Assembly: GCF_007559335.1 (NCBI RefSeq)
Contig: NZ_VMBG01000001.1
Span: 124,001 to 188,000, forward strand
Length of the DNA: 64,000 bases
Source of the DNA: Rariglobus hedericola
Lineage (GTDB): Bacteria; Verrucomicrobiota; Verrucomicrobiia; Opitutales; Opitutaceae
Direction: 5' to 3'
In this document: piece after piece, positions 1 to 64,000 of the stretch
How the letters are laid out: each line of letters starts with the position of its first letter
Position numbering within the stretch: position 1 is the first letter of the stretch
Made by a program: the position numbers and the translations under genes
Notes under the pieces: model-generated
What the model was told of the DNA's origin: nothing
The model's database searches: none
Seen by the model: only the letters and a program-made list of their open reading frames with translations

Positions 1-1
1 C

Positions 2-1750
2 TTGAAGCAGGTGGGTTTCCGGCCACCACACGGCCTGGCAGCTATCGGTGTTGGCGGCGATTTGGAAAGCGGGGGATGCGGCGAGTGTCGTGAGTTCGTC
101 AGCCGAGGCATCGGTCGTCACGAGGTAGGCGTAGGTGGCGTTATCCGGCGTGTCGCCATGATTCACATACGCGAGGAAGACGTCGGCTTGCGCGGCGTCG
201 CTCAAGCTGCTGCCGATCAAATCCCATGAGCCGGTCTTCGGTCCGCATTCGACCGTGACCTTGGTCGCTTCGGGGAAAATAAATCCCCACGGGCCGTGGC
301 GGAGCCAGCGGTCACCACGCTCGACCTGACCTTGGACGATGCTCTGATCGAGGGTTGTCACCACGGGACCGGCGAAGGAACTGCGGATGCCGGCACCGAG
401 ACAAACGACTCCGCCGGGACCGAAGAACCAACTCTTGTGCGCGTTGAGGTGATCGGAGCGCAGGTGCTGCATGCAGGCTCCATGGCGACCATTGCTCACG
501 CCACCGACGAGATCGGCGTTACCGCGGTTGCCCACGGTCTGACGCGGTTCGGGTTTCGGAGTCTGCAGACAGGTGATGCCAGGGAGCTTCTGCCAGTCCC
601 AAACCGGAAAGATGTCCTGATACTCCGATCCATCGCGCAACAGGTAGGTGAGGCCGTCGGCGACGTGGTGGGTGAGCTTGCCCTCGTCGTTGCAACATTC
701 GGCGCGGATGGTGCGCTTGGAGTGCATGCGGACGGAAATGCAGGCCGCCGCTTCGTGCTGCACCATGAAATCGGCGCGGTAAAACATCCGGTTGCCTGAC
801 AGGCAGCCCGGTGCTGCACCCGTGCGTAGGGCATCGGCCAGATCGCGGAGCTCGGCCTGACGTGTGCCGCCAGCTTCGGCGAGAAACGCTGCGACCGGAG
901 CGAGGCTGATATTGGTCTGGCGCGGGCGGGTGATTTCACGGTCGCGGCAGCCGTGATTGTAATCCTCGCCGCGCAACATCCAGCGCGTGCCATCGAGGAG
1001 GAAATTGGCGATCAGCTCGTGGTAGTGCGGCTCCGGGGCCCAACGAGTGCCGTGGGTGCTTTCAAAAAAGAAAAGTCCCTCGCAGAGAAAGGAGTTTCCG
1101 TAGCCGCCGTTGTAGAGCAACGGGCCATGTTGGTGGAAGCTGCCATCGACTTGAATGCCTTCTTCGGTGCGGGGGGAAATCCGCACTTCCTGCAAGGCGG
1201 CGGAGACGGCGGAGCCGATGAGGGCTTCGTCGCCGGTTAACGCACCGGCGAGAACCTGGTTGGCGGAAATCCAAAGGAGATTGGCGCCCGTCCAGGTAAA
1301 TGGAGAACGGGATACGTTATCTTCCTTCAGAACAAAGTTGCCGGCACGGTCGAAAATTTTGCGACTGCGGGCGAGAACATCGGGCGGCACGTGCTCACCG
1401 AGCAACAGCATCGAGTGGGCGAGCAGACGTGGAGAGCCGATCTGATTGTGCCACCAGTTGGCGGACATCGGATCGTTTTCGATCCACCATTTCAGCGCGG
1501 CGACGGCTAAATTGATATGGGCGGTGTTGCCGGCGGCGGTCGCTTCGGTGACCAGCTTCTGCATGCGCAAAAGGTGGAGGCGCGGCATCCAGACTCCGCG
1601 TGCGCGGGTGGAGTAATCAATGTCTGCCCAATTTCCAGCCGGTGTCGGGGGCTCGCCGGTGACGACGGGGAAGTCCGAATTATGCGGAGACACTGAAAGG
1701 ATCTGACGACGAAGCTGGTCACGAAGACGCTGCAGGTCGGGGGAAGCCAT
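2..1750 (-). CDS. Polysaccharide lyase family 8-like protein (3' end outside window)
   Basis: The frame is open from ATG at 1750 to the window edge, about 583 codons; family 8 lyases are usually 700 residues or more, so the C-terminus is missing. The sequence shows an alpha-toroid-type N-terminal half with NWWHNQIGSPR at residues 98-108 and DGSFHQHGPLLYNGGYG near residue 200, matching the Asn and His/Tyr catalytic segments of hyaluronate, chondroitin AC and xanthan lyases. RGEDYNHGCRDR near 262 resembles the family arginine segment. The family cleaves uronic-acid polysaccharides by beta-elimination. The N-terminus (MASPDLQRLRD) has no signal peptide, and an in-frame TAG four codons upstream rules out a longer start. 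It lies 26 nt after lspA. The substrate cannot be told. Confidence 0.8.
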   Translation of the reverse strand, partial: MASPDLQRLRDQLRRQILSVSPHNSDFPVVTGEPPTPAGNWADIDYSTRARGVWMPRLHLLRMQKLVTEATAAGNTAHINLAVAALKWWIENDPMSANWWHNQIGSPRLLAHSMLLLGEHVPPDVLARSRKIFDRAGNFVLKEDNVSRSPFTWTGANLLWISANQVLAGALTGDEALIGSAVSAALQEVRISPRTEEGIQVDGSFHQHGPLLYNGGYGNSFLCEGLFFFESTHGTRWAPEPHYHELIANFLLDGTRWMLRGEDYNHGCRDREITRPRQTNISLAPVAAFLAEAGGTRQAELRDLADALRTGAAPGCLSGNRMFYRADFMVQHEAAACISVRMHSKRTIRAECCNDEGKLTHHVADGLTYLLRDGSEYQDIFPVWDWQKLPGITCLQTPKPEPRQTVGNRGNADLVGGVSNGRHGACMQHLRSDHLNAHKSWFFGPGGVVCLGAGIRSSFAGPVVTTLDQSIVQGQVERGDRWLRHGPWGFIFPEATKVTVECGPKTGSWDLIGSSLSDAAQADVFLAYVNHGDTPDNATYAYLVTTDASADELTTLAASPAFQIAANTDSCQAVWWPETHLLQ

Positions 1751-1776
1751 AAAGAAAAGCTAGGGTGCGCTGGGCT

Positions 1777-2346
1777 TCAGCTCTGTGCGGGGGCACGCAG
1801 GCTGTAGATCAAATAAATCACGACGCCCACGCAGATGCCGGCATCGGCGACGTTGAAAGTTGGATACACATAGTCGCCAAAGTGAAAATCGAGGAAATCG
1901 ATCACGTGACCGTGGATCAAGCGGTCAACCAGGTTGCCGATGATGCCGCCGCAGAGCAGGCCGAAGGCGAATTGGATGGGGCGTTTTTTGAGCTCAAGGG
2001 CGCGGCGCCAATAATAGATTCCGCCGAGGGTGATCAGGGCGAGCAAGGCGAGCATCGTGGTCTGGCCGGCAAACAGGCTCCACGCCGCGCCGGTGTTGCC
2101 GACGTGGGTGATGTAGAAAAAACCATCGATAACGGTGATCGCGCCGTCGGAGGGGTCGTAGGTGGGAAACGGCAGGGTCGCGGAGATCCACGCCTTGGTG
2201 AGCTGGTCGAGAACGAACACGCCGAGGCTGAGCCACCAGAGAAGTTGATACGCGTGAAGGCGCTCCCAACGCGAAACCGCCACTTGAGGAGTGGCGGTCG
2301 GCGTGGGTTGGATATCTGGAGGAGGCGTGATGGACGCGGGGCTCAT
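1777..2346 (-). CDS. lspA: Lipoprotein signal peptidase (signal peptidase II)
   Basis: Inner-membrane aspartyl protease that removes signal peptides from diacylated prolipoproteins. The 189-residue protein has the family motifs VLDQLTKAWI (46-55), NTGAAWSLF (84-92), GNLVDRLIHGHVIDFLDF (137-154) and FNVADAGICVG (164-174). The predicted catalytic aspartates are D150 and D168. Four hydrophobic segments are visible. An extra Pro/Thr-rich stretch of about 25 residues precedes the first membrane helix. The ATG overlaps the stop of the upstream DksA-like gene by 4 nt, suggesting translational coupling in an ileS-dksA-like-lspA unit. Confidence 0.97.
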   Translation of the reverse strand: MSPASITPPPDIQPTPTATPQVAVSRWERLHAYQLLWWLSLGVFVLDQLTKAWISATLPFPTYDPSDGAITVIDGFFYITHVGNTGAAWSLFAGQTTMLALLALITLGGIYYWRRALELKKRPIQFAFGLLCGGIIGNLVDRLIHGHVIDFLDFHFGDYVYPTFNVADAGICVGVVIYLIYSLRAPAQS

Positions 2347-3470
2347 TCGTCGTCGCCGTCGCCGCTGCTGCCGGCGGACAACGTGCCGCCTTCTTCGCCG
2401 AGTTCTCCGAAGAGGCCGGCTTGGGAACGGGAGCGCATGCGGTTGCGCTCGATATCTTTTTGGGCTTCGGCCGAGTAACGGGTAAACGGCACGGCGAGCA
2501 GACGCTCCTTGGCGATGGGCTTCTGGGTGTTTTCGCAGATGCCGTAGCTGCCGTCTTTGATGCGCTTGATGGCGGACTCGACTTCGGAAAGGGCTTCCTG
2601 TTCGGAGGACACGAGGGAGAGCGCGAAGTCGCGGTCAAAGGTGTCGGTGCCGGCGTCGGCCATGTGCTGGCCGTAGCTGGAGAGATCGCCCGAGTCGTCT
2701 TTGGACGAACGCTTCAGGGTCTCCTCGGAGTGGGTGTCGATCTGGCCGGTGAGGTGGTTGCGCAGCTCGATCAGGAGTTTGTAGTAGCGCAGGAATTTCT
2801 CGGGGATGTCCAAGGAGTCGTCGTGCGGGACCTGTTTTTTCTTGGGATTGAAGCCCAGGATGTCGGCGAGGGAGGCGGCCTTGATGTGATGGGGCTGCGC
2901 GGGCTTGGCGATGACCGTCGAAGCGGTGATCAGCTTGGTGGTCTTGGTGGTGGTCTTCGCGGCGACCGACTTGGTGTCGACCTCGACTTTGGCGGTCTTG
3001 GCGATTTCGCGAATCTCATCGAGGGAGAAGGCGATCGGGCGGACTTTTTCCTTGGCCTTGCTCTTTTCGAGGATGCGGCTGCGCAGGCTGTCGCGTGCCG
3101 AGGACTTGGCCGAGACGGCGGCCTTGGGAGCGGCGGCGGCGGGCTTGACGGGAGTTTTTTCGACTTTGGAAGAAGAAGGAGCGGGTGCTTTGGATTTGTC
3201 GGACTTCACAGGTGCTACGGACTTAGGGGCCGGCTTGGCGGCGGGAGAGGATTTTGATTTGGTGACGGGTTTGGCCACCGGTTTCTTGAGGATTGCTGGT
3301 TTCTTTGTGACCGCTTTGGCGGCAATCGGTTTCTTGGCGGGAGCTTTTTTTGGAGAGATTTTCGAGGCCTTGACGGGCTTCGGTGGAGACTTTTTCACGG
3401 CCGGTTTAACAGGTTTGCCAACGGACTTCTTTTTTGGAGCGGGAGCGGGCTTTTTAGTTTTTTTGGCCAT
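2343..3470 (-). CDS. DksA/TraR-family protein with long Lys/Ala/Pro-rich tail
   Basis: 375 residues. Residues 1-125 are almost only Lys, Ala, Pro, Ser and Val, like histone H1 tails. The C-terminal third resembles DksA/TraR proteins: a coiled-coil-like region, then GSYGICENTQKPIAKERL and AVPFTRYSAEAQ. DksA proteins bind the RNA polymerase secondary channel. In classical DksA this region carries four zinc cysteines; here only C312 remains, the others being Thr, Ser and Ala, so a zinc site is unlikely. The gene lies between ileS and lspA and overlaps lspA by 4 nt. A role as transcription factor or nucleoid-binding protein is inference. Confidence 0.8.
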   Translation of the reverse strand: MAKKTKKPAPAPKKKSVGKPVKPAVKKSPPKPVKASKISPKKAPAKKPIAAKAVTKKPAILKKPVAKPVTKSKSSPAAKPAPKSVAPVKSDKSKAPAPSSSKVEKTPVKPAAAAPKAAVSAKSSARDSLRSRILEKSKAKEKVRPIAFSLDEIREIAKTAKVEVDTKSVAAKTTTKTTKLITASTVIAKPAQPHHIKAASLADILGFNPKKKQVPHDDSLDIPEKFLRYYKLLIELRNHLTGQIDTHSEETLKRSSKDDSGDLSSYGQHMADAGTDTFDRDFALSLVSSEQEALSEVESAIKRIKDGSYGICENTQKPIAKERLLAVPFTRYSAEAQKDIERNRMRSRSQAGLFGELGEEGGTLSAGSSGDGDDE

Positions 3471-3498
3471 GATGTTAGTTGATGGACTGAGGTAAGTG

Positions 3499-6360
3499 TT
3501 ACGGGGCGTGCAAAGCTTCGGCGCAGCGGGAGCAAAGCTCGCCGTGCGTGGTGTTTTCCAGGGCCGGCACCCAGCGCCAGCAGCGCGGGCACTTGGCGTC
3601 GCCCAGTTCTTCGCAGTTGCGGACGGCCGCCGTGAGCGGGGCTCCGGTGGCGGGCGTCAGCGTGACGTGCGAGACGATGAACAACTCTGGCAGGAAATCG
3701 CGGTGCTTCTCGAGGGTGCCGAGCGTGGTGTCGGCCGAGTCGGCGGAAAGGGTGATGGAGGCGTCGAGGGACTTGCCGATCTTGCCGGCCTGACGGGCGG
3801 GCTCGATGGCCTCGGTGACCAAGCTGCGAACCTTGAGGAGCGCGGCCATGTCGGCCTCGATCTCGGGGTTCGTCCACGCGGCGTCGGCCACGGGCCAGTC
3901 CTGAAGGTGGATCGGGTTGTCGGTGAACTCGGTCTTGGTCGTTGCGTAGGCCCAGGCTTCGTCGGCGGTGAAGGTGAGGACGGGGGCGAGGATTTTGACG
4001 AGGACTCCGAAAATGTGGTGGATCGCGGTCTGCGACGAACGGCGCAGCGGATTGGTGGTGCCGAGCGTGTAGAGACGATCCTTCAGGATGTCGTGGTAAA
4101 CGGCCGAGAGCGTGGTGGCGCAGAACGAACTCACCGCCTGGATGACGCGGTGGTATTCATAAGCATCATACGCGGCGGTCGCCTCGGCGAGGAGTTTGGC
4201 GGTCTGGTGGAGCGCCCAGCGGTCGAGCGTGTCGATCTGCGCGTAAGGCACGGCATCGGTCGCGGGATCGAAGTCGCTGAAGGTGGAGAGCTGGTAGCGC
4301 AGGGTGTTGCGCAGGTTGCGGTAGCCCTCGGCGGCGTTGTTGAGGATTTTCTCGGAGAGCGTGATGTCCTGCGTGAAATCCTGGGAGGCGATCCAGAAGC
4401 GGATGACGTCGGCACCGTATTGCGCGATGAAGTTGTCGGACGTCGGGGGCTTCTCGTATTGGCCGGACTTGGAGATCTTCTTGCCGTCTTCACCGACGAT
4501 GAAGCCGTGGGTGAGAACGGCTTTATAAGGCGCTTCGTTGAAGGCGATGATGCTGGTCCATAGCGAAGACTGGAACCAGCCGCGGTGCTGGTCGGAGCCT
4601 TCGAGATAAAGATCGGCGGGTGCGGAGGTGTTGCCCTGATGGTTGCGAAGGACGGCGGCGTGGGAAGAGCCGGAGTCGATCCAGACATCGAGCGTGTCGC
4701 GGCCGATGGTGAGCGTGGACGGCGCGGGCCAGCCGGCAGGAAGCGCGACGCCATCGAGGATCTCGGAGGCGGGGGCGTCATACCAGAAGTTGGTGCCCTT
4801 GGTGGCGATCTTGTCGGCCACGGCGCGGATCACGCCGGCATCGATGAAGGCGTTTTTATCGGCGTCGTAGAAGGCGATGATGGGAACGCCCCATGAACGC
4901 TGGCGGCTGATGCACCAATCCGGACGGGCTTCGACGGCGCCGGTGATGCGGGCCTGGCCCCAAGTCGGAACCCACTGGACAGCGGGAATGGAGGCGAGGG
5001 CGGTTTCGCGGGGAGAAGCCGGAGTGGCAGAGGACGTGCGGTCGAGGCCGACGAACCACTGGTCAACGGCGCGGAAGATGATCGGGGTCTTTGAGCGCCA
5101 GCAGTGCGGGTAGCTGTGGACGTATTTGGCCTTGGCGAGGAGAGCGCCGGCGCCGGCGAGTTTTTTGAGGACGGCGAGGTTGGCGGGCGAAGGCTTCTTG
5201 GCGGCGATGTCCTCGATGGTTTCGAGGGTGCTGATGCCGACGAGATCGGCGGGGACTTGTCCGTCGTCGAGGTAGCGGCCGTCGCCGCCGACGGGGCAAT
5301 AGATATCCAGTTTGTATTTGAGGCCGGTGAGATAGTCGTCGGCACCGTGGCCGGGGGCGGTGTGGACGGCGCCGGTGCCGGAGTCGGTCGTGACATAGTC
5401 GGCGAGGACGACGGGCGAGGCGCGGTCGATGAACGGATGGCGGGGGGCGAGTTTTTCGAGCTCGGCGCCCTTGACGGTTTTGACGATGGCGGGGGCGGCC
5501 TCAATCTTGGCAGCGGCGAGCACGGCGCCGAGCAGGGCCTGAGCGACGATGATGCGTTCGGCCCCGAGGTCGGCGACGACGTATTCAACTTCCGGATGCA
5601 GGGCGATCGCGAGGTTGGCCGGGATCGTCCACGGGGTGGTCGTCCAGATGACGACGAAGAGTGGCTTGTCGGAGGGAAGGTTGAACTTCGCGGATTCCTC
5701 GGCGGGCACGGCGAACTTTACCCAGATCGCGGTCGAGACGTGGTCTTTATATTCGATCTCGGCCTCGGCGAGGGCGGTTTCGAAGGGGATGGACCAGTAA
5801 ACGGGTTTCTTGGAACGGTAGACCAGGTTCTTTTCGACGAAGGCCGAGAAGGTTCGGATGATGTCGGCCTCGTAGGCGGGAGCCTTGGTCTTGTATTGGT
5901 TGGCCCAGTCGGCCTGCACGCCAAGACGTTTGAATTGTTTGGTCTGGGTGGTGATCCAGCTCTCGGCGAAGGCGTCGCAGAGGGAGCGCATTTCGGCGGT
6001 GGAGACCTGCTTGTTTTCGGCCTGGAGGCCGCGCATGACCTTTTGCTCGATGGGAAGGCCGTGGCAGTCCCAGCCCGGCACGTAGGGCGTGCGGTAGCCG
6101 CGGAGAGATTTGTAGCGAAGCGTGATATCCTTGAGGGACTTGTTCAGGGCGGTGCCAATGTGGACATCGCCGTTGGTGAACGGGGGACCGTCATGGAGGA
6201 CGAACGTTTTGCCGGTATTCGCGTTCTTGCGCTGAATGGCGGCGTAGAGATCCAGTTTCTCCCAGTGGGCGAGGCGGGAGGGCTCGCGCTGCACGAGATT
6301 TGCCCGCATGGGGAAATCGGTTTTAGGAAGCTGGAGAGTGTCTTTCAGGTCTTGCGCCAT
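3499..6360 (-). CDS. ileS: Isoleucyl-tRNA synthetase
   Basis: Charges tRNA-Ile with isoleucine in the cytoplasm. 953 residues, a normal bacterial length. Visible are the class I HIGH-type signature in GDVHIGTALNK (His 67), the VPGWDCHGLPIE motif, the KMSKS-type GKKISKSGQ near residue 630, the anticodon-binding domain after about 690, and a C-terminal zinc finger CPRCWRW...CSRC near 920-945. It opens the minus-strand group ileS, DksA-like, lspA, lyase. A 76-nt gap separates it from hemG upstream. Confidence 0.98.
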   Translation of the reverse strand: MAQDLKDTLQLPKTDFPMRANLVQREPSRLAHWEKLDLYAAIQRKNANTGKTFVLHDGPPFTNGDVHIGTALNKSLKDITLRYKSLRGYRTPYVPGWDCHGLPIEQKVMRGLQAENKQVSTAEMRSLCDAFAESWITTQTKQFKRLGVQADWANQYKTKAPAYEADIIRTFSAFVEKNLVYRSKKPVYWSIPFETALAEAEIEYKDHVSTAIWVKFAVPAEESAKFNLPSDKPLFVVIWTTTPWTIPANLAIALHPEVEYVVADLGAERIIVAQALLGAVLAAAKIEAAPAIVKTVKGAELEKLAPRHPFIDRASPVVLADYVTTDSGTGAVHTAPGHGADDYLTGLKYKLDIYCPVGGDGRYLDDGQVPADLVGISTLETIEDIAAKKPSPANLAVLKKLAGAGALLAKAKYVHSYPHCWRSKTPIIFRAVDQWFVGLDRTSSATPASPRETALASIPAVQWVPTWGQARITGAVEARPDWCISRQRSWGVPIIAFYDADKNAFIDAGVIRAVADKIATKGTNFWYDAPASEILDGVALPAGWPAPSTLTIGRDTLDVWIDSGSSHAAVLRNHQGNTSAPADLYLEGSDQHRGWFQSSLWTSIIAFNEAPYKAVLTHGFIVGEDGKKISKSGQYEKPPTSDNFIAQYGADVIRFWIASQDFTQDITLSEKILNNAAEGYRNLRNTLRYQLSTFSDFDPATDAVPYAQIDTLDRWALHQTAKLLAEATAAYDAYEYHRVIQAVSSFCATTLSAVYHDILKDRLYTLGTTNPLRRSSQTAIHHIFGVLVKILAPVLTFTADEAWAYATTKTEFTDNPIHLQDWPVADAAWTNPEIEADMAALLKVRSLVTEAIEPARQAGKIGKSLDASITLSADSADTTLGTLEKHRDFLPELFIVSHVTLTPATGAPLTAAVRNCEELGDAKCPRCWRWVPALENTTHGELCSRCAEALHAP

Positions 6361-6436
6361 GCCAAAGAAAAGCGGCGAAGGCTACCCCCGGCACCTCGGT
6401 AGTCAAGGCCCGCGAACGACTCGTTTTGGGAAGAAG

Positions 6437-7816
6437 TTACGCCAAGGCGCGGACGGCCAGTTTTTCGCCGGCGGCGAGGCAGTTAGGAAGCGAGATGCCG
6501 TCGCGAACGTGTCCGCCGATCAAAAGTCCGGGGCGGGCGGCCTCGGTGCGGGCGATAAGGTCGAGAAAACGCTCGTAACCGAGATTGTATTGGGGGATGG
6601 CGTGCGCCCAGAAACTGCGGCGGATGAAGGCGGGGGCACCGCTCACGCCGAGGAGTTCGGAGAGTTCTTTTTGGACGAGGGTGAGCAGGGAAGGCTCGTC
6701 AAGACGGGCGAGGTCGGGGCGGAGGGCGCCGCCGCTCATGACTGTGAGGGCAACGTGGCCGGCGGGGGCGCGTCCGGGGAAAAGCGTGGAGTTGAACAGG
6801 ACGCCGAGGATGGAGCGGCTTTCGGCGGGCGGGACCAGCATACCGAAGCCGTCGAGCGGGTGGGTTACCTGTTCGCAGCGATAACCGAGGAAGAGGGAGG
6901 AAACAGGTGGGTATTCAACGTCGGAGAGAGCTGAGAGCGGACGTTCGCCCATCGGGCCGATGGTGAGCTCGGAAAGTGCGGCCGCGGGCACGGCTAGGAC
7001 GACGGAGGAGAATGTTTCAGTGTGCGAGACCTGATGGGAATCTTTCCAATACAGCTTCCAAGGTTGGCCGGGGACGATTTCGGTGACGCGCGCGTTGAGT
7101 TCGACGCTACCGGCGGGGAGGCGGGCGGCCAAGGCGCGAGGGAGAGTTTCGAGTCCGTCGGTGAAATTGACGATGGGTGACGGGCCGGAGGGCTCGCCGC
7201 GGGCGCGTTTGGCCTTGGCGGAGGCGAGTTGGGCGCGGATGAGCGACCCGTGGGTGCGTTCGGCTTCCCATAGAGAAGGGAAACTGTGACGCGCGGAGAG
7301 TTTTTGGGCATTGCCGGCGTAGATTCCAGAAACGAACGGACGCAGGCCGTAATCCACCAGTTCGGAACCAAAATGATCGGCAACGAAATCGGCGAGACTG
7401 ACGTCGGCGGTGCGGTTGCGACGGCGGGAGAAGACCTCGATGAGCAGCTGGAGTTTCGCAATGCCGGAAAAAAGCGGAGAGGTGAAAAAGGCCGGAGGAG
7501 AGGTGGGCGCGGCGACGGGGCGGCCATCACGGACGATGTAGCGGTTTTTGGCGGCGGGCGACGCGGTCAGCGGGGCGAGGTCGAGTTCGGAAAGGAGTGC
7601 GGCGACCGGCGGGGTGAGTTGGAGGGAGTTGGGACCGGCTTCGTGGAGCCAGTCGCCTTCACGTTCGCTGCGGATGTTGCCGCCGAGGCGAGGCGAGGCT
7701 TCGAAGAGACGAAATGCACGGCCTTGACGCGCAAGCCGGTGTGCGGCGGCGAGGCCGGTGATACCGCCGCCGATGATGGCGACGGGGAGGGTTTCGGAGT
7801 TTCTGACAGGATTCAC
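6437..7816 (-). CDS. hemG: Protoporphyrinogen oxidase, HemY/PPOX type
   Basis: FAD enzyme oxidising protoporphyrinogen IX (or coproporphyrinogen III in some lineages). 459 residues with the dinucleotide-binding motif IIGGGITGLAAAHRLARQG near residues 14-32, FEASPRLGGN just after it, and a C-terminal GLLIGGHVRDGISLPNCLAAG that closes the FAD site, typical of the PPOX family. It is the third gene of hemF-hemE-hemG, 67 nt after hemE. The oxygen-dependent HemF upstream fits aerobic heme synthesis. Which porphyrinogen is preferred cannot be read from sequence alone. Confidence 0.93.
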   Translation of the reverse strand: MNPVRNSETLPVAIIGGGITGLAAAHRLARQGRAFRLFEASPRLGGNIRSEREGDWLHEAGPNSLQLTPPVAALLSELDLAPLTASPAAKNRYIVRDGRPVAAPTSPPAFFTSPLFSGIAKLQLLIEVFSRRRNRTADVSLADFVADHFGSELVDYGLRPFVSGIYAGNAQKLSARHSFPSLWEAERTHGSLIRAQLASAKAKRARGEPSGPSPIVNFTDGLETLPRALAARLPAGSVELNARVTEIVPGQPWKLYWKDSHQVSHTETFSSVVLAVPAAALSELTIGPMGERPLSALSDVEYPPVSSLFLGYRCEQVTHPLDGFGMLVPPAESRSILGVLFNSTLFPGRAPAGHVALTVMSGGALRPDLARLDEPSLLTLVQKELSELLGVSGAPAFIRRSFWAHAIPQYNLGYERFLDLIARTEAARPGLLIGGHVRDGISLPNCLAAGEKLAVRALA

Positions 7817-7883
7817 GGGATGGGAACAGGATGTCAGAACGGAGCGTATCGGACTACGCAGATTTTGCGCTTTGCGAAGCGGG

Positions 7884-8915
7884 TTATTTCCACGTGGTCA
7901 CCGTATCCACGAGCGCCTGCATGTTTTCGATCTTGGCCTGCGGGGTGATGCCGTGGCCGAGATTGAAGACGTGGCCGTTGAGCCCGCGCATGGATTCGAG
8001 GAGGCGGGCGGCTTCGCGGGAGACGATCTCGGGGGTGGTCTGCATGAGGACAGGGTCGAGATTGCCCTGGAGCGCGACGTTGGCGGGGAGGTTACGACGG
8101 ACGATGGCGAGGTCGTTGGTCCAGTCGACGCTGATGGCGCGCACGCCGGAAAACGCCTGGTCGGTGAGGTGGGGCGCGGTGCCCTTGGCGTAGAGAATGA
8201 TCGGGAAATCAGCGGGCAATGCGGCGATGATGCGGCGTATCCATTTCAAGGATGCGGCTTCATAATCGGGGCCGGCGATGAGTCCGCCCCAGGAGTCAAA
8301 GATCTGGATAGCATCGGCGCCGGCGGCGATCTGCATGTGGAAGTAGGCGATCAGCGACTCGGTGAGTTTTTCGAGGAGCGCGTCGAAGGTGGCGCGGTCG
8401 GTATAGAAGAGGAGCTTGATGCGCTCGAAGTCGTCGGAGCTGCCGCCCTCGACCATGTAGGTGGCGAGGGTCCATGGGGAGCCGCCGAAACCGAGGAGCA
8501 TTTTGCTGCCAGCGAGTTCGGTTTTGAGGAGGCGGAGGGTTTGCGCGACGTAGTCGAGTTTCTCGGGGACGGCGGAGACGGGGTTGAGCGCGTCGATGTC
8601 GGCACGGGTGGAAATGCGACGGTCCATGGCGATGCCGCCACCGTCGCGAAAACTGTAGGGCTGGCCGAGGGCTTCGGGGATGACGAGGATGTCGGAGAAG
8701 AGAATGGCGGCGTCGAGTCCGGGGAAACGACGGACCGGCTGGAGCGTGACTTCGGCGGCGAGCGCGGGGGTCTGCACCATGTGGACGAAGGACGACTGGG
8801 CTTTGAGCGCGCGGTATTCGGGCAGGTAGCGACCGGCCTGGCGCATGACCCACAAGGGGGGGCGGTCAAGCGGCTGGCAGGCGAGGGCGGAGAGGAAACG
8901 TTCGCGGCTGTTCAT
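7884..8915 (-). CDS. hemE: Uroporphyrinogen decarboxylase
   Basis: Decarboxylates uroporphyrinogen III to coproporphyrinogen III. The chosen ATG at 8915 gives 343 residues beginning MNSRERFLSAL and lies 8 nt after the hemF stop; an in-frame ATG at 8939 would add eight residues inside hemF and is less likely. The signature RPPLWVMRQAGRYLPEYR is near residues 18-35, with the substrate-binding AILFSDILVIPEALG and the C-terminal FNLGHGI segments. Middle gene of hemF-hemE-hemG. Confidence 0.97.
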   Translation of the reverse strand: MNSRERFLSALACQPLDRPPLWVMRQAGRYLPEYRALKAQSSFVHMVQTPALAAEVTLQPVRRFPGLDAAILFSDILVIPEALGQPYSFRDGGGIAMDRRISTRADIDALNPVSAVPEKLDYVAQTLRLLKTELAGSKMLLGFGGSPWTLATYMVEGGSSDDFERIKLLFYTDRATFDALLEKLTESLIAYFHMQIAAGADAIQIFDSWGGLIAGPDYEAASLKWIRRIIAALPADFPIILYAKGTAPHLTDQAFSGVRAISVDWTNDLAIVRRNLPANVALQGNLDPVLMQTTPEIVSREAARLLESMRGLNGHVFNLGHGITPQAKIENMQALVDTVTTWK

Positions 8916-8923
8916 CTGTTTTT

Positions 8924-9985
<1,062 letters not shown>

Positions 9986-9993
9986 TTAATCGA

Positions 9994-10722
9994 ATGAACT
10001 CAACCGCCCTGGCCACCATTGCAGCGACCGGCTTTTTCGTCGCCTTTCTGCATGCGGCGATCCCGACACACTGGCTGCCGTTTGTGTTGGTGGCGCGCAC
10101 CCGCCGCTGGAGCCGCTCGAAGGCGTTGATGGTTTCGGTTTTCGCGGGATTGGGCCATGTGGCGTTGACGAGCCTACTCGGTCTGGCGATCGCGTGGTTC
10201 GGCTTCCAACTCGACGAACACTTCGGTCACGCGTTCACGATGATCGCGGGCGGCGTGTTGCTCGTGGTGGGCGCGTTTTATTTTTGGCGTCAGTGGCGGG
10301 GCAAAGGCATCCTGCATCACCATACGCCGGGCGGTAACCATGAGCCGAGTTCGCACTGCGGTCATGAAAAGCACGGTCACAGTCACTTGGAGGCCGAGTT
10401 GGAAGGCAGCGCGCTGGTGTCGGATCGCAAGGGCGACTGGGCGGCGATCAGCGGGTTGTTCATCATGCTGACGTTGTCACCCTGCGAAGGGTTTTTGCCG
10501 GTCTATCTCTCGGGCGTGCAGTTTGGCTGGCAGGGCTTTTTTGTGCTCAGCGGCATCCTCGCAGTGGGCACGCTCGGCGGCATGTTGGTCTTTACCTGGC
10601 TCACCCTCGTCGGTCTCGAAAAGGTGGAGCTGAAGCGCATTGAGCGCTGGGAAGCCGGCCTGCTCGGAATCGTGTTTACGGTGCTCGGCGTCGTGATGCT
10701 GACGCTCAAGCACTCGCACTAA
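9994..10722 (+). CDS. Multi-pass membrane protein with His-rich loop, possible metal transporter
   Basis: 242 residues and about six hydrophobic segments. The N-terminus has HAAIPTHWLPF in the first helix. A cytosol- or periplasm-exposed loop (about residues 108-131) is very rich in histidine (HHHTPGG, HCGHEKHGHSH), followed by LSPCEGFLPVYLSG in a later helix. The layout of two helix bundles joined by a His-rich loop resembles NicO/RcnA and TauE-like transporters, so transport of a divalent metal is plausible but not shown. It is divergent from hemF; a functional link to heme or iron is speculative. Confidence 0.6.
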   Translation: MNSTALATIAATGFFVAFLHAAIPTHWLPFVLVARTRRWSRSKALMVSVFAGLGHVALTSLLGLAIAWFGFQLDEHFGHAFTMIAGGVLLVVGAFYFWRQWRGKGILHHHTPGGNHEPSSHCGHEKHGHSHLEAELEGSALVSDRKGDWAAISGLFIMLTLSPCEGFLPVYLSGVQFGWQGFFVLSGILAVGTLGGMLVFTWLTLVGLEKVELKRIERWEAGLLGIVFTVLGVVMLTLKHSH

Positions 10723-10735
10723 ACAATCAGTCCCG

Positions 10736-11770
10736 TTACTTCTTTTTTGGGGGAAGCGTAAACTTTACCATCGGTGCGTCGGCAGCCGGTGTGGACGCAG
10801 GTGCTGCGGCGGCGGGAGTGGTGCCAACCGGTGAAGCGACGGGACTGAAAGGGGAGGTGGGCGCCTCCTTCGGGCCGATGAACGTGGGCGAACCGGCAGG
10901 AATGGCGGCGAAACTCTGCGAGAGGAGTTCGATCGTTTTGCGATCACGGGCGGCGCCCAGATCGATGGTTCCGCCGGGGCCGAAGGCGCCCATGATGACG
11001 ATGATGACGCGGTGGCCGTTGCGAAGCGCCGTGGCGCTCAGGCAATATCCGGCGCTCTTCGTATAACCGGTTTTGAGTCCGTCGACTCCCTGGATTTGGC
11101 CGAGGAGCTTGTTATGGTTGATCATGTGCATGGGGCCTTTCACGCGGGCGGATCCGAAGTCGCGTTCTTTGACGGAAGAGTATTTGAGGACGTCGGTTTT
11201 CTGCACGAGATAGCGACAGAGAATCGCGAAGTCGCGGGGCGTGGTGAGGTCGCCATCGGCGGTCAGGCGGCTGCTCGGGGGCAGGCCATGCGGCGAGCGA
11301 AAGGTGGTATTGGTCATGCCGAGGGAGCGGGCCTTGGCATTCATGAGTTCGACGAACGCCTCAACCGAGCCGGCGGAAAACCGGGCGAGGGCGTGGGCCG
11401 CATCGTTGGCCGACTGGATCATCAAGGCGTGGATGAGGTCTTCCACGGGGAAGGCTTCGCTCGGATCGAGAAACACTTGGGTGCCGCCCATGCCGGCATC
11501 GTCCGGAGTGATTTGCACGACGGTGTCGAGGGTGAGGGAGCCGCTCTGGAGTTTGTCGTAAACGACTGCAAACGTCATGAGCTTCGTCATGCTGGCGGGT
11601 GGCGTCACGACGTCGGCATTTTCCTCGGCGAGGGTCTGGCCGGTGGCGGCATCGATCGAGATGTAACCCTTCCATACGCCGGCTGGTTTCTGGGGTTTGG
11701 CGGCGCGCGCGACCGGCGTGAGCACGGCGAAGGCAAAGACGGAGAGAGCGAGGAGACGGGTGAAGTTCAT
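10736..11770 (-). CDS. D-alanyl-D-alanine carboxypeptidase (peptidase S11, DacA/PBP5-like)
   Basis: Trims the terminal D-Ala of peptidoglycan stem peptides in the periplasm. 344 residues with an N-terminal signal peptide ending near ARAA (about 24). The three penicillin-binding motifs are visible: SMTK (S60-K63), SAN (120-122) and KTG (233-235). The C-terminal 40 residues are a Pro/Ala/Ser-rich tail ending KKK rather than the amphipathic anchor of E. coli PBP5. Convergent with the His-rich membrane protein. Confidence 0.92.
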   Translation of the reverse strand: MNFTRLLALSVFAFAVLTPVARAAKPQKPAGVWKGYISIDAATGQTLAEENADVVTPPASMTKLMTFAVVYDKLQSGSLTLDTVVQITPDDAGMGGTQVFLDPSEAFPVEDLIHALMIQSANDAAHALARFSAGSVEAFVELMNAKARSLGMTNTTFRSPHGLPPSSRLTADGDLTTPRDFAILCRYLVQKTDVLKYSSVKERDFGSARVKGPMHMINHNKLLGQIQGVDGLKTGYTKSAGYCLSATALRNGHRVIIVIMGAFGPGGTIDLGAARDRKTIELLSQSFAAIPAGSPTFIGPKEAPTSPFSPVASPVGTTPAAAAPASTPAADAPMVKFTLPPKKK

Positions 11771-11821
11771 ACGCTGGTCGGGAGAGTTAGGAAGGTGGGA
11801 AGGGGAGTGTGGCGACGGATA

Positions 11822-13465
11822 TTATTTGGCGCCGCGGGTCTGCTCGATGGGGAGCTCGTGGAGTTTGAGCTCGGGGTTCTTGTCCATGAAGTAGCGCAGC
11901 GTCCAGTCGTTGGGGAAGAGGACGATGGGCTGGTCGAATTTATCGACGCCGAAGCTCACGCCGCTGGCGACGATCAGCGTGGACGTGTCCTTGAGCGCGG
12001 GATGCGGTTCGAGCCAGCGGAGGAGCGTCCACGGCGTGGCTTCGAGACGGGACTCGGCGTTGTATTCGGATTTGAGGCGGAACTGCACGACCTCGAATTG
12101 GAGAACGCCAACGGCGGCGAGCAGGGTGGCGCCGGGAGGAGCGTTGCGCGGTTGGAAGGACTGCACGACGCCTTCTTGGAGGAGCTGCTCGATGCCGGCG
12201 CGGTATTTCTTGGAGTCGCCGGAGTTGGGGTTCGAGATGTAGGTGAACACCTCGGAGGGGAAGCGCGGGATCTCGTCGTAGGCGATGGTGCGGTCTTCGG
12301 TCAGGGTGTCGCCGATGCCAAAGGCGTCGTGACCGACGAGACCGATGACATCACCGGGCCAGGCAACGTCGACGGTTTCGCGCTCTTGTCCGAAGAGACG
12401 GTGCGAGGAGGACAAGCGCACGGTGCGACCGGTGCGTTGATGGACAACGCTCATGTCGCGGGTGAATTTGCCGGAGCAGATGCGCACGAAGGCGATGCGG
12501 TCGCGGTGCTTCGGATCCATGTTGGCCTGAATCTTAAAAACGAAGGCGGAGAATTTCTCGTAGGTGACGGGAATCTCGCGGGCGAGGGTCGGAGCGGGCG
12601 CGCCGGGAACGGTGATGCTGACGGAGCTGCGGGTGGTCGGCGGAATCGAGTTTTTGAGGAAACCCTCAAGAAGGATCTGGATGCCGAAGTTGTTCACCGC
12701 GGAGCCGAAGAATACGGGCGTTTGTTTGCCTGCCTGGACGTCAGCGAGGTTGAACGGCGCGCTGGCACCATCGAGAATCTCAATCTGTTCGGAGACCTGG
12801 TCGAACGTGTAGTCGTCGAGGCGGTCGCGGACGACGGGATCAGTGAGACCGGTGACATTAACGGGGGCGCGGTAGGCACCATGGGGCGTGCGCTCGAACA
12901 GGTGAACTTCCTTGGTGCGGCGATCGTAAACGCCACGGAAGCCGGGGCCGTTGCCGAGGGGCCAGGTGACGGCGCAAGGCGTGAGGCCGAGCACGCGTTC
13001 CAATTCATCGAGGAGATCGATGGGATTGAGCGTGGGGCGGTCGCACTTGTTCATGAACGTGAACACGGGGACGCCGCGGCGTTTGCAGACCTCGAAGAGT
13101 TTGCGGGTCTGCGGCTCGATGCCCTTGGCGGCGTCGATCACCATCAGCGCCGCATCGACGGCGGTGAGCACGCGGTAGGTGTCTTCCGAGAAGTCCTTGT
13201 GACCGGGGGTGTCGAGCAAGTTGACCGCGTAGCCCTGGTAGTCGAATTGGAGAACGGTTGAGCTGATGGAAATGCCGCGCTGTTTCTCGAGCTCCATCCA
13301 GTCGGAGGTGGTGGCGCGCTGGCTCTTGCGGGCGGTGACGGTGCCGGCGAGGTGGATGGCGTTGCCGTAGAGGAGGAATTTCTCGGTCAACGTCGTTTTA
13401 CCGGCGTCGGGGTGCGAGATGATCGCGAAGGTGCGGCGGCGGGCGATTTCCTGGGCGGGCGTCAT
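11822..13465 (-). CDS. prfC: Peptide chain release factor 3
   Basis: Translational GTPase that recycles RF1/RF2 from the ribosome. 547 residues. G1 is HPDAGKTTL (18-26), G2 lies around ATTSDWMELEKQRGISI, G3 is DTPGHKDF, G4 is NKCD. The elongation-factor-like domains II and III follow, with the RF3-type C-terminus. It stands alone on the minus strand with a 51-nt gap to the carboxypeptidase gene. Confidence 0.96.
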   Translation of the reverse strand: MTPAQEIARRRTFAIISHPDAGKTTLTEKFLLYGNAIHLAGTVTARKSQRATTSDWMELEKQRGISISSTVLQFDYQGYAVNLLDTPGHKDFSEDTYRVLTAVDAALMVIDAAKGIEPQTRKLFEVCKRRGVPVFTFMNKCDRPTLNPIDLLDELERVLGLTPCAVTWPLGNGPGFRGVYDRRTKEVHLFERTPHGAYRAPVNVTGLTDPVVRDRLDDYTFDQVSEQIEILDGASAPFNLADVQAGKQTPVFFGSAVNNFGIQILLEGFLKNSIPPTTRSSVSITVPGAPAPTLAREIPVTYEKFSAFVFKIQANMDPKHRDRIAFVRICSGKFTRDMSVVHQRTGRTVRLSSSHRLFGQERETVDVAWPGDVIGLVGHDAFGIGDTLTEDRTIAYDEIPRFPSEVFTYISNPNSGDSKKYRAGIEQLLQEGVVQSFQPRNAPPGATLLAAVGVLQFEVVQFRLKSEYNAESRLEATPWTLLRWLEPHPALKDTSTLIVASGVSFGVDKFDQPIVLFPNDWTLRYFMDKNPELKLHELPIEQTRGAK

Positions 13466-13635
13466 GGCTAAACCCTCAACGCAACAGGTCGCAGGCGGGG
13501 AGGGGAAGCCTTATTTGGAAAGTCGCGAACGGACCAGCATTGGGGCAACGCCGGGTAAATTTTCACAAAGTTATGCAACTTGCAGGATGGATATGGGGCT
13601 GCCCGCGCACATCGTCATGAGCGCACCCCTCGTTT

Positions 13636-13785
13636 ATGCTCATCGCTTTCATGGTTATCGCGGCGCTTTACCTCGCCGGACTGCTCGTCCTGACGGGCGC
13701 GGTCATGCGTGCGCCCGAGGGTTTCGAGGATGAAGACGGTTTTCATAAAGGCCGCGGTCCGTTGACCGACGATCTTTCACTTTGA
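13636..13785 (+). CDS. Possible 49-residue single-span membrane protein
   Basis: Short ATG frame: residues 1-24 are strongly hydrophobic (MLIAFMVIAALYLAGLLVLT), followed by an acidic/basic tail EGFEDEDGFHKGRG and ending DDLSL. It lies in the 356-nt gap between divergent prfC and the RlmI-type gene. No family is recognised and no clear ribosome binding site is seen. Codon use is similar to the neighbours. It could be a real small inner-membrane protein or chance. Confidence 0.4.
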   Translation: MLIAFMVIAALYLAGLLVLTGAVMRAPEGFEDEDGFHKGRGPLTDDLSL

Positions 13786-13821
13786 GCTTCTACTGGCAGG
13801 GCGGCGCGTGATGATGTCGCG

Positions 13822-15003
13822 ATGTCGTCGCCTGTCGCTTCACTGAAACTTAAAGCCAACGCCAAGTCGCGCGTTCTCACCGGCCACCCGTGGGTGTTTG
13901 CCAACGAGGTCGAGACGCTCCTTTCCCCCGACAACGATGGCGCCGTCGTGGAATGCCGTGACCGCGCCGGCCGTTTTCTGGGCAGCGGTATTTATAATTC
14001 GAAGTCGCAGATCATCTGGCGCCGCCTGAGCACCCAGCGCGTCACGCTCGACGAAGCCTATCTGCGCAACGCGATCACCAAGGCCATCGCCCGCCGCGAT
14101 GCCAGCTCTGCCAGCCCCACGCACCGCCGCTTGATCTGGTCGGAGTCGGACGATCTGCCCGGCGTGGTGGTCGATCAATTTAGCGATACGCTGGTGTTGC
14201 AGATTCAGACGCTCGCGATGGATCAGCGTTCGCAGCTCATCACGGATCTGCTCGCCGAACTGGTTTCGCCCGCCGAGATCATCGTGCGCAACGACGCCCA
14301 CATTCGTAAGCTCGAAGGCCTTCCTCTCGGCGTGCACACGCGCAGCGGAAAATCCTGGGAGCCCCGTTGGGAGAAAATCGACGGCTTTGATTATTGGCTC
14401 GATCTGCAAAGCGGTCAGAAAACCGGTTTCTATCTCGATCAACGCGAACAACACGCCGTCCTCGCGAAACACGTCGCCGGCAAACGCGTGCTCGATGCCT
14501 TCTGTAATCAAGGACCGTTCGCGCTTCACGCCGCGCGCGCCGGTGCGAAGGAAGTGCTCGGTCTCGACAGCGCCGGTGACGCCATCGATCAGGCTCGCAA
14601 AAATGCCGAGCGCAACGGCGTGAACGCGTCGTTCAACGTGGCGAATGTGTTCGACTGGTTCAACGATCCGGCGCGCCACGGCGAGCCGTTGTGGGATGTA
14701 ATCGTGCTCGATCCGCCGCCGTTCGCGAAGTCGAAGAGCGCGCTCGAAGGTGCGTTGCGTGGCTATAAAGAAATCAATCTCCGCGCCATGCAGAGTCTCG
14801 TGCCCGGCGGCATTCTGGCGACCTACACGTGCTCGCACCACATGCAGGATGCCGAGTTGCGCACCGTGCTCGCCGAGGCGGCAACCGATGCGAAGCGCAA
14901 GGTGCGCGTCGTCGAGTTCTGCCACCAACCCGCGGACCATCCCGTCCTCGTGACGATGCCCGAGAGTGAATACCTCCGTGGCTACATCGTGCGGGTGGAA
15001 TAA
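13822..15003 (+). CDS. Class I SAM-dependent rRNA methyltransferase, RlmI-like
   Basis: 393 residues. An N-terminal PUA domain (about 5-80, RVLTGHPWVFANEV) precedes an EEHEE region and a Rossmann methyltransferase domain: KRVLDAFCNQGPFALHAARAGA (SAM motif I), DPPPFAKSKSALEG (motif IV) and YTCSHHM with the candidate catalytic cysteine. RlmI makes m5C1962 of 23S rRNA; the exact target here is inferred from family similarity. It lies 23 nt upstream of the esterase gene, possibly co-transcribed. Confidence 0.9.
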   Translation: MSSPVASLKLKANAKSRVLTGHPWVFANEVETLLSPDNDGAVVECRDRAGRFLGSGIYNSKSQIIWRRLSTQRVTLDEAYLRNAITKAIARRDASSASPTHRRLIWSESDDLPGVVVDQFSDTLVLQIQTLAMDQRSQLITDLLAELVSPAEIIVRNDAHIRKLEGLPLGVHTRSGKSWEPRWEKIDGFDYWLDLQSGQKTGFYLDQREQHAVLAKHVAGKRVLDAFCNQGPFALHAARAGAKEVLGLDSAGDAIDQARKNAERNGVNASFNVANVFDWFNDPARHGEPLWDVIVLDPPPFAKSKSALEGALRGYKEINLRAMQSLVPGGILATYTCSHHMQDAELRTVLAEAATDAKRKVRVVEFCHQPADHPVLVTMPESEYLRGYIVRVE

Positions 15004-15026
15004 CCGTATTTGGATCACGATTTTTT

Positions 15027-15821
15027 ATGGCTTGGAGCACTCTTCATTGGAAAAGCGACGTCATTGGTAAGCAGACCACCGCGCAGGTGTTGCTGCCGGA
15101 AACGGGCAAAGGTCCGTTCCCGGTGTTTTATCTTTTGCACGGACTGAGCGACGACTCGTCCATGTGGCTGCGCCGCTCGCGGATCGAATGGTATGTGCGC
15201 GACCTGCCGTTGATCGTGGTGATGCCGGACGGCTACCGGAGTTTTTATACCAACGCGGTCGAGGGACAGGAGTTCGCGCGGCACATCGGCGAGGAGCTTC
15301 CGTCCTTCATCGAACGCACGTTCCATGCGCGTCCCGAACGGTCGGCGCGCGCCATCGGTGGTCTGTCGATGGGTGGCTACGGTGCGCTGCGCATCGGCCT
15401 GGGTTACGCCGATCGTTTTTGTTCGGTGAACAGCCACTCAGGCGCGGTGGCGTGGGGGAATTTCGATTACAAGACCGGCCCGAACGCCCCGGTGTCGTTG
15501 AACGGCCGAGGCGCGGAGTTTTTGCGTGAGTTGAGCAAGATCTTCGGTGCTGATCCGCGTGGTTCGGATCACGACTTGAGCGTGCTCGCCCAACGCGCGA
15601 AGGCATCCGGGATGCTGCCCGAATTACTGCTTGATTGTGGAACCGAGGATTTCCTTATCGAGGACAACCGCTCGTTTCATGCCGAGCTCACGGCGGCGCA
15701 GGTGCCGCATACCTATAACGAATTTCCCGGCGCCCACACGTGGGACTATTGGGATACGCACATTCAGGAGGCGCTGGCGTTCCACGCGAAGAACCTGCGC
15801 TTGCCGTTGGCGACCGCCTGA
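15027..15821 (+). CDS. Alpha/beta-hydrolase, esterase D / tributyrin esterase-like
   Basis: 264 residues without a signal peptide. The serine nucleophile sits in GGLSMGGYGALR (near 112-123). The acid is probably Asp in LLDCGTEDFL and the base His in FPGAHTWDYW. The oxyanion segment LLHGLSDDSSMW is near residue 36. Family members hydrolyse short-chain esters or S-formylglutathione; no adh gene is nearby, so the substrate stays open. It is followed 14 nt later by a receiver protein. Confidence 0.85.
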   Translation: MAWSTLHWKSDVIGKQTTAQVLLPETGKGPFPVFYLLHGLSDDSSMWLRRSRIEWYVRDLPLIVVMPDGYRSFYTNAVEGQEFARHIGEELPSFIERTFHARPERSARAIGGLSMGGYGALRIGLGYADRFCSVNSHSGAVAWGNFDYKTGPNAPVSLNGRGAEFLRELSKIFGADPRGSDHDLSVLAQRAKASGMLPELLLDCGTEDFLIEDNRSFHAELTAAQVPHTYNEFPGAHTWDYWDTHIQEALAFHAKNLRLPLATA

Positions 15822-15835
15822 GGTTAATCGAAACC

Positions 15836-16219
15836 ATGGCCCTGCTCGTTCCTTCGTCTGCCCTGATTGTCGATGACGAGGCTCACATCCGCTCGTATGT
15901 GAAACTCCTGCTTATGCAGCTCGGCGTGGAAACGTTTTATGAGGCGGGTAACATCACGGAAGCGCGTGAACTCTGGCAGGCTCATCATCCGGGGCTCGTG
16001 ATGCTCGATGTGAATATGCCGGGGGGCAACGGACTCGCTTTGCTGCCGGAGATACGCGGCGAGGACGATGAAGTCTTTATCGTGATTTTGAGCGCGGAAG
16101 CGCAGTCAGGCACCATCAAAGAAGCGGTCGATGGCGGAGCGGATGGCTTCCTGCGCAAAGACCGTCCGCGCGAGGATCTGATCAAGGAACTGGAAGGAAT
16201 TTTCGAAACGGAGGAGTGA
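15836..16219 (+). CDS. Stand-alone response regulator receiver protein
   Basis: 127 residues, one CheY-like receiver domain with no output domain. Acid pocket D13-D14, phospho-acceptor D58 in VMLDVNMPGGNG, Lys108 in LRKDRP. The ATG at 15836 is preferred over upstream starts that would lie within the esterase gene; GAGG sits about 13 nt upstream. The final C-terminal residues are acidic (IFETEE). No partner kinase is adjacent. Confidence 0.9.
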   Translation: MALLVPSSALIVDDEAHIRSYVKLLLMQLGVETFYEAGNITEARELWQAHHPGLVMLDVNMPGGNGLALLPEIRGEDDEVFIVILSAEAQSGTIKEAVDGGADGFLRKDRPREDLIKELEGIFETEE

Positions 16220-16241
16220 GGGAAGCACGAGTCCGGCGGAC

Positions 16242-16280
16242 GCAAAAAAGGACGGACCGTGAGGTCCGTCCTTTTTTTGC
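16242..16280. terminator. Bidirectional intrinsic terminator
   Basis: A perfect stem GGACGGACC / GGTCCGTCC with loop GTGA (16250-16271) is flanked by A6 on the left and T7 on the right, so it can stop transcription from the receiver gene on the plus strand and from eno on the minus strand. Confidence 0.95.
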
Positions 16281-16298
16281 GATGTATTCGTCAAACGA

Positions 16299-17804
<1,506 letters not shown>

Positions 17805-18836
17805 TCAGAGCGGCGAACGTGAGAAACCGAGTTTGATCATCGCACGTCCGATCAGACCTGGGGCCTTGGGATGAAGATGAGGAGGTAATTGCTCAATGTG
17901 CCCGCGGCGAACGGCCGTGGCGAGCGGAGTGACTCCCTCATAGTTGCGGGTGGCCAGTAACTCGGCGGTCAGCAGCGACGCGGGGAGCTGATTGAGGTGC
18001 CCCTCGAAAGCGGCTGCATGCAGCGGGGTGTCGCCGTGGTCGTTGGGCGTGAGTAACAAGTCAGCGGTCAGGCTCACTGCGGGCAGGCGATTCAGCTGGC
18101 CGGTTTCCGCGATGGCGTGAATCACGGTGTAACCCGCCTTGCTCTTAAGGATGAGGTGTTCGCGCACCAGCGATTCAGGCGGCAGCTGGTCGAGATGGCC
18201 GGCGATGGCCGCAGCGTGGATGACGGTGTCGCCGGCCTTGGTCGTCAGTAGTAGCGCACGCGGAGTCAGCAAAGACGGCGGGACTTGATTCAGATGACCA
18301 TTGAGCGCGGCAACGTGGAGAATGGTTTCACCACTGAGGTTGCGTTCGGTGAGAAGACCCGCGGTGAGGGTCGCTGGAGGAAGACGGTCCAATGTGCCGT
18401 TTTCGGCTGCTTCGTGCACGAGGGTGTTACCGAGGTCGGTGCGGAGCAGCAGGAGTTCGCGGTCCAGAGGTCCGATATTGGGCGGCAGTTTATCGAGATG
18501 ACCGCTGGCGGCCGCCGTGTGCAGCGGAGTGTAACCGGAATTGCTGCGGATAAGAAAATGGCTGTGCGACAACAGCCCTGGTGGCAGTTGTGCCAAATGC
18601 CCGCCATGGGCGAGGTGATGCAGCGGCGTGTAGCCCGAGTCGTTTTTTAGCGTCAGCAGGGAGGGCGTGAGCACCGCTGCGGAGAGATCGCGCAGACGTC
18701 CGTATTTGGCGGCGGCGTGGAGGACGGTGTTGCCGGCGGGATTGCGCGCGGAAAGTTCGCCGGCAGTGAGTGCCTGGGCAGATTCGCGGGGCAGGGTGCC
18801 GTCGCGTAAAGCCGCGACGAGCGCATCAGTATCCAT
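17805..18836 (-). CDS. Ankyrin-repeat protein with extended repeats
   Basis: From ATG 18836 (MDTDALVAAL) the protein has 343 residues, nearly all made of about nine ankyrin-like units of the form GxTxLHxAAxxGxL. The spacing is about 35-37 residues rather than 33, because each unit carries an insertion with HLxQLPPxLLTxxLL before the next beta-turn. An ATG at 18872 would add 12 residues. No signal peptide is seen, so a cytoplasmic protein-binding role is likely. The DNA repeats are diverged, so this is not a recent tandem expansion. Partner unknown. Confidence 0.85.
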   Translation of the reverse strand: MDTDALVAALRDGTLPRESAQALTAGELSARNPAGNTVLHAAAKYGRLRDLSAAVLTPSLLTLKNDSGYTPLHHLAHGGHLAQLPPGLLSHSHFLIRSNSGYTPLHTAAASGHLDKLPPNIGPLDRELLLLRTDLGNTLVHEAAENGTLDRLPPATLTAGLLTERNLSGETILHVAALNGHLNQVPPSLLTPRALLLTTKAGDTVIHAAAIAGHLDQLPPESLVREHLILKSKAGYTVIHAIAETGQLNRLPAVSLTADLLLTPNDHGDTPLHAAAFEGHLNQLPASLLTAELLATRNYEGVTPLATAVRRGHIEQLPPHLHPKAPGLIGRAMIKLGFSRSPL

Positions 18837-18957
18837 AGCGCAGAGCGAAACGTGCGCTCGGGTGTCGCGCAAAACTAAAAGCAGGCCCCCTGCATCTTAC
18901 GCGGCTTTGAGTTTGCCATGAACCGGTCCGAACTCAATCTGACCCGAATACCCATTT

Positions 18958-19398
18958 ATGAGCCTCGAAGAATCCACACCATCCGCCCCGGAAGTAGCTC
19001 GTGAGGCGGTTTTGGTGGTTGATGATGAACGTCCCTTGCTGGAGGTCTTTGCCGAGGCCTTGGGAACCCGTTTTGATGTGACGACGGCGACATCGGCGCG
19101 TGAGGCTGAATTCATCCTGCGCAAAAAGAATTTCAAAGTCGTCATCGCCGATCACCTGATGCCCGGTGGCAATGGCATGAGTTTCCTGGTGCGCGCCCGT
19201 GAGGAATATCCGCACATGCAACGCGTGCTGGTGACTGGTTACATGAAGCCCGAGATGTTGCTGCGCAGCGTGAACGAGGCGGCGTTGTTTCGCTATTTGC
19301 TCAAGCCGGTGTCGGTCGTCGAGCTGGTCAACGTGGTGGTCGAAGCAGCCAAATTGCACGACGCGCTGGTCAAGGTGGCCGCAGACGACGTGTCGTAA
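18958..19398 (+). CDS. Response regulator receiver protein
   Basis: 146 residues: an acidic N-terminal extension of about 16 residues and one receiver domain, with VDDE (21-24), phospho-acceptor D65 in VIADHLMPGGNG, conserved Thr in LVTGYMK and Lys in YLLKPVSV. No output domain, although the segment around GYMKPEMLLRSVNE resembles receivers of RpfG-type proteins. It lies directly upstream of the prepilin block, but no evidence ties them. Confidence 0.88.
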   Translation: MSLEESTPSAPEVAREAVLVVDDERPLLEVFAEALGTRFDVTTATSAREAEFILRKKNFKVVIADHLMPGGNGMSFLVRAREEYPHMQRVLVTGYMKPEMLLRSVNEAALFRYLLKPVSVVELVNVVVEAAKLHDALVKVAADDVS

Positions 19399-19540
19399 TC
19401 GAGGCGTGGCGGACCTTGTTTCGCCGCAAGCTGTTTGCCGTGCGCTTACGTTGATTTGAACGAGGGGTATTCTTTTTGGCGGCAGGTAACTTTTGCGTTG
19501 AAGATACGAGGGAGTTGGATTGGTTGGGTGTATCCCCTCT

Positions 19541-20194
19541 ATGCATACCCTTGCACGTATCCCCGCGCGTGAGGCCCGCCTGAACCGTCAGACTGGCAAT
19601 CGCGCATTCACCCTGATCGAGCTTCTGACCGTGATCGGCATTATCGCCATTTTGGCAGCCATTACTTTTGGCGTGGTGAAGGGAGTCAACGAGCGTGCGG
19701 CGATCGGTCAGGCAAAGACTGAACTGGCGGTGCTCTCACAAGCGTTGGAGGCTTATAAAAAACAATATGGCGATTATCCGCAGACTGGATTAGTCGCAGT
19801 GGGTCCAAACACGACGACCGCTCTGGCTGCCACGCATACGCAAGCGCTTTTGTTTAATGCTTTAGCGGGTAAATTGGGTCCTAAGCTTGGGTCTGCTGCC
19901 GAAATAACCAACTCTGCAATTAACAGTAAAAGCTTTGTAGAGCTTTCTCGTTTTTCTTTGGAAACGACAACCTTGCCCTCTGTCAATAATGCAACGGCTG
20001 CTTTAAATAGTTTTTTAGATCCTTGGGGGCGTCGTTATATGTATTATTATAATTCAGCCGCTGCTGGCTGGCGTCACCCTGGGTATATTCTTTTTTCGGT
20101 TGGACCTAATGCGGATTATCAAGCCCCTACAAATACGGTTAACAACTACACTCACGCAAATAATCTCGATAGCATTTATGCAAACAAGAACTAA
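19541..20194 (+). CDS. Prepilin-like protein 1 (GspG/type II pseudopilin-like)
   Basis: From ATG 19541, 217 residues. A basic leader ends in Ala, followed by the processing motif FTLIELLTVIGIIAILAA with Glu5, the standard type IV prepilin N-terminal helix. The body has AKTELAVLSQALEAYKKQYGDYPQTG, typical of GspG-like major pseudopilins. A TTG start at 19520 is possible but adds an unconserved MVGCIPS. The first 200 nt are GC-rich; the rest shifts to AT-rich codons. First of five overlapping or adjacent prepilin genes; overlaps the next by 17 nt. Confidence 0.85.
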   Translation: MHTLARIPAREARLNRQTGNRAFTLIELLTVIGIIAILAAITFGVVKGVNERAAIGQAKTELAVLSQALEAYKKQYGDYPQTGLVAVGPNTTTALAATHTQALLFNALAGKLGPKLGSAAEITNSAINSKSFVELSRFSLETTTLPSVNNATAALNSFLDPWGRRYMYYYNSAAAGWRHPGYILFSVGPNADYQAPTNTVNNYTHANNLDSIYANKN

Positions 20195-20804
20195 CACTCC
20201 AGTTGCACGCTCACTGCAGGCCTTTACATTGATTGAACTTTTGACGGTGATTGCCATTATCGGTATTCTGGCTGCAATCATTATTCCTACGGTTGGCTCT
20301 GTTAAAATTTCGGCTAACAAAGCAAAGTCCAAGGCTCAGTTTAGTCAGTGGTCCGTTTCTATGGGTTTGTTTAAAAATGAATATGGTTATTATCCTTCCA
20401 TTGGGACTGGTAATAAGGTTGTCGCAGCTTCATTTTTCGGTGCGCTAACGGGAAAAAGTTACAGTGGTGGAACGGCTTCGGATCTAAAGGGGAATAGTAA
20501 AAAATTGTCTTTTTATTCGGCCTCTGATTCTGAGGTTACATTAATTGCTAATGGGGATGCTGCTGATGGCTTGCTCAAAGATGCCTTTGGGAATACTGAT
20601 ATTGTATATTTCGTAGATTCTAATAGCGATGGTATTATTAATGATCAGGATTCTCCGGCCTTGTCGCTCGCACCTGTAACTCCAATCGATGGCGCTCCAG
20701 TTACGCCTACTGGATTTACGGCCGCTGCTGGTGTGCGATCTGGTGTGATTTTTTATTCGGCAGGTCGCGGCCTGACGGCCAATGACATAGTCTATAGCTG
20801 GTAA
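20178..20804 (+). CDS. Prepilin-like protein 2 with Ca-binding-type loop
   Basis: ATG 20178 gives 208 residues, starting inside the end of the previous gene. Leader MQTRTNTPVARSLQA, then FTLIELLTVIAIIGILAAI with Glu5. The body contains FKNEYGYYPS as in GspG-like proteins and DSNSDGIINDQD, a D-x-N-x-D-G-x-I loop of the EF-hand/dockerin kind that could bind calcium. AT-rich codon use sets it apart from most of the window. Likely exported through a type II secretion or type IV pilus-like machine that is not encoded here. Confidence 0.85.
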   Translation: MQTRTNTPVARSLQAFTLIELLTVIAIIGILAAIIIPTVGSVKISANKAKSKAQFSQWSVSMGLFKNEYGYYPSIGTGNKVVAASFFGALTGKSYSGGTASDLKGNSKKLSFYSASDSEVTLIANGDAADGLLKDAFGNTDIVYFVDSNSDGIINDQDSPALSLAPVTPIDGAPVTPTGFTAAAGVRSGVIFYSAGRGLTANDIVYSW

Positions 20805-20823
20805 AATAATCATAATTTAATTA

Positions 20824-21540
20824 ATGAAACCTAGGAGATTTTCAATGCAGCGCAGCAATTATAGGGGCTTTACGCTGATTGAGCTGTTAGTGGTGATTGG
20901 CTTAATAAGTCTTCTTGCGGCGGGTATTGGCATTTCCATGCGTAATGGGAATCCTACGTCTGCATTGAGGGCCGGACAAGGATCTCTTGTCAGTTTGCTT
21001 TCAGGTGCTCGTGGTCAAGCTGCACTTAATCAGTCGGATGCGATGATCGTTGTCGATGTTACCAATGCTGGAAATGACGATTTTTTGCGATCATTACAAG
21101 TGGTTGTTCGTGCTGGTTCAGGATTGGATGAATGGCGTGCTGTAGGTGATCCGATTATGTTGCCGCAAGGTATATATGTCGTTCCTCCCTCAAGTCCTGC
21201 TGTGCTTACATTGACTGGATGGTCTGCAAATAGACAGTCTAAGGGATTTCAGCCTCTAGCTACTTCTCTTGCTGAAAGATCCTACGACGCCGTTAATTAT
21301 CAATACTATCCCACGGGTGCTTTTGCTTCTAAGACTTATCTTAAGTTTCAAGTCTTTAGCTCGTTAGGCAAAACTACCGGTGAGGGCACTATTTTGGTAA
21401 CTTCTGGGCGTCGCACTGACGCCACTACTATTACTCTAGACAATCCTGATTTCATCCGAGGCGTATTTGTTAGTCGCTACGGTGTTCCTACTCTTATTAA
21501 CGAAGCGCAAACATTTGATTTAGTTACTGTAACTCCATGA
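20824..21540 (+). CDS. Prepilin-like protein 3 (Verru_Chthon cassette D-like / GspH-like)
   Basis: 238 residues. Leader MKPRRFSMQRSNYRG, then FTLIELLVVIGLISLLAAGIGI with Glu5. The body has SLVSLLSGARGQAALNQSDAMIVVDV, as in GspH-type minor pseudopilins and the verrucomicrobial cassette protein D family; that assignment is from memory of the family layout. Internal ATG at 20845 is an alternative. The end overlaps the next gene by ATGA. Confidence 0.82.
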   Translation: MKPRRFSMQRSNYRGFTLIELLVVIGLISLLAAGIGISMRNGNPTSALRAGQGSLVSLLSGARGQAALNQSDAMIVVDVTNAGNDDFLRSLQVVVRAGSGLDEWRAVGDPIMLPQGIYVVPPSSPAVLTLTGWSANRQSKGFQPLATSLAERSYDAVNYQYYPTGAFASKTYLKFQVFSSLGKTTGEGTILVTSGRRTDATTITLDNPDFIRGVFVSRYGVPTLINEAQTFDLVTVTP

Positions 21541-22064
21541 CCTTTAATAGTTCCAAATCTGCACTGGACCCAACAGCTCGACATATTAAATACTCGGCAT
21601 TTTCTCTGGTCGAAGTGGTTGTAGCCGTCGGTATTTTTGCATTAGCTATTGTGGGGGTAATTGGGCTTTTAGCTCCTACTAGTAAAAGCATTGCAGATGT
21701 TGCTGATTCAGATGCTGCGTCTCGAGTGATTACGGTTATACAATCTCAGTTGCAGCAGGCTGGGTTTACTACTGTAAAAGCCAGTTTGGGCGGGACTTTA
21801 TTTTACGCATCAAAAGATGGGTCTAAGGTAGGGTTGGGGAGCAATCCTACTTTATGGACAAGCAATCAAGAAAAGTTCTTTGAGTTTACGCTTGTGCGAA
21901 ACGATACATTATCTCCGGCTGCATCTGACGATGCGGCTGGATTTTTGGCTTTCACCGTGGTTCTGAAATGGCCTGCATACGTTTCGAGTGCTGATGGTCA
22001 AGGCACTGCTGTTGTCGATAATCAGAAAAGCGTTATGGTGGTTCCGGCTGCAATTACACGATGA
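21537..22064 (+). CDS. Prepilin-like protein 4 (cassette B-like / GspI-like)
   Basis: 175 residues. A 21-residue leader ends in Ala, followed by FSLVEVVVAVGIFALAIVGVIGLLAP, with Glu5 kept. The rest is a short beta-rich domain with a SQLQQAGF segment. ATGA overlaps at both ends imply translational coupling with proteins 3 and 5. The small size and FSLVEV motif fit a GspI/PilV-like minor pilin. Confidence 0.82.
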   Translation: MTFNSSKSALDPTARHIKYSAFSLVEVVVAVGIFALAIVGVIGLLAPTSKSIADVADSDAASRVITVIQSQLQQAGFTTVKASLGGTLFYASKDGSKVGLGSNPTLWTSNQEKFFEFTLVRNDTLSPAASDDAAGFLAFTVVLKWPAYVSSADGQGTAVVDNQKSVMVVPAAITR

Positions 22065-22999
22065 GAACTCAAAATTTTATTAGGTCAGCCAATCGCTCTA
22101 ACTCGACCAGCAAACTTGGATTCACTCTGATTGAGCTTCTGGTTGCTATCGGTGTTACGGCTCTTTTGGTAAGTCTTATGCTGGGTATTGTTACTAACAT
22201 TACCAGCGGATGGAATAGATCGTCAGGCTCTTTGGAGAGCGGCAATCAAGCGCGGTTGGTTCTGGATCAAATGGCAGGCGATTTGCAGGCTGCCGTTATC
22301 AAGCGTGATACTAACGCGTGGTTGGCAGCTACAGTTCAGACCACGGGCCCAGGGTGGACAGCAGGTGGCACAAATACTTTTTCCATACCTAGCGGCGTGC
22401 CGCCGAAATTGGAGGATTATCGATTTGGTCCTTATGGAGTATGGCTGCGTTTTATTTCCACGGTTCCGGGTTCGAATGCAGACCTAGCCAATTTATCTGC
22501 ACCTCGTGCAATTTCTTACCAAATCATTCGCCTGCCGGTTGTATTGGGAAGCAGTGAGGTTCGCTATCAAATGTTTCGTGCAGAAGTAGCCCCCGATGTA
22601 ACATTCAGGGTTGGCTATAACTTGCTTGATGCCAAATATAATACTACTGATGACGGTGGTTCACTTAGTGTTCGATTACCCGCAGGTAGCTCAGTAACCA
22701 GAGCTAATGTAATTGCGAACAATGTTGTCGATTTTGGCGTAAGGATTTATGAGGGCACCACGCTAAAATTTCCTCTTTCGTCTACTGATGCTTATCTAGC
22801 AACGACTGATACTACAAAGGGATCAAATATTGGGTTTCCAGATTCGATTGAAGTCTTTGTTCGTATATTGAGTTCGGAAGGGGCTCAGCAATTGGCCTTG
22901 TTTGAAGCTGGCACTATAACTGGCAATTGGTGGGACATTGTTTTGGCTAACTCGCGCGTCTATACCCGTCGCGTTGAGATCAAATCCAAAAGCCTCTGA
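22061..22999 (+). CDS. Prepilin-like protein 5 (cassette C-like / GspJ-like)
   Basis: 312 residues. Leader of 20 residues ending KLG, then FTLIELLVAIGVTALLVSLMLGI with Glu5. It is followed by SGNQARLVLDQMAGDLQAAV, typical of PilW/GspJ-type minor pilins and of the verrucomicrobial cassette C proteins. Last gene of the prepilin block, 21 nt before a rho-independent terminator. The large cassette A protein often found with B-D is not in the window. Confidence 0.82.
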   Translation: MRTQNFIRSANRSNSTSKLGFTLIELLVAIGVTALLVSLMLGIVTNITSGWNRSSGSLESGNQARLVLDQMAGDLQAAVIKRDTNAWLAATVQTTGPGWTAGGTNTFSIPSGVPPKLEDYRFGPYGVWLRFISTVPGSNADLANLSAPRAISYQIIRLPVVLGSSEVRYQMFRAEVAPDVTFRVGYNLLDAKYNTTDDGGSLSVRLPAGSSVTRANVIANNVVDFGVRIYEGTTLKFPLSSTDAYLATTDTTKGSNIGFPDSIEVFVRILSSEGAQQLALFEAGTITGNWWDIVLANSRVYTRRVEIKSKSL

Positions 23000-23020
23000 T
23001 CGGTGTTTTGTTGGATTGCG

Positions 23021-23055
23021 CCCCGTGCCCCTCTTGGTGGCCGGGGTTTTCTTTT
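23021..23055 (+). terminator. Intrinsic terminator after the prepilin block
   Basis: Hairpin CCCCG-T-GCC / GGC-CGGGG with a 9-nt loop (23021-23046) and one bulged T, followed by TTTTCTTTT. It closes the five-gene prepilin unit. The remaining 200 nt up to mpl shows no gene. Confidence 0.8.
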
Positions 23056-23255
23056 GTCTAAGGCATATCATTTGGTGGGGCTTTTTGCTGCCTGAAAGCG
23101 GTGGTGATTTCCGGACGGCAATCATACCTCCAGTTGGGAGATCTGCAGGGAGTGAGTCGTCGCGTGGAGGTCTTTTAGCTGGCGAACTAAGAACTGGCTT
23201 CACGCAGTCGTTGGTTTTGATCCATGGTCGCGCCACAACTATCCGGTCACACTGA

Positions 23256-24722
23256 ATGAAAATCTACTTCATGGGGATTTGCGGCACGGCGATGGGCAAT
23301 GCGGCGCTTTTGGCGCGGGCGGCCGGGCATGAAGTGCTGGGGGCTGATACCGGGGTTTATCCTCCGATGAGCACCGTCCTCGCTGATGCGGGGATCACGT
23401 TACACGAGGGATATGATCCCGCTCGGCTGCAGAAACTCGCTCCTGATCTCGTTGTGATCGGTAACGCGATGTCTCGGGGTAATCCCGAGGTGGAGTGGTT
23501 GCTGGATACCCGTGCGCTGGCGTTCACTTCGCTGCCGGCGTTGCTGCACGATACCGTGCTCAAGACGCGTAAGAATATCGTCGTGTGCGGCACGCACGGT
23601 AAAACCACGACGACTTCGCTCACGGCTTTTTTGCTGCGGGAGAACGGTCGCGATCCGGGGTTCCTGATCGGGGGCGTGCCGCTGGATCCGCCGGTAGGCA
23701 ATCACCTCGGCACGGCCGCTGATCCGTTTGTGATCGAGGGCGACGAGTATGACAGCGCGTTTTTCGACAAGCGTTCGAAGTTCATCCACTACGCGCCTCA
23801 CGTTGCAGTGTTGAACAACCTCGAGTTCGACCATGCGGATATTTTTCGTGATCTCGCGGATGTGCAACGGACGTTTTCGCACCTGACGCGGATCGTCCCG
23901 CGCAACGGTTTCGTGGTGATGAATGGCGACGATGAAAACCTGAAGGCGCTCGGGCCGTTGCCGTGGACGCGGGTGGTGCGCGTGGGCACGGACGCAGGCA
24001 ACGATGTGCGCATCACCGGATTCTCGGAGACGCCGGCGGGCGTGAGCTTCACCTTGTCCTGGAGCGGCCAGCCGTGGGAAACGGTGACTTGGACGACGCC
24101 CGGCCTTTACAACGCGCGCAATGCGGCGATGGCGGCGGTGGCAGCGGCGCTTTGCACAGAAGACGGACTACAGAGGACGGAGGACGGACGGGTGAGGATC
24201 GGAGCTGGTGGTCGACCTTTGTTGAGTTTGGCTCCGCTGGCGCGGTTTCGTGGCGTGAAGCGTCGGCAGGAGGTGCTGGTTTCCACGCCTGCGCTCACGG
24301 TCATCGAGGATTTCGGGCATCACCCGACGGCGTTGGCTGAGACGTTGAAATCGTTTCGCAACCGGTTCCCGGAGGCGGTGATCACCGCGGTGTTCGAACC
24401 CCGTAGCAACACAGCGCGCACCAACACGCTTCAGGCCGGTTTCATGACGGCACTGGCGCTGGCGGATGATGTTTATCTCGGTGCAGTCAATCGGGCGGAC
24501 AAGCTCAAGGCGGATGAGCGTTTCGATACGGAAGCGGTGATCGCCCACGTGACTGCTCATGGACGCAGGGGCACAAGCGGCGCGAGCAATGCAGAGGTCT
24601 TGGAGAAATTGGTGGCGGCAACGTTGCCTGCGATGGAATCAAAACCTCGGCTCGTGGTGTTTTTCAGCAACGGTAGCTTTGACGGGATTATTGCTAAATA
24701 CGCGACGGCGGCTCGCGTGTGA
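23256..24722 (+). CDS. mpl: UDP-N-acetylmuramate:L-Ala-gamma-D-Glu-meso-Dap ligase
   Basis: Recycles murein tripeptide onto UDP-MurNAc. 488 residues: N-terminal GICGTAMGNAALLARAAGHEV, the P-loop CGTHGKTTTTSL (near 108-119), EGDEYDSAFFDKRSKF, which distinguishes Mpl from MurC, and the C-terminal domain with EDFGHHPTAL. Around residue 302 it carries an unusual insert, CTEDGLQRTEDGRV, encoded by a short direct-repeat tract. Presence of Mpl fits a Gram-negative envelope with murein recycling. Confidence 0.96.
   Translation: MKIYFMGICGTAMGNAALLARAAGHEVLGADTGVYPPMSTVLADAGITLHEGYDPARLQKLAPDLVVIGNAMSRGNPEVEWLLDTRALAFTSLPALLHDTVLKTRKNIVVCGTHGKTTTTSLTAFLLRENGRDPGFLIGGVPLDPPVGNHLGTAADPFVIEGDEYDSAFFDKRSKFIHYAPHVAVLNNLEFDHADIFRDLADVQRTFSHLTRIVPRNGFVVMNGDDENLKALGPLPWTRVVRVGTDAGNDVRITGFSETPAGVSFTLSWSGQPWETVTWTTPGLYNARNAAMAAVAAALCTEDGLQRTEDGRVRIGAGGRPLLSLAPLARFRGVKRRQEVLVSTPALTVIEDFGHHPTALAETLKSFRNRFPEAVITAVFEPRSNTARTNTLQAGFMTALALADDVYLGAVNRADKLKADERFDTEAVIAHVTAHGRRGTSGASNAEVLEKLVAATLPAMESKPRLVVFFSNGSFDGIIAKYATAARV
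24156..24191. repeat. In-frame GACGGA-rich direct repeat inside mpl
   Basis: ACAGAAGACGGA, CT, ACAGAGGACGGA, then GGACGGACGG. The tract is 36 nt, stays in frame, and encodes TEDG-type repeats in a loop between the central and C-terminal domains of Mpl. Confidence 0.75.
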
Positions 24723-24727
24723 TTTAG

Positions 24728-25270
24728 CTAGCGTAAGCCGATGAGGGCTTTTCGAGCTTGGAAGCTCTCATCATCAAGGACTGGCGCACTCCCTTGCGCG
24801 GAAAAATCGGCGGGGACTTCGATCCATGATTTGCAGCCGCCCATGTCGGCGGTGAGCGAAAGGATCAGCGGAGTAGCGAGACGATGGACGCGCACAACAA
24901 AAGCGTGGACTCCCGGCGGCTGCGACCAGTCGAATTTTTCGCGGACGGCGGCTTCGTTCCAGAGATGATGGGAATCGAGAGCGGCGACATCCGGCCAATC
25001 GGTGAGAAAGGTGTGGTGAACGATGTCGGCGAAATAGGAAAGCACGACGGTGTCGCTGCTGGTCGCAGGGCCAAAAAAACGCGCGGCGTGGGGTTTGGTT
25101 TTATCGGCCTGCGCGTGAAATTGAGTGGGGAAGAGCCAAAAGCGTCCGGCGCGGGCGGCATCGAAACCACCGCGACCTTCGGAAATGCCGCCTTTACGGA
25201 GAACCAGGATTTGTTCGCCGTGGCCCAAGGCTTCGACGATCGCGTGCCATTCTTTGAAAGCGGGAAACAT
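24728..25270 (-). CDS. DUF1802 family protein
   Basis: 180 residues, convergent with mpl (5-nt gap). The N-terminus FKEWHAIVEALGHGEQILVLRKGGISEGRGGF and the following FWLFPTQFHAQADK match the DUF1802 family as remembered. No signal peptide or membrane segment. Function unknown. Its promoter must lie within or beside the inverted repeat at 25288-25386. Confidence 0.85.
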   Translation of the reverse strand: MFPAFKEWHAIVEALGHGEQILVLRKGGISEGRGGFDAARAGRFWLFPTQFHAQADKTKPHAARFFGPATSSDTVVLSYFADIVHHTFLTDWPDVAALDSHHLWNEAAVREKFDWSQPPGVHAFVVRVHRLATPLILSLTADMGGCKSWIEVPADFSAQGSAPVLDDESFQARKALIGLR

Positions 25271-25287
25271 GGAAGAAATTGGAGTTT

Positions 25288-25386
25288 TAACGCAGAGGCG
25301 CGGAGACGCAAAGATTGCAAAGAGGGAAATGCGCTTGGGCTTGAGATTTTCTTGGCGGCCTTTGCGTCATGGCGTCTTTGCGTTGA
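25288..25386. repeat. Inverted-repeat element of the ACGCAGAGGCGCxGAGACGCAAAG type
   Basis: Left arm TTAACGCAGAGGCGCGGAGA plus CGCAAAG (25288-25313); right arm CTTTGCGTCATGGCGTCTTT plus GCGTTGAA (25359-25386). The arms pair with a few mismatches around a 45-nt centre. Similar arms occur as interspersed intergenic repeats in several bacterial phyla (recollection). It lies just upstream of the DUF1802 gene. Confidence 0.75.
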
Positions 25387-25393
25387 ATTTAGG

Positions 25394-25430
25394 AAATAAA
25401 AAAACCGCAGCGGTGAGGCGGCGGTTTTTA
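25394..25430. terminator. Intrinsic terminator after the small basic protein gene
   Basis: Stem AAAACCGC (25401-25408) / GCGGTTTT (25421-25428), preceded on the plus strand by AAATAAAA, which becomes a T-rich run on the minus strand. It ends minus-strand transcription from the 38-residue gene. Confidence 0.8.
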
Positions 25431-25454
25431 AACGTCTAAAAGCGGTAAGCGGGC

Positions 25455-25571
25455 TTACTTCTTGGACTTGGAAGCGGGCTTTTTGGAAGCAGCGGCGGCA
25501 GCGGCGTTCTTGCGTTTGTGGTAAGCGATGCGGCGCTTCTTCTTGATGACTTTGTTAGATTGTTGGCCCAT
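25455..25571 (-). CDS. Small highly basic protein, 38 residues
   Basis: ATG 25571 to TAA 25455. The peptide begins MGQQSNKVIKKKRRIAYHKR, continues with a poly-Ala stretch and ends KKPASKSKK: about 14 Lys/Arg and no acidic residue. Composition is like small ribosomal or nucleic-acid-binding proteins. It is followed by a good terminator, which supports a real gene. Not a known ribosomal protein that I can name. Confidence 0.75.
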   Translation of the reverse strand: MGQQSNKVIKKKRRIAYHKRKNAAAAAASKKPASKSKK

Positions 25572-25621
25572 AGGTTTTTTAAAGGTGAGTGGGTGACGTT
25601 GCGGGATAGAGGCGGGGGGAG

Positions 25622-26665
25622 TCAAGCGTCGGGGTGGCCTTCGTCGGATGGAGTGGATTCCGAGGATTCGTCGGCGACGAGTTGCGTGATCGCGGTGACG
25701 CGACGGCCTTCGTGGGCGAGGGCGTAGAGAGGCACGGGCGGGTTGCGGTCGAGGCGTTTGACCAAGGCGGAATCGGTGCGCTTGGACAATTCCAGCAGGT
25801 GCAGACCTGCGTTGTCGCAGGCGAGGAAGCGCGCGTAAGGTTTAAAAACCTCGACCCGGCCGAGGAGCCGGGCCGGTTGCGTGGAGGGCGGGGTGGTGAA
25901 CACCGGGAGTTCGGAGCGATCCAGCACGAGGCAGCTGTAGGCCTGGCTGCGCAGATCGAGGCCGGCGCGATGGGAGAAGCGGACCCAGTTGGAATCGTTT
26001 TGAATGCCGGCGGGGGCGTGGGCGAAGAAGTGGCACCAGTCGCGTTCGTTGGCGGCTTGGAAGAGCGGGCAATCTTCGCGGTGAGTGCACGGGGCGACGA
26101 TGCGGTGGCCGGAACGCAATTGATCCCGCAAGGTGGCGAGTGCGCGGCTGTCGCGGTGGGTGCCGGGCTCGATCCAGATCACCGCGGCGGCGCGTTCGAC
26201 GAGCGCGAGCAGTTGGGCGCGAGCATCGTCGGGCAGCTCGTTGAGCACATGACTGATCACCAGCAAACCGATGGGCTGGCCCGTATCGGTAAACTCCGAT
26301 ACCTCGATCGAGGGAAACTGTTCGCGGGCGCGTGTAGCCGAAAACGTGCGTGCAAGGGGCGAGTGATCCCACACGGCAAGTGCCGAAAACCGGTCTGCGC
26401 CGAAGGCGGACATTGCGCGCCGGCCGGCGACACCACTGCCGCAGCCCCAATCGAGGAGCAGGCCGCCGGCGGGCGGACTCCAGTGACGCAGGCGAAGTTC
26501 GCCGAGCAGCGCGTCCCATTTCCAACCGATGCGTTCAGCATAGGTGACATCGTAATTGGACAAATCGGAAAGTGACTCCCAGTAGGGGCCGTTGGCGGCC
26601 GAGCCAGTGAGAAAGCCTTCGCGCAGGCGGTCGAGCGCGACCCAGTCGAGTTGCTCTGAGTTCAT
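25622..26665 (-). CDS. Rsm22/METTL17-like ribosomal small-subunit protein
   Basis: 347 residues with a Rossmann methyltransferase core (GLLLDWGCGSGVAGRRA, residues 68-84, and SHVLNELPDDAR) and the Rsm22-type segment APCTHREDCPL. Cysteines C193, C199, C211 and C245 are spaced like the iron-sulfur ligands of mitochondrial METTL17. Family members act in small-subunit ribosome assembly. The C-terminus (RVEVFKPYARFLACDNAGL) is a small beta domain. It lies 50 nt before the small basic protein gene. Confidence 0.82.
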   Translation of the reverse strand: MNSEQLDWVALDRLREGFLTGSAANGPYWESLSDLSNYDVTYAERIGWKWDALLGELRLRHWSPPAGGLLLDWGCGSGVAGRRAMSAFGADRFSALAVWDHSPLARTFSATRAREQFPSIEVSEFTDTGQPIGLLVISHVLNELPDDARAQLLALVERAAAVIWIEPGTHRDSRALATLRDQLRSGHRIVAPCTHREDCPLFQAANERDWCHFFAHAPAGIQNDSNWVRFSHRAGLDLRSQAYSCLVLDRSELPVFTTPPSTQPARLLGRVEVFKPYARFLACDNAGLHLLELSKRTDSALVKRLDRNPPVPLYALAHEGRRVTAITQLVADESSESTPSDEGHPDA

Positions 26666-26782
26666 GGCGCGGTTTGGAGGTAGGACAAAATCAAGGGCTC
26701 ATGATTTGAGGGTTTGCGCCGCGGCGTCAAAGCGCATGAGTAGAAACGCTCATCAGAATTGGTCGGCGAGCCTATCACCCCT

Positions 26783-27655
26783 ATGAAACCCATGCGCTAC
26801 CTCCAAGGACTGTCTCTGGTGTTAATCGTTTCCCTGAATGTGTGTGCTCAAGAGGCGCAACCCTTGGTCGACGCCGCGGCGAAATTGTATGCGGAGTGCC
26901 AGACCTACTCGATCGAACTGGATAATCGAATCGTCCAGTTGAAATCGGCGCCGGGAGCAGACGGACAGGCGGCTCAGTTGGAGGTGATTTCCACGGAGTA
27001 TCGCCGGCTGAATCTCAAGGTGCAGCGTCCCTATGGTTACTGGTTGATGGCGCAATTGTGGCGGGATGGATCCGCCTCGCGCCCGAATGCTGCAAACGGC
27101 GCGGTGGCTTTCTCGGTCGTTTCGCGGTCGGACGATGCCTTGCCGCGACAAGGCGTGGTCGAGGGCGGCACATTCAAGATTTTGCTGGCTCCGGCCGAGC
27201 AGTTTAACGCGATGGCCAACACCCGTCTGGGCCCACAGGCGATGGAGGATCCAGTGTTGCGATATTTTCACGCGCATCGGACGGAGCCGGAAAAGAACAT
27301 GTCTCTCGGTTTGACCGAGGCTGATGTGATCGGTCGTGAAACGATCAATGGGAAAACGTGTTTTCGCATCATCGGAAAAACGGGCAACGGACACTCGGTC
27401 ATGCTCTGGATTGACCGGGAATCCTCTTTGGTTGCGCGTTCGGTCATCTGGTATCCCGGCACCGATTCAGAATCGGGGCTGAAAATGCTGACGGTGATCG
27501 AAGCCTTTTATAACCAGCAAAAGATCAATCCGGGTTTTGCGCCGGCCGATTTTTCGATTGGAAAATCGACGGGGAGCGGACGGGTTTCAGCCCAACAAAT
27601 GGGGTTTGGGGAGACGGCTGATTTGTTGAAGTTGACGGAAATTTCGGCGCGATAG
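26783..27655 (+). CDS. Secreted LolA-like / DUF2092-like protein
   Basis: From ATG 26783, 290 residues with a signal peptide (hydrophobic to about residue 20, likely cleavage after VCA). The body resembles the LolA-like fold of outer-membrane lipoprotein-sorting relatives: AAKLYAECQTYSIELD at the start and MLWIDRESSLVARSV late. It shares these landmarks with the N-terminal domain of the next gene, so the two are tandem paralogues. A TTG at 26759 is less likely. Ligand unknown; lipid binding is an inference from fold resemblance. Confidence 0.7.
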   Translation: MKPMRYLQGLSLVLIVSLNVCAQEAQPLVDAAAKLYAECQTYSIELDNRIVQLKSAPGADGQAAQLEVISTEYRRLNLKVQRPYGYWLMAQLWRDGSASRPNAANGAVAFSVVSRSDDALPRQGVVEGGTFKILLAPAEQFNAMANTRLGPQAMEDPVLRYFHAHRTEPEKNMSLGLTEADVIGRETINGKTCFRIIGKTGNGHSVMLWIDRESSLVARSVIWYPGTDSESGLKMLTVIEAFYNQQKINPGFAPADFSIGKSTGSGRVSAQQMGFGETADLLKLTEISAR

Positions 27656-27685
27656 CACGCTGTGTGCGGCTAAGGAATCGGGGAT

Positions 27686-27715
27686 TTGATTTAGTGATGG
27701 CGCACTCTGAATAAT
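27686..27715 (+). promoter_or_regulatory. Possible sigma70-type promoter for the LolA-protease gene
   Basis: TTGATT (27686-27691), 18-nt spacer, AATAAT (27710-27715). It lies about 50 nt upstream of the ATG and just before a palindrome. Confidence 0.4.
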
Positions 27716-27736
27716 CGTTCTTATTGGGCCGGATTA

Positions 27737-27757
27737 AGTAATAAGCCGCTTATTACT
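27737..27757. promoter_or_regulatory. Perfect 21-bp palindrome, candidate operator
   Basis: Half-sites AGTAATAAGC and GCTTATTACT around a central C, ending 9 nt before the ATG at 27767. There is no T-run after it, so it is not a terminator. Its position over the leader fits an operator or an mRNA hairpin occluding the start. Confidence 0.55.
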
Positions 27758-27766
27758 CATTATCCC

Positions 27767-29728
27767 ATGCGCATCTTACCCTTTTGCTGTCTTTTGGCGT
27801 TCGGTTTTGCATGCAGCGGTCTCAGCGCGCAGACGGCACAGGAAATCGTCGACAAGGCATTCCTGAACTATGATCAGATGCCCGGGTATTCTGCGCAGCT
27901 GAACAGCCGGCGGGTCACGGTGATGCTGGCTCCGCAAAAGCAAGGTGAGGAAACGAGATTCGATGTGCGGATGGTTCAATATATCCGTCTCGAGCTTAAG
28001 TGGCGCAAACCGGAGGATTGGCTGGTCATCAAGACCACGGGTGTGGAAGCCACCAACAACAGTGGTGGCAGCAGTTCTTTTTCCGCCGTGGCCCGAAACG
28101 GAGCCGGTGCCGTGCAGACCAGCTACTATGAACAGTATGGAGGCAACAAGGTGGTTACGCGGACGCTGGCGGCCAATCAATTGTCCAGCCAGCTGAACAA
28201 TATTTTGAACGGCATGGTCGACTCGCCGGTGATCAAGCAGCTGCGTGTCACGTCCGGTGATTCGGGCAACATCGCGTGGGGCTTGCTGGAGCTGGAGTTG
28301 AAAGGGGAGGATGCCGCTCAAGGTCGATCCGCGTATCGGATCATGGCGCGCAATGTATCCGGAGCCGAGCTCATGCTCTGGATCGACAAGGAGAACTTTG
28401 CCTTGCTGCGCACGCTTTCGGTGAGACGCGGCGGTTCATCTTATGGCTATCGTCCGCCGGGAAGTTTTGGTTCACCTCAGGATCCCAACCTGGCGGCACG
28501 GGTTTTCACCTTCGAGGAAACGCTTTACCTTCAACAGCAGTTTAATCCCAACCTCAACGCGGCGGCTTTTGCCGTCCCGACCACCGGGCGTCCGGAATCG
28601 TTGCTCGGGGAGAAGTCAGGATTCGCCGGCATTGGCGAACTGGTTAAATGGGCGCCGGTTTCAGCTTCCACGGAAGTGCCGGGGCAAACTCCCGCAGTCG
28701 CACCGGCGGTCAATCCGGCGGCGGTGGTGGCTCCTGCCGTGGTCGAGCAAGCGCTGACGCCGAGGCAAATGTCGGGAATTGTTTTGATCGAAGGCGATGA
28801 AAGCACCGCGAGCGGTTTCATGACGAAGATCAAGGGCGTGGATTTCGTGGTCACCAATCTGCACGTGTTGGGCGGCAATAAAAAATTCACATTGAGAACC
28901 TTGAGCGGGCAGGAGCTGCCCGTGCTGGGTATTTTCGGCGCCGCGGGAATCGACATCGCCATTCTGCGTATTGGAACCGGCGAGGGGGATTTAAAGCTCA
29001 CCGAGGACGTGTTTAAATCGTCCAAGATCGGCAACAAAGTGGTCGTGGTGGGTAACCGGCTGGGTGGAGGCGTGGCCACCCAAACTGCCGGGAGCATCGT
29101 GGGTATCGGGCCGACGCGCATTGAGGTGAGTGCCAATTTCGAGTCGGGCAACAGCGGCAGTCCCATTGTGGATTTGACGACCAATGAAGTCGTCGGCGTG
29201 GCGACTTATGCCGAGACGCGGCGCATTCGCATCGAAGACGGTTCCGCCGCGGGTAGAACATCCAACGTTGAGAAACGCTGGTTTGGATATCGCATCGATG
29301 GCGTGACGAAATGGGAGTCGATCGACCTAGCCAAGTGGAACGCCCAAGCCGGACGGATTGATAAATTCAGGGAGACCTCGGAGGCGTTGCACGCCGTGAT
29401 CCGTTTCGATTTCAAAACCGCGCGCCAGCATCCACGGCTCACGTCCATCGTGGATGGATTCGAAAACCGTTATCGGGCGGCGGGTGTCAACAGCCTGGTC
29501 GCGGCCACCGAAGTGAAGGATCTTTTCCGCGTGATCCGGACAATTTCAGACGACGGCATGCGAGATCTGAGTTCGGGTGATTACTACGACTATTACCGCA
29601 CCTGTCTTTATTGGGAAAACAGCATCTCGTCGCAGCTCGATTACCGAAAGGCGATCATTGAGGTGCTTAAAAAATATGAGGCCAACTCCAGTCTGTATCT
29701 TTCGCGTATGCGCAGCGGCAACCAGTAG
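27767..29728 (+). CDS. LolA-like domain fused to trypsin-like serine protease
   Basis: 653 residues. Signal peptide to about 21. Residues 22-275 form a LolA/DUF2092-like domain paralogous to the previous gene (ELMLWIDKENFALLRTLSV at 201-219). A Pro/Ala/Val linker spans 302-328. Residues 336-490 are a trypsin-like protease with triad H366 (TNLHVL), D396 (GIDIAIL) and S463 (GNSGSP). The C-terminal 150 residues are helical and unassigned. Likely exported. The 111-nt upstream gap has a possible promoter and a palindrome. No PDZ domain is visible, so it is not a standard DegP. Confidence 0.82.
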   Translation: MRILPFCCLLAFGFACSGLSAQTAQEIVDKAFLNYDQMPGYSAQLNSRRVTVMLAPQKQGEETRFDVRMVQYIRLELKWRKPEDWLVIKTTGVEATNNSGGSSSFSAVARNGAGAVQTSYYEQYGGNKVVTRTLAANQLSSQLNNILNGMVDSPVIKQLRVTSGDSGNIAWGLLELELKGEDAAQGRSAYRIMARNVSGAELMLWIDKENFALLRTLSVRRGGSSYGYRPPGSFGSPQDPNLAARVFTFEETLYLQQQFNPNLNAAAFAVPTTGRPESLLGEKSGFAGIGELVKWAPVSASTEVPGQTPAVAPAVNPAAVVAPAVVEQALTPRQMSGIVLIEGDESTASGFMTKIKGVDFVVTNLHVLGGNKKFTLRTLSGQELPVLGIFGAAGIDIAILRIGTGEGDLKLTEDVFKSSKIGNKVVVVGNRLGGGVATQTAGSIVGIGPTRIEVSANFESGNSGSPIVDLTTNEVVGVATYAETRRIRIEDGSAAGRTSNVEKRWFGYRIDGVTKWESIDLAKWNAQAGRIDKFRETSEALHAVIRFDFKTARQHPRLTSIVDGFENRYRAAGVNSLVAATEVKDLFRVIRTISDDGMRDLSSGDYYDYYRTCLYWENSISSQLDYRKAIIEVLKKYEANSSLYLSRMRSGNQ

Positions 29729-29764
29729 TCTCGGGTGCAGTTGAAGGCACCGGCGGGGTTTGTC

Positions 29765-30991
29765 TTACAGTGAGAAACCCAAGTGGGTCGCGAGGCTATG
29801 ACGGTGGATGCCGTAGAAGGCGGCGAACGTGCGGATGCGGGTGGCGAGGGCGGTGTCGGCTCCGCGGGCATGGCCGGTCTTGATCGCGGTGATCATGATG
29901 TTTTTAGCCGTGTGCTCGGTGGAGATGAACTCGAAGACCTTGGTGCGGTAACCGGCCCATTCCAGAAGCATGGCTCGCAGTGAATCGGTCACGAACTCGG
30001 CCTGGCGTTCTTGGAAAATGCCGTGGCGGAGAGCGTCGGTGAGAACGGGCGGTGCGGTGAGTTGCGCACGCAGTTCCTTCTGGCAGCAGGGTGAAACGAC
30101 GAGGAGGCGCGCACCGGCGGTGATACCTTTGATCAGTGCGTCGTCGGTCGCGGTGTCGCAGGCGTGCAGGGCGACGAGCACGTCGAGACGTTCGAGCACG
30201 GTCGAGGCGATGTCGCCGGCGGCGAAACTCAGGTGAAGCGCGAGTCCGTGCGTGCGCGAGAGGTCGTTGCAGAGTTGCACGAGCTCGGGGCGGAATTCGA
30301 TGCCGGTGACTTCGGCACGCGGGCCGAGATGCGCGGCGAGGGCGAAGGTGAGGTAGCCTTTGCCGCAGCCCATGTCGGCGATGCGGATGGGGGCGGGAGA
30401 AGGTTGAGAGTTGAGCGTTGAGAGTTGAGAGACGGAGTCGGCGGACGGGAGGAGTTCGGACTCGGTTAGGAGTTGGGAGAGGAGTTCGGTGAACTTTTGG
30501 ATCTGGCGGAATTTATGCGCCATGCCTTCGCGGGGGAGTCCGCGGTCGTTGGTGACGCCGAGGTCGCGCAGCCACGGAGCGTCTCCGGCGATGAGATGAG
30601 CTTTTGCGCGATCGTGGGTTTCAGCGACGGGCGTCGGGGCGGTCGACGCGGTTTTCACGGAGAGACGTGCGGTGCCGTCGGCGCGGGTTTCGAACTGGGC
30701 GTTTTGTGCGGGAGTGAACAGATGCGCGTCGAGAAAGTCAGAGCCGAGGAGTGGCTCGATCAGCGCAAGCGCTTCGGCGGGCGGGTGGTTTTTGGTGATG
30801 TCGCGCGTGGCGTGCCGCCAGAGCAGCGAGAGGTGCGGGCCGGACTTCAGCGTGACCGGCCGCACGAAGAGATTGTTCAGCGTGGCGTCGGCGCCGCGGT
30901 GTTTTCCTAGGGTGAGCTTCACCAGCGTGCCGTCATGGACGGCGGAGCGGAGCAGATCGAGAAAACGGAGGCGGGCGTCAGGTGCGGACAT
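29765..30991 (-). CDS. Class I SAM-dependent methyltransferase
   Basis: 408 residues. The N-terminal 150 residues have no recognised family. The methyltransferase core follows with PIRIADMGCGKGYLTFALAAHLG (motif I), VTGIEFRPELV, ALHACDTATDDAL and SPCCQKEL, like METTL25/GSTCD-type domains. Before the core is a low-complexity SQLSTLNSQPS segment encoded by a DNA direct repeat. It lies 7 nt downstream of the NMT1-like gene, so it may be the last gene of that directon. Substrate unknown. Confidence 0.85.
   Translation of the reverse strand: MSAPDARLRFLDLLRSAVHDGTLVKLTLGKHRGADATLNNLFVRPVTLKSGPHLSLLWRHATRDITKNHPPAEALALIEPLLGSDFLDAHLFTPAQNAQFETRADGTARLSVKTASTAPTPVAETHDRAKAHLIAGDAPWLRDLGVTNDRGLPREGMAHKFRQIQKFTELLSQLLTESELLPSADSVSQLSTLNSQPSPAPIRIADMGCGKGYLTFALAAHLGPRAEVTGIEFRPELVQLCNDLSRTHGLALHLSFAAGDIASTVLERLDVLVALHACDTATDDALIKGITAGARLLVVSPCCQKELRAQLTAPPVLTDALRHGIFQERQAEFVTDSLRAMLLEWAGYRTKVFEFISTEHTAKNIMITAIKTGHARGADTALATRIRTFAAFYGIHRHSLATHLGFSL
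30403..30429. repeat. In-frame 13-mer direct repeat inside the methyltransferase gene
   Basis: Two perfect copies of GTTGAGAGTTGAG (30403-30415 and 30417-30429) separated by C. On the coding strand they encode LSTLNSQ-type sequence at the junction between the N-terminal region and the methyltransferase core. Confidence 0.8.
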
Positions 30992-30998
30992 GTTTGGT

Positions 30999-31997
30999 TT
31001 ATGGCAAGTAGTCGGTGGTCATGGCCTGATCAACCGTGACCTTGTCCTTGGGGAGAATGGCGAGTTCTTCGAGCTGGTTAATCTGAGTTTGGAAACGTTC
31101 GCGGGTGATGCGTCCGATGTTGGCGGAACCGCCTTCAGGGCCGCGACCGGTGACGAGTTTTTCGTCGATGATCATTTTGCGCGAGAAGAGCATGAACTCG
31201 TCGGTGTTGTTGGCATTGGCCGCCTTCATGAGCGCGTGGGCCGGAGCGGGGTCGTTGGTGAGGTAGTCGTTCCAGCCCTTGATGTAGGCTTTCACAAAAG
31301 CGCGGGCCTCGGCGGGGTGGGCGGCGAGCCAGGCTTTGTTGGCAACGAGCACGGCATAGGCGTCGAAGCCGGCGTCCCAGGCGTAGAGGAAGCGGGGCAT
31401 TTCACCGCCGGCTTTGATGATGTGGTAGGGCTCGGCGATGTAATAGCCCTGCTGGATGAGATCCTTGGTCGCGACAAAATTGGCGACGGAGTAGTTCTGC
31501 GGAATGAGCTTAAAATCGATGCTGTATTTTTTCTTTAGATACGGGAGAAAAGCCCATTCGGGACGGGCCATGAGCGTCTTGCCATTGAGGTCTTCGAAGC
31601 GGGTGACGGGGTTGCCGGCGTGCAGCATGAGCACCGACGGGTCATTCTGGAATACGGCGGCGATCTGCGTGACGGGGATGCCTTGGGAGATGGCGAGGAG
31701 CGTGTTGGTGCTGTCGCCCTGGCCGATGTGGGCTTGGCCGGTGGCGACTTTCTGGATGACAAAGGCGTTGGGGCCGCCGGGGATGATTTCGACGTCGAGG
31801 CCGGCGTCTTTGAAAAAGCCTTTGGCCTGCGCCTGATAAAAACCGCCGTGCTCGGGTTCGGCGACCCAGTCGAGCTGGACGATGATTTTGGCGGGAGTTT
31901 TGACCAAGGCGACGTCGGCGGAGACCCAGACTTTATCGCACGAGGTGAGGAGTAGGCAGACGGCGACGGCCGATAAAAAATGAGGGAGAAGTCTCAT
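30999..31997 (-). CDS. NMT1/THI5-like ABC transporter substrate-binding lipoprotein
   Basis: 332 residues with a lipoprotein signal peptide (lipobox LLTSC, Cys 20). The family pattern is clear: VQLDWVAEPEHGGFYQAQAKGFFKDAGLDVEI, GQGDSTNTLLAISQGIPV, and a Tyr/Trp-rich binding region. Known relatives bind pyrimidines (ThiY), riboflavin precursors or sulfonates. Its ATG overlaps the pabC-like stop by 4 nt. The matching permease and ATPase lie five genes upstream in the same unit, with folate genes between. Substrate unknown; context suggests a folate-pathway compound. Confidence 0.9.
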   Translation of the reverse strand: MRLLPHFLSAVAVCLLLTSCDKVWVSADVALVKTPAKIIVQLDWVAEPEHGGFYQAQAKGFFKDAGLDVEIIPGGPNAFVIQKVATGQAHIGQGDSTNTLLAISQGIPVTQIAAVFQNDPSVLMLHAGNPVTRFEDLNGKTLMARPEWAFLPYLKKKYSIDFKLIPQNYSVANFVATKDLIQQGYYIAEPYHIIKAGGEMPRFLYAWDAGFDAYAVLVANKAWLAAHPAEARAFVKAYIKGWNDYLTNDPAPAHALMKAANANNTDEFMLFSRKMIIDEKLVTGRGPEGGSANIGRITRERFQTQINQLEELAILPKDKVTVDQAMTTDYLP

Positions 31998-32818
31998 GAT
32001 AGAGATTGGGTTTCGGAAATGTGGTAGAGGTTTTTCAGGCTGCGGGTGAGCGGTCCGATTTCGAGGTGGCGATCGTCGATTTGGGTGACAGGCATGACAC
32101 CGAGGAGGGCGTTGGTGACGAACACTTCGTCGGCATGGAGCAGATCGGAGTGGGTGAGCAGACCCTCGCGAACGCGGGCGGAACCGAGGAGCGCAAGGAC
32201 TTGGGCGCGGGCGATACCGGGCAGGGGGCCGCTGGCCAGTGAAGGCGTGTGGGCGATTCCGTCCCGCACCGTAAAGATGTTGCTGGTCGCGCCCTCGATC
32301 ACGATGCCGGCGGGGGTGAGGAAAAGGGGCTCGTCGAAGCCGGCGGCAACGGCGACGCGTTTGGCGCGGATGTTGGCGAGGTAGTTGAGGGTCTTGTGGC
32401 CGGAGAGGGCGCCGGTGCGTTCGCCGGTGAAGACCGTGTTGACGCGGAAGCCGCGAGCGTAGGTTTCGAGCGGATACGCGTTGGCCTTGGTGGAGATGAG
32501 TTCGCCCGTGGTGGTTTCGTCGCGGGCGAAGAGGACGATCTTGACGGAGCCGTCGGTCAGGGTGTTGGCGGTGGTGACGAGGGCGAGGCGTTCGCGAAGG
32601 GTTTCGATGGAGACGGTGTAGCGCAGGTCGAGGGCGCGGGCGCTGGCGGTGAGGCGGGCGTGGTGTTGCGCGAGGAAGGCCGGGCGACCGGAAGTGATTT
32701 TTACGGTTTCGAAGATGCCGTGGCCGTAGAGAAATCCCTCGCTGGTGGCAGGAATGAACGCCGAGGCGGCAGGCAGGAGAACGCCGTCGAGAATGACTTG
32801 TGAAGATGCGTCGGTCAT
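31994..32818 (-). CDS. pabC: Class IV aminotransferase, probable aminodeoxychorismate lyase
   Basis: 274 residues, PLP fold type IV. The N-terminal part has GFLYGHGIFETVKI, the Lys-containing segment is SGHKTLNYLANIRAKR, then EGATSNIFTV and GPLPGIARAQVL. PabC releases pyruvate from aminodeoxychorismate to give p-aminobenzoate. Branched-chain or D-amino-acid aminotransferases share these motifs, but the position 5 nt after folK-pabB argues for PabC. Confidence 0.85.
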   Translation of the reverse strand: MTDASSQVILDGVLLPAASAFIPATSEGFLYGHGIFETVKITSGRPAFLAQHHARLTASARALDLRYTVSIETLRERLALVTTANTLTDGSVKIVLFARDETTTGELISTKANAYPLETYARGFRVNTVFTGERTGALSGHKTLNYLANIRAKRVAVAAGFDEPLFLTPAGIVIEGATSNIFTVRDGIAHTPSLASGPLPGIARAQVLALLGSARVREGLLTHSDLLHADEVFVTNALLGVMPVTQIDDRHLEIGPLTRSLKNLYHISETQSLS

Positions 32819-32823
32819 GGCGG

Positions 32824-34752
32824 TTAAGCGGGGCTGGTCAGAGCCTCGTGCATGGCGCGGCCTTTATCGAGGGTTTCTTGATATTCTGCGGCGGGCTCGG
32901 AGTCCCACACGATGCCTCCGCCGACGTGGTAGTAAGCGTGGTTGTTGACGCACGTGATGGTGCGGATGGCAATGTTGAGGTCGGCGTTGCCATCGAAACC
33001 GATGTAGCCGATGGCGCCGGTGTAGATGTGGCGTCGGTGTGGCTCGAGTTCGTCGATGATCTGCATCGAGCGAATTTTGGGGGCGCCGGTGATGGAGCCG
33101 CCGGGGAAAGACGCGCGAACGCAGTCGATGATGTCGAGTCCGGCGCGGAGTTGTCCGGAAACCGTGGATACGAGATGATGAACGGTGGGATGGGATTCGA
33201 GCCGCCAGAGCTGGTCCACGCGGACCGAGCCGAATTCGCAGACGCGACCGAGGTCGTTGCGCTCGAGATCGACGATCATGAGGAGTTCAGCGCGGTCTTT
33301 TTCGCTGGAAAGGAGTTCAGCGGCGAGGGCGGCGTCGGTGGTCGGGTCGGCGGAACGCGGGCGGGTGCCTTTGATGGGGCGGGTTTCGACGTGGCGCTCG
33401 CGCAGGGTTAGGAAACGTTCGGGGGAACTGCTGATGAGTTGGACAGGACCGTAGGAGAGATAGGCGGCGAAAGGAGCCGGGCTGCGATCGCGAAGGCGCA
33501 GGTAGAGATCGTAGGGCGCGCAGGGCAGCGGAGTGGAGAAGCGTTGGGTGAGGTTAACCTGATAAACGTCACCCGAGGCGATGTAGTTTTTGATGCGACC
33601 GATGGCCTGCTTGTAAGAGTAGAAATCAAAATTAGCGGTCGGCTTGGACTCGGTCGGAATGCCGGGTTTGTAACTTATTAAGTTACAAACTGGATTGGCG
33701 ACGGAATGTGATGAAAGGGTTTCGCGGAGGCGGGCGAGGAGCGCGGCGGCGGGAGTGGTGGCGACGGGGTTGGCGACGATCCAGGTGCGGCCGGTGGCGT
33801 GTTCGTGGGCGATCAACGCGTCGTAGAAGGCGAACTCGCAGTCGGGGATTTCGGGGAGATCATCGGGGCGGACGCGGGGGAGTTTTTCGAGCTGCGTGCA
33901 CAGTTCGTAACCGAAAAAACCAACCGCACCGCCGGTGAAAGGGAGCGCAGGGGGCGCTGAGTCGTCGGGAAGTTTGTCACTTATTAAGTTACAAACTGGA
34001 TTGGGGCGGTGGTAGCGCGCCAGGAGGGTTTTGAGGGTGCCGAGGGTGTCGGGCTGATGCTTGGTGCGGAAGACGTGGAACGGTTCGAAGCCGATGAAAG
34101 AGTAGGCGCCGAGACCGTTGGTGGAGCGGCCGCTGTCGAGGAAGAAGGCGTGGTCGCGGCCGGCGATGCGGTGGAAGAATTCGTGGGGCGGGCAGGGTAG
34201 GGTGACTTCTTCGAGCAGGACAGGCGGGGTCAGTGCGAGTTCGGGGCGTGCGACGACGCCGGTGGTGTCAGCACGGGCGGCATGCGTGCGGACGGATTCA
34301 CTGTGAATGATCAGGTCGGGTGCGAGATCGGCGAGCGGCACGAGCACGAAAGCGCGTTCGTGGAGGCGCGGATGGGGAAGGATCAGGCGGTCGTCGGACA
34401 GCGTGGTGTTGGCGAAGAGAAGCACATCGAGGTCAATCGTGCGCGGGCCCCAGCGTTCGGCACGGATGCGTCCGAGTTGTTGTTCAATGATCAGACACGC
34501 AGCGAGCAACGCGTGCGGCGTGAGTGTCGTTTCTAGTTCGACGACCAGGTTAAGGAAATCCGGCTGCGCATCCTGATCGGGAAGGCAGAGGGCGGCCGTT
34601 TCGTAAACCGGCGAGACACGGGCGATGCGGACCTCGGGCGTGGCGGCGAGGCGGGCAAGGGCCCCGGCGAGCAGGGCGCGGCGGTCTCCGAGATTACCGC
34701 CCAGTCCGAGGTAGGCGGTCTGCACGCGATTTGCTGGTTTCGACGGCGACAT
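32824..34752 (-). CDS. FolK-PabB fusion: HPPK plus aminodeoxychorismate synthase component I
   Basis: 642 residues in one frame. Residues 12-160 are HPPK (YLGLGGNLGDR at 14-24; RWGPRTIDLDVLLF at 100-113 with D107 and D109). Residues 178-640 are the chorismate-binding PabB chain: LGAYSFIGFEP, PIKGTRPR, LMIVDLERNDLG and GGSITGAPKIRSMQ. The protein thus joins pterin pyrophosphorylation to the p-aminobenzoate branch. Two ten-residue inserts, NPVCNLISDK (251-260) and NPVCNLISYK (353-362), come from a repeated DNA palindrome. The start overlaps the end of folB by 59 nt. No pabA is in the window. Confidence 0.9.
   Translation of the reverse strand: MSPSKPANRVQTAYLGLGGNLGDRRALLAGALARLAATPEVRIARVSPVYETAALCLPDQDAQPDFLNLVVELETTLTPHALLAACLIIEQQLGRIRAERWGPRTIDLDVLLFANTTLSDDRLILPHPRLHERAFVLVPLADLAPDLIIHSESVRTHAARADTTGVVARPELALTPPVLLEEVTLPCPPHEFFHRIAGRDHAFFLDSGRSTNGLGAYSFIGFEPFHVFRTKHQPDTLGTLKTLLARYHRPNPVCNLISDKLPDDSAPPALPFTGGAVGFFGYELCTQLEKLPRVRPDDLPEIPDCEFAFYDALIAHEHATGRTWIVANPVATTPAAALLARLRETLSSHSVANPVCNLISYKPGIPTESKPTANFDFYSYKQAIGRIKNYIASGDVYQVNLTQRFSTPLPCAPYDLYLRLRDRSPAPFAAYLSYGPVQLISSSPERFLTLRERHVETRPIKGTRPRSADPTTDAALAAELLSSEKDRAELLMIVDLERNDLGRVCEFGSVRVDQLWRLESHPTVHHLVSTVSGQLRAGLDIIDCVRASFPGGSITGAPKIRSMQIIDELEPHRRHIYTGAIGYIGFDGNADLNIAIRTITCVNNHAYYHVGGGIVWDSEPAAEYQETLDKGRAMHEALTSPA
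33666..33698. repeat. Palindromic 33-bp repeat, copy A, inside folK-pabB
   Basis: GTTTGTAACTT-ATT-AAGTTACAAAC followed by TGGATTGG. It has 11-bp arms. On the coding strand it reads NPVCNLISYK. It differs from copy B at one of 33 positions and lies 306 bp away in the same orientation and reading frame. Confidence 0.92.
33972..34004. repeat. Palindromic 33-bp repeat, copy B, inside folK-pabB
   Basis: GTTTGTCACTT-ATT-AAGTTACAAAC followed by TGGATTGG. The single change from copy A (A to C in the left arm) breaks one stem pair and changes Tyr to Asp in the encoded NPVCNLISDK. Confidence 0.92.
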
Positions 34753-35083
34753 GGTCGAGGATGCCGGCGATGGGAACGGAGGGTTTTTTGATGGTGATAT
34801 CGACCTTGTCCAGGATGGGGCAAGCGGCGAGGACGCGGTCGATCACGTGACTGGCGAGCGCTTCGATGAGTTTGAAGCGGTCTTTCTCCACGGTCTCGCG
34901 GCAGATGGCGTAGACCTTGGTATAGTCGACGGTCTGGTGCAGATCGTCGGATGTGGCGGCGGCGGCGATGTCGAGAGTAAGCACGAGATCGACGATCCAG
35001 CGCTGGCCGAGTTTGTTCTCCTCGGGGAGGTCGCCGTGGTATCCGTAGAATACCATGTTGGAGAGGGTGATGCGGCCGGTCAT
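34694..35083 (-). CDS. folB: Dihydroneopterin aldolase
   Basis: Makes 6-hydroxymethyl-dihydropterin. ATG 35083 gives 129 residues (MTGRITLSNMVFYGYHGDLPEE...). Family segments: YGYHGDLPEENKLGQRW, TVDYTKVY, LIEALASHVIDRVL and KKPSVPIAGILDHVAVE. Upstream starts up to 35227 would run through a repeat and into folP, so they are rejected. The end overlaps folK-pabB by 59 nt. Confidence 0.94.
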   Translation of the reverse strand: MTGRITLSNMVFYGYHGDLPEENKLGQRWIVDLVLTLDIAAAATSDDLHQTVDYTKVYAICRETVEKDRFKLIEALASHVIDRVLAACPILDKVDITIKKPSVPIAGILDHVAVETSKSRADRLPRTGR

Positions 35084-35093
35084 TTTGCTTGGA

Positions 35094-35126
35094 AGTAGCG
35101 AGCAATGAGTAGCGGGTAGCGAGTAG
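35094..35126. repeat. Short AGTAGCGAG-type repeat between folP and folB
   Basis: Units AGTAGCGAG (35094-35102), AGTAGCGGG (35108-35116) and TAGCGAGTAG (35117-35126). It fills most of the 46-nt folP-folB gap and resembles in style the direct repeats found inside mpl and the methyltransferase gene. Confidence 0.7.
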
Positions 35127-35129
35127 AAA

Positions 35130-35966
35130 TCAACGGGCATCCCTGACGGCGGCGGCCATGAGGGCGACGCGGTGATTGGCGCGCACGTCGTGGACGCGGT
35201 GGAATTGAACGCCTTGGGAAACTGCAAGCGAGGTGAGGGCGAGGGTGCCTTCGAGACGTTCGTCGGGAGGAAGATCGAGAACGTGGCTGATCACGGATTT
35301 GCGGGAAACGCCGAGAAGGAGCGGATGCCCGAGCGAGTTCAGCTCCGCGATACGTGAAAGGATGGCGAGGTTTTGCGGCTGGGTTTTGGCGAAGCCGATG
35401 CCGGGATCGAGAATGATGCGGGTGGGGTCGATGCCGGCGTCTGTCGAGAGGGCGAGCGTTCGGGTGAGGAATTCTTTGATGCCGATGATGACGTCGCCGG
35501 CCGATTCGCGGAAGGCGGCGTCGTTGTGCATGAGGATCGCGGAGGCGCCGTGACGGGCGATGACGGCGGCCATGGCGGGGTCGCGTTGGAGGCCATGCAC
35601 GTCGTTGACGAGGTGGGCACCGGCCGCGAGCGCGGCATCGGCTACAGCGGCGTGGTAAGTGTCGATCGAAAGAGGTGCGGCGACGTGGCGAACGAGTTCG
35701 CGAATCACGGGAATGACGCGGCGGATTTCTTCGTCCGGGCTGATCTCGGTGTAACCGGGGCGCGTGGATTGACCGCCGATGTCGATCATCGTCGCGCCCT
35801 CCGCGACGAGCAGCCGCGCGTGCGAAACGGCGGCGGGGAGGCTGTTGTGTTTACCGCCGTCGAAGAAGGAGTCGTCGGTGACGTTGAGAATACCGACGAT
35901 GTGAGGCGTGCCATCGAGGATAAGGCGGCGGTCACGACAGTGAAATTCACGGGAGTTGGTCGTCAT
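35130..35966 (-). CDS. folP: Dihydropteroate synthase
   Basis: Joins hydroxymethyl-dihydropterin pyrophosphate and p-aminobenzoate; the sulfonamide target. ATG 35966 gives 278 residues. Signature segments: VGILNVTDDSFFDGG, EGATMIDIGGQSTRPG, APLSIDTYH, NDVHGL, ILDPGIGFAKT, LLGVSRKSVI. AAGGA 7 nt upstream is a good Shine-Dalgarno, and the ATG overlaps the permease stop (TGATG), so the ABC permease and folP are translationally coupled. A longer start at 36026 lies inside the permease gene. Confidence 0.96.
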   Translation of the reverse strand: MTTNSREFHCRDRRLILDGTPHIVGILNVTDDSFFDGGKHNSLPAAVSHARLLVAEGATMIDIGGQSTRPGYTEISPDEEIRRVIPVIRELVRHVAAPLSIDTYHAAVADAALAAGAHLVNDVHGLQRDPAMAAVIARHGASAILMHNDAAFRESAGDVIIGIKEFLTRTLALSTDAGIDPTRIILDPGIGFAKTQPQNLAILSRIAELNSLGHPLLLGVSRKSVISHVLDLPPDERLEGTLALTSLAVSQGVQFHRVHDVRANHRVALMAAAVRDAR

Positions 35967-36760
35967 CAGGAGTCCTTGGTTTGATAAGAGTCGTGCCAGC
36001 GGTGAAGGGCGGCCCAGCTGAGCCAAATGACAGCACCGGCGAACACGAAACCGAGCAGGCAGCTGATGATGGCGGTGGCGAAGAGCGCAGGGATTTGGAG
36101 CTGGGAACTGTAGATGATTGCGAGGAAACCGAGTCCGCCCTGACCGCCGCCGGAAGTGCCAGCGAACATGTCGCCGGAAATCGCTCCGATCGGCGCAAGC
36201 GCGGCGGCGATGCGCAAGCCCGTGAAAAAGTAAGGCAGCGCGGCGGGGATGCGCAGGAGAAACATTTGCTGGAGACCGGAGGCGCGACCCATGCGGAAAA
36301 GATCGATCAGGTTGCGGTCGGTGGAGACGAGACCTTGGGTGGCGTTAACGACCAGCGGGAAAAAGCTGATGAGGAACGTGATGATCACGACGCTCTTTAA
36401 TCCCGCGCCGACCCACAAAATCAGGATGGGCGCGAAGACGATGATGGGCGTGAGCTGAAGCGCCATGAGCCACGGATAAAGCCCGGCGCGAACGAGCGGA
36501 GATAGTGACAGCACAAGCGCGAGACCGGCACTGACAAGGACAGCCGATGCAAACCCGAGAGAGGCCCCGATGGCGGTATTTAACGTGGCGGACCAGAGCT
36601 GCGGCCATTTTTCGGAGAAGGCGCGGGCGACGGCACCGGGCGAAGGCAGCAGGAAGAGCTGATCGTCGGAAAGTATCCACAAACGCACGACATACCAGAT
36701 GGCGATCAACAAGAGGCCGGTCAGAACGGGCAGCGTGAAAGTGAGGATGCGGCGCTTCAT
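35966..36760 (-). CDS. ABC transporter permease (SsuC/ThiX-like)
   Basis: ATG 36760 gives 264 residues with about six membrane helices. The BPD_transp_1 signature is FRMGRASGLQQMFLLRIPAALPYFFTGLRIA (near residues 150-180). Relatives pair with NMT1/SsuA-type binding proteins. The start overlaps the ATPase stop by ATGA and its stop overlaps folP by one nt. The open frame extends to 37384 but the extra N-terminal part is antisense-like and Arg/His-rich, so it is excluded. Confidence 0.93.
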   Translation of the reverse strand: MKRRILTFTLPVLTGLLLIAIWYVVRLWILSDDQLFLLPSPGAVARAFSEKWPQLWSATLNTAIGASLGFASAVLVSAGLALVLSLSPLVRAGLYPWLMALQLTPIIVFAPILILWVGAGLKSVVIITFLISFFPLVVNATQGLVSTDRNLIDLFRMGRASGLQQMFLLRIPAALPYFFTGLRIAAALAPIGAISGDMFAGTSGGGQGGLGFLAIIYSSQLQIPALFATAIISCLLGFVFAGAVIWLSWAALHRWHDSYQTKDS

Positions 36761-37524
36761 GCGGAGACTTGGCGGAGCAAACGGGACACGTCGGCGACGC
36801 GTTGGTGAAACGCAGGGTGCTCGCGGGTGGCGGCATTGCGCGGGAATGGCAGATCGACAGGTAGATCGTGGGCGATACGACCGGTGGACAACACGAGGAT
36901 GCGAGTGGAGAGAAACACGGCTTCGGTCACGGAGTGCGTGACAAACAGCGCGGTCCACCGCTGGCGTTCGTGGAGGGAGAGCAGTTCCTCGTTGAGATGT
37001 TCTCGAGTGAGCTCGTCGAGGGCGCCGAACGGTTCGTCGAGGAGCAGCAGTGAAGGCTCGAGGGTGAGGGCGCGGGCGAGGGACACGCGCATTTTTTCGC
37101 CGCCGGAAAGCTGGCGCGGGTAGCGATCGGCGAGGTGGCCGATGCGGGCGAGCGAGAGGAGCTGCGTGGCGAGTTCGCGGCGACGGTCGGCTGGGACACC
37201 ACGGATTTTGAGGAGCAATTCGGCGTTGTGTTGAACGGTGAGCCAAGGAAGCAGCGTGGCGTCTTGAAAAATGAAAGCGCGTTCGGTGCCGGAGGTGGCG
37301 GCCGGTTGGTTTTCGATGAGCACGCGGCCCGCGGTCGGGGTGGTGAGACCGGCGATGAGGCGGAGCAAAGTGGATTTTCCGCAACCGCTGGGGCCGATGA
37401 GACTGATGAACTCTCCGCGGGCAATTTGGGTGGTGATACCGGAGAGAACGGGTGGGCGCGAGTTGTCACCGAAACGCTTGGTGACGGATTGGAGATCGAC
37501 GAAGGTGTCGGCGGTGAGGCTCAT
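36757..37524 (-). CDS. ABC transporter ATP-binding protein (SsuB/TauB-like)
   Basis: 255 residues. Walker A GPSGCGKST (43-51), Q-loop IFQDATLLPW, signature LSGGEKMRVSLARAL, Walker B LLLLDEPFGALD, H-loop VTHSVTEA. First gene of the coupled unit ATPase-permease-folP-folB-folK/pabB-pabC-binding protein. The 69 nt upstream are too short to hold a TPP riboswitch and show none of its conserved parts, which argues against simple thiamine control. Confidence 0.93.
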   Translation of the reverse strand: MSLTADTFVDLQSVTKRFGDNSRPPVLSGITTQIARGEFISLIGPSGCGKSTLLRLIAGLTTPTAGRVLIENQPAATSGTERAFIFQDATLLPWLTVQHNAELLLKIRGVPADRRRELATQLLSLARIGHLADRYPRQLSGGEKMRVSLARALTLEPSLLLLDEPFGALDELTREHLNEELLSLHERQRWTALFVTHSVTEAVFLSTRILVLSTGRIAHDLPVDLPFPRNAATREHPAFHQRVADVSRLLRQVSA

Positions 37525-37593
37525 GCGCGCAGAAGAATGATAATGAACGGCGCACGGGCGCGGGCAAGCGCGGGGGCGAAATGCGCGGCGATC

Positions 37594-38469
37594 TTACTTC
37601 AGGCGGGCGAGGGCTTCGGTGGCTTTGTCCAGGCTGGGTTCAAGGGCCAAGGCAGCCTGATATTCGCGGCGGGCGTCGGCGGGGCGGTTGTCTTTTTCGG
37701 CAATGAGGCCGAGGCGATAGCGGGCGCCGGCGTGGTCGGGCTCTTCGGGGCGTGCGGGTATTTCCAGGCAGCGGCGGAGAGCGGCTTCGCCTTTGGCAAT
37801 GTCGCGGCCGGTTTCGGAAACGATGCGGCCAATGGTGTAGAGCGCGAGGTAGGTGTCGGGGTGGTCTCGGAGGAAGGTTTCGCAGGCGGCGAGGGCTTCG
37901 TCGTAACGTTTTTCACTGCAGAGGACGTTGGCCCGGAGGACGGTGCCGCGAATCGGGTCCCGCTTGGTGATCTCGGCAATGTGGGCGTAGGCTTTTTCAA
38001 AACTGCCGCCCGCAAAACCGGGTGCGCGAGTGTAAAACTGAACGAGACCTTCGCGATAGGCGATGGTGTCCGGCGAGAGTTTGACGGCTTGTTCGAGGGC
38101 GTTGCGTCCGCGGCGGGCGAATCCGATGGCCCCAAACGTGGTGCCGAGTTCGGTGGCGCGGAGGAGACTCGCCGTGCCGTAATCGGCGACGATCAGGGCG
38201 TTGTCCGGGGCGAGTTCGGCGGCCTTGGCGAGCGTGGTGGCGGCGGCCTCGCGGTGCTGCAGCTTCAGGTCGCAACGGCCGAGATACCACAGGGCGCTGA
38301 CATTTTTCGGCTGCTTGGCGACGATGGCGGCAAACAGGTCGCGGGCTTCGGGAACGCGTTTGGCGTCGAAGAGGGCGATGGCCGAAGTGAGCGCCGGTGA
38401 ATCGGCGGCGAACGCGGCGAAAGACGGGAAAATAAGCGCGAGTAAAAAAGCGAGACGGAGACGGCTCAT
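37594..38469 (-). CDS. Exported TPR-repeat protein
   Basis: 291 residues. Signal peptide to about FAADS (22). At least five tetratricopeptide units follow, for example AIALFDAKRVPEARDLFAAIVAKQP and ARYRLGLIAEKDNRPADARREYQAAL. A periplasmic scaffold is likely. The ATG overlaps the MacB-type permease stop by 4 nt, so it belongs to the macA-ATPase-permease unit and may serve that export system. Confidence 0.85.
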   Translation of the reverse strand: MSRLRLAFLLALIFPSFAAFAADSPALTSAIALFDAKRVPEARDLFAAIVAKQPKNVSALWYLGRCDLKLQHREAAATTLAKAAELAPDNALIVADYGTASLLRATELGTTFGAIGFARRGRNALEQAVKLSPDTIAYREGLVQFYTRAPGFAGGSFEKAYAHIAEITKRDPIRGTVLRANVLCSEKRYDEALAACETFLRDHPDTYLALYTIGRIVSETGRDIAKGEAALRRCLEIPARPEEPDHAGARYRLGLIAEKDNRPADARREYQAALALEPSLDKATEALARLK

Positions 38470-39674
38470 TCGAAACGAAGGGCTTCGATAGGGTCGAGCT
38501 GGGCTGCCTTGTGCGCGGGATAAAAACCGAAGGCGATGCCGACGGCGCCGGAGAAAACAAACGCGACAATCACCGAGGAGGATGAAACGAGGACGGGCCA
38601 GTTGTTGAGATGGGATACAAGCTGGGATGAGCCGATGCCGAGCACGATGCCAAGGGTGCCGCCCATGAGACTGAGGACCATGGCTTCGATGAGGAATTGG
38701 AGGCGGATGTCGCGGTCGTGCGCACCGATGGCGAGACGGATGCCGATCTCGCGGGTGCGCTCGGTAACGGAGACGAGCATGATGTTCATGATGCCGATGC
38801 CGCCGACGATGAGAGACACGCCGGCGATGGCACCGAGCAACGCGGTCATGGTGCGCGAGGTGGCGGTGGCGGCTTCGGCGAGCTCGAGCTGGTTGCGCAC
38901 GGTGAAATCGGGATCGCGGCCCTGGCGACGCTGCTGGAGGAGATCGGTAATTTCCTGCTGGATACGCGGCATCTGGTCCTGCACGGCGGCCTGGATAAGG
39001 ATGGTGTTGAGGTTGGTGCGGCGGGAGACGCGGCGCATGGCGCTCGTGTAGGGGATGATCACGGCGTCGTCCTGGTCGGTGCCAAAATAATTGAAGCCCT
39101 TGGATTTCAGCGTGCCGATGACTTTGAACGGAATGTTGCGGATGCGGATGGTTTGTCCGATTGGATCGCTGCCGGGGAAAATCTGGTCGGCGATGGTCTG
39201 TCCGATGACGGCTATCTTGGCGGCGCTGCGCACCTCGGCCTCATTAAACATGACGCCGTCGGAGAGCGGCCAGTCGCGGATGCCGGGGAACTCGGGGGAT
39301 TCGCCGTAGACGGTGGTGTTCCAGTTGAGGCCGTTGGCGAGAACCTGCTGCCGATCGCGGACCTCGGCGCTGACGGCGACGACGCCGGTGATTTCGTTTT
39401 GGATGGCGAGGGCGTCTTCGGGGGTGAGGGAGCTGGCGGAGCCCCAGCCGCCGCGCGCGCCACCTGAGGTGAAATTACCAGGGAAGATGGTGATGACGTT
39501 TTGCCCGAGGCTGGCGATGGAAGCCTCGACTTGGGATTTGGCGCCGTTGCCGATACTGACCATGGCGATGACGGCGCCGACGCCGATGATCATGCCGAGC
39601 GCGGTGAGGACCGAACGCATCTTGTTACGACGAAGCGCGCGGAGGGCGATAATGGTGGTGGCAATGATGCGCAT
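38466..39674 (-). CDS. MacB-type ABC transporter permease
   Basis: 402 residues. Helix 1 near residues 22-42 (MRSVLTALGMIIGVGAVIAM), a periplasmic MacB core domain (about 45-265), then three helices (TALLGAIAGVSLIVGGIGIMNIM and the C-terminal pair) and the FtsX signature. Mechanotransmission-type exporters pump macrolides, peptides or lipoproteins. Five nt follow the ATPase gene. Confidence 0.92.
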   Translation of the reverse strand: MRIIATTIIALRALRRNKMRSVLTALGMIIGVGAVIAMVSIGNGAKSQVEASIASLGQNVITIFPGNFTSGGARGGWGSASSLTPEDALAIQNEITGVVAVSAEVRDRQQVLANGLNWNTTVYGESPEFPGIRDWPLSDGVMFNEAEVRSAAKIAVIGQTIADQIFPGSDPIGQTIRIRNIPFKVIGTLKSKGFNYFGTDQDDAVIIPYTSAMRRVSRRTNLNTILIQAAVQDQMPRIQQEITDLLQQRRQGRDPDFTVRNQLELAEAATATSRTMTALLGAIAGVSLIVGGIGIMNIMLVSVTERTREIGIRLAIGAHDRDIRLQFLIEAMVLSLMGGTLGIVLGIGSSQLVSHLNNWPVLVSSSSVIVAFVFSGAVGIAFGFYPAHKAAQLDPIEALRFE

Positions 39675-39679
39675 CGGGA

Positions 39680-40450
<771 letters not shown>

Positions 40451-40467
40451 GGCGCGGGTGATAACGA

Positions 40468-41811
40468 TTAACGACGGGCGCCGCCGAAGGGATTGGCCGC
40501 GGCGTTGCCGGCGGGAGCGCTGGCTTGGTAGGCACTGGTGATGATCGCGTCGCCCTCGTCCACGCCGCTGATGATCTCGGTCGCGCTGCCATCGGTGATG
40601 CCGACCTTGATGGTAATGGGGATGACCTTGGGAGCGGCGGGAGTGCCGCCGAGCTTGTAAACGGTGCGCTCGGTGATGCCGCCGGATTCGTCCGCGCTGG
40701 CGCGCAGGAGACGGGCGGGCAGCTCGATGTTCCGCTCCTTGGCGAGCTGGATGAGACGGGCGCGAACCTCGGGGGCGATGCGGCGGGAATTGGACGGTGC
40801 GCCGGCTTCGGTCATGAGCTGCTGGATCTGTTCGCGGGTGGCGGGTTTGGGCGCGCTGGCGGACGTCGCGGTGGCGGGCAGGAGGTTTTCAGGGATGCGG
40901 ACGCGGAGCGCGCTGTTGGCGACTCGGAGAACATCCTCCTTGCGGGCAACGATGATGGAGACGTTGGCAGTCATGCCCGGCTTGAGCTTCAAGTCGTCGT
41001 TGTTGACGTCGATGATGGTGACGTAGGTGACGACGTTCTGGACGATCACGGGGGAGTTGCGGATCTGGGAAACCTTGCCGCGAAATTGACGGTTGGGGTA
41101 GGCGTCGACGGAGAAGTTTACATGCTGGTCGATGGCAACGGAACCGATGTCGCCCTCGGCGACGTCGGCCTCGATCTGCATCTTGGTGAGGTCGGCGGCG
41201 ATCCCGAAAAGCTTGGGGGCGTTGAGGCTGGCGGCGACGGTTTTTCCGACCTCGGCGAGACGGTCCATGATGATGCCGTCGATGGGCGCCAGAATACGGC
41301 AACGGGCAAGGTCGACCTCGGCGGTTTGCACGGAGGCTTTCTGAATCTGCATCTGCGCCTCGGCCTGGGTGAGCAAAGCCTCGGCCTGGTCGAGCTCCTG
41401 CTGCGAGACGAGTTGTTGGGAGCGCAGGGCGCGGGTGCGCTCGGTGTTGAGTTTGACGAGATTGTGATTCGCGCTGGTGTTGGCGAGCTGGGCTTTGGCC
41501 GAGTTGAGACGGACCTCGTAGGTGGCGGGATCGATGCGCGCGAGCAGGTCGCCTTGTTTCACTACGGAATTGAAATCAACGAGGACCTCTTGGATGAGGC
41601 CGGAAATCTGCGAACTGATTTCGACGGTTGTGACCGGTTGCAAGTCGCCGGTGGCGGTGACGGACTGGACGATGTCGTTGCGGCTGATGGTCGCGGTGAC
41701 GAACTCGGCGGTCGGAGCGGCCTTGCGGGTGAAATAATAATAAGCACCGCCGGCGAGGGCGGCGACCACGAGAATGATCAGCCAGAGTTTGGAGGAACGA
41801 GGGTTCGCCAT
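40468..41811 (-). CDS. macA: MacA-like membrane fusion protein
   Basis: ATG 41811 gives 447 residues: an N-terminal membrane anchor (KLWLIILVVAALAGGAYYYF), a lipoyl/hairpin domain (SSQISGLIQEVLVDFNSVVKQGDLLARID ... RILAPIDGIIMDR), a beta barrel and a membrane-proximal domain. An added helical segment (about 325-375, ATREQIQQLMTEAG through LIQLAKERNIELPARLL) interrupts the usual layout. It opens the minus-strand macA-ATPase-permease-TPR unit. No outer-membrane TolC gene is near. Confidence 0.9.
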   Translation of the reverse strand: MANPRSSKLWLIILVVAALAGGAYYYFTRKAAPTAEFVTATISRNDIVQSVTATGDLQPVTTVEISSQISGLIQEVLVDFNSVVKQGDLLARIDPATYEVRLNSAKAQLANTSANHNLVKLNTERTRALRSQQLVSQQELDQAEALLTQAEAQMQIQKASVQTAEVDLARCRILAPIDGIIMDRLAEVGKTVAASLNAPKLFGIAADLTKMQIEADVAEGDIGSVAIDQHVNFSVDAYPNRQFRGKVSQIRNSPVIVQNVVTYVTIIDVNNDDLKLKPGMTANVSIIVARKEDVLRVANSALRVRIPENLLPATATSASAPKPATREQIQQLMTEAGAPSNSRRIAPEVRARLIQLAKERNIELPARLLRASADESGGITERTVYKLGGTPAAPKVIPITIKVGITDGSATEIISGVDEGDAIITSAYQASAPAGNAAANPFGGARR

Positions 41812-41975
41812 GATGGGAAAGTGGGTCGAGGGATCGGGCGGCGGGCGCGGAAAACGAGAGGGGAAAAGGGAAATTAATTCCTCCTCAAAGCAAATCACGC
41901 AACGCCGGAATCTGACAGACGCCAGCGGGCAGGTGAATGTTTCGTCACCGTCGCAGAAACCTGACGCGGGGACGG

Positions 41976-42467
41976 CTAGGCGGCCGGAGGGCGGGGGAAG
42001 GCCGTGGCAAGGGCGGCGGCGACGTTGGCGGGAACGAAGTGGGCGATGTCGCCGCCGTAGCGGGCGACCTGTTTCACGAGCGATGAACTGGTGTAGCTGA
42101 ATTGCTCGTGCGGCATGACGAACAACGTTTCGATACGCGGTTGCAGGTGGCGGTTCATCAAGGCCATGTTGAACTCGAATTCGAAGTCCGAGAGGGCGCG
42201 CAAACCGCGGATGATGGCATCGGCTTTTTGGGCGACGGCAAATTCCACGAGGAGACCGTCAAAAATCACCGCGGTGACGTGAGGGTATTTGGCGAGGTTG
42301 GCTTTGACGAGATCGAGGCGTTGCTCGGCGGAAAATACGGGGCCCTTGCCGGGATTGCGGGCGATGGCGACGGTGATGCGATCGAAAAGTTTTGCCGCAC
42401 GGTCGAGGACATCGAGGTGACCGTTGGTGAGAGGATCGAACGTGCCGGGATAAATGCAGTGACGCAT
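41976..42467 (-). CDS. coaD: Phosphopantetheine adenylyltransferase
   Basis: Penultimate step of coenzyme A synthesis. ATG 42467 gives 163 residues, the usual size, starting MRHCIYPGTFDPLTNGHLDV with the (T/H)xGH-type nucleotidyl motif; ATGs at 42479 and 42482 are possible starts. Also seen are IIRGLRALSDFEFEFNMALMNRHL and FTYTSSS-like QFSYTSSSLVKQVA. Divergent from pgsA. Confidence 0.96.
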   Translation of the reverse strand: MRHCIYPGTFDPLTNGHLDVLDRAAKLFDRITVAIARNPGKGPVFSAEQRLDLVKANLAKYPHVTAVIFDGLLVEFAVAQKADAIIRGLRALSDFEFEFNMALMNRHLQPRIETLFVMPHEQFSYTSSSLVKQVARYGGDIAHFVPANVAAALATAFPRPPAA

Positions 42468-42588
42468 AAGCAACGACATCATCCTGTCGTGCGGTCGCGG
42501 TGCGAGAACCAAATCGTTGCGTTTCCGGGGTTGCCTTTGACCGAGGCGGTCACTGTCGTTCGGCCCAAAGCCCGACCTTTCCAAGACC

Positions 42589-43179
42589 ATGAACCTGCCC
42601 AACCTGATCACTCTTTCGCGCATCCCGCTGATGTTCGTCGTGGTGTGGTTGATGTATCAGCAGTGGACGGGCGCGGCGACGCTGGCGTTCTGGTTGTTCA
42701 TCGCGGCGGCGATCGGCGACTGGCTGGACGGTTACTTGGCGCGCAAGATGGGTCTGATCTCCCTCTTCGGGAAATTCATGGACGCGCTGACGGACAAGAT
42801 TTTTGTCGTTGGTATCATGATTGCTTTCGTAGAGCAGAATATCATCCCGGTTTATTTCGTGCTGATCGTGCTGTGCCGGGAATTTTTGATTTCTGGCATG
42901 CGCATGATGGCGGCGGCCAAAGGCGTGGTCGTGGCCGCGGAGCGCGGTGGGAAAACCAAGACGCTGACGCAGCTGATCGCGGTGGGTTTCCTGCTCTTCG
43001 TGCCGATGCTGCAAGGTGACATGGCGGGCTGGTTGAGATTCGATTTCTCGGATTATTCCAACGTGATTCATCACATCGGACTCTGGCTGTTCATCCTTGG
43101 CGTGTATTTCACGGTGAAGTCGGGCTGGGATTATCTGGTGAAGTATCGCGCGGTGCTGTTCGACGAAGACAAGAAATGA
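42589..43179 (+). CDS. pgsA: CDP-diacylglycerol-glycerol-3-phosphate 3-phosphatidyltransferase
   Basis: Integral membrane enzyme making phosphatidylglycerol phosphate. 196 residues with about five helices. The CDP-alcohol phosphotransferase motif is complete: DWLDGYLARKMGLISLFGKF then MDALTDK. The start MNLPNLITLSRIP is typical. Overlaps pgpA by ATGA, so both steps to phosphatidylglycerol are coupled. Confidence 0.95.
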   Translation: MNLPNLITLSRIPLMFVVVWLMYQQWTGAATLAFWLFIAAAIGDWLDGYLARKMGLISLFGKFMDALTDKIFVVGIMIAFVEQNIIPVYFVLIVLCREFLISGMRMMAAAKGVVVAAERGGKTKTLTQLIAVGFLLFVPMLQGDMAGWLRFDFSDYSNVIHHIGLWLFILGVYFTVKSGWDYLVKYRAVLFDEDKK

Positions 43180-43703
43180 GCACGCTGAAACAGCCGGTGT
43201 GGCCGCGGTTCCTGCCGACGGCGTGGGTGGTTTCCTGTGCGACGCTCGGACCGATCGGACGGATTCGTCACGCGCCCGGCACGTGGGGCTCGGTCGCGGG
43301 TCTGTTGTATTTCACGACGCTGTTTGCCGGACGTATCGGTGACGTGGGCGTGATTCTTTTTAGTATCGTGGGATTCTATTTCTCGGTGGCGATATGCGGA
43401 GAGGCGGAGTTTCGCCTCGGTGAACGCGATCCGGGTAAAATCATTTTGGACGAATTTGTCGCCATGCCATTGTGCTTCATCGGTTGGTCGCGATTCGAGC
43501 ACGTGGTGCCGAACTGGGCGGTCTTTCTGACGGGCTTCGCACTTTTCCGACTCTACGATATCACCAAGCCGTTTGGGATTAAAAAACTTCAATACCTGCC
43601 GGGCGGCTGGGGCGTGACGGTCGATGACACGGTGGCGGCGCTGGCGGTGTGCGTGACGATGCACGCGGCGCACTTTGGCTGGGTGATGTGGCTGGCGCGC
43701 TGA
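43176..43703 (+). CDS. pgpA: Phosphatidylglycerophosphatase A
   Basis: Dephosphorylates phosphatidylglycerol phosphate. 175 residues. Family segments: RHAPGTWGSVAGL near residue 31, DPGKIILDEFVAMPL, FRLYDITKPFGIKKLQ and GGWGVTVDDTVAAL. Three to four membrane segments. Second gene of pgsA-pgpA, convergent with the NusG-like gene (12-nt gap). Confidence 0.94.
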   Translation: MSTLKQPVWPRFLPTAWVVSCATLGPIGRIRHAPGTWGSVAGLLYFTTLFAGRIGDVGVILFSIVGFYFSVAICGEAEFRLGERDPGKIILDEFVAMPLCFIGWSRFEHVVPNWAVFLTGFALFRLYDITKPFGIKKLQYLPGGWGVTVDDTVAALAVCVTMHAAHFGWVMWLAR

Positions 43704-43715
43704 ACCAACCGCTGC

Positions 43716-44222
43716 TCAGGGCAACGGCTCAATGTTCTCCAGTGATATGCGCACATGGAGGCCCTGCTGGAGCACGTCGACGGCCACGATGATGCCTTGC
43801 GGATCGGCGGGGTCGTCGACCACGCCCTCGAGTCCCCAGAGCGGTCCGGCGGTGACGCGCACGCGGGTGCCGCGTTTGATCAACGGACGCAGGCTGAGAT
43901 CGAGTCCCGACGCGACGATTGTGCGCACGGCTTCCATCTGGCGCATAAAAAGTCCCTCGTCGCCCACGGGAATCACGCGGGCAAGCAAGTCCTGCTGATA
44001 AATGCGCGCCTTGTTCTCGAGGACGATTTTCGCGAACACGTAGCCGGCGAACAACGGCTTGGTGAAACGCTTCGTCTGGGTGCCGTAACGCTTCACGCTC
44101 TCGATGAGCGGCAGGTAGTGATCAACGCCCTCGGCGGTGAGCAGGGCGGAGAGTTTTTTTTCGCAACGCGGTTTTGTGTGACACACGAACCAGTGCGCTT
44201 CGCCGGGAGCGGGGGTGTTCAC
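43716..44222 (-). CDS. NusG-family transcription antitermination protein (specialised paralogue?)
   Basis: 168 residues: an NGN domain ([28 protein letters not shown] ... [14 protein letters not shown]) and a KOW domain ([22 protein letters not shown]). NusG proteins bind RNA polymerase. Housekeeping nusG normally sits with secE and rplK, which are absent, so an RfaH/UpxY/LoaP-like paralogue is the better guess. The ATG overlaps aroQ by 4 nt. No ops-like element was identified. Confidence 0.85.
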
Positions 44223-44647
44223 CGCTTCAGCAAGAAACGCACGGCGGCAAAGTAACCCTCGAGCCCGAGCCCGCTGATGACGGCGAGGGAGACGGGTGCG
44301 GTCAGTGACGTGTGGCGGAATTCCTCGCGCTTGTAGATGTTGGAAATGTGGACTTCGACGGTCGGCAGGTGGGCGCCGGCGAGCGCGTCGCGCAACGCCA
44401 CGCTGGTGTGGGTGAGCGCGGCGCCGTTGATCACGATGCCATCGAACTTCGCGTCGGCGAGGGCGGCGATTTTGTCGATGAGCGCGCCTTCGTGATTGGA
44501 CTGGAAGAAATCGAGCGACGTCGTGGCGGCGAACTCCGCGCGCAGCGAAGCCTCGAGGTCGGCAAGTGTCGTGTGCCCGTAGATTTCGGGTTCACGTTTG
44601 CCGAGGCGGTCGAGGTTCGGGCCGTTGAGGATGGCGATTTTCTTCAT
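44219..44647 (-). CDS. aroQ: 3-dehydroquinate dehydratase, type II
   Basis: Third step of the shikimate pathway. 142 residues: [19 protein letters not shown], the Tyr/Arg active-site loop, [50 protein letters not shown] normal size for the dodecameric enzyme. Directly upstream lies the MITE-like element at 44665-44842. Confidence 0.97.
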
Positions 44648-44664
44648 GGAGCGTGCAAAGACTT

Positions 44665-44842
44665 AGGGTGTGTCTGGGAAATAAATCAACCCATCGCTGA
44701 CGCTCTGCGAGCGAAGAAGAAAGGGCACTGGGCCGGCGTTGCCCTCGGCGGCATGGCCCGCTGGGCCACCTCCGCCTCGGTCGCCTTGGCCGAGCACCCT
44801 TTCTCCTTCGCGCTGGGCCGTTTTATTTCCCAGGCACACCCT
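44665..44842. mobile_element. 178-bp MITE-like element with 21-bp terminal inverted repeats
   Basis: Left end AGGGTGTGTCTGGGAAATAA plus A (44665-44685) and right end TTTATTTCCCAGGCACACCC plus T (44822-44842) pair at 20 of 21 positions. Subterminal parts also pair (AGCGAAGAAGAAAGGG with CCCTTTCTCCTTCGCGCT), so the whole element folds as an imperfect hairpin. No transposase and no convincing target-site duplication are seen. It fills the gap between the polyketide synthase gene and aroQ and may terminate or buffer transcription. Confidence 0.75.
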
Positions 44843-44875
44843 CCAAGAAAACTCGGGGTCGCGTCACGTTTTCTT

Positions 44876-45922
44876 TCAAGGAGAGCTCAGGCGGCAGCTG
44901 TGCGCGCTGAAACCGGCACCGAAACTGACCAGCCACCAATCGTGGCCGGCGTCAGGGAGCGCATCGCGTAGGGCGATCTCCAACGCGAACATCACGGAAG
45001 GACTGCTCATGTTGCCATGGTCGCGCAGGACCTCGCGGGTGGCGTCGAGCGGATAGGCGGGCAGGGCGGTTTCGAGGGCTTTGATCACCTCGCGTCCGCC
45101 GGCGTGGGCTAGGATGCGGCTGATGGGCGGCGCACTGGCAGGCTCGGCGGCGAGTAACTGCGACACGGCGGCGGCCGCGAGATTGGGCACGGTTTTGTGA
45201 AGCAGGTTGCGGAGTTTTCCGTCCTTCATTTCGAAGCGCAACGTGTCGCGAAGTTCGGGGCGGTGAAGGGTGTTGAACCCGTGGCAACGCACGCTCTTTC
45301 CCGATTCGGACGGCGAGGCGCGCCAGATGCTGGCGGCGGCGCCGTCGCTGAAGAGACACGCGCTGATGAGCACGCCGGGATCGTCATCGAGGAAGAACGC
45401 GGCGGAGCAAATCTCCACGGCTATGCAGGCGACAGTGGCGGAAGGTTGCGCGGCCAGCACCGCTTGCGTGGCGCGCAAGGCAGGCACGGCGGCACCGCAA
45501 CCATGCCCGACGAGATCTTGAAGAAAGACGTTGGGACGCAGCCCGAGTTGCTCGGCCACGTAACTCGTCACGCCGGGACAGATATAACCCGTGCACGTGC
45601 AGATGACCAAGGCATCAAGTTCGTCGGCCCGCAGACCGGCCTGGGCGAGCGCGGTGGTCAGCGCGCGGCCGGCGAGTTCCGGTGCGGCACGGAGAAAGGC
45701 TTCGTTGAGCTGGTCGGGCGTGAAGTCGAAAACCGCTTGGACATCGGGCACGGCAAAGTGGCGTTGGGCGATGCCGCTCTCGCCTTTGAGGACAGCTTCA
45801 AGGAGGAGCAGTGAACGCGTGGAAAGCCGTTGGCGTGCGTGGGACCGCGCCATGATTTCCCAGCACTCCGGTTGGGTGAGGACGTTCGGCGGGACGGCGG
45901 TGGCGAGGGCGTGAAGATACAT
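44876..45922 (-). CDS. Type III polyketide synthase (chalcone synthase-like)
   Basis: 348 residues, thiolase fold. The catalytic triad is visible: C142 in VGHGCGAAVPALR, H273 in ILAHAGGREV and N304 in HGNMSSPSVM. Type III synthases condense malonyl-CoA units to make resorcinols, pyrones or tetrahydroxynaphthalene. It lies 11 nt after the FAD oxidoreductase, which follows a methyltransferase, a layout like the srsABC phenolic-lipid genes of Streptomyces. Starter unit and product unknown. Confidence 0.9.
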   Translation of the reverse strand: MYLHALATAVPPNVLTQPECWEIMARSHARQRLSTRSLLLLEAVLKGESGIAQRHFAVPDVQAVFDFTPDQLNEAFLRAAPELAGRALTTALAQAGLRADELDALVICTCTGYICPGVTSYVAEQLGLRPNVFLQDLVGHGCGAAVPALRATQAVLAAQPSATVACIAVEICSAAFFLDDDPGVLISACLFSDGAAASIWRASPSESGKSVRCHGFNTLHRPELRDTLRFEMKDGKLRNLLHKTVPNLAAAAVSQLLAAEPASAPPISRILAHAGGREVIKALETALPAYPLDATREVLRDHGNMSSPSVMFALEIALRDALPDAGHDWWLVSFGAGFSAHSCRLSSP

Positions 45923-45933
45923 CGGCTGTAGGG

Positions 45934-46956
45934 TCAGTGCGTGATTTTATAAAGGGGTTTCATCGGCAGCAGTCGGAGACGACTGGCGGTGGCGAGCCAG
46001 CGCTGGCGGGCGGGTTTGAACAGGAACGGATGAAGGGCCGCGGCGGACGCGAGGCGCAGGCGGAAAAGGGTGCGCAAACGCTGTTGCACGGTGCGAAGCG
46101 TGGATTCCCACGAAGCCTCGCCGCGCGACCAGGCGAGCAAAGGATCGAGGGCCTGTTCGGCGCTTTGAAACGCCATCGCCATGCCATGGCCGGTGAACGG
46201 CGGAATCATCGCGTAGGTGTCGCCGAGGACGATGCGGTCGGTGCGCGTGGAGGGCTTGGAAAACCCGAGTCCGGCAATGGCGGAAAACGAAGCAGGATCG
46301 ATTTTGGCGGTCGAAAGACGGTCGGCAAGTGCATCCAGACCGACGGCGCGCAAGTAGGAGACGAGTGCGGTTTCGCGGGTGAGTTCGCGGAGATCGGCGC
46401 GTTGTCGGAAAAGACCGGAGACATTGATGCGTCCGTCTTCTACGGCGCACAGACCGACATAGGCATGATCGCCCAGATGGAGTTCCAACTCTGCGTTGAG
46501 CGGGAGATGAAACGCATGGCATTTGAGGCCGATCCATTCAGGGCGCGCAGGACGGCGACCAGTGGCGAAAATGCGTCCGTCGGGCGCATCGCTTGGGTCG
46601 ATGCGTATCTGCGTGCGGAGATCGCCGCCGACCGCGGTGAACGCATCGGCGAGACGTTGATCGAGCGCGTGCCGGCTGAGCGCGAGGGCGGGCGAGGCCA
46701 AGGTTTGCCGGCGCAACGGCTGGTCGCGCAAAAACCACGCGACCTCGCGATGAGGCGTTGCGTCGGCGAGAAATGGGGCGAGTCCGAGGCGCTCGATCGT
46801 CGTGGCGGAGAGTCCGGTGATGAATTCGCCGCAGACGCGGTGACGTGGATACGCGCCGGCTTCGAATAACGTGACGGGCACCGCGGCCCGGCGCAGCGCG
46901 AGGCCGAGGGAAAGACCGGCGAGGCCGCCGCCGATGATTTCGACCGGACGGTTCAC
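45934..46956 (-). CDS. FAD-dependent oxidoreductase (geranylgeranyl reductase/monooxygenase-like)
   Basis: GTG 46956 gives 340 residues. The GTG overlaps the methyltransferase stop (GTGA). The FAD motif is VEIIGGGLAGLSLGLALRRA at residues 5-24, followed by YPRHRVCGEFI as in geranylgeranyl-reductase-type proteins and a GDTYAMIPPFTGHGMAMAFQSAEQA second FAD motif. Likely oxidises or hydroxylates the polyketide product. Longer in-frame starts up to 47142 lie within the methyltransferase gene. Confidence 0.85.
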   Translation of the reverse strand: MNRPVEIIGGGLAGLSLGLALRRAAVPVTLFEAGAYPRHRVCGEFITGLSATTIERLGLAPFLADATPHREVAWFLRDQPLRRQTLASPALALSRHALDQRLADAFTAVGGDLRTQIRIDPSDAPDGRIFATGRRPARPEWIGLKCHAFHLPLNAELELHLGDHAYVGLCAVEDGRINVSGLFRQRADLRELTRETALVSYLRAVGLDALADRLSTAKIDPASFSAIAGLGFSKPSTRTDRIVLGDTYAMIPPFTGHGMAMAFQSAEQALDPLLAWSRGEASWESTLRTVQQRLRTLFRLRLASAAALHPFLFKPARQRWLATASRLRLLPMKPLYKITH

Positions 46957-47597
46957 GGGCGGCGTTCGGCGATCAGCCGATAGGCACCGAGCCACGTGTG
47001 GGAAATTTTCCAACGCCACGCGGCCGGATCGAGACCGAGGGCACGCGGAAGTTCGTCGCCGCGAAAACCGGCGGCGATGCTCACGTAGCCGTCGTGGCGG
47101 GTGACATGGTTGGCTCCACCCAGGGGCGCGAGGATTCTCCACATGTATTGGTTGAACCGCTTGCGCGTGGGCTCACTGAACAAGAGCAGGCGAGCGTGCG
47201 GACTGATGGCGTTGCCCAAGGCGTGAAGGGAGGCGTCGTCAAAGTGATGAAGGATGAGATTACCGATGATCACCGAGTAATCGTTCCAGCTGGTGAACGC
47301 CTGAATGTCGGCCTGATGCCAGAGCGACGTGGCGGGCCAAGACGGCGGCGCGGGAACGCGATCAATGCCATCGACACGTGGAGCGACGGTGCGGAGACGT
47401 GAGGAGAGTTCGCCGGTGCCGCTGCCGAGTTCGATCACGCGATCATCGGAGCGGATGTTGCTGGCGAGTGTGCGCTCAAACCAAGCGGCGTTTCCCATCG
47501 CGCGATTGATGACGCGCAAGTCGCGGCGACTGTGAATCGCATCGGGATCGCCGGGCGGAAGCGAATCGAGGAGCTCGGGTTCGAGGCGGCGTTGCAC
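46953..47597 (-). CDS. Class I SAM-dependent methyltransferase of the polyketide cluster
   Basis: GTG 47597 gives 214 residues and overlaps the Nif3 stop by one nt (TAGTG). RVIELGSGTGELSSRLR is motif I, then VDGIDRVP and ILHHFDDASLHALGNAI. The C-terminal third (KRFNQYMWRILAPLGGANHVTRHDGYVSIAAGF) is typical of small-molecule methyltransferases beside type III synthases. A target such as an alkylresorcinol hydroxyl or ring carbon is inference from context. Confidence 0.82.
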   Translation of the reverse strand: MQRRLEPELLDSLPPGDPDAIHSRRDLRVINRAMGNAAWFERTLASNIRSDDRVIELGSGTGELSSRLRTVAPRVDGIDRVPAPPSWPATSLWHQADIQAFTSWNDYSVIIGNLILHHFDDASLHALGNAISPHARLLLFSEPTRKRFNQYMWRILAPLGGANHVTRHDGYVSIAAGFRGDELPRALGLDPAAWRWKISHTWLGAYRLIAERRP

Positions 47598-48355
47598 TAG
47601 AGCGGATTGTCGGTGGCGATGAATTCCCACGGCAGGTCGAACTTCGCGGCGAGCTCGGCTGCGAGGGCTTTCACACCATGGACCTCGGTCGCGTAGTGTC
47701 CGCACAGATAGAGATTCAGTTTTTGTTCCTGCGCGGTGTTGAACCACTCCTCGCGGAGTTCACCGGTGACGAGCGTGTCGACTCCGGCGGGCAGGAGCTC
47801 GTTAATCGCGCTATTCCCGCTGCCGCTGCAAAAAGCCACGGATGCGGGGGCATCGGAACCGTATTCGATGGCGATGACGCGGTCGTAGAGGCTTTCGAGT
47901 TGGGCACGCAATTCCGAGCGCGGACGTGAACCGGGCCGCGATGCGATGCGACCGATGGATTCGCCGTCTTTCACGAGGAACGGTCGGTCGGGCACGAGGC
48001 CGAGCTGGCGGGCGAGGAGGGCGTTGTTACCCAGCTCGGGGTGGCCGTCGAGCGGGAGATGATTGCTGTAGAGAGCGCAGTCGCCGCGAATGAGTGTGGT
48101 AACGCGGTCGTAAACCGGGCCGGTGATCGGGCGCGGCATGTCCCAATACATACCGTGATGAACGATGAGAAAATCCACGCCGGCGGCGACGGCCTGCTGG
48201 AAAGGGATGACGCCGGCATCGACGGCGGCGCCAATTTTGGTGATGCGGCCGCTATTGGAGAGTTGCAGGCCGTTGAAGGCGCCGGGGGCATCCTTGTAGG
48301 CGGAACGACGGGTGCGTTCATCGCAGTAAGTGACGAGATCTTGCAACGTGGCCAT
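47597..48355 (-). CDS. Nif3-like dinuclear metal centre protein (DUF34)
   Basis: ATG 48355 gives 252 residues, the short Nif3 form without the inserted PII-like domain. Metal-ligand segments: VHHGMYWD (near 75-82), SNHLPLDGHPELGNN and the C-terminal CGHYATEVHGVKAL. Once annotated as GTP cyclohydrolase type 2; the true activity is unsettled. It leads into the polyketide-cluster methyltransferase with one-nt overlap; a shared pathway is not implied. Confidence 0.92.
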   Translation of the reverse strand: MATLQDLVTYCDERTRRSAYKDAPGAFNGLQLSNSGRITKIGAAVDAGVIPFQQAVAAGVDFLIVHHGMYWDMPRPITGPVYDRVTTLIRGDCALYSNHLPLDGHPELGNNALLARQLGLVPDRPFLVKDGESIGRIASRPGSRPRSELRAQLESLYDRVIAIEYGSDAPASVAFCSGSGNSAINELLPAGVDTLVTGELREEWFNTAQEQKLNLYLCGHYATEVHGVKALAAELAAKFDLPWEFIATDNPL

Positions 48356-48419
48356 GCGGGTTGATGAAGACGCGGATTCGGAGTGGCAATTTTCAAAACG
48401 CGGGCTACCGATTGCGCAC

Positions 48420-48893
48420 ATGAGCGAAACCAGCTCCGCGGTCGACCTGATCGCCCAAGCCACCCAGCAATTTACCGAACGCCCCTCGTGGGATGATTAT
48501 TTCATGGCGACCGCCGTGTTGATCTCCACGCGCTCGCCGTGCGAACGCCTCCATGTGGGCTGCGTCATCGTGAGCGGCGGCGACCGGCAAAACCGTATCA
48601 TCGCCGCCGGATACAACGGCTTCCTGCCGGGCACGCCACACCTCTCGCGTCTGCGCGAAGGCCGCGAACAGGCGACGGTGCACGCGGAGCAAAACGCCAT
48701 CGCCGACGCGGCCCGCCGCGGTAGTCCGGTCGAGGGCGGCGTGGCTTACGTGACCCATTACCCGTGCATCAACTGCGCGAAAATTCTCGCCGCCGCGGGC
48801 ATCGCCGAGATCCGTTACCGCGAGGATTACACCAACGATCCGCTGGTGGGGCCTTTGCTCACGGATGCCAACGTGAGCATCGTGAAACTCTAA
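48420..48893 (+). CDS. dCMP deaminase-like zinc deaminase
   Basis: 157 residues. The zinc motifs are HAEQNAIADAARRG (His/Glu) and HYPCINCAKILAAAG (two Cys). The N-terminus RPSWDDYFMATAVLISTRSPCERLHVGCVIV is like dCMP deaminase/ComEB. It converts dCMP to dUMP for thymidylate synthesis. Divergent from nif3 (64 nt); ATG 48420 is preferred. Confidence 0.9.
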   Translation: MSETSSAVDLIAQATQQFTERPSWDDYFMATAVLISTRSPCERLHVGCVIVSGGDRQNRIIAAGYNGFLPGTPHLSRLREGREQATVHAEQNAIADAARRGSPVEGGVAYVTHYPCINCAKILAAAGIAEIRYREDYTNDPLVGPLLTDANVSIVKL

Positions 48894-48920
48894 CGCGCAC
48901 GCGCTGTCTTTTATTCGTCG

Positions 48921-49481
48921 ATGTCCACCCGCCATCCCGATTCCTCCTCCGTGCTGGGCGGTTCACTCCTGCTGGCGCATCCGTCGCTGCGCGAGGAGAC
49001 CTTCAAGCACACGGTCATTCTTATCGCCTCGCATGATGATGACGGCGCCATGGGCGTCGTGCTCAACCGTCCGCTCGAGAAATGCCTGGGCGAGCTCAAC
49101 GACGAGTTTGGCCAGAGTGCGCTCGCGCAGGTGCCGTTGTTTGAAGGCGGACCGGTGCAGCCGACGCAGGTGATCCTGTGCGTGTGGCGTCCGCATCCGG
49201 AGAGCGAAGGCTTTCAACTCATGTTTGGCATCGATCCGCAACGTGCGGAGGAACTCATGCACGAGGAAGGCGTTCACATGCGGGCATTCTTGGGTTACGC
49301 CGGATGGACGGGCGGCCAGCTCGAGGATGAAGTGAAGCGCGACACCTGGGTGGTGAGTCCGCTGGTGGCCGACCTGCTGGAAGATTCGCCCGACGAACAG
49401 CTTTGGCGTGATTTGCTGGGGCAGATCGACGACGAGTGGAAACTGCTCGCGAACGAGCCGGAAGACCCGAGTTTAAATTGA
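48921..49481 (+). CDS. YqgE/AlgH family protein (UPF0301)
   Basis: 186 residues with GGSLLLAHPSLREETFKHTVILI at the N-terminus, GAMGVVLNRPL, and GYAGWTGGQLEDEVKRDTW, the family signature. No signal peptide. AlgH affects alginate synthesis in Pseudomonas but the biochemical role is unknown. It lies 27 nt after the deaminase. Confidence 0.92.
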   Translation: MSTRHPDSSSVLGGSLLLAHPSLREETFKHTVILIASHDDDGAMGVVLNRPLEKCLGELNDEFGQSALAQVPLFEGGPVQPTQVILCVWRPHPESEGFQLMFGIDPQRAEELMHEEGVHMRAFLGYAGWTGGQLEDEVKRDTWVVSPLVADLLEDSPDEQLWRDLLGQIDDEWKLLANEPEDPSLN

Positions 49482-49503
49482 GTGACGACGGCGATATTTG
49501 CCG

Positions 49504-49532
49504 TTGACAGAGGCACACCTGAACTGTGTTTT
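49504..49532 (+). promoter_or_regulatory. Possible sigma70 promoter for rpmJ-rpmE2
   Basis: A perfect TTGACA (49504-49509), 17-nt spacer, then a weak -10 TGTTTT (49527-49532), only 10 nt before the rpmJ ATG. No clear Zur-type palindrome is seen. Confidence 0.4.
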
Positions 49533-49542
49533 CGTCTCTTTT

Positions 49543-49668
49543 ATGAAAGTTGTTTCCTCTATCAAATCCGCGAAGAAGCGTCACCCTGCCTGCCAGGTCG
49601 TCCGCCGCAAAGGCCGCATCTACGTCATCAACAAGGTCGAGCCGCGCTACAAGGCCCGCCAAGGTTAA
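49543..49668 (+). CDS. rpmJ: Ribosomal protein bL36, cysteine-poor (C-) form
   Basis: 41 residues starting [20 protein letters not shown] and containing [21 protein letters not shown]. Only one cysteine is present, so the CxxC...C...H zinc site of the C+ form is missing. This resembles the zinc-independent YkgO-type paralogue. It is paired 21 nt upstream of type B bL31. Confidence 0.95.
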
Positions 49669-49689
49669 TCTAAATCCCTCTTTAATAAC

Positions 49690-49947
49690 GTGAAAGCCGA
49701 AGGCCATCCCGCGCTCAATAACGTTTGCTACCTCGATGTTTCGAGCGGCAAGCGTTTCCTCACCAAGTCCACGATGAAATCCGCCCGTAAGGAAGTCATC
49801 GATGGAGTCGAACATTTCGTCGTCCTCCGCGACGTGACCTCTGATTCGCATCCCGCCTACACCGGCGAGAAGCGCATCGTGGACACCGCCGGTCGTGTCG
49901 AGAAGTTCACCTCGAAGTTCAAGCGTGGTGCCGCCAAGGCCAAATAA
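49690..49947 (+). CDS. rpmE2: Ribosomal protein bL31 type B
   Basis: GTG start at 49690; 85 residues. KAEGHPALNNVCYLDVSSGKRFLTKST and the following EHFVVLRDVTSDSHPAYTGEKRIVDTAGRVEKF are typical of the type B protein, which lacks the CxxC zinc motif. With the C- bL36 it forms the zinc-free ribosomal pair. Followed 27 nt later by a terminator. Confidence 0.96.
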   Translation: MKAEGHPALNNVCYLDVSSGKRFLTKSTMKSARKEVIDGVEHFVVLRDVTSDSHPAYTGEKRIVDTAGRVEKFTSKFKRGAAKAK

Positions 49948-49974
49948 GGCCTGAGCGACAGACGAACAACTTTC

Positions 49975-50001
49975 AGCCCGCCTTCACCGGCGGGCTTTTT
50001 T
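49975..50001 (+). terminator. Intrinsic terminator after rpmE2
   Basis: Stem AGCCCGCC (49975-49982) / GGCGGGCT (49989-49996), loop TTCACC, followed by T6. Confidence 0.93.
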
Positions 50002-50029
50002 GTGCCCGTAAAACCGGACGCGGCTCCGT

Positions 50030-50764
50030 TTACGGTGTCGGCGGTGTGTCCGTGCCAAGGTTAAGCACGCGGGTTCGGCGGGCTTGGGTGCGGCTGCCTA
50101 CGCGCTTACGGCTGGCGGGTGTGCTGTAGGGATTACGGCGGTAACCCTGGCGGGTCGGATCACTGGCGCACTTGAGTTGGTAGTCCTGCATGCGCGCGAA
50201 GAGGTCGAGCAACTGATCGGGCAGCGGATAGTCGTCGAGGCCGGAGCGTTGCAACGCGAGCAACAGTTCGTGCGAGGCTTCGAGCGTGGAAAGGCAGCCC
50301 TCGACGGGTTGTTGTTTGATCACGTAGCGACTCAGAGCAGTCGGCGTGAACATGAGGCGTGGCAGACGCTGGAGCGACGGGCTGAGACGCAGCATTTTTT
50401 TGGCTCCGGACCATGTGGCATCAAGGAGGAAAACCACCAGCCGACGTCCTCCGAGATCGGCGGGCGTGAGGTCGCCTTTGGAGAGGTTGCGCGCGCCGAC
50501 ACTCGGGTAGACGAGCATGACGAAATTCTGCGGATCGTTAATGATCTCCTGAACCGATTCATGGTCGTCGAAGGCGAGTCCCATCTGAAGTTCGCTGTTG
50601 GCGAGGCAGAGATGCGTGAGCCGGCCGGTGGCGGCTTTCTCGTGCTTGAATTCATGAGGGTGCATGAGAAAAACGAAACGAGTGCGCGTCTCCATCGGGG
50701 TGATCGAGGGACACCAGCAAATCGGCTTCGGCCAGAAGCAACGGTAGCACATTTCGCGACTCAT
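50030..50764 (-). CDS. DTW-domain protein, probable tRNA acp3U methyltransferase-like (TapT family)
   Basis: 244 residues. The N-terminal zinc-type motif is CYRCFWPKPICWCP (6-19); the DTW signature appears as FLLDATWSGAKKML (near 112-125), with SRYVIKQQP and EGCLSTLEA after it. TapT and the DTWD proteins transfer the aminocarboxypropyl group of SAM to tRNA uridine. The basic C-terminal tail (about 205-240) is an extension. Convergent with the rpmE2 unit. Confidence 0.85.
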   Translation of the reverse strand: MSREMCYRCFWPKPICWCPSITPMETRTRFVFLMHPHEFKHEKAATGRLTHLCLANSELQMGLAFDDHESVQEIINDPQNFVMLVYPSVGARNLSKGDLTPADLGGRRLVVFLLDATWSGAKKMLRLSPSLQRLPRLMFTPTALSRYVIKQQPVEGCLSTLEASHELLLALQRSGLDDYPLPDQLLDLFARMQDYQLKCASDPTRQGYRRNPYSTPASRKRVGSRTQARRTRVLNLGTDTPPTP

Positions 50765-50940
50765 GCTGCAACCTGAGTTAAACGGGTCGCCAAGCTCAAG
50801 TTCCGTCTTGCCGTCCGCCGATGCCAGATCGTTGCGGTAGTAACTGAACGAATACAGCCGTAAGCTGGCGTCATGACTGCACGGGAAACTTCAAAAGTGG
50901 CCTGACTCCGGCTGACAGACGTGAACTAATTCTAATTCGC

Positions 50941-52452
50941 ATGAAACAACGCGGTAATAGGCACGAAGTGGATCTGGTATTCGTAGGCGCGGGGGTGATG
51001 ACCACCACGCTGGCCACGTTGCTCAAGGAGCTGCAGCCTGACCTTACGATCGAAATCATCGAGGCGCTCGATACCGTCGCGGCCGAGAGTTCGAATCCGT
51101 GGAATAACGCGGGCACGGGCCACGCCGCTCTGTGCGAACTCAATTACACGCCTGAAAAAGCCGATGGCTCGGTGGACATCTCGAAGGCCATCCAGATCAA
51201 CGAAGCCTTTGAGGTTTCGAAACAATTTTGGACCTCGTTGGTCGAGCGTCGCCGCCTGCCCGCGCCCCACGAGTTCATCGCCGCGGTGCCGCACTTGAGT
51301 TTTGTGCGCGGCAAGGACGTCGCGTTCCTGCGTGCGCGCCACGAGGCGCTCGCGGCCCACCCGCTGTTTGCCGGTATGGAATACACCGAGGACCGTGCGA
51401 AGATCGCCGCCTGGGCTCCGCTGGTCATGGCTGGTCGCGATCCCGCCGAGCCGGTGGCCGCTACACGCGCCGAAGAAGGGACCGATGTGAATTTCGGTGC
51501 GTTGACGCAGAACATGCTCGAATCGCTGAGCAAACAGCCGGGCGTCACCGTTCGCCTCGGTGAACGCGTGATCGATGTCGCGCGCAAATCCGACGGACGC
51601 TGGAAGCTGAAGATCGACGGCCGCGACGGAAAACGCCGCGTGCTGGCGCGCTTCGCATTTCTTGGCGCGGGTGGTGGTGCGCTGCCGTTGTTGCAGAAAT
51701 CCGATATTCCCGAAGGCCGCGGTTTTGGCGGTTTCCCCGTGAGCGGTCAGTGGCTGCGTTGCGACAATGCCGAGGTGGTCGCGAGTCATCAGGCCAAGGT
51801 TTACGGCAAGGCCTCCGTGGGCGCGCCGCCGATGTCAGTGCCGCATCTCGACACGCGTGTCGTTGATGGAAAAAAGTCGCTGCTCTTCGGGCCTTACGCC
51901 GGATTTACCACGAAATTTTTGAAGAAAGGTTCGTTCCTCGATCTTCCGGGTTCGATCAAGCCGGGCAATCTCGGACCAATGCTGGCGGTGGCACGCGACA
52001 ATGTGGACCTCACCAAATATTTGATCGGACAAGTCATCCAGTCACCGGAGCAACGTTTCGCTGCGCTGAAGGAGTATTTCCCCGAGGCCAATCCTGCGGA
52101 CTGGCGTCTGGAGATTGCCGGCCAGCGCGTGCAGATCATCAAAAAGGACGAGAAAAAAGGCGGCGTGTTGCAGTTCGGCACAGAGGTCGTGACTGCGGCG
52201 GACGGTTCGATCGCGGCCTTGCTGGGCGCCTCGCCCGGCGCCTCGACGGCGGTCTCCATCATGCTTGGATTGATTCAGCGTTGTTTCCCCGAGCAGATGA
52301 AAACCGCCGCGTGGCAGGACAAGTTGCGCGAGTTGGTTCCATCCTATGGGAAATCACTCGCCAAGGATGTGGCTTTGCTGGCGCAGGTGCGCAATCATAC
52401 CAATCGCGTGCTGGGACTCGCCGGTGCCGCGGCGGGAACGGACACGCGGTGA
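50941..52452 (+). CDS. mqo: Malate:quinone oxidoreductase
   Basis: Membrane-associated FAD enzyme oxidising malate to oxaloacetate in the TCA cycle. 503 residues: [22 protein letters not shown] (10-31), [48 protein letters not shown] and [16 protein letters not shown] standard length. It starts a plus-strand island; the 176-nt upstream gap shows no further feature. Confidence 0.97.
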
Positions 52453-52512
52453 ACTCCGGGTTGCGACCAAGCGAAGTTGGGGCATGGTAATGGAAGCTAA
52501 GCTACTTTTACC

Positions 52513-52848
52513 ATGGTCGCCCTCAATCTTCGCTATGTTGCCGAGCTCGTCGGATCGGGCCGGTTGGGATTCGTCGCCACCAACGGCCTGCAGGACTATC
52601 TCGTGATCGAAGGTCAGCAGGAGGACGAGTATCGCCTGCGGATTAAAGAAGGGTGGCGCGTGGCGGAGATCCGGCCGATCTGCCGCAGCATCAATCCCAA
52701 GCTGATCCATTCACATCCCGACCTGCTGAAGGCGCGGGCGTTTTCCTACACATTGGTGATTCTCGAGCACCCGGCGCTGAAGGCCCGCGAAGGAAAACAC
52801 GACGGAGACGCGGTGATATCCGACGACCCAATCAGGCCGGGGAAATGA
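52513..52848 (+). CDS. Hypothetical protein, 111 residues
   Basis: Not recognised. A soluble, charged protein with LRYVAELVGSGRLGFVATNGLQDYLVIEGQ at the N-terminus and KEGWRVAEIRPICRSINPKLIHSHPDLLKAR in the middle; no signal peptide or membrane segment. It lies 60 nt after mqo and overlaps the convergent receiver gene by 17 nt at its end. Codon use resembles neighbours. Confidence 0.6.
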   Translation: MVALNLRYVAELVGSGRLGFVATNGLQDYLVIEGQQEDEYRLRIKEGWRVAEIRPICRSINPKLIHSHPDLLKARAFSYTLVILEHPALKAREGKHDGDAVISDDPIRPGK

Positions 52849-53329
52849 TCGGGCTGGGAGTTGCGATGGCGGATTTGGGGCGCACGGATGATTTGTGTGA
52901 CCCGGGCGGCGGTTCATTAAGCACGGCCCAAAACATGCCGAGTTCACGCACGGCTTCGATGAACTCACTGAAGTTAATCGGCTTCACCACGTAAGCGTTC
53001 ACGTTGAGTTTATAGGCACGGGTGAGATCACTTTCCATCTTGGACGAAGTGAGCATGACCACCGGAATCGATTTCAGATTCTCGTCCGACTTGATGTATT
53101 CGAGAACTTGGATGCCGTCGATTTTGGGTAGCTTCAAATCAAGCAGCACAACGGCGGGGTTACCACTGGGCCGATTGGCGTAGTCACCTTCGCGCTTGAG
53201 GTAGTGCAGTGCTTGTTCGCCGTCGCGGACGGTGACGACTTCATTGGCCAAATTAGTTTTGGTCAAAGCGCGCAAGGCGAGTTCCAGGTCGTCCGGATTA
53301 TCTTCAACGAGAAGGATGGGCTTAAGCAT
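52832..53329 (-). CDS. Rcp1-like response regulator
   Basis: ATG 53329 gives 165 residues, a single receiver with LLVEDNPDDLELALRAL, phospho-acceptor D64 in VVLLDLKLPKIDG, LTSSKMESD and YVVKPINFSEF. This matches the Rcp1-type regulators that partner with phytochrome kinases. The C-terminal 30 residues are Pro/Ser-rich. It overlaps the bacteriophytochrome stop by 8 nt, so it is the likely phosphate acceptor. Confidence 0.9.
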   Translation of the reverse strand: MLKPILLVEDNPDDLELALRALTKTNLANEVVTVRDGEQALHYLKREGDYANRPSGNPAVVLLDLKLPKIDGIQVLEYIKSDENLKSIPVVMLTSSKMESDLTRAYKLNVNAYVVKPINFSEFIEAVRELGMFWAVLNEPPPGSHKSSVRPKSAIATPSPIISPA

Positions 53330-55574
53330 GGTGGGAAGAGGTTTTACTGCTGATGACAGGCAATGACAGGTGGAAAACTGCGTATTCGTCCTGTCGGCTT
53401 TCGGCCCAGACACGGCCACCATGGCGTTCGATGATGCGTCGCACACTGGCCAGACCTATGCCGAGGCCGGTGAATTGATCGGAGGTATGCAGGCGTTGGA
53501 AGACTCCGAAAAGTTTGTCCGCATACTTCATATCAAAGCCGGCGCCGTTATCTTTAATGGTAACGATGCATTCATGATTGGTTTCTACTGCAGACACCTC
53601 GATGACGGCGTGGTTGCGCTTTGACGTGTATTTAACTGCGTTCTCGAAAAGGTTTTGCAGGGCCAGCAAGAGGAGGTTCGCGTCGCCGTTCACGCGCGGA
53701 AGTGGCGCGATATGCCAGTCGATCGAGCGGGCTTCGGCGTTTATCATGGCGTGGCTGCGTGCGGTTTCCACAAGGTCATTCAAATCCACCGGCTCAGTGT
53801 TGAGTGGGGTGAGATTCATGCGTGAAAAAGAGAGAAGCGTGTCCACCAGATTTCCGGCGTAGGCGGTGGATTTTAAGATTTTCTGAAGGAGGAAACGTCC
53901 CTCGTCATCAAGGAGTTCGCTTTTGTCCATCTGGAGCAGTTCCGCATAGCCGCGCACGTGACGGAAAGGTGCGCGCAAGTCGTGGGAAACGGTGTAGGCA
54001 AAAGCTTCCAGCTCCTTGTTCATGCGCTGCACCTCGGTGAGCAGATGTGATTTGGCGGCGGCTTGCTTGAGCACGATGTCAACGACGGCACTGCGGAAAA
54101 TCATGGCGGCCTCCAGTTCGGCCTGAAGCCAAGGTGAAGACCGTCCGCGCACGGTTTCCTTCCAAGTGTCGAAACTCTTGCGCGGGTGCATGCGCAGCGT
54201 GTCTGTTCCCGAGGACGGTAATTTGTGGGGTTCGCCGCTCCATAGAACGGTGGTCACCAGTTCGGCCCGGAACCAAAGAATGTAACATTGCTCGACGGGG
54301 GAAATCGAAATGGCGAGCAAGCCGCCGGCAACGGATGCATCGTCGCCAATTTCTGGATACACGAACGGCAGCTCGTTGGTCTGGAAGAGACCGCCGGTGA
54401 TGCGCGGGCCGACCCAGTCGCGGAGCTTGAGGATGGCGTCGTCGGGCGGGGTGATTCCATAGCGTATGATCTCGCCTTCACGCACGAGTGCGCTGCCGTG
54501 CGCGCCGGTGAGCTCCAGCATGTGACTGGAATCGAGTGCGGTGGTGAAATCCACGGCGTCGGTCATGTGGGCCAGCAAATCGGTGAGCACCTTGCGCAGC
54601 TGCACCTGCCGGGCGAGCTGGTCGGATTGTTCACGCGCGGCCAGTTGCATCGAAAGAATCTGCGCCAGTAGATCGCAGACAGAGCGCGTGGCGAAGGAGA
54701 GGTTGCGGGGTTCGCGGCCGTGGCAGGAAAGCAGTCCCCACAGTTTGCCATCACGCATGATGGACGCACTCATGGAGGAGCCGGTGCCCATGTTGCGCAT
54801 GTATTCGAGGTGGATGGGCGAGATGCCGCGCAGCGTGGAGAGAGTTAAATCCAACGGAGGCAGTTCGCTCGAAACAGCCAGCAACCGCACCGGCTGGTAG
54901 TCGTTGCTCGCGATCAGGCGGAGGCGGTTGATGTGATAGAGATCGCGCGCCTGCTTCGGAATGTCGAAGGCGGGGAACCGGTGGTTGAGATAGGCCGGCA
55001 GCACATCGTTGCGGCTTTCGGCAATGACGGTGCCATTCCAGTCGGCGTCGAATTGATAAATCAGGACGCGATCAAAGGCGGTCAGGCGGCGGGTTTCCTC
55101 GGCGGCAAGGACGCAGAGTTCAGTGGCCGAGGACGTTTTACCCATACGCGCCAGCAGGGGCGGAAGTTCATGCCCCTCAAGCCCGGCATGCAATGCGTCG
55201 TCCACGGCATATTCACCTTCGACGATGATAAATCCACCGCGCGTGTGTGCGATCAGAGTCACCGGTGAGGCATCGGACGAAGGAGACCAACCGCTCGCCA
55301 GGCTGAGTGGATTTACGGTGAAACTTGGGTCGTCCAGCGCGCGGCGCAGTGCGCGGGCGTTGGACACACCGAGGGCTTGCTCCCATGTCCGGCCCAACAC
55401 CGCGGCACCTGTGCCGGCGAGAGTGCGGGAGTTCTCGCTGGTGTGCGAAATGAGTGCGTCGATACCGCGAGCGGCCAGCAGAAAGCCGTGTGGCTGAATG
55501 GTGCCGGGAATGTGGATCGGCTCGCGTTCGCAATCGGACAGATCGGCCTGCGGAATGTTTTCGGAAGAGTTCAC
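53322..55574 (-). CDS. bphP: Bacteriophytochrome histidine kinase
   Basis: GTG 55574 (GTGA overlap with the heme oxygenase stop) gives 750 residues. C15 in LSDCEREPIHIPGTIQPHGFLL is the biliverdin attachment cysteine. PAS_2, GAF (FPAFDIPKQARDLYHINRLR; the usual PASDIP has Phe for Ser) and PHY (KLWGLLSCHG) domains follow, then HisKA with YTVSHDLRAPFRHV and HATPase with NLFENAVKYT, DNGAGFD and GLGIGLASV. A red/far-red photosensor. Upstream frame to 55601 is not needed. Confidence 0.95.
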   Translation of the reverse strand: MNSSENIPQADLSDCEREPIHIPGTIQPHGFLLAARGIDALISHTSENSRTLAGTGAAVLGRTWEQALGVSNARALRRALDDPSFTVNPLSLASGWSPSSDASPVTLIAHTRGGFIIVEGEYAVDDALHAGLEGHELPPLLARMGKTSSATELCVLAAEETRRLTAFDRVLIYQFDADWNGTVIAESRNDVLPAYLNHRFPAFDIPKQARDLYHINRLRLIASNDYQPVRLLAVSSELPPLDLTLSTLRGISPIHLEYMRNMGTGSSMSASIMRDGKLWGLLSCHGREPRNLSFATRSVCDLLAQILSMQLAAREQSDQLARQVQLRKVLTDLLAHMTDAVDFTTALDSSHMLELTGAHGSALVREGEIIRYGITPPDDAILKLRDWVGPRITGGLFQTNELPFVYPEIGDDASVAGGLLAISISPVEQCYILWFRAELVTTVLWSGEPHKLPSSGTDTLRMHPRKSFDTWKETVRGRSSPWLQAELEAAMIFRSAVVDIVLKQAAAKSHLLTEVQRMNKELEAFAYTVSHDLRAPFRHVRGYAELLQMDKSELLDDEGRFLLQKILKSTAYAGNLVDTLLSFSRMNLTPLNTEPVDLNDLVETARSHAMINAEARSIDWHIAPLPRVNGDANLLLLALQNLFENAVKYTSKRNHAVIEVSAVETNHECIVTIKDNGAGFDMKYADKLFGVFQRLHTSDQFTGLGIGLASVRRIIERHGGRVWAESRQDEYAVFHLSLPVISSKTSSHHA

Positions 55575-56131
55575 GCGTGGGCAAGGTTGGAGGCAAACCA
55601 CTCGTGCAGACGGGCGAAGGTGGCTTGGGCGGAAGCGACGATCTGATCGTCGGTTTCAGGAGATGAGTGGGAGAGAAGAACCTGACGGAGCTCCTGCCAT
55701 TTGTGCGGAGTATCGGCGCCGTAGCTTCGATAATAACTATAGCCGGCCCCTTCGCTGAAACCGAACTGCTTCTCCAAGTGACGTGAGATCATTTGTCCGC
55801 CGAGGGTGGAGCCTTCGATGACGTAGAGGGCTCCGAGCACTTCGGGCAACGTGTCGGCGGGCGGCAATTGTGTGCAGCGGGGAAGTGCGGCTATCCCGGC
55901 GTCATCGAAGCCGGCATGGTGAAGATCGGAGATGAGCAGCGGGGTTTTTTCACGTCCGTTCAAAAGCTCGCCATAGGCGGACTCATGGATGGTTTTTTCC
56001 CACTGCTCGATGAAACCAAAGAAGCCGCGAATGAGTGCTTGATGGTGCTGTATTGATGAGGCCAAGCCGACGACCTCTTCGAGTCGGACGTGGTGAGGGC
56101 GGCTTTCGTGACGCAGGCGGTCTAACAGCAT
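55571..56131 (-). CDS. bphO: Heme oxygenase, bacteriophytochrome-associated
   Basis: 186 residues. MLLDRLRHESRPHHVRLEEVVGL carries the proximal His region and YVIEGSTLGGQMISRHL the distal helix. It cleaves heme to biliverdin, the chromophore of the adjacent phytochrome. Order bphO-bphP-rcp1-like, with overlaps at both joints. Confidence 0.93.
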   Translation of the reverse strand: MLLDRLRHESRPHHVRLEEVVGLASSIQHHQALIRGFFGFIEQWEKTIHESAYGELLNGREKTPLLISDLHHAGFDDAGIAALPRCTQLPPADTLPEVLGALYVIEGSTLGGQMISRHLEKQFGFSEGAGYSYYRSYGADTPHKWQELRQVLLSHSSPETDDQIVASAQATFARLHEWFASNLAHA

Positions 56132-56199
56132 AATATCAGGGTGGAGTGGGGCGGCGGCCGGGCAAGGGAGACCTTGGTGTATTTGACCTCTTATGGCTA

Positions 56200-58392
56200 T
56201 CAGGTTTTCTCCGGTTCAAGGCGGGGAATGCGAGCCAGTGCATCAATCAAAGTGGGCAGGTTGACGGGCTTGGTGATGAAGTCATCCATGTCCAGCGCAA
56301 GGCACCGTTCGCGTTCGCCTTTGAGGGCATGGGCGGTGAGGGCGATGATGTAAGTGCGGGGGCTTCCGTTGGTCTGCGAGGAACGGATATGGCGGACGGC
56401 TTCGTAACCGTCCATGACAGGCATTTCCAAGTCCATGAGAACGGCGTCAAAGGATGTGCGCGCCAATAGATCGAGGCCTTTACGGCCGTTGTCGGCGACT
56501 ATGACTTCGTGGCCGAGGCGACGGAGAAATGCGCGGATCACCGCTTGGTTGACCGCGTTATCTTCGCAGACGAGCAGCTTGAGAGATCGTGAACTCGCGC
56601 CGGACGAAGCCGTGCTGGTGGACGGGGGGCGCGCAGGTGCGTTGGTTGCGGCTGGAGCGCGGATCGTGGCACTGAAGACGGATCCTTCGCCGGGGCGGCT
56701 GGAAAGCGTGAGACTGCCGCCCATTAATTCGCAGAGATGTCGTGTGATGGACAGGCCCAGTCCGGTGCCTCCGAAGCGACGCGTGGTGGAAGCGTCGGCC
56801 TGATTAAACGCGGTGAAAATGCGTGATTGGTTTTCGGAAGCGATGCCGATGCCGGTGTCGGTGATCCGAAAGACGATGACATCGGGGGCAGGAGCCTCGA
56901 CCTCGAGGGTGACACCCCCGATTTCGGTGAACTTGATAGCGTTGCCGATCAGGTTGGTGAGTATCTGGGTGATGCGCACGGGATCGCACATCACCAAGGC
57001 AGGCACGTTGCGGGCGATGGAGGTGGTGAGCGCGATGTGTTTTTCGGTGGCGGTGGGCAGCAGCAGGCGGCTGGTCTGGGCGATGATGACGTTCAGGTCG
57101 CAGGGCACGCGTTCGATGTCCAGCTGCCCGGCGGCGATTTTGGAGTAGTCGAGGACGTCGTTGACGATGACGAGAAGCGAGCGGCTGCTGTGATCGATGA
57201 GGTCGAGATATTCGTGTTGCAGGGGATTCAGCGGCGTCTCTTTCAGCATGTGGGTGAATCCGATCACGCCATTCATCGGCGTGCGGATTTCATGGCTCAT
57301 GGTGGCGAGGAAACGGGATTGGGCGTGCTCGGCTGCCTCCGCGGTATCTTTGGCCAGCCGGAGCTGGGTCTCGGTTTCCTTGCGGCGTGTGATGTCGCGC
57401 AGGATGAGCACGCGCGCGCGGGTGCGTTTGCCGTCGGAGGCGAAGACATTGAAGAGCGACGCTTCAAAGTTGAGCCCGCCAGCCTCGACTTCGAGGCGCG
57501 GAATTTCCGGATTGGCCATCAACGACAACAGGGCGGGCCAGCCGGAGAGCAGTTCGGAGGCGGCCCGGCCCACCGTGCGGTTTTGGGGGAGGTTGAGGGT
57601 GGCGGCGGCGGCTTGGTTGTGATCGACGATGTAGTCTTGATCATCGAGAACGATGATACGGTCTTCAAGCTGCTCGATCAACGCGGCGCGGGCCACGGGG
57701 GCCAGATCCAGCATGCGATGGCGAAGCAGTGCGGCGGCGACAAACGCACTGGTGAGCGGAAAAAAAATCGGCGCGTAGTTCAGCCCGTGCGGATAGCTCA
57801 CTCCAAATAAATGCAACGCATCGGTGGTCCATCCAACCAAGGCGGCCGCGAGAATCAGTAGGCGTCCTCGGCGTTCCCAGAATGTGTGATGCCTCCGGGG
57901 ATAGAGCAGCAGGAACACGGCGGCCCAGACGAGATAGTTGTAGATGTAGTAAATGATTCCCCAAGGGCCCAAGGTGTTTCGCAGCACGGAAATTCCGCCG
58001 GTGGAATCTATCCGGAAATCGTGGCGGAGCAGCGGATTCTGGCCGGGGCCGGGGAACCAGATCAGAAGCAAGGTGATCAGCGGCACGACCAGAATCGCGG
58101 CGAGCGTCCAGCCGCGAAGCAGCGGACGGTCGCGAGTCATTCGATGCACGGTCTCGATCCAGACCGGCGCATAGAAACAGAGGAAGGAGCAGCGAATCTG
58201 AAAAATCAGGGTTTTGTCCGCCAGATCGGGCACGCTGAGTTCAATCGCATAACCGAGTGCCCACAGCGCGTTGAGCAGTAGGGCGAGGCAAAAGGGTGCC
58301 GCAGTGGAGGTGCGCAGACGACCGCGCACCAGAAACAGCATCACCACCTCGAAGACGCTGGAGAAAAGTAAACCCGTGATCTGCCAGGACAC
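56200..58392 (-). CDS. 7TM hybrid histidine kinase
   Basis: 730 residues. Seven hydrophobic segments (1-230, 7TM sensor type), PAS (about 235-350, LIEQLEDRIIVLDDQDYIVDHN), HisKA with SRFLATMSHEIRTPMNGVIGF, HATPase with NLIGNAIKFTEIGG and GTGLGLSITR, a Ser/Thr/Ala linker, then a receiver with VLMDLEMPVMDGYEAV. It lies 68 nt upstream of bphO on the same strand, but a functional link to red-light sensing is unproven. Confidence 0.93.
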   Translation of the reverse strand: MSWQITGLLFSSVFEVVMLFLVRGRLRTSTAAPFCLALLLNALWALGYAIELSVPDLADKTLIFQIRCSFLCFYAPVWIETVHRMTRDRPLLRGWTLAAILVVPLITLLLIWFPGPGQNPLLRHDFRIDSTGGISVLRNTLGPWGIIYYIYNYLVWAAVFLLLYPRRHHTFWERRGRLLILAAALVGWTTDALHLFGVSYPHGLNYAPIFFPLTSAFVAAALLRHRMLDLAPVARAALIEQLEDRIIVLDDQDYIVDHNQAAAATLNLPQNRTVGRAASELLSGWPALLSLMANPEIPRLEVEAGGLNFEASLFNVFASDGKRTRARVLILRDITRRKETETQLRLAKDTAEAAEHAQSRFLATMSHEIRTPMNGVIGFTHMLKETPLNPLQHEYLDLIDHSSRSLLVIVNDVLDYSKIAAGQLDIERVPCDLNVIIAQTSRLLLPTATEKHIALTTSIARNVPALVMCDPVRITQILTNLIGNAIKFTEIGGVTLEVEAPAPDVIVFRITDTGIGIASENQSRIFTAFNQADASTTRRFGGTGLGLSITRHLCELMGGSLTLSSRPGEGSVFSATIRAPAATNAPARPPSTSTASSGASSRSLKLLVCEDNAVNQAVIRAFLRRLGHEVIVADNGRKGLDLLARTSFDAVLMDLEMPVMDGYEAVRHIRSSQTNGSPRTYIIALTAHALKGERERCLALDMDDFITKPVNLPTLIDALARIPRLEPEKT

Positions 58393-58463
58393 GCCTTAGA
58401 AGACGACGCGCGAGCGGGTGTGATCAAGCTTTGTGACGCAGGGGTTTCCCCCAGAAATGGGCA

Positions 58464-58493
58464 CGAAAAACACGACCCCCTTGCGAGGGTCGC
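58464..58493 (-). terminator. Intrinsic terminator after fba
   Basis: Read on the minus strand: stem CGACCCTC / GGGGGTCG with loop GCAA (58473-58492), followed by TGTTTTTCG. It ends the aldolase transcript. Confidence 0.82.
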
Positions 58494-58525
58494 GTTGGTT
58501 TTCACGGGAGAATTTCCCTGAAGGC

Positions 58526-59476
58526 TTACTTGCCGAGGCTGGCGCGGAGGCTGTCGAGCTGGCCGGCGGAGCCGAGGAGCACGTTGCGCGAAGCGATGAA
58601 CTTGGCGTATTCGACGATGAAGATCTTGCCCGGGGGGCGGAAGTCGAACTCGGAGGGCTTGTCGCGGAAGAACTCGCGGTGAACGCGGGTCCAGACGAGA
58701 CGGCCGTCGGTATCGATATTGATCTTGGTGACGCCGAGCTTGGCGGCGGGGAGGTATTCATCGACGTTGACGCCCATCGAACCGGCGATGGTGCCGCCGG
58801 CGGCGTTGATGCGGGCGACTTCGTCCTGGGGGACGGAGCTGGAGCCGTGCATGACGAGGGGGAATCCGGGGACGAGGGCCTTGATCTTCTCAAGGACGTC
58901 GAAGTGCAGGGACTGCTTGCCCTTGAACTTGAAGGCGCCGTGCGAGGTGCCGATGGCGCAGGCGAGGGAATCGCAGCCGGTCTGCTTGATGAACTCCTGG
59001 GCTTCCTTCGGGTTGGTGAGGGTGGCGTGGCCGTCTTCGACGACGATGTCTTCCTCAACGCCGCCGAGCATGCCGAGTTCGGCCTCGACAGAGATGCCCT
59101 TGGCGTGGGCGCGGTCAACGACGCGCTTGGTGATGGCGACGTTCTCCTCGAACGGATCGTGGGAGGCGTCGATCATGACGGAGCTGAAGAAGCCGGAATC
59201 GATACAGTCGTAGCAGGTCTGCTCGTCACCGTGGTCGAGATGGACAGCGAAGATCGCGTCGGGGAAAATCTCGTCGGCGGCGCGGATGATGGCCTCAAGC
59301 ATGCGCTTGTCGGTGTAGGAACGCGCACCCTTGGAAATCTGGATGATGAAGGGGGCCTTGGAGTCCATGGCGCCCTTGAACAAGCCCATGGCTTGCTCGG
59401 CGTTATTGATGTTGTAGGCACCCACGGCGTATTTGCCGTAGGCGTGTTTGAAGAGCTGCGCGGTTGTTACGATCAT
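58526..59476 (-). CDS. fba: Fructose-bisphosphate aldolase, class II
   Basis: Zinc-dependent glycolytic/gluconeogenic aldolase. 316 residues: AYNINNAEQAMG, VHLDHGDEQTCYDCIDSGFFSSVMIDASH (zinc ligands and catalytic Asp), EAELGMLGGVEED, LVMHGSSSVPQDEV and GVTKININTDGR-like GVTKINIDTDGR. Monocistronic, with a terminator 33 nt downstream. The second glycolytic enzyme in the window besides enolase. Confidence 0.97.
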   Translation of the reverse strand: MIVTTAQLFKHAYGKYAVGAYNINNAEQAMGLFKGAMDSKAPFIIQISKGARSYTDKRMLEAIIRAADEIFPDAIFAVHLDHGDEQTCYDCIDSGFFSSVMIDASHDPFEENVAITKRVVDRAHAKGISVEAELGMLGGVEEDIVVEDGHATLTNPKEAQEFIKQTGCDSLACAIGTSHGAFKFKGKQSLHFDVLEKIKALVPGFPLVMHGSSSVPQDEVARINAAGGTIAGSMGVNVDEYLPAAKLGVTKINIDTDGRLVWTRVHREFFRDKPSEFDFRPPGKIFIVEYAKFIASRNVLLGSAGQLDSLRASLGK

Positions 59477-59593
59477 AGGGAAAAGTGGTTAACGTGAACG
59501 GCTAGGCTACCGACCGCACGAATTGTGCCGCAAGGGTTTTCTCCACGCGGTTTTTGGCGGCAAGTGCGCAGCGGTTGCAGGAAATGGCCCGGA

Positions 59594-60967
59594 TCAACCC
59601 AGCTTCAGGCGGCCGGTGCTGTCGCCGATGCGGTCGGCTTTGACCCCGTTCAGGTCGAGCATGGACAGGTAAAGGTTGGTCATGGGCTGATCTGAAGGGA
59701 GTTGCAGGTAGCGACCGGTCTGGATGCGGCCACCGGCGCGTCCGGCCAGGATGACGGGCAAGTCGGTGTGGTCGTGGCGGTCGCCATCGCGAATGCCGGA
59801 GCCAAAGACGACCATCGAGTTGTCCAACAGCGTGCCTTCGCCTTCCTGAACGCTCTTCATGCGTCCGATCAGATAGGAAAACTGGCGCATGTAGAATTCG
59901 TCGATTTTGCGGATCTGCGCGAGTTTGTCGGCCCGCTGCTCATGATGGGACAAGCTGTGGTGACCCTCGGTGATGCCGAGCGTGGGGAACGTGCGACCGC
60001 TGGCCTCCGAGGCCAGCATGAGTGTGGCTACCGGTGTGCTGCGTGTCTGGAACGACAACACCATCAAGTCGCACATGAGGCGCATGTGCTCCTCGTAATC
60101 GGACGGAATGCCGGCGGGCAGCGGGGCCTCGGGACGGGCGGCAAAGGATTCGAAGGATGTGACGCGTCGTTCGATCTCGCGGACGGAGGTGAGGTATTCG
60201 TCGAGCTTGGCGTTGTCGGCGCGGCCGAGATCGCGTTGAAGGCGGCGGGTATCGTCCATCACGAAGTCGAGAATGCTCCGGCGCTGGCGGGCGCGAACTG
60301 TGCGGCTCTCGACGGTTTCCTGAACCGAGCCGCCGCCAAACATGCGCTCGAACACGAGACGCGGATTGCGTTCGGCGGGGAGCGGCTGGTTTTCGGAGCG
60401 CCACGATAAGTTGAACTGGTAGGCGCAGCTGTAACCGGAGTCGCAGTTTCCGGCCAGGCGCGGGGGATCGCAACTGAGTTCAAGTGAAGGCAGCCGGTGA
60501 CCCGCGCCGATGCCGGCGGCGATCATCTGGTCGATGGAACGGCCGGCGCGGATGTCGCTGCCGGAGGTTTTGAGCGCCTGCGTGCCGGTGAGAAACGTCG
60601 CGCTGGCACGCGCATGGTCGCCGGGGCCGTCGCCGTTGCCGTTGGCTTTTTTATGACCGAGGCCTGCGATTATCTGGAGATCGGATTTGTGAGGTTCGAG
60701 CGCGGCGAGCGAGCTGCTGAGTTGGAACGAAGAACCGGCGCCGGCGGTGGGCCACCAGTGGGCGTTGTTGACGCCATTGGGGACATACACGAACGCGGTG
60801 CGAAGAGGCGGAGCGAGCAGTGAACCTGGACCGGCGGCGGCGCTTTCGGCGGCACGGAGCACGGGGCCGGGAATGAGACTCTCAAAAATGGGCAGCGAAA
60901 CCAACGCGCCGAGACCGGTGAGAAACTGGCGGCGGTTGAGCGAAAACGGAGGCGTGGGCGCGGGCAT
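59594..60967 (-). CDS. DUF1552 domain protein with Tat-type signal
   Basis: 457 residues. NRRQFLTGLGALVSLPIF (11-28) has a twin-arginine-type pattern. The DUF1552 body shows FVYVPNGVNNAHWWP, DHARASATFLTGTQA, EEHMRLMCDLMVLSFQTRSTPVATLMLA and HHSLSHHEQRADKL. The family is expanded in Planctomycetes and Verrucomicrobia beside DUF1592 proteins; its role is unknown. It lies 12 nt after the DUF1592-type gene and is probably co-transcribed. Confidence 0.88.
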   Translation of the reverse strand: MPAPTPPFSLNRRQFLTGLGALVSLPIFESLIPGPVLRAAESAAAGPGSLLAPPLRTAFVYVPNGVNNAHWWPTAGAGSSFQLSSSLAALEPHKSDLQIIAGLGHKKANGNGDGPGDHARASATFLTGTQALKTSGSDIRAGRSIDQMIAAGIGAGHRLPSLELSCDPPRLAGNCDSGYSCAYQFNLSWRSENQPLPAERNPRLVFERMFGGGSVQETVESRTVRARQRRSILDFVMDDTRRLQRDLGRADNAKLDEYLTSVREIERRVTSFESFAARPEAPLPAGIPSDYEEHMRLMCDLMVLSFQTRSTPVATLMLASEASGRTFPTLGITEGHHSLSHHEQRADKLAQIRKIDEFYMRQFSYLIGRMKSVQEGEGTLLDNSMVVFGSGIRDGDRHDHTDLPVILAGRAGGRIQTGRYLQLPSDQPMTNLYLSMLDLNGVKADRIGDSTGRLKLG

Positions 60968-60979
60968 CGGCTTGGGCGT

Positions 60980-63352
60980 TCAGGGTTGGCGTGAGAGGGC
61001 GGCGACCTGCGGGGTGGCTGGAGTGTCGGCGCGTTGGTTTTGGAAGGCAATGCTCGCGACCACCGCGTCGATATAGGCGGGCAGCGTGGAGCCATGGTTG
61101 GCGGCGGTCGTCACGATGGTGTCGACGGTCGGGCGGTCGTAATAATCAAGGCCGCGGCCGAGGGCGTAAGTGAGGAGCGTGCGGGCGAAGTTGCGGTTGA
61201 ACTCGTCTTGACGCGCGTTCGCCAGAATGTGGGAAAGCGAAACGGGAGAGTTAACGGCTTCGCCGGTGACCAATTTGCCGGAAGAGTCGATCGGTTGACC
61301 GCCGTCGGTTTCACGACGACGCCCGAGCGAATCGTAATTTTCCAAGGCGAAACCTATGGGATCGATAAGCGCGTGGCAAGAGGCGCAACTGGGATTGCTG
61401 CGGTGAAGCTCGAGCCGGCCGCGCAAAGTCTGGGGTTGTCCGCCGCCGGCGTGTTCGGCGAGCGAAGGGATATTCGGCGGAGGCGGTGGCGGCGGTGTGC
61501 CGAGGATTTTATCGAGAACGAATTTGCCGCGCAGGACGGGCGAGGTGCGGTTGGGGTAGGATGTAACGGTGAGAATGCCCGCCTGGCCAAGCAAACCGGC
61601 GCGACGATCAGCGGGAAGTTGCGTGCGAACGAATGCCGTTTCGGAAGCGGGCACGGGGAGTCCGTAGAAACGCGCGAGACGTGCATCGACGAACGTGTAA
61701 TCGGCGGTGAGCAGTTCGGTGAGCGGGCGGTCGTTAGTGAGGAAATCGGAGAAGAAGCGAAGGATTTCCTCCTTCATGGAAGCGGCGAGGGCCGGAGACC
61801 ATTCGGGGTAGAGCTTCGGGTCGGGTGTTCGCAAAGGCAGATTGCGCACCTCGAGCCACTGGCCGGCGAAGTTTTGCACGAAGCGGCGGGAGCGTGCATC
61901 GGCGAGCAGGCGCTTGGTTTCTTCGGCGAGATGAGACTTCAATTCGCCGCGGTCGGCCAATTGCAGCAGGCGTTCATCGGGCGGTCCGTTCCAAAGAAAG
62001 TAAGCCAGGCGTGAGGCGATGGCGTGTTCTGACAACGACTGGCGTTGTATTTTATCTCCGGATACGGATGAAGAGATAGCGGAGGTTTCGCCGATAAAAA
62101 GAAAGCCGGGGGAAGTCAGGATGGCCTGAAGAGCGACCTGAAGCGCGGCGGCGGGAGAGTCGCCGGATTTTTCGGAGCGTTCGGCGAGGAAGGCGAGGCG
62201 GTCGATTTCGGACGGTTTGGGGGGACGGCGGTAAGCGCGGGGGACTAGGGGAGTGAGCACGCGGGCATACCAATCGAAGCGGTTTTCGCCGGGCTTGGGT
62301 GCGGCGACCCACGAAGGCAACGGCCCCTCGGGCCGCGTCTGGCCGGGGACGAGATAAGGGCCTTCAAGGCTCGCGTCCTGCAGGTAAAAATTGCGGTCCT
62401 GCTGCTTCGTTGTGGCTGTGGGCTCGGCGTAGAAATCGTTGAGGAAGGCGATTTGGATTCGGCTCGGGCCGGCGGGCAGATCGACCTCGATCTTGTGCTG
62501 GCGTGGACGGCGGCGGGTGCCATCGGCGGCAAGCTCGGTGATGGGTTTGTCGTCCACCTTTACGGAAAAGCGTGCGGCTTCGTTGCCTGCCGCGTCCTGG
62601 GCTACGCGCACGGTGAGCCGGTAGCGACCGGCGGCCGGCGGGGTGATTTTGAACGTAAGGACGGTGTTGGAGAACAAGGCGGCTTCGCCCTCGCTGTTGC
62701 TGCCGGTCCACTTTTCGGGCGGGGCGACAAAGATGCGCGGCGGGGGCATCGGGTCGGGAATCACCGCGGCTGCGACTTGCTCGGCGGCGGTGAGGTAACG
62801 CTCAAACAGCAGCGGTGAAACGCTGAGCACGCTGGCGATGTGATCGAAGCCGTGGCCGCTGTCATCGTCGGGGAAACTTTCGGCAGGGTTGAACGTGATG
62901 CCGAAAAGATCCTGCACGGTGTTTTTGTATTCTTCGCGATTCAGGCGGCGGATGACGACGCGACCGGGATCGGGATTGCGGGGATCGACGGGATGCAATG
63001 TGCGATCGAGCCATGTGATGAACTCCGCGCGCTCGGCCGGCGCGGGCTGAGTGGCATCGGCGGGCGGCATGAGGTTGTTGCTGACATGCCGGAGCACGCG
63101 TTCCCACGCTTCTCGGCTGTCGCTTTGCGGGACAGGCAGGGAAAGACGGTCGAGTGCGAAGTCGCCTTTGCGTGAGCCGCTGTCGTGGCATTCGTAACAC
63201 GTGCGATTGAGGAAAGGCTGTATCCGCCGGTTGAACACAACCTCTGGAGAAGGTGCGCGCACGTGCCACCACCAGTCGGGCCAGGTTTGATGCGCGGCGC
63301 CGCCGAGGATCGCGCAGAACGCGAGCAGCAGGGCGGTGGCAAAGAGGCGCAT
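60980..63352 (-). CDS. DUF1587/1592/1588/1585-type multidomain protein
   Basis: ATG 63352 gives 790 residues with an N-terminal hydrophobic segment (LFATALLLAFCAILGG). Near residue 50 is the c-heme-like FLNRTCYECHDSG. Then VVIRRLNREEYKNTVQDLFGI (DUF1587), a carbohydrate-binding-like domain (about 200-325), SEHAIASRLAYFLWNGPPDE (DUF1592 region), AGLLGQAGILTVTSYPNRTSPVLRGKFVLD (DUF1588) and the C-terminal HALIDPIGFALENYDSLG (DUF1585 region). An exported redox role is inferred from CxxCH motifs. Frames upstream of 63352 are not conserved. Confidence 0.88.
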   Translation of the reverse strand: MRLFATALLLAFCAILGGAAHQTWPDWWWHVRAPSPEVVFNRRIQPFLNRTCYECHDSGSRKGDFALDRLSLPVPQSDSREAWERVLRHVSNNLMPPADATQPAPAERAEFITWLDRTLHPVDPRNPDPGRVVIRRLNREEYKNTVQDLFGITFNPAESFPDDDSGHGFDHIASVLSVSPLLFERYLTAAEQVAAAVIPDPMPPPRIFVAPPEKWTGSNSEGEAALFSNTVLTFKITPPAAGRYRLTVRVAQDAAGNEAARFSVKVDDKPITELAADGTRRRPRQHKIEVDLPAGPSRIQIAFLNDFYAEPTATTKQQDRNFYLQDASLEGPYLVPGQTRPEGPLPSWVAAPKPGENRFDWYARVLTPLVPRAYRRPPKPSEIDRLAFLAERSEKSGDSPAAALQVALQAILTSPGFLFIGETSAISSSVSGDKIQRQSLSEHAIASRLAYFLWNGPPDERLLQLADRGELKSHLAEETKRLLADARSRRFVQNFAGQWLEVRNLPLRTPDPKLYPEWSPALAASMKEEILRFFSDFLTNDRPLTELLTADYTFVDARLARFYGLPVPASETAFVRTQLPADRRAGLLGQAGILTVTSYPNRTSPVLRGKFVLDKILGTPPPPPPPNIPSLAEHAGGGQPQTLRGRLELHRSNPSCASCHALIDPIGFALENYDSLGRRRETDGGQPIDSSGKLVTGEAVNSPVSLSHILANARQDEFNRNFARTLLTYALGRGLDYYDRPTVDTIVTTAANHGSTLPAYIDAVVASIAFQNQRADTPATPQVAALSRQP

Positions 63353-63416
63353 GAGAAAGGAGGGGCGGGGTGCTTCAGGCTTTCCGACGGAGGCAAAACT
63401 ACGTTGGATGGGGAAA

Positions 63417-64000
63417 ATGGACGGTATTACCCTCGAACGTCTCGGCAACCTGCATCTCGTGTTTTTGCACCTACCCATCGGTTTTGTGGTGGCGGCGGTG
63501 CTGCTTGAATTGTGGCGCTGGCGGCGCCCGTCGGTGGAAGGCGCTTGGCTGCAAGGACGTCTGCTGGCGGCCAACGCGGTGGCGTCCTTGTTGACGGCGG
63601 GCGCGGGTTTATTGCTGGCGTCGGGCGGCAATTACTCGGGAGAGGTGCTGGCCCTGCATCGTTGGGCGGGCGTGACGTGCGCGGCTCTGGCGATCGCGGC
63701 TTGGATGGCACATGCGCGAGGCGGCAAATGGGCCGGGCGCGTGATGTTGTTCGCCTTATTGGTCGCGACGATCGTGGCCGGACATCTCGGAGCGACGCTG
63801 ACTCACGGATCGGCCGTGACGGTGTGGTGGCGCACGGAAAAAACGGAGTCAAAGAAGACCACCGTGGCGGTGCATCCGATCGCGGCCGATGCACCGGTGT
63901 TTGAAAAAGAAATACGTCCGCTGCTGGAGCGTTCGTGTTTCGAGTGCCACGGGCCGCTCAAGGCCCGCGGACGCCTGCGACTCGACACACGCGAGGCGGC
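63417..64000 (+). CDS. Membrane protein with planctomycete-type cytochrome c module (3' end outside window)
   Basis: Open from ATG 63417 to the edge, about 194 codons. Four hydrophobic segments (starting NLHLVFLHLPIGFVVAAVLL, DUF2231-like) are followed at about residue 160 by FEKEIRPLLERSCFECHGPL, the PSCyt1-type c-heme motif CxxCH. Downstream domains are cut off. Divergent from the DUF1592-type gene with 64 nt between starts, so the three likely form one redox or surface system. Partner domains cannot be judged. Confidence 0.82.
   Translation, partial: MDGITLERLGNLHLVFLHLPIGFVVAAVLLELWRWRRPSVEGAWLQGRLLAANAVASLLTAGAGLLLASGGNYSGEVLALHRWAGVTCAALAIAAWMAHARGGKWAGRVMLFALLVATIVAGHLGATLTHGSAVTVWWRTEKTESKKTTVAVHPIAADAPVFEKEIRPLLERSCFECHGPLKARGRLRLDTREA

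Follow-up and report, generated by a model that had tools for sequence, protein, structure and literature searches.

How can a short DNA palindrome lie twice, in frame and almost letter for letter the same, within one gene of folate synthesis, and what keeps its copies alike? The question is raised by folK-pabB of Rariglobus hedericola, which lies in the window analysed here, the whole stretch of 64,000 nucleotides from NZ_VMBG01000001.1 (positions 124,001 to 188,000). Positions without further label are those of the window; G, C, and L handles denote genomes, contigs, and loci. The features at the locus are:

32824–34752, minus strand: host gene, FolK (HPPK) fused to PabB (aminodeoxychorismate synthase component I), 642 aa, ORF open across both copies.
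33666–33690, no strand assigned: pabB site 2 palindrome, perfect, 25 bp round one base; the minus strand reads VCNLISYK in frame.
33691–33698, no strand assigned: asymmetric tail of site 2, TGGATTGG, on the minus strand CCAATCCA; matches the CCAANCC flank of the palindrome family.
33972–33996, no strand assigned: pabB site 1 palindrome with one arm mismatch, read as VCNLISDK.
33997–34004, no strand assigned: asymmetric tail of site 1, same as the tail of the 33666 copy.

As the sequence-only reading had stated, the units at 33666–33698 and 33972–34004 share orientation and 32 of 33 bases and start 306 bp (102 codons) apart. They are read within the 642-aa minus-strand ORF as NPVCNLISYK (33666 copy) and NPVCNLISDK (33972 copy). 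Its naming of the host as folK-pabB agrees with the FolK and PabB domains that we found (HPPK, Anth_synt_I_N, and Chorismate_bind). The arms, given there as 11 bp, are in fact 12 bp round one base where perfect; the 33972 copy has one arm mismatch and shows on the coding strand the half-changed state TGTAAC..GTGACA. The 33-bp unit is made up of this 25-bp palindrome (12-bp arms, one central base) and an 8-bp tail. Two matches to the 33-mer occur in the window, where none are expected, and none of 100 shuffles gave two. With zero expected by shuffling, and with separately assembled congeners carrying the palindrome, a chance repeat or an assembly artefact is hardly conceivable. In a PDB sequence search, CNLISYK of the second insert was found to sit on a 7-residue gap relative to PabB chain 8rp2, and nothing further was shown; an AlphaFold model of FolK-PabB built on a two-sequence alignment had a mean pLDDT of 28 and was left unused. 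The fusion is surrounded on the minus strand (31994–36026) by a folate cluster of ORFs, whose members we take to be pabC-like, folB-like, and folP-like. In one congener, folK-pabB is split over two frames, not at the palindromes (L071/L089, G004:C6:4649–6566).

The pair in pabB belongs to a dispersed family. That the 33-mer might occur nowhere else in the genome proved false, as the exact 33-mer is also present in an intergenic stretch at G000:C1:64388. In the R. hedericola genome (G000, 4.15 Mb), we know of 64 copies, 45 of them intergenic, 15 in genes, and four across gene ends. The 17-bp core has 34 exact copies, a degenerate 19-mer has 63 matches, and 62 places per strand match the 23-mer with at most three mismatches. 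The core of the unit is 25 bp long, or 33–41 bp including the flanks, in which CCAANCC is present in 21 of 126 stretches of 12 nt (63 copies; 0.0027 expected per flank); the commonest bases give the flank consensus CCAAGCC[AG], as far as position −2. According to a codon-usage ORF finder rather than standard annotation, 14 of the 15 in-gene copies, in 11 genes, read as C[NH]L[IL][SG][DY][KT], and the fifteenth is in another frame. Part of this in-frame bias is imposed by the sequence, as stops occur in the unit's other frames. In-gene copies occur in both orientations, and their further hosts are presumably genes for an AMP ligase, a DinG-like protein, an epimerase, an M32 peptidase, TatD, a DUF1365 protein, a methyltransferase, Ogt, Fmt, and an amidase. 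The proposed likeness to the palindromic elements of Rickettsia thus stands: a dispersed palindromic family is translated in frame in variable stretches of unrelated genes. The intergenic copies lie mostly behind genes. For 44 of the 45 (C2:656212 being outside these counts), 24 of 40 distances to the upstream stop codon are below 60 bp, and the contexts are tandem (28), convergent (6), divergent (5), or locus-edge (5).

The pattern is restricted to one family: the degenerate 23-mer was matched in 10 of its 36 genomes and in none of the 351 genomes sampled elsewhere in the phylum. Within the genus, the degenerate 19-mer occurs in 10 of 13 genomes at 4 to 82 places each, with no match in G003, G006, and G008 (three of 12 congeners). 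The exact core of R. hedericola is absent from all 55 relatives searched. When named genomes were scanned for TTTGTNACNTATTANGTNACAAA, at least 119 stretches matched; all 80 titles among the matches listed were of Verrucomicrobiota (Opitutaceae bacterium, Opitutus, Lacunisphaera, Rariglobus, and similar), and we therefore take the family to be one of the Opitutaceae. Two arrangements in congener G002 may be recorded here: four palindromes 90 bp apart within one ORF, presumably RND-transporter-like (L379, G002:C2:108234–108522), and tandem units of about 90 bp with one palindrome per unit (L384, G002:C3:127350–127549).

The same places are occupied in congeners, with other spellings. Their FolK-PabB proteins are about 69–83% identical to that of R. 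hedericola, and several of them have a palindrome at each of the two pabB sites. The pabB loops of R. hedericola are of the TGTAACTTA type, those of G009 and G004 read TGTCACTTA, and site 1 reads TGTCACCTA in G010, G001, G011, and G007; in the remaining congeners, the palindrome is decayed or the place is empty (G003, and G005 at site 1). The peptide is therefore not conserved in all PabB orthologues: several have the inserts, and in several others these are absent or differently spelled. Ten further genes hold 12 copies in R. hedericola, one of which, the epimerase site, could not be compared. At all 11 comparable sites, at least one congener has a palindrome peptide at the aligned place (VCHLISDK, KCHLIGDT, SNPIGYF, or a relative), with empty or decayed places in others. 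Since pabB and 11 further in-gene sites are shared, the positions are old, and we rejected recent insertion for the shared sites, where congeners carry palindromes. Entry by insertion is nevertheless likely, because empty alleles differ by roughly 7–10 codons (read by eye from the alignments), with insertion-like length differences in the pabB, epimerase, M32, and DUF1365 genes. Around the insert in the presence/absence pair G007/G005, the sequence is too diverged to read a target-site duplication of the kind that marks a MITE. Of the description as recently mobile, the mobility is consistent with a dispersed family and with the empty or shorter alleles (G003 and G005 at pabB site 1), whereas the recency conflicts with old positions common to congeners.

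Spelling is characteristic of each genome. In G002, all 53 exact 19-mer matches read TGTCACCTATTAGGTGACA, with a few one-mismatch relatives besides, and further spellings are found in other genera. Several genomes contain two spellings side by side, types I and II. When the matches listed in the named-genome scan were grouped into 18 genomes, the arms agreed in 92 of 98 cases at the outer position, in keeping with a single main spelling in each genome, and in 79 of 98 at the inner one. The near identity of the two pabB copies, which had been taken as a sign of recent mobility, instead reflects the genome-wide spelling (TGTAAC in R. hedericola, TGTCAC in most congener copies).

We compared the spellings base by base, counting every 19-mer match in the coding sequence retrieved for the 11 genes, beyond the exactly aligned sites. 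The 13 type-I copies of R. hedericola had A in the left arm in 13 of 13 cases and T in the right arm in 7 of 13 (left/right: A/T 7, A/G 6). The 34 type-I copies of congeners, which come from six of the nine with any copy in these genes, read C/G in 32 cases and A/G in two (left-arm A 2/34, right-arm T 0/34); the two copies that already have A are in G009 and G010. Fisher tests gave 7e-10 for the left and 3e-5 for the right arm, values that are a guide only, because the sites are related by descent. In ogt, the change from C to A is the sole difference in the palindrome between G000 and G010; the methyltransferase gene, dinG, and fmt have at least one outer- or centre-base difference besides. 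Outside genes or at gene edges, alignment revealed nine loci with A or T in R. hedericola against C or G in the relative in at least one half-site (L008, L014, L018, L019, L028, L044, L045, L049, and L093); at L014, the counterpart fits either of two neighbouring copies. A clear case is L046 against L180, in which the inner irregularity TTACG is common to both and both outer half-sites differ. Because of these in-place changes, including L046/L180, at least those copies were not simply re-inserted. Other copies had no counterpart at the compared place (L014 third vs L126, L014 first vs L130, L018 first vs L173, L028 vs L216, L049 second vs L122, two copies of L093 vs L148, and L003 vs L164), and L034 against L185 is irregular; as the named-genome loci had been picked for holding a copy, a rate of sharing is not derivable from this comparison. 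We rejected a general avoidance of TGTCAC in the R. hedericola genome: outside palindromes, it occurs 100 times in 477 kb where 88.8 are expected. With no such avoidance outside the palindromes, the change is peculiar to them.

If hairpin pairing or correction of one arm by the other were at work, copies with mismatched arms should be rarer than chance. In the R. hedericola genome, the 60 type-I copies read A/T in 44 cases, A/G in 10, C/T in five, and C/G in one (left/right), that is, 15 half-states of 60 against 14.8 expected under independent arms (Fisher p = 1.0; one genome, one position). In genes, the half-states are 6 A/G to 0 C/T, and elsewhere 4 to 5 (p = 0.044). The four type-II copies are divided into two A/T and two C/G. 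Independence of the arms counts against pairing or arm correction as the driver, and thus bears on two alternatives. The copies might be RNA-level hairpins, acting as stabilisers of 3′ UTRs or weak terminators and conserved for pairing, for which the location of most intergenic copies downstream of a gene would speak; given that mismatched half-states are not avoided and that copies also lie within genes in both orientations, we regard this as very improbable. Nor does Rfam have a family for the palindromes: the single match was below the cut-off (E = 0.15) and outside the copies, and a known RNA family was rejected accordingly. Alternatively, gene conversion or template switching between copies, together with arm correction (quasipalindrome mutation), could have homogenised the family without any function. 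Copies alike within a genome and different between genomes are what such a process would leave, the centre base (A/T) differs between some orthologues, and arm-to-arm copying is a known process, as far as the accessible parts of the literature describe it. However, arm correction predicts few half-states, and the change at L046/L180 leaves untouched an irregular base only 3 bp from it, which would need very short tracts. We consider functionless homogenisation quite unlikely.

A plain mobile palindrome of the REP/RPE type is a more serious alternative. A putative transposase would spread lineage spellings, and the shared positions would be old insertions or preferred sites. The empty alleles at pabB, epimerase, M32, and DUF1365, the preference for intergenic stretches close behind stop codons, and the conserved CCAANCC flank are all in line with this. 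So are the close pairs of copies, which resemble REP dimers: among the named-genome loci of relatives (at least 119), at least 30 pairs are under 120 bp apart, 25 of those at 44–58 bp, and 23 are inverted by centre base. On the other hand, orthologous sites show in-place differences in their half-sites, and in one clear case a local irregularity has been kept. Moreover, of the 26 RAYT-like matches (PF01797), which come from 11 of the 13 genomes, none has a palindrome within the flanking sequence retrieved (at most 1.5 kb on either side, and shorter near the ends of contigs), and RAYT counts do not track copy counts (G004, 1 vs 71; G001, 6 vs 31; G003, 1 vs none). With no copy near these matches and no tag, a RAYT-driven REP was rejected, and we judge a plain mobile element to be rather unlikely. 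Beside one RAYT-like gene lies a hairpin pair, GTAGGGCC, which is GTAG REP-like and separate from the palindrome family (L097:2633–2706, G000:C1 about 1513.7 kb).

We also considered where on the chromosome the copies lie. By GC skew, the origin lies at about C2:110 kb and the terminus at about C1:665 kb. The largest copy-free stretch of the two big contigs, C1:430–1054 kb, contains the skew terminus (P = 0.016, 44 merged sites). Of these sites, none lies less than 200 kb from the terminus, against 4.75 expected (one genome, two largest contigs), and the deficit is weaker further out, with two sites within 300 kb (7.1 expected) and five within 400 kb (9.5 expected). In G002, the skew is too weak to place a terminus. 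The gap may alternatively be due to younger DNA in this region. A ParB_N search of the R. hedericola genome gave one match only, without a second ParB paralogue, and a Noc-like ParB paralogue was rejected as the binder. A survey of genes near the origin, which we take to be dnaN, mnmG, mnmE, and atp genes, gave no candidate. The further-reaching idea that about 60 sites, partly in conserved genes, form a chromosome-wide network of binding sites for a putative dimeric protein, whose recognition changed in one lineage and took most sites with it, and that copies avoid the terminus like nucleoid-occlusion sites, is in our view unlikely.

The explanation that we favour, if tentatively, is that untagged REP/RPE-like insertions have been kept matched to a putative dimeric DNA-binding protein whose preference shifted from TGTCAC to TGTAAC. 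The palindromes would have inserted between genes and into tolerant parts of proteins before several species of the genus diverged, at positions that these species still share, and the copies would since have been held near one main spelling per genome. They would serve as half-site pairs for a sequence-specific dimeric protein. Once its preference had shifted in the R. hedericola lineage, copies genome-wide would have followed by point changes, which would account for the concerted in-place changes and the independent arms. Inside genes, this pressure would meet protein constraint, so that the right arm (Asp to Tyr), probably the costlier protein change, would trail the left arm (His to Asn). 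Chromosome-wide marking, like that by nucleoid-occlusion sites, is a speculative role; three of 12 congeners have no copy that fits the pattern, and any role is therefore dispensable. Several points count against a binder: the coexisting spellings I and II are not simply explained by one binder, the close pairs resemble dimers of mobile REPs, and the arms, independent at one position in one genome, do agree across genomes.

Short palindromic repeats tend to be viewed either as mobile DNA or as RNA hairpins. In the present case, copies that occupy fixed, orthologous places, protein genes among them, change spelling jointly and arm by arm, a natural experiment able to separate a mobile element, a hairpin, and a protein-binding site. 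The concerted change points to a putative trans-acting factor that could be fished for with the two spellings. The same protein stretches within one genus are also seen to carry DNA-driven peptides (VCNLISYK, VCHLISDK, KCHLIGDT, and SNPIGYF).

In the open-licence literature, we found no description of this untagged palindrome family or of its concerted in-place change. Intragenic palindromes in Opitutaceae are not new, given that the accessible text of PMC3733652 describes many Opitutus terrae genes with GTAG repeats and equates RPE-4 and RPE-6 with CGTC repeats. As far as they are described in the available portions of PMC3733652 and PMC3116915, GTAG REP/REPIN elements share with the present palindromes their size, the intergenic location near gene ends, the inverted pairs, and subfamilies with alternative complementary stem bases, and the intragenic copies of O. 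terrae (PMC3733652) are from the same bacterial family by name. Such REPs differ in having a tag at the stem foot, whereas our flank consensus, CCAAGCC[AG], has no GTAG-type tag, and in flanking a RAYT gene, beside which no palindrome was found here (0/26). Our family may be related to GTAG-17, 19, or 20 of O. terrae, from which it is set apart by the tag only, not by consensus sequence, on the basis of the accessible part of PMC3733652. CGTC REPs, in the same partial source, likewise lack a dedicated transposase and have intragenic copies (RPE-4, RPE-6), but they have a CGTC/TGTC end tag, an 8–9 bp stem, a 4–5 base loop, and a CCA tail, in contrast to the 12-bp arms round one base seen here; TGTC of the congener spelling sits inside the stem, not at its end. 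Noc, which the accessible section of PMC4331003 names together with SlmA, has about 70 palindromic sites, none of them at the terminus. Our palindromes resemble Noc/SlmA sites in their number, tens round the chromosome, and, on the two largest contigs of one genome, in a largest gap that contains the terminus, and differ from them in looking like insertions and in the lack of a second ParB paralogue. A further parallel is given by the RPEs (Ogata et al, 2000, 2002, as given in part in PMC2229807 and PMC3733652), a palindromic family that is found both in intergenic stretches and in frame in unrelated conserved genes, where it is translated as the same peptide. According to these excerpts, RPEs are 105–146 bp long and belong to another phylum, whereas the palindrome of R. 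hedericola measures 25 bp (33–41 bp with flanks) and its spelling changes in place across species.
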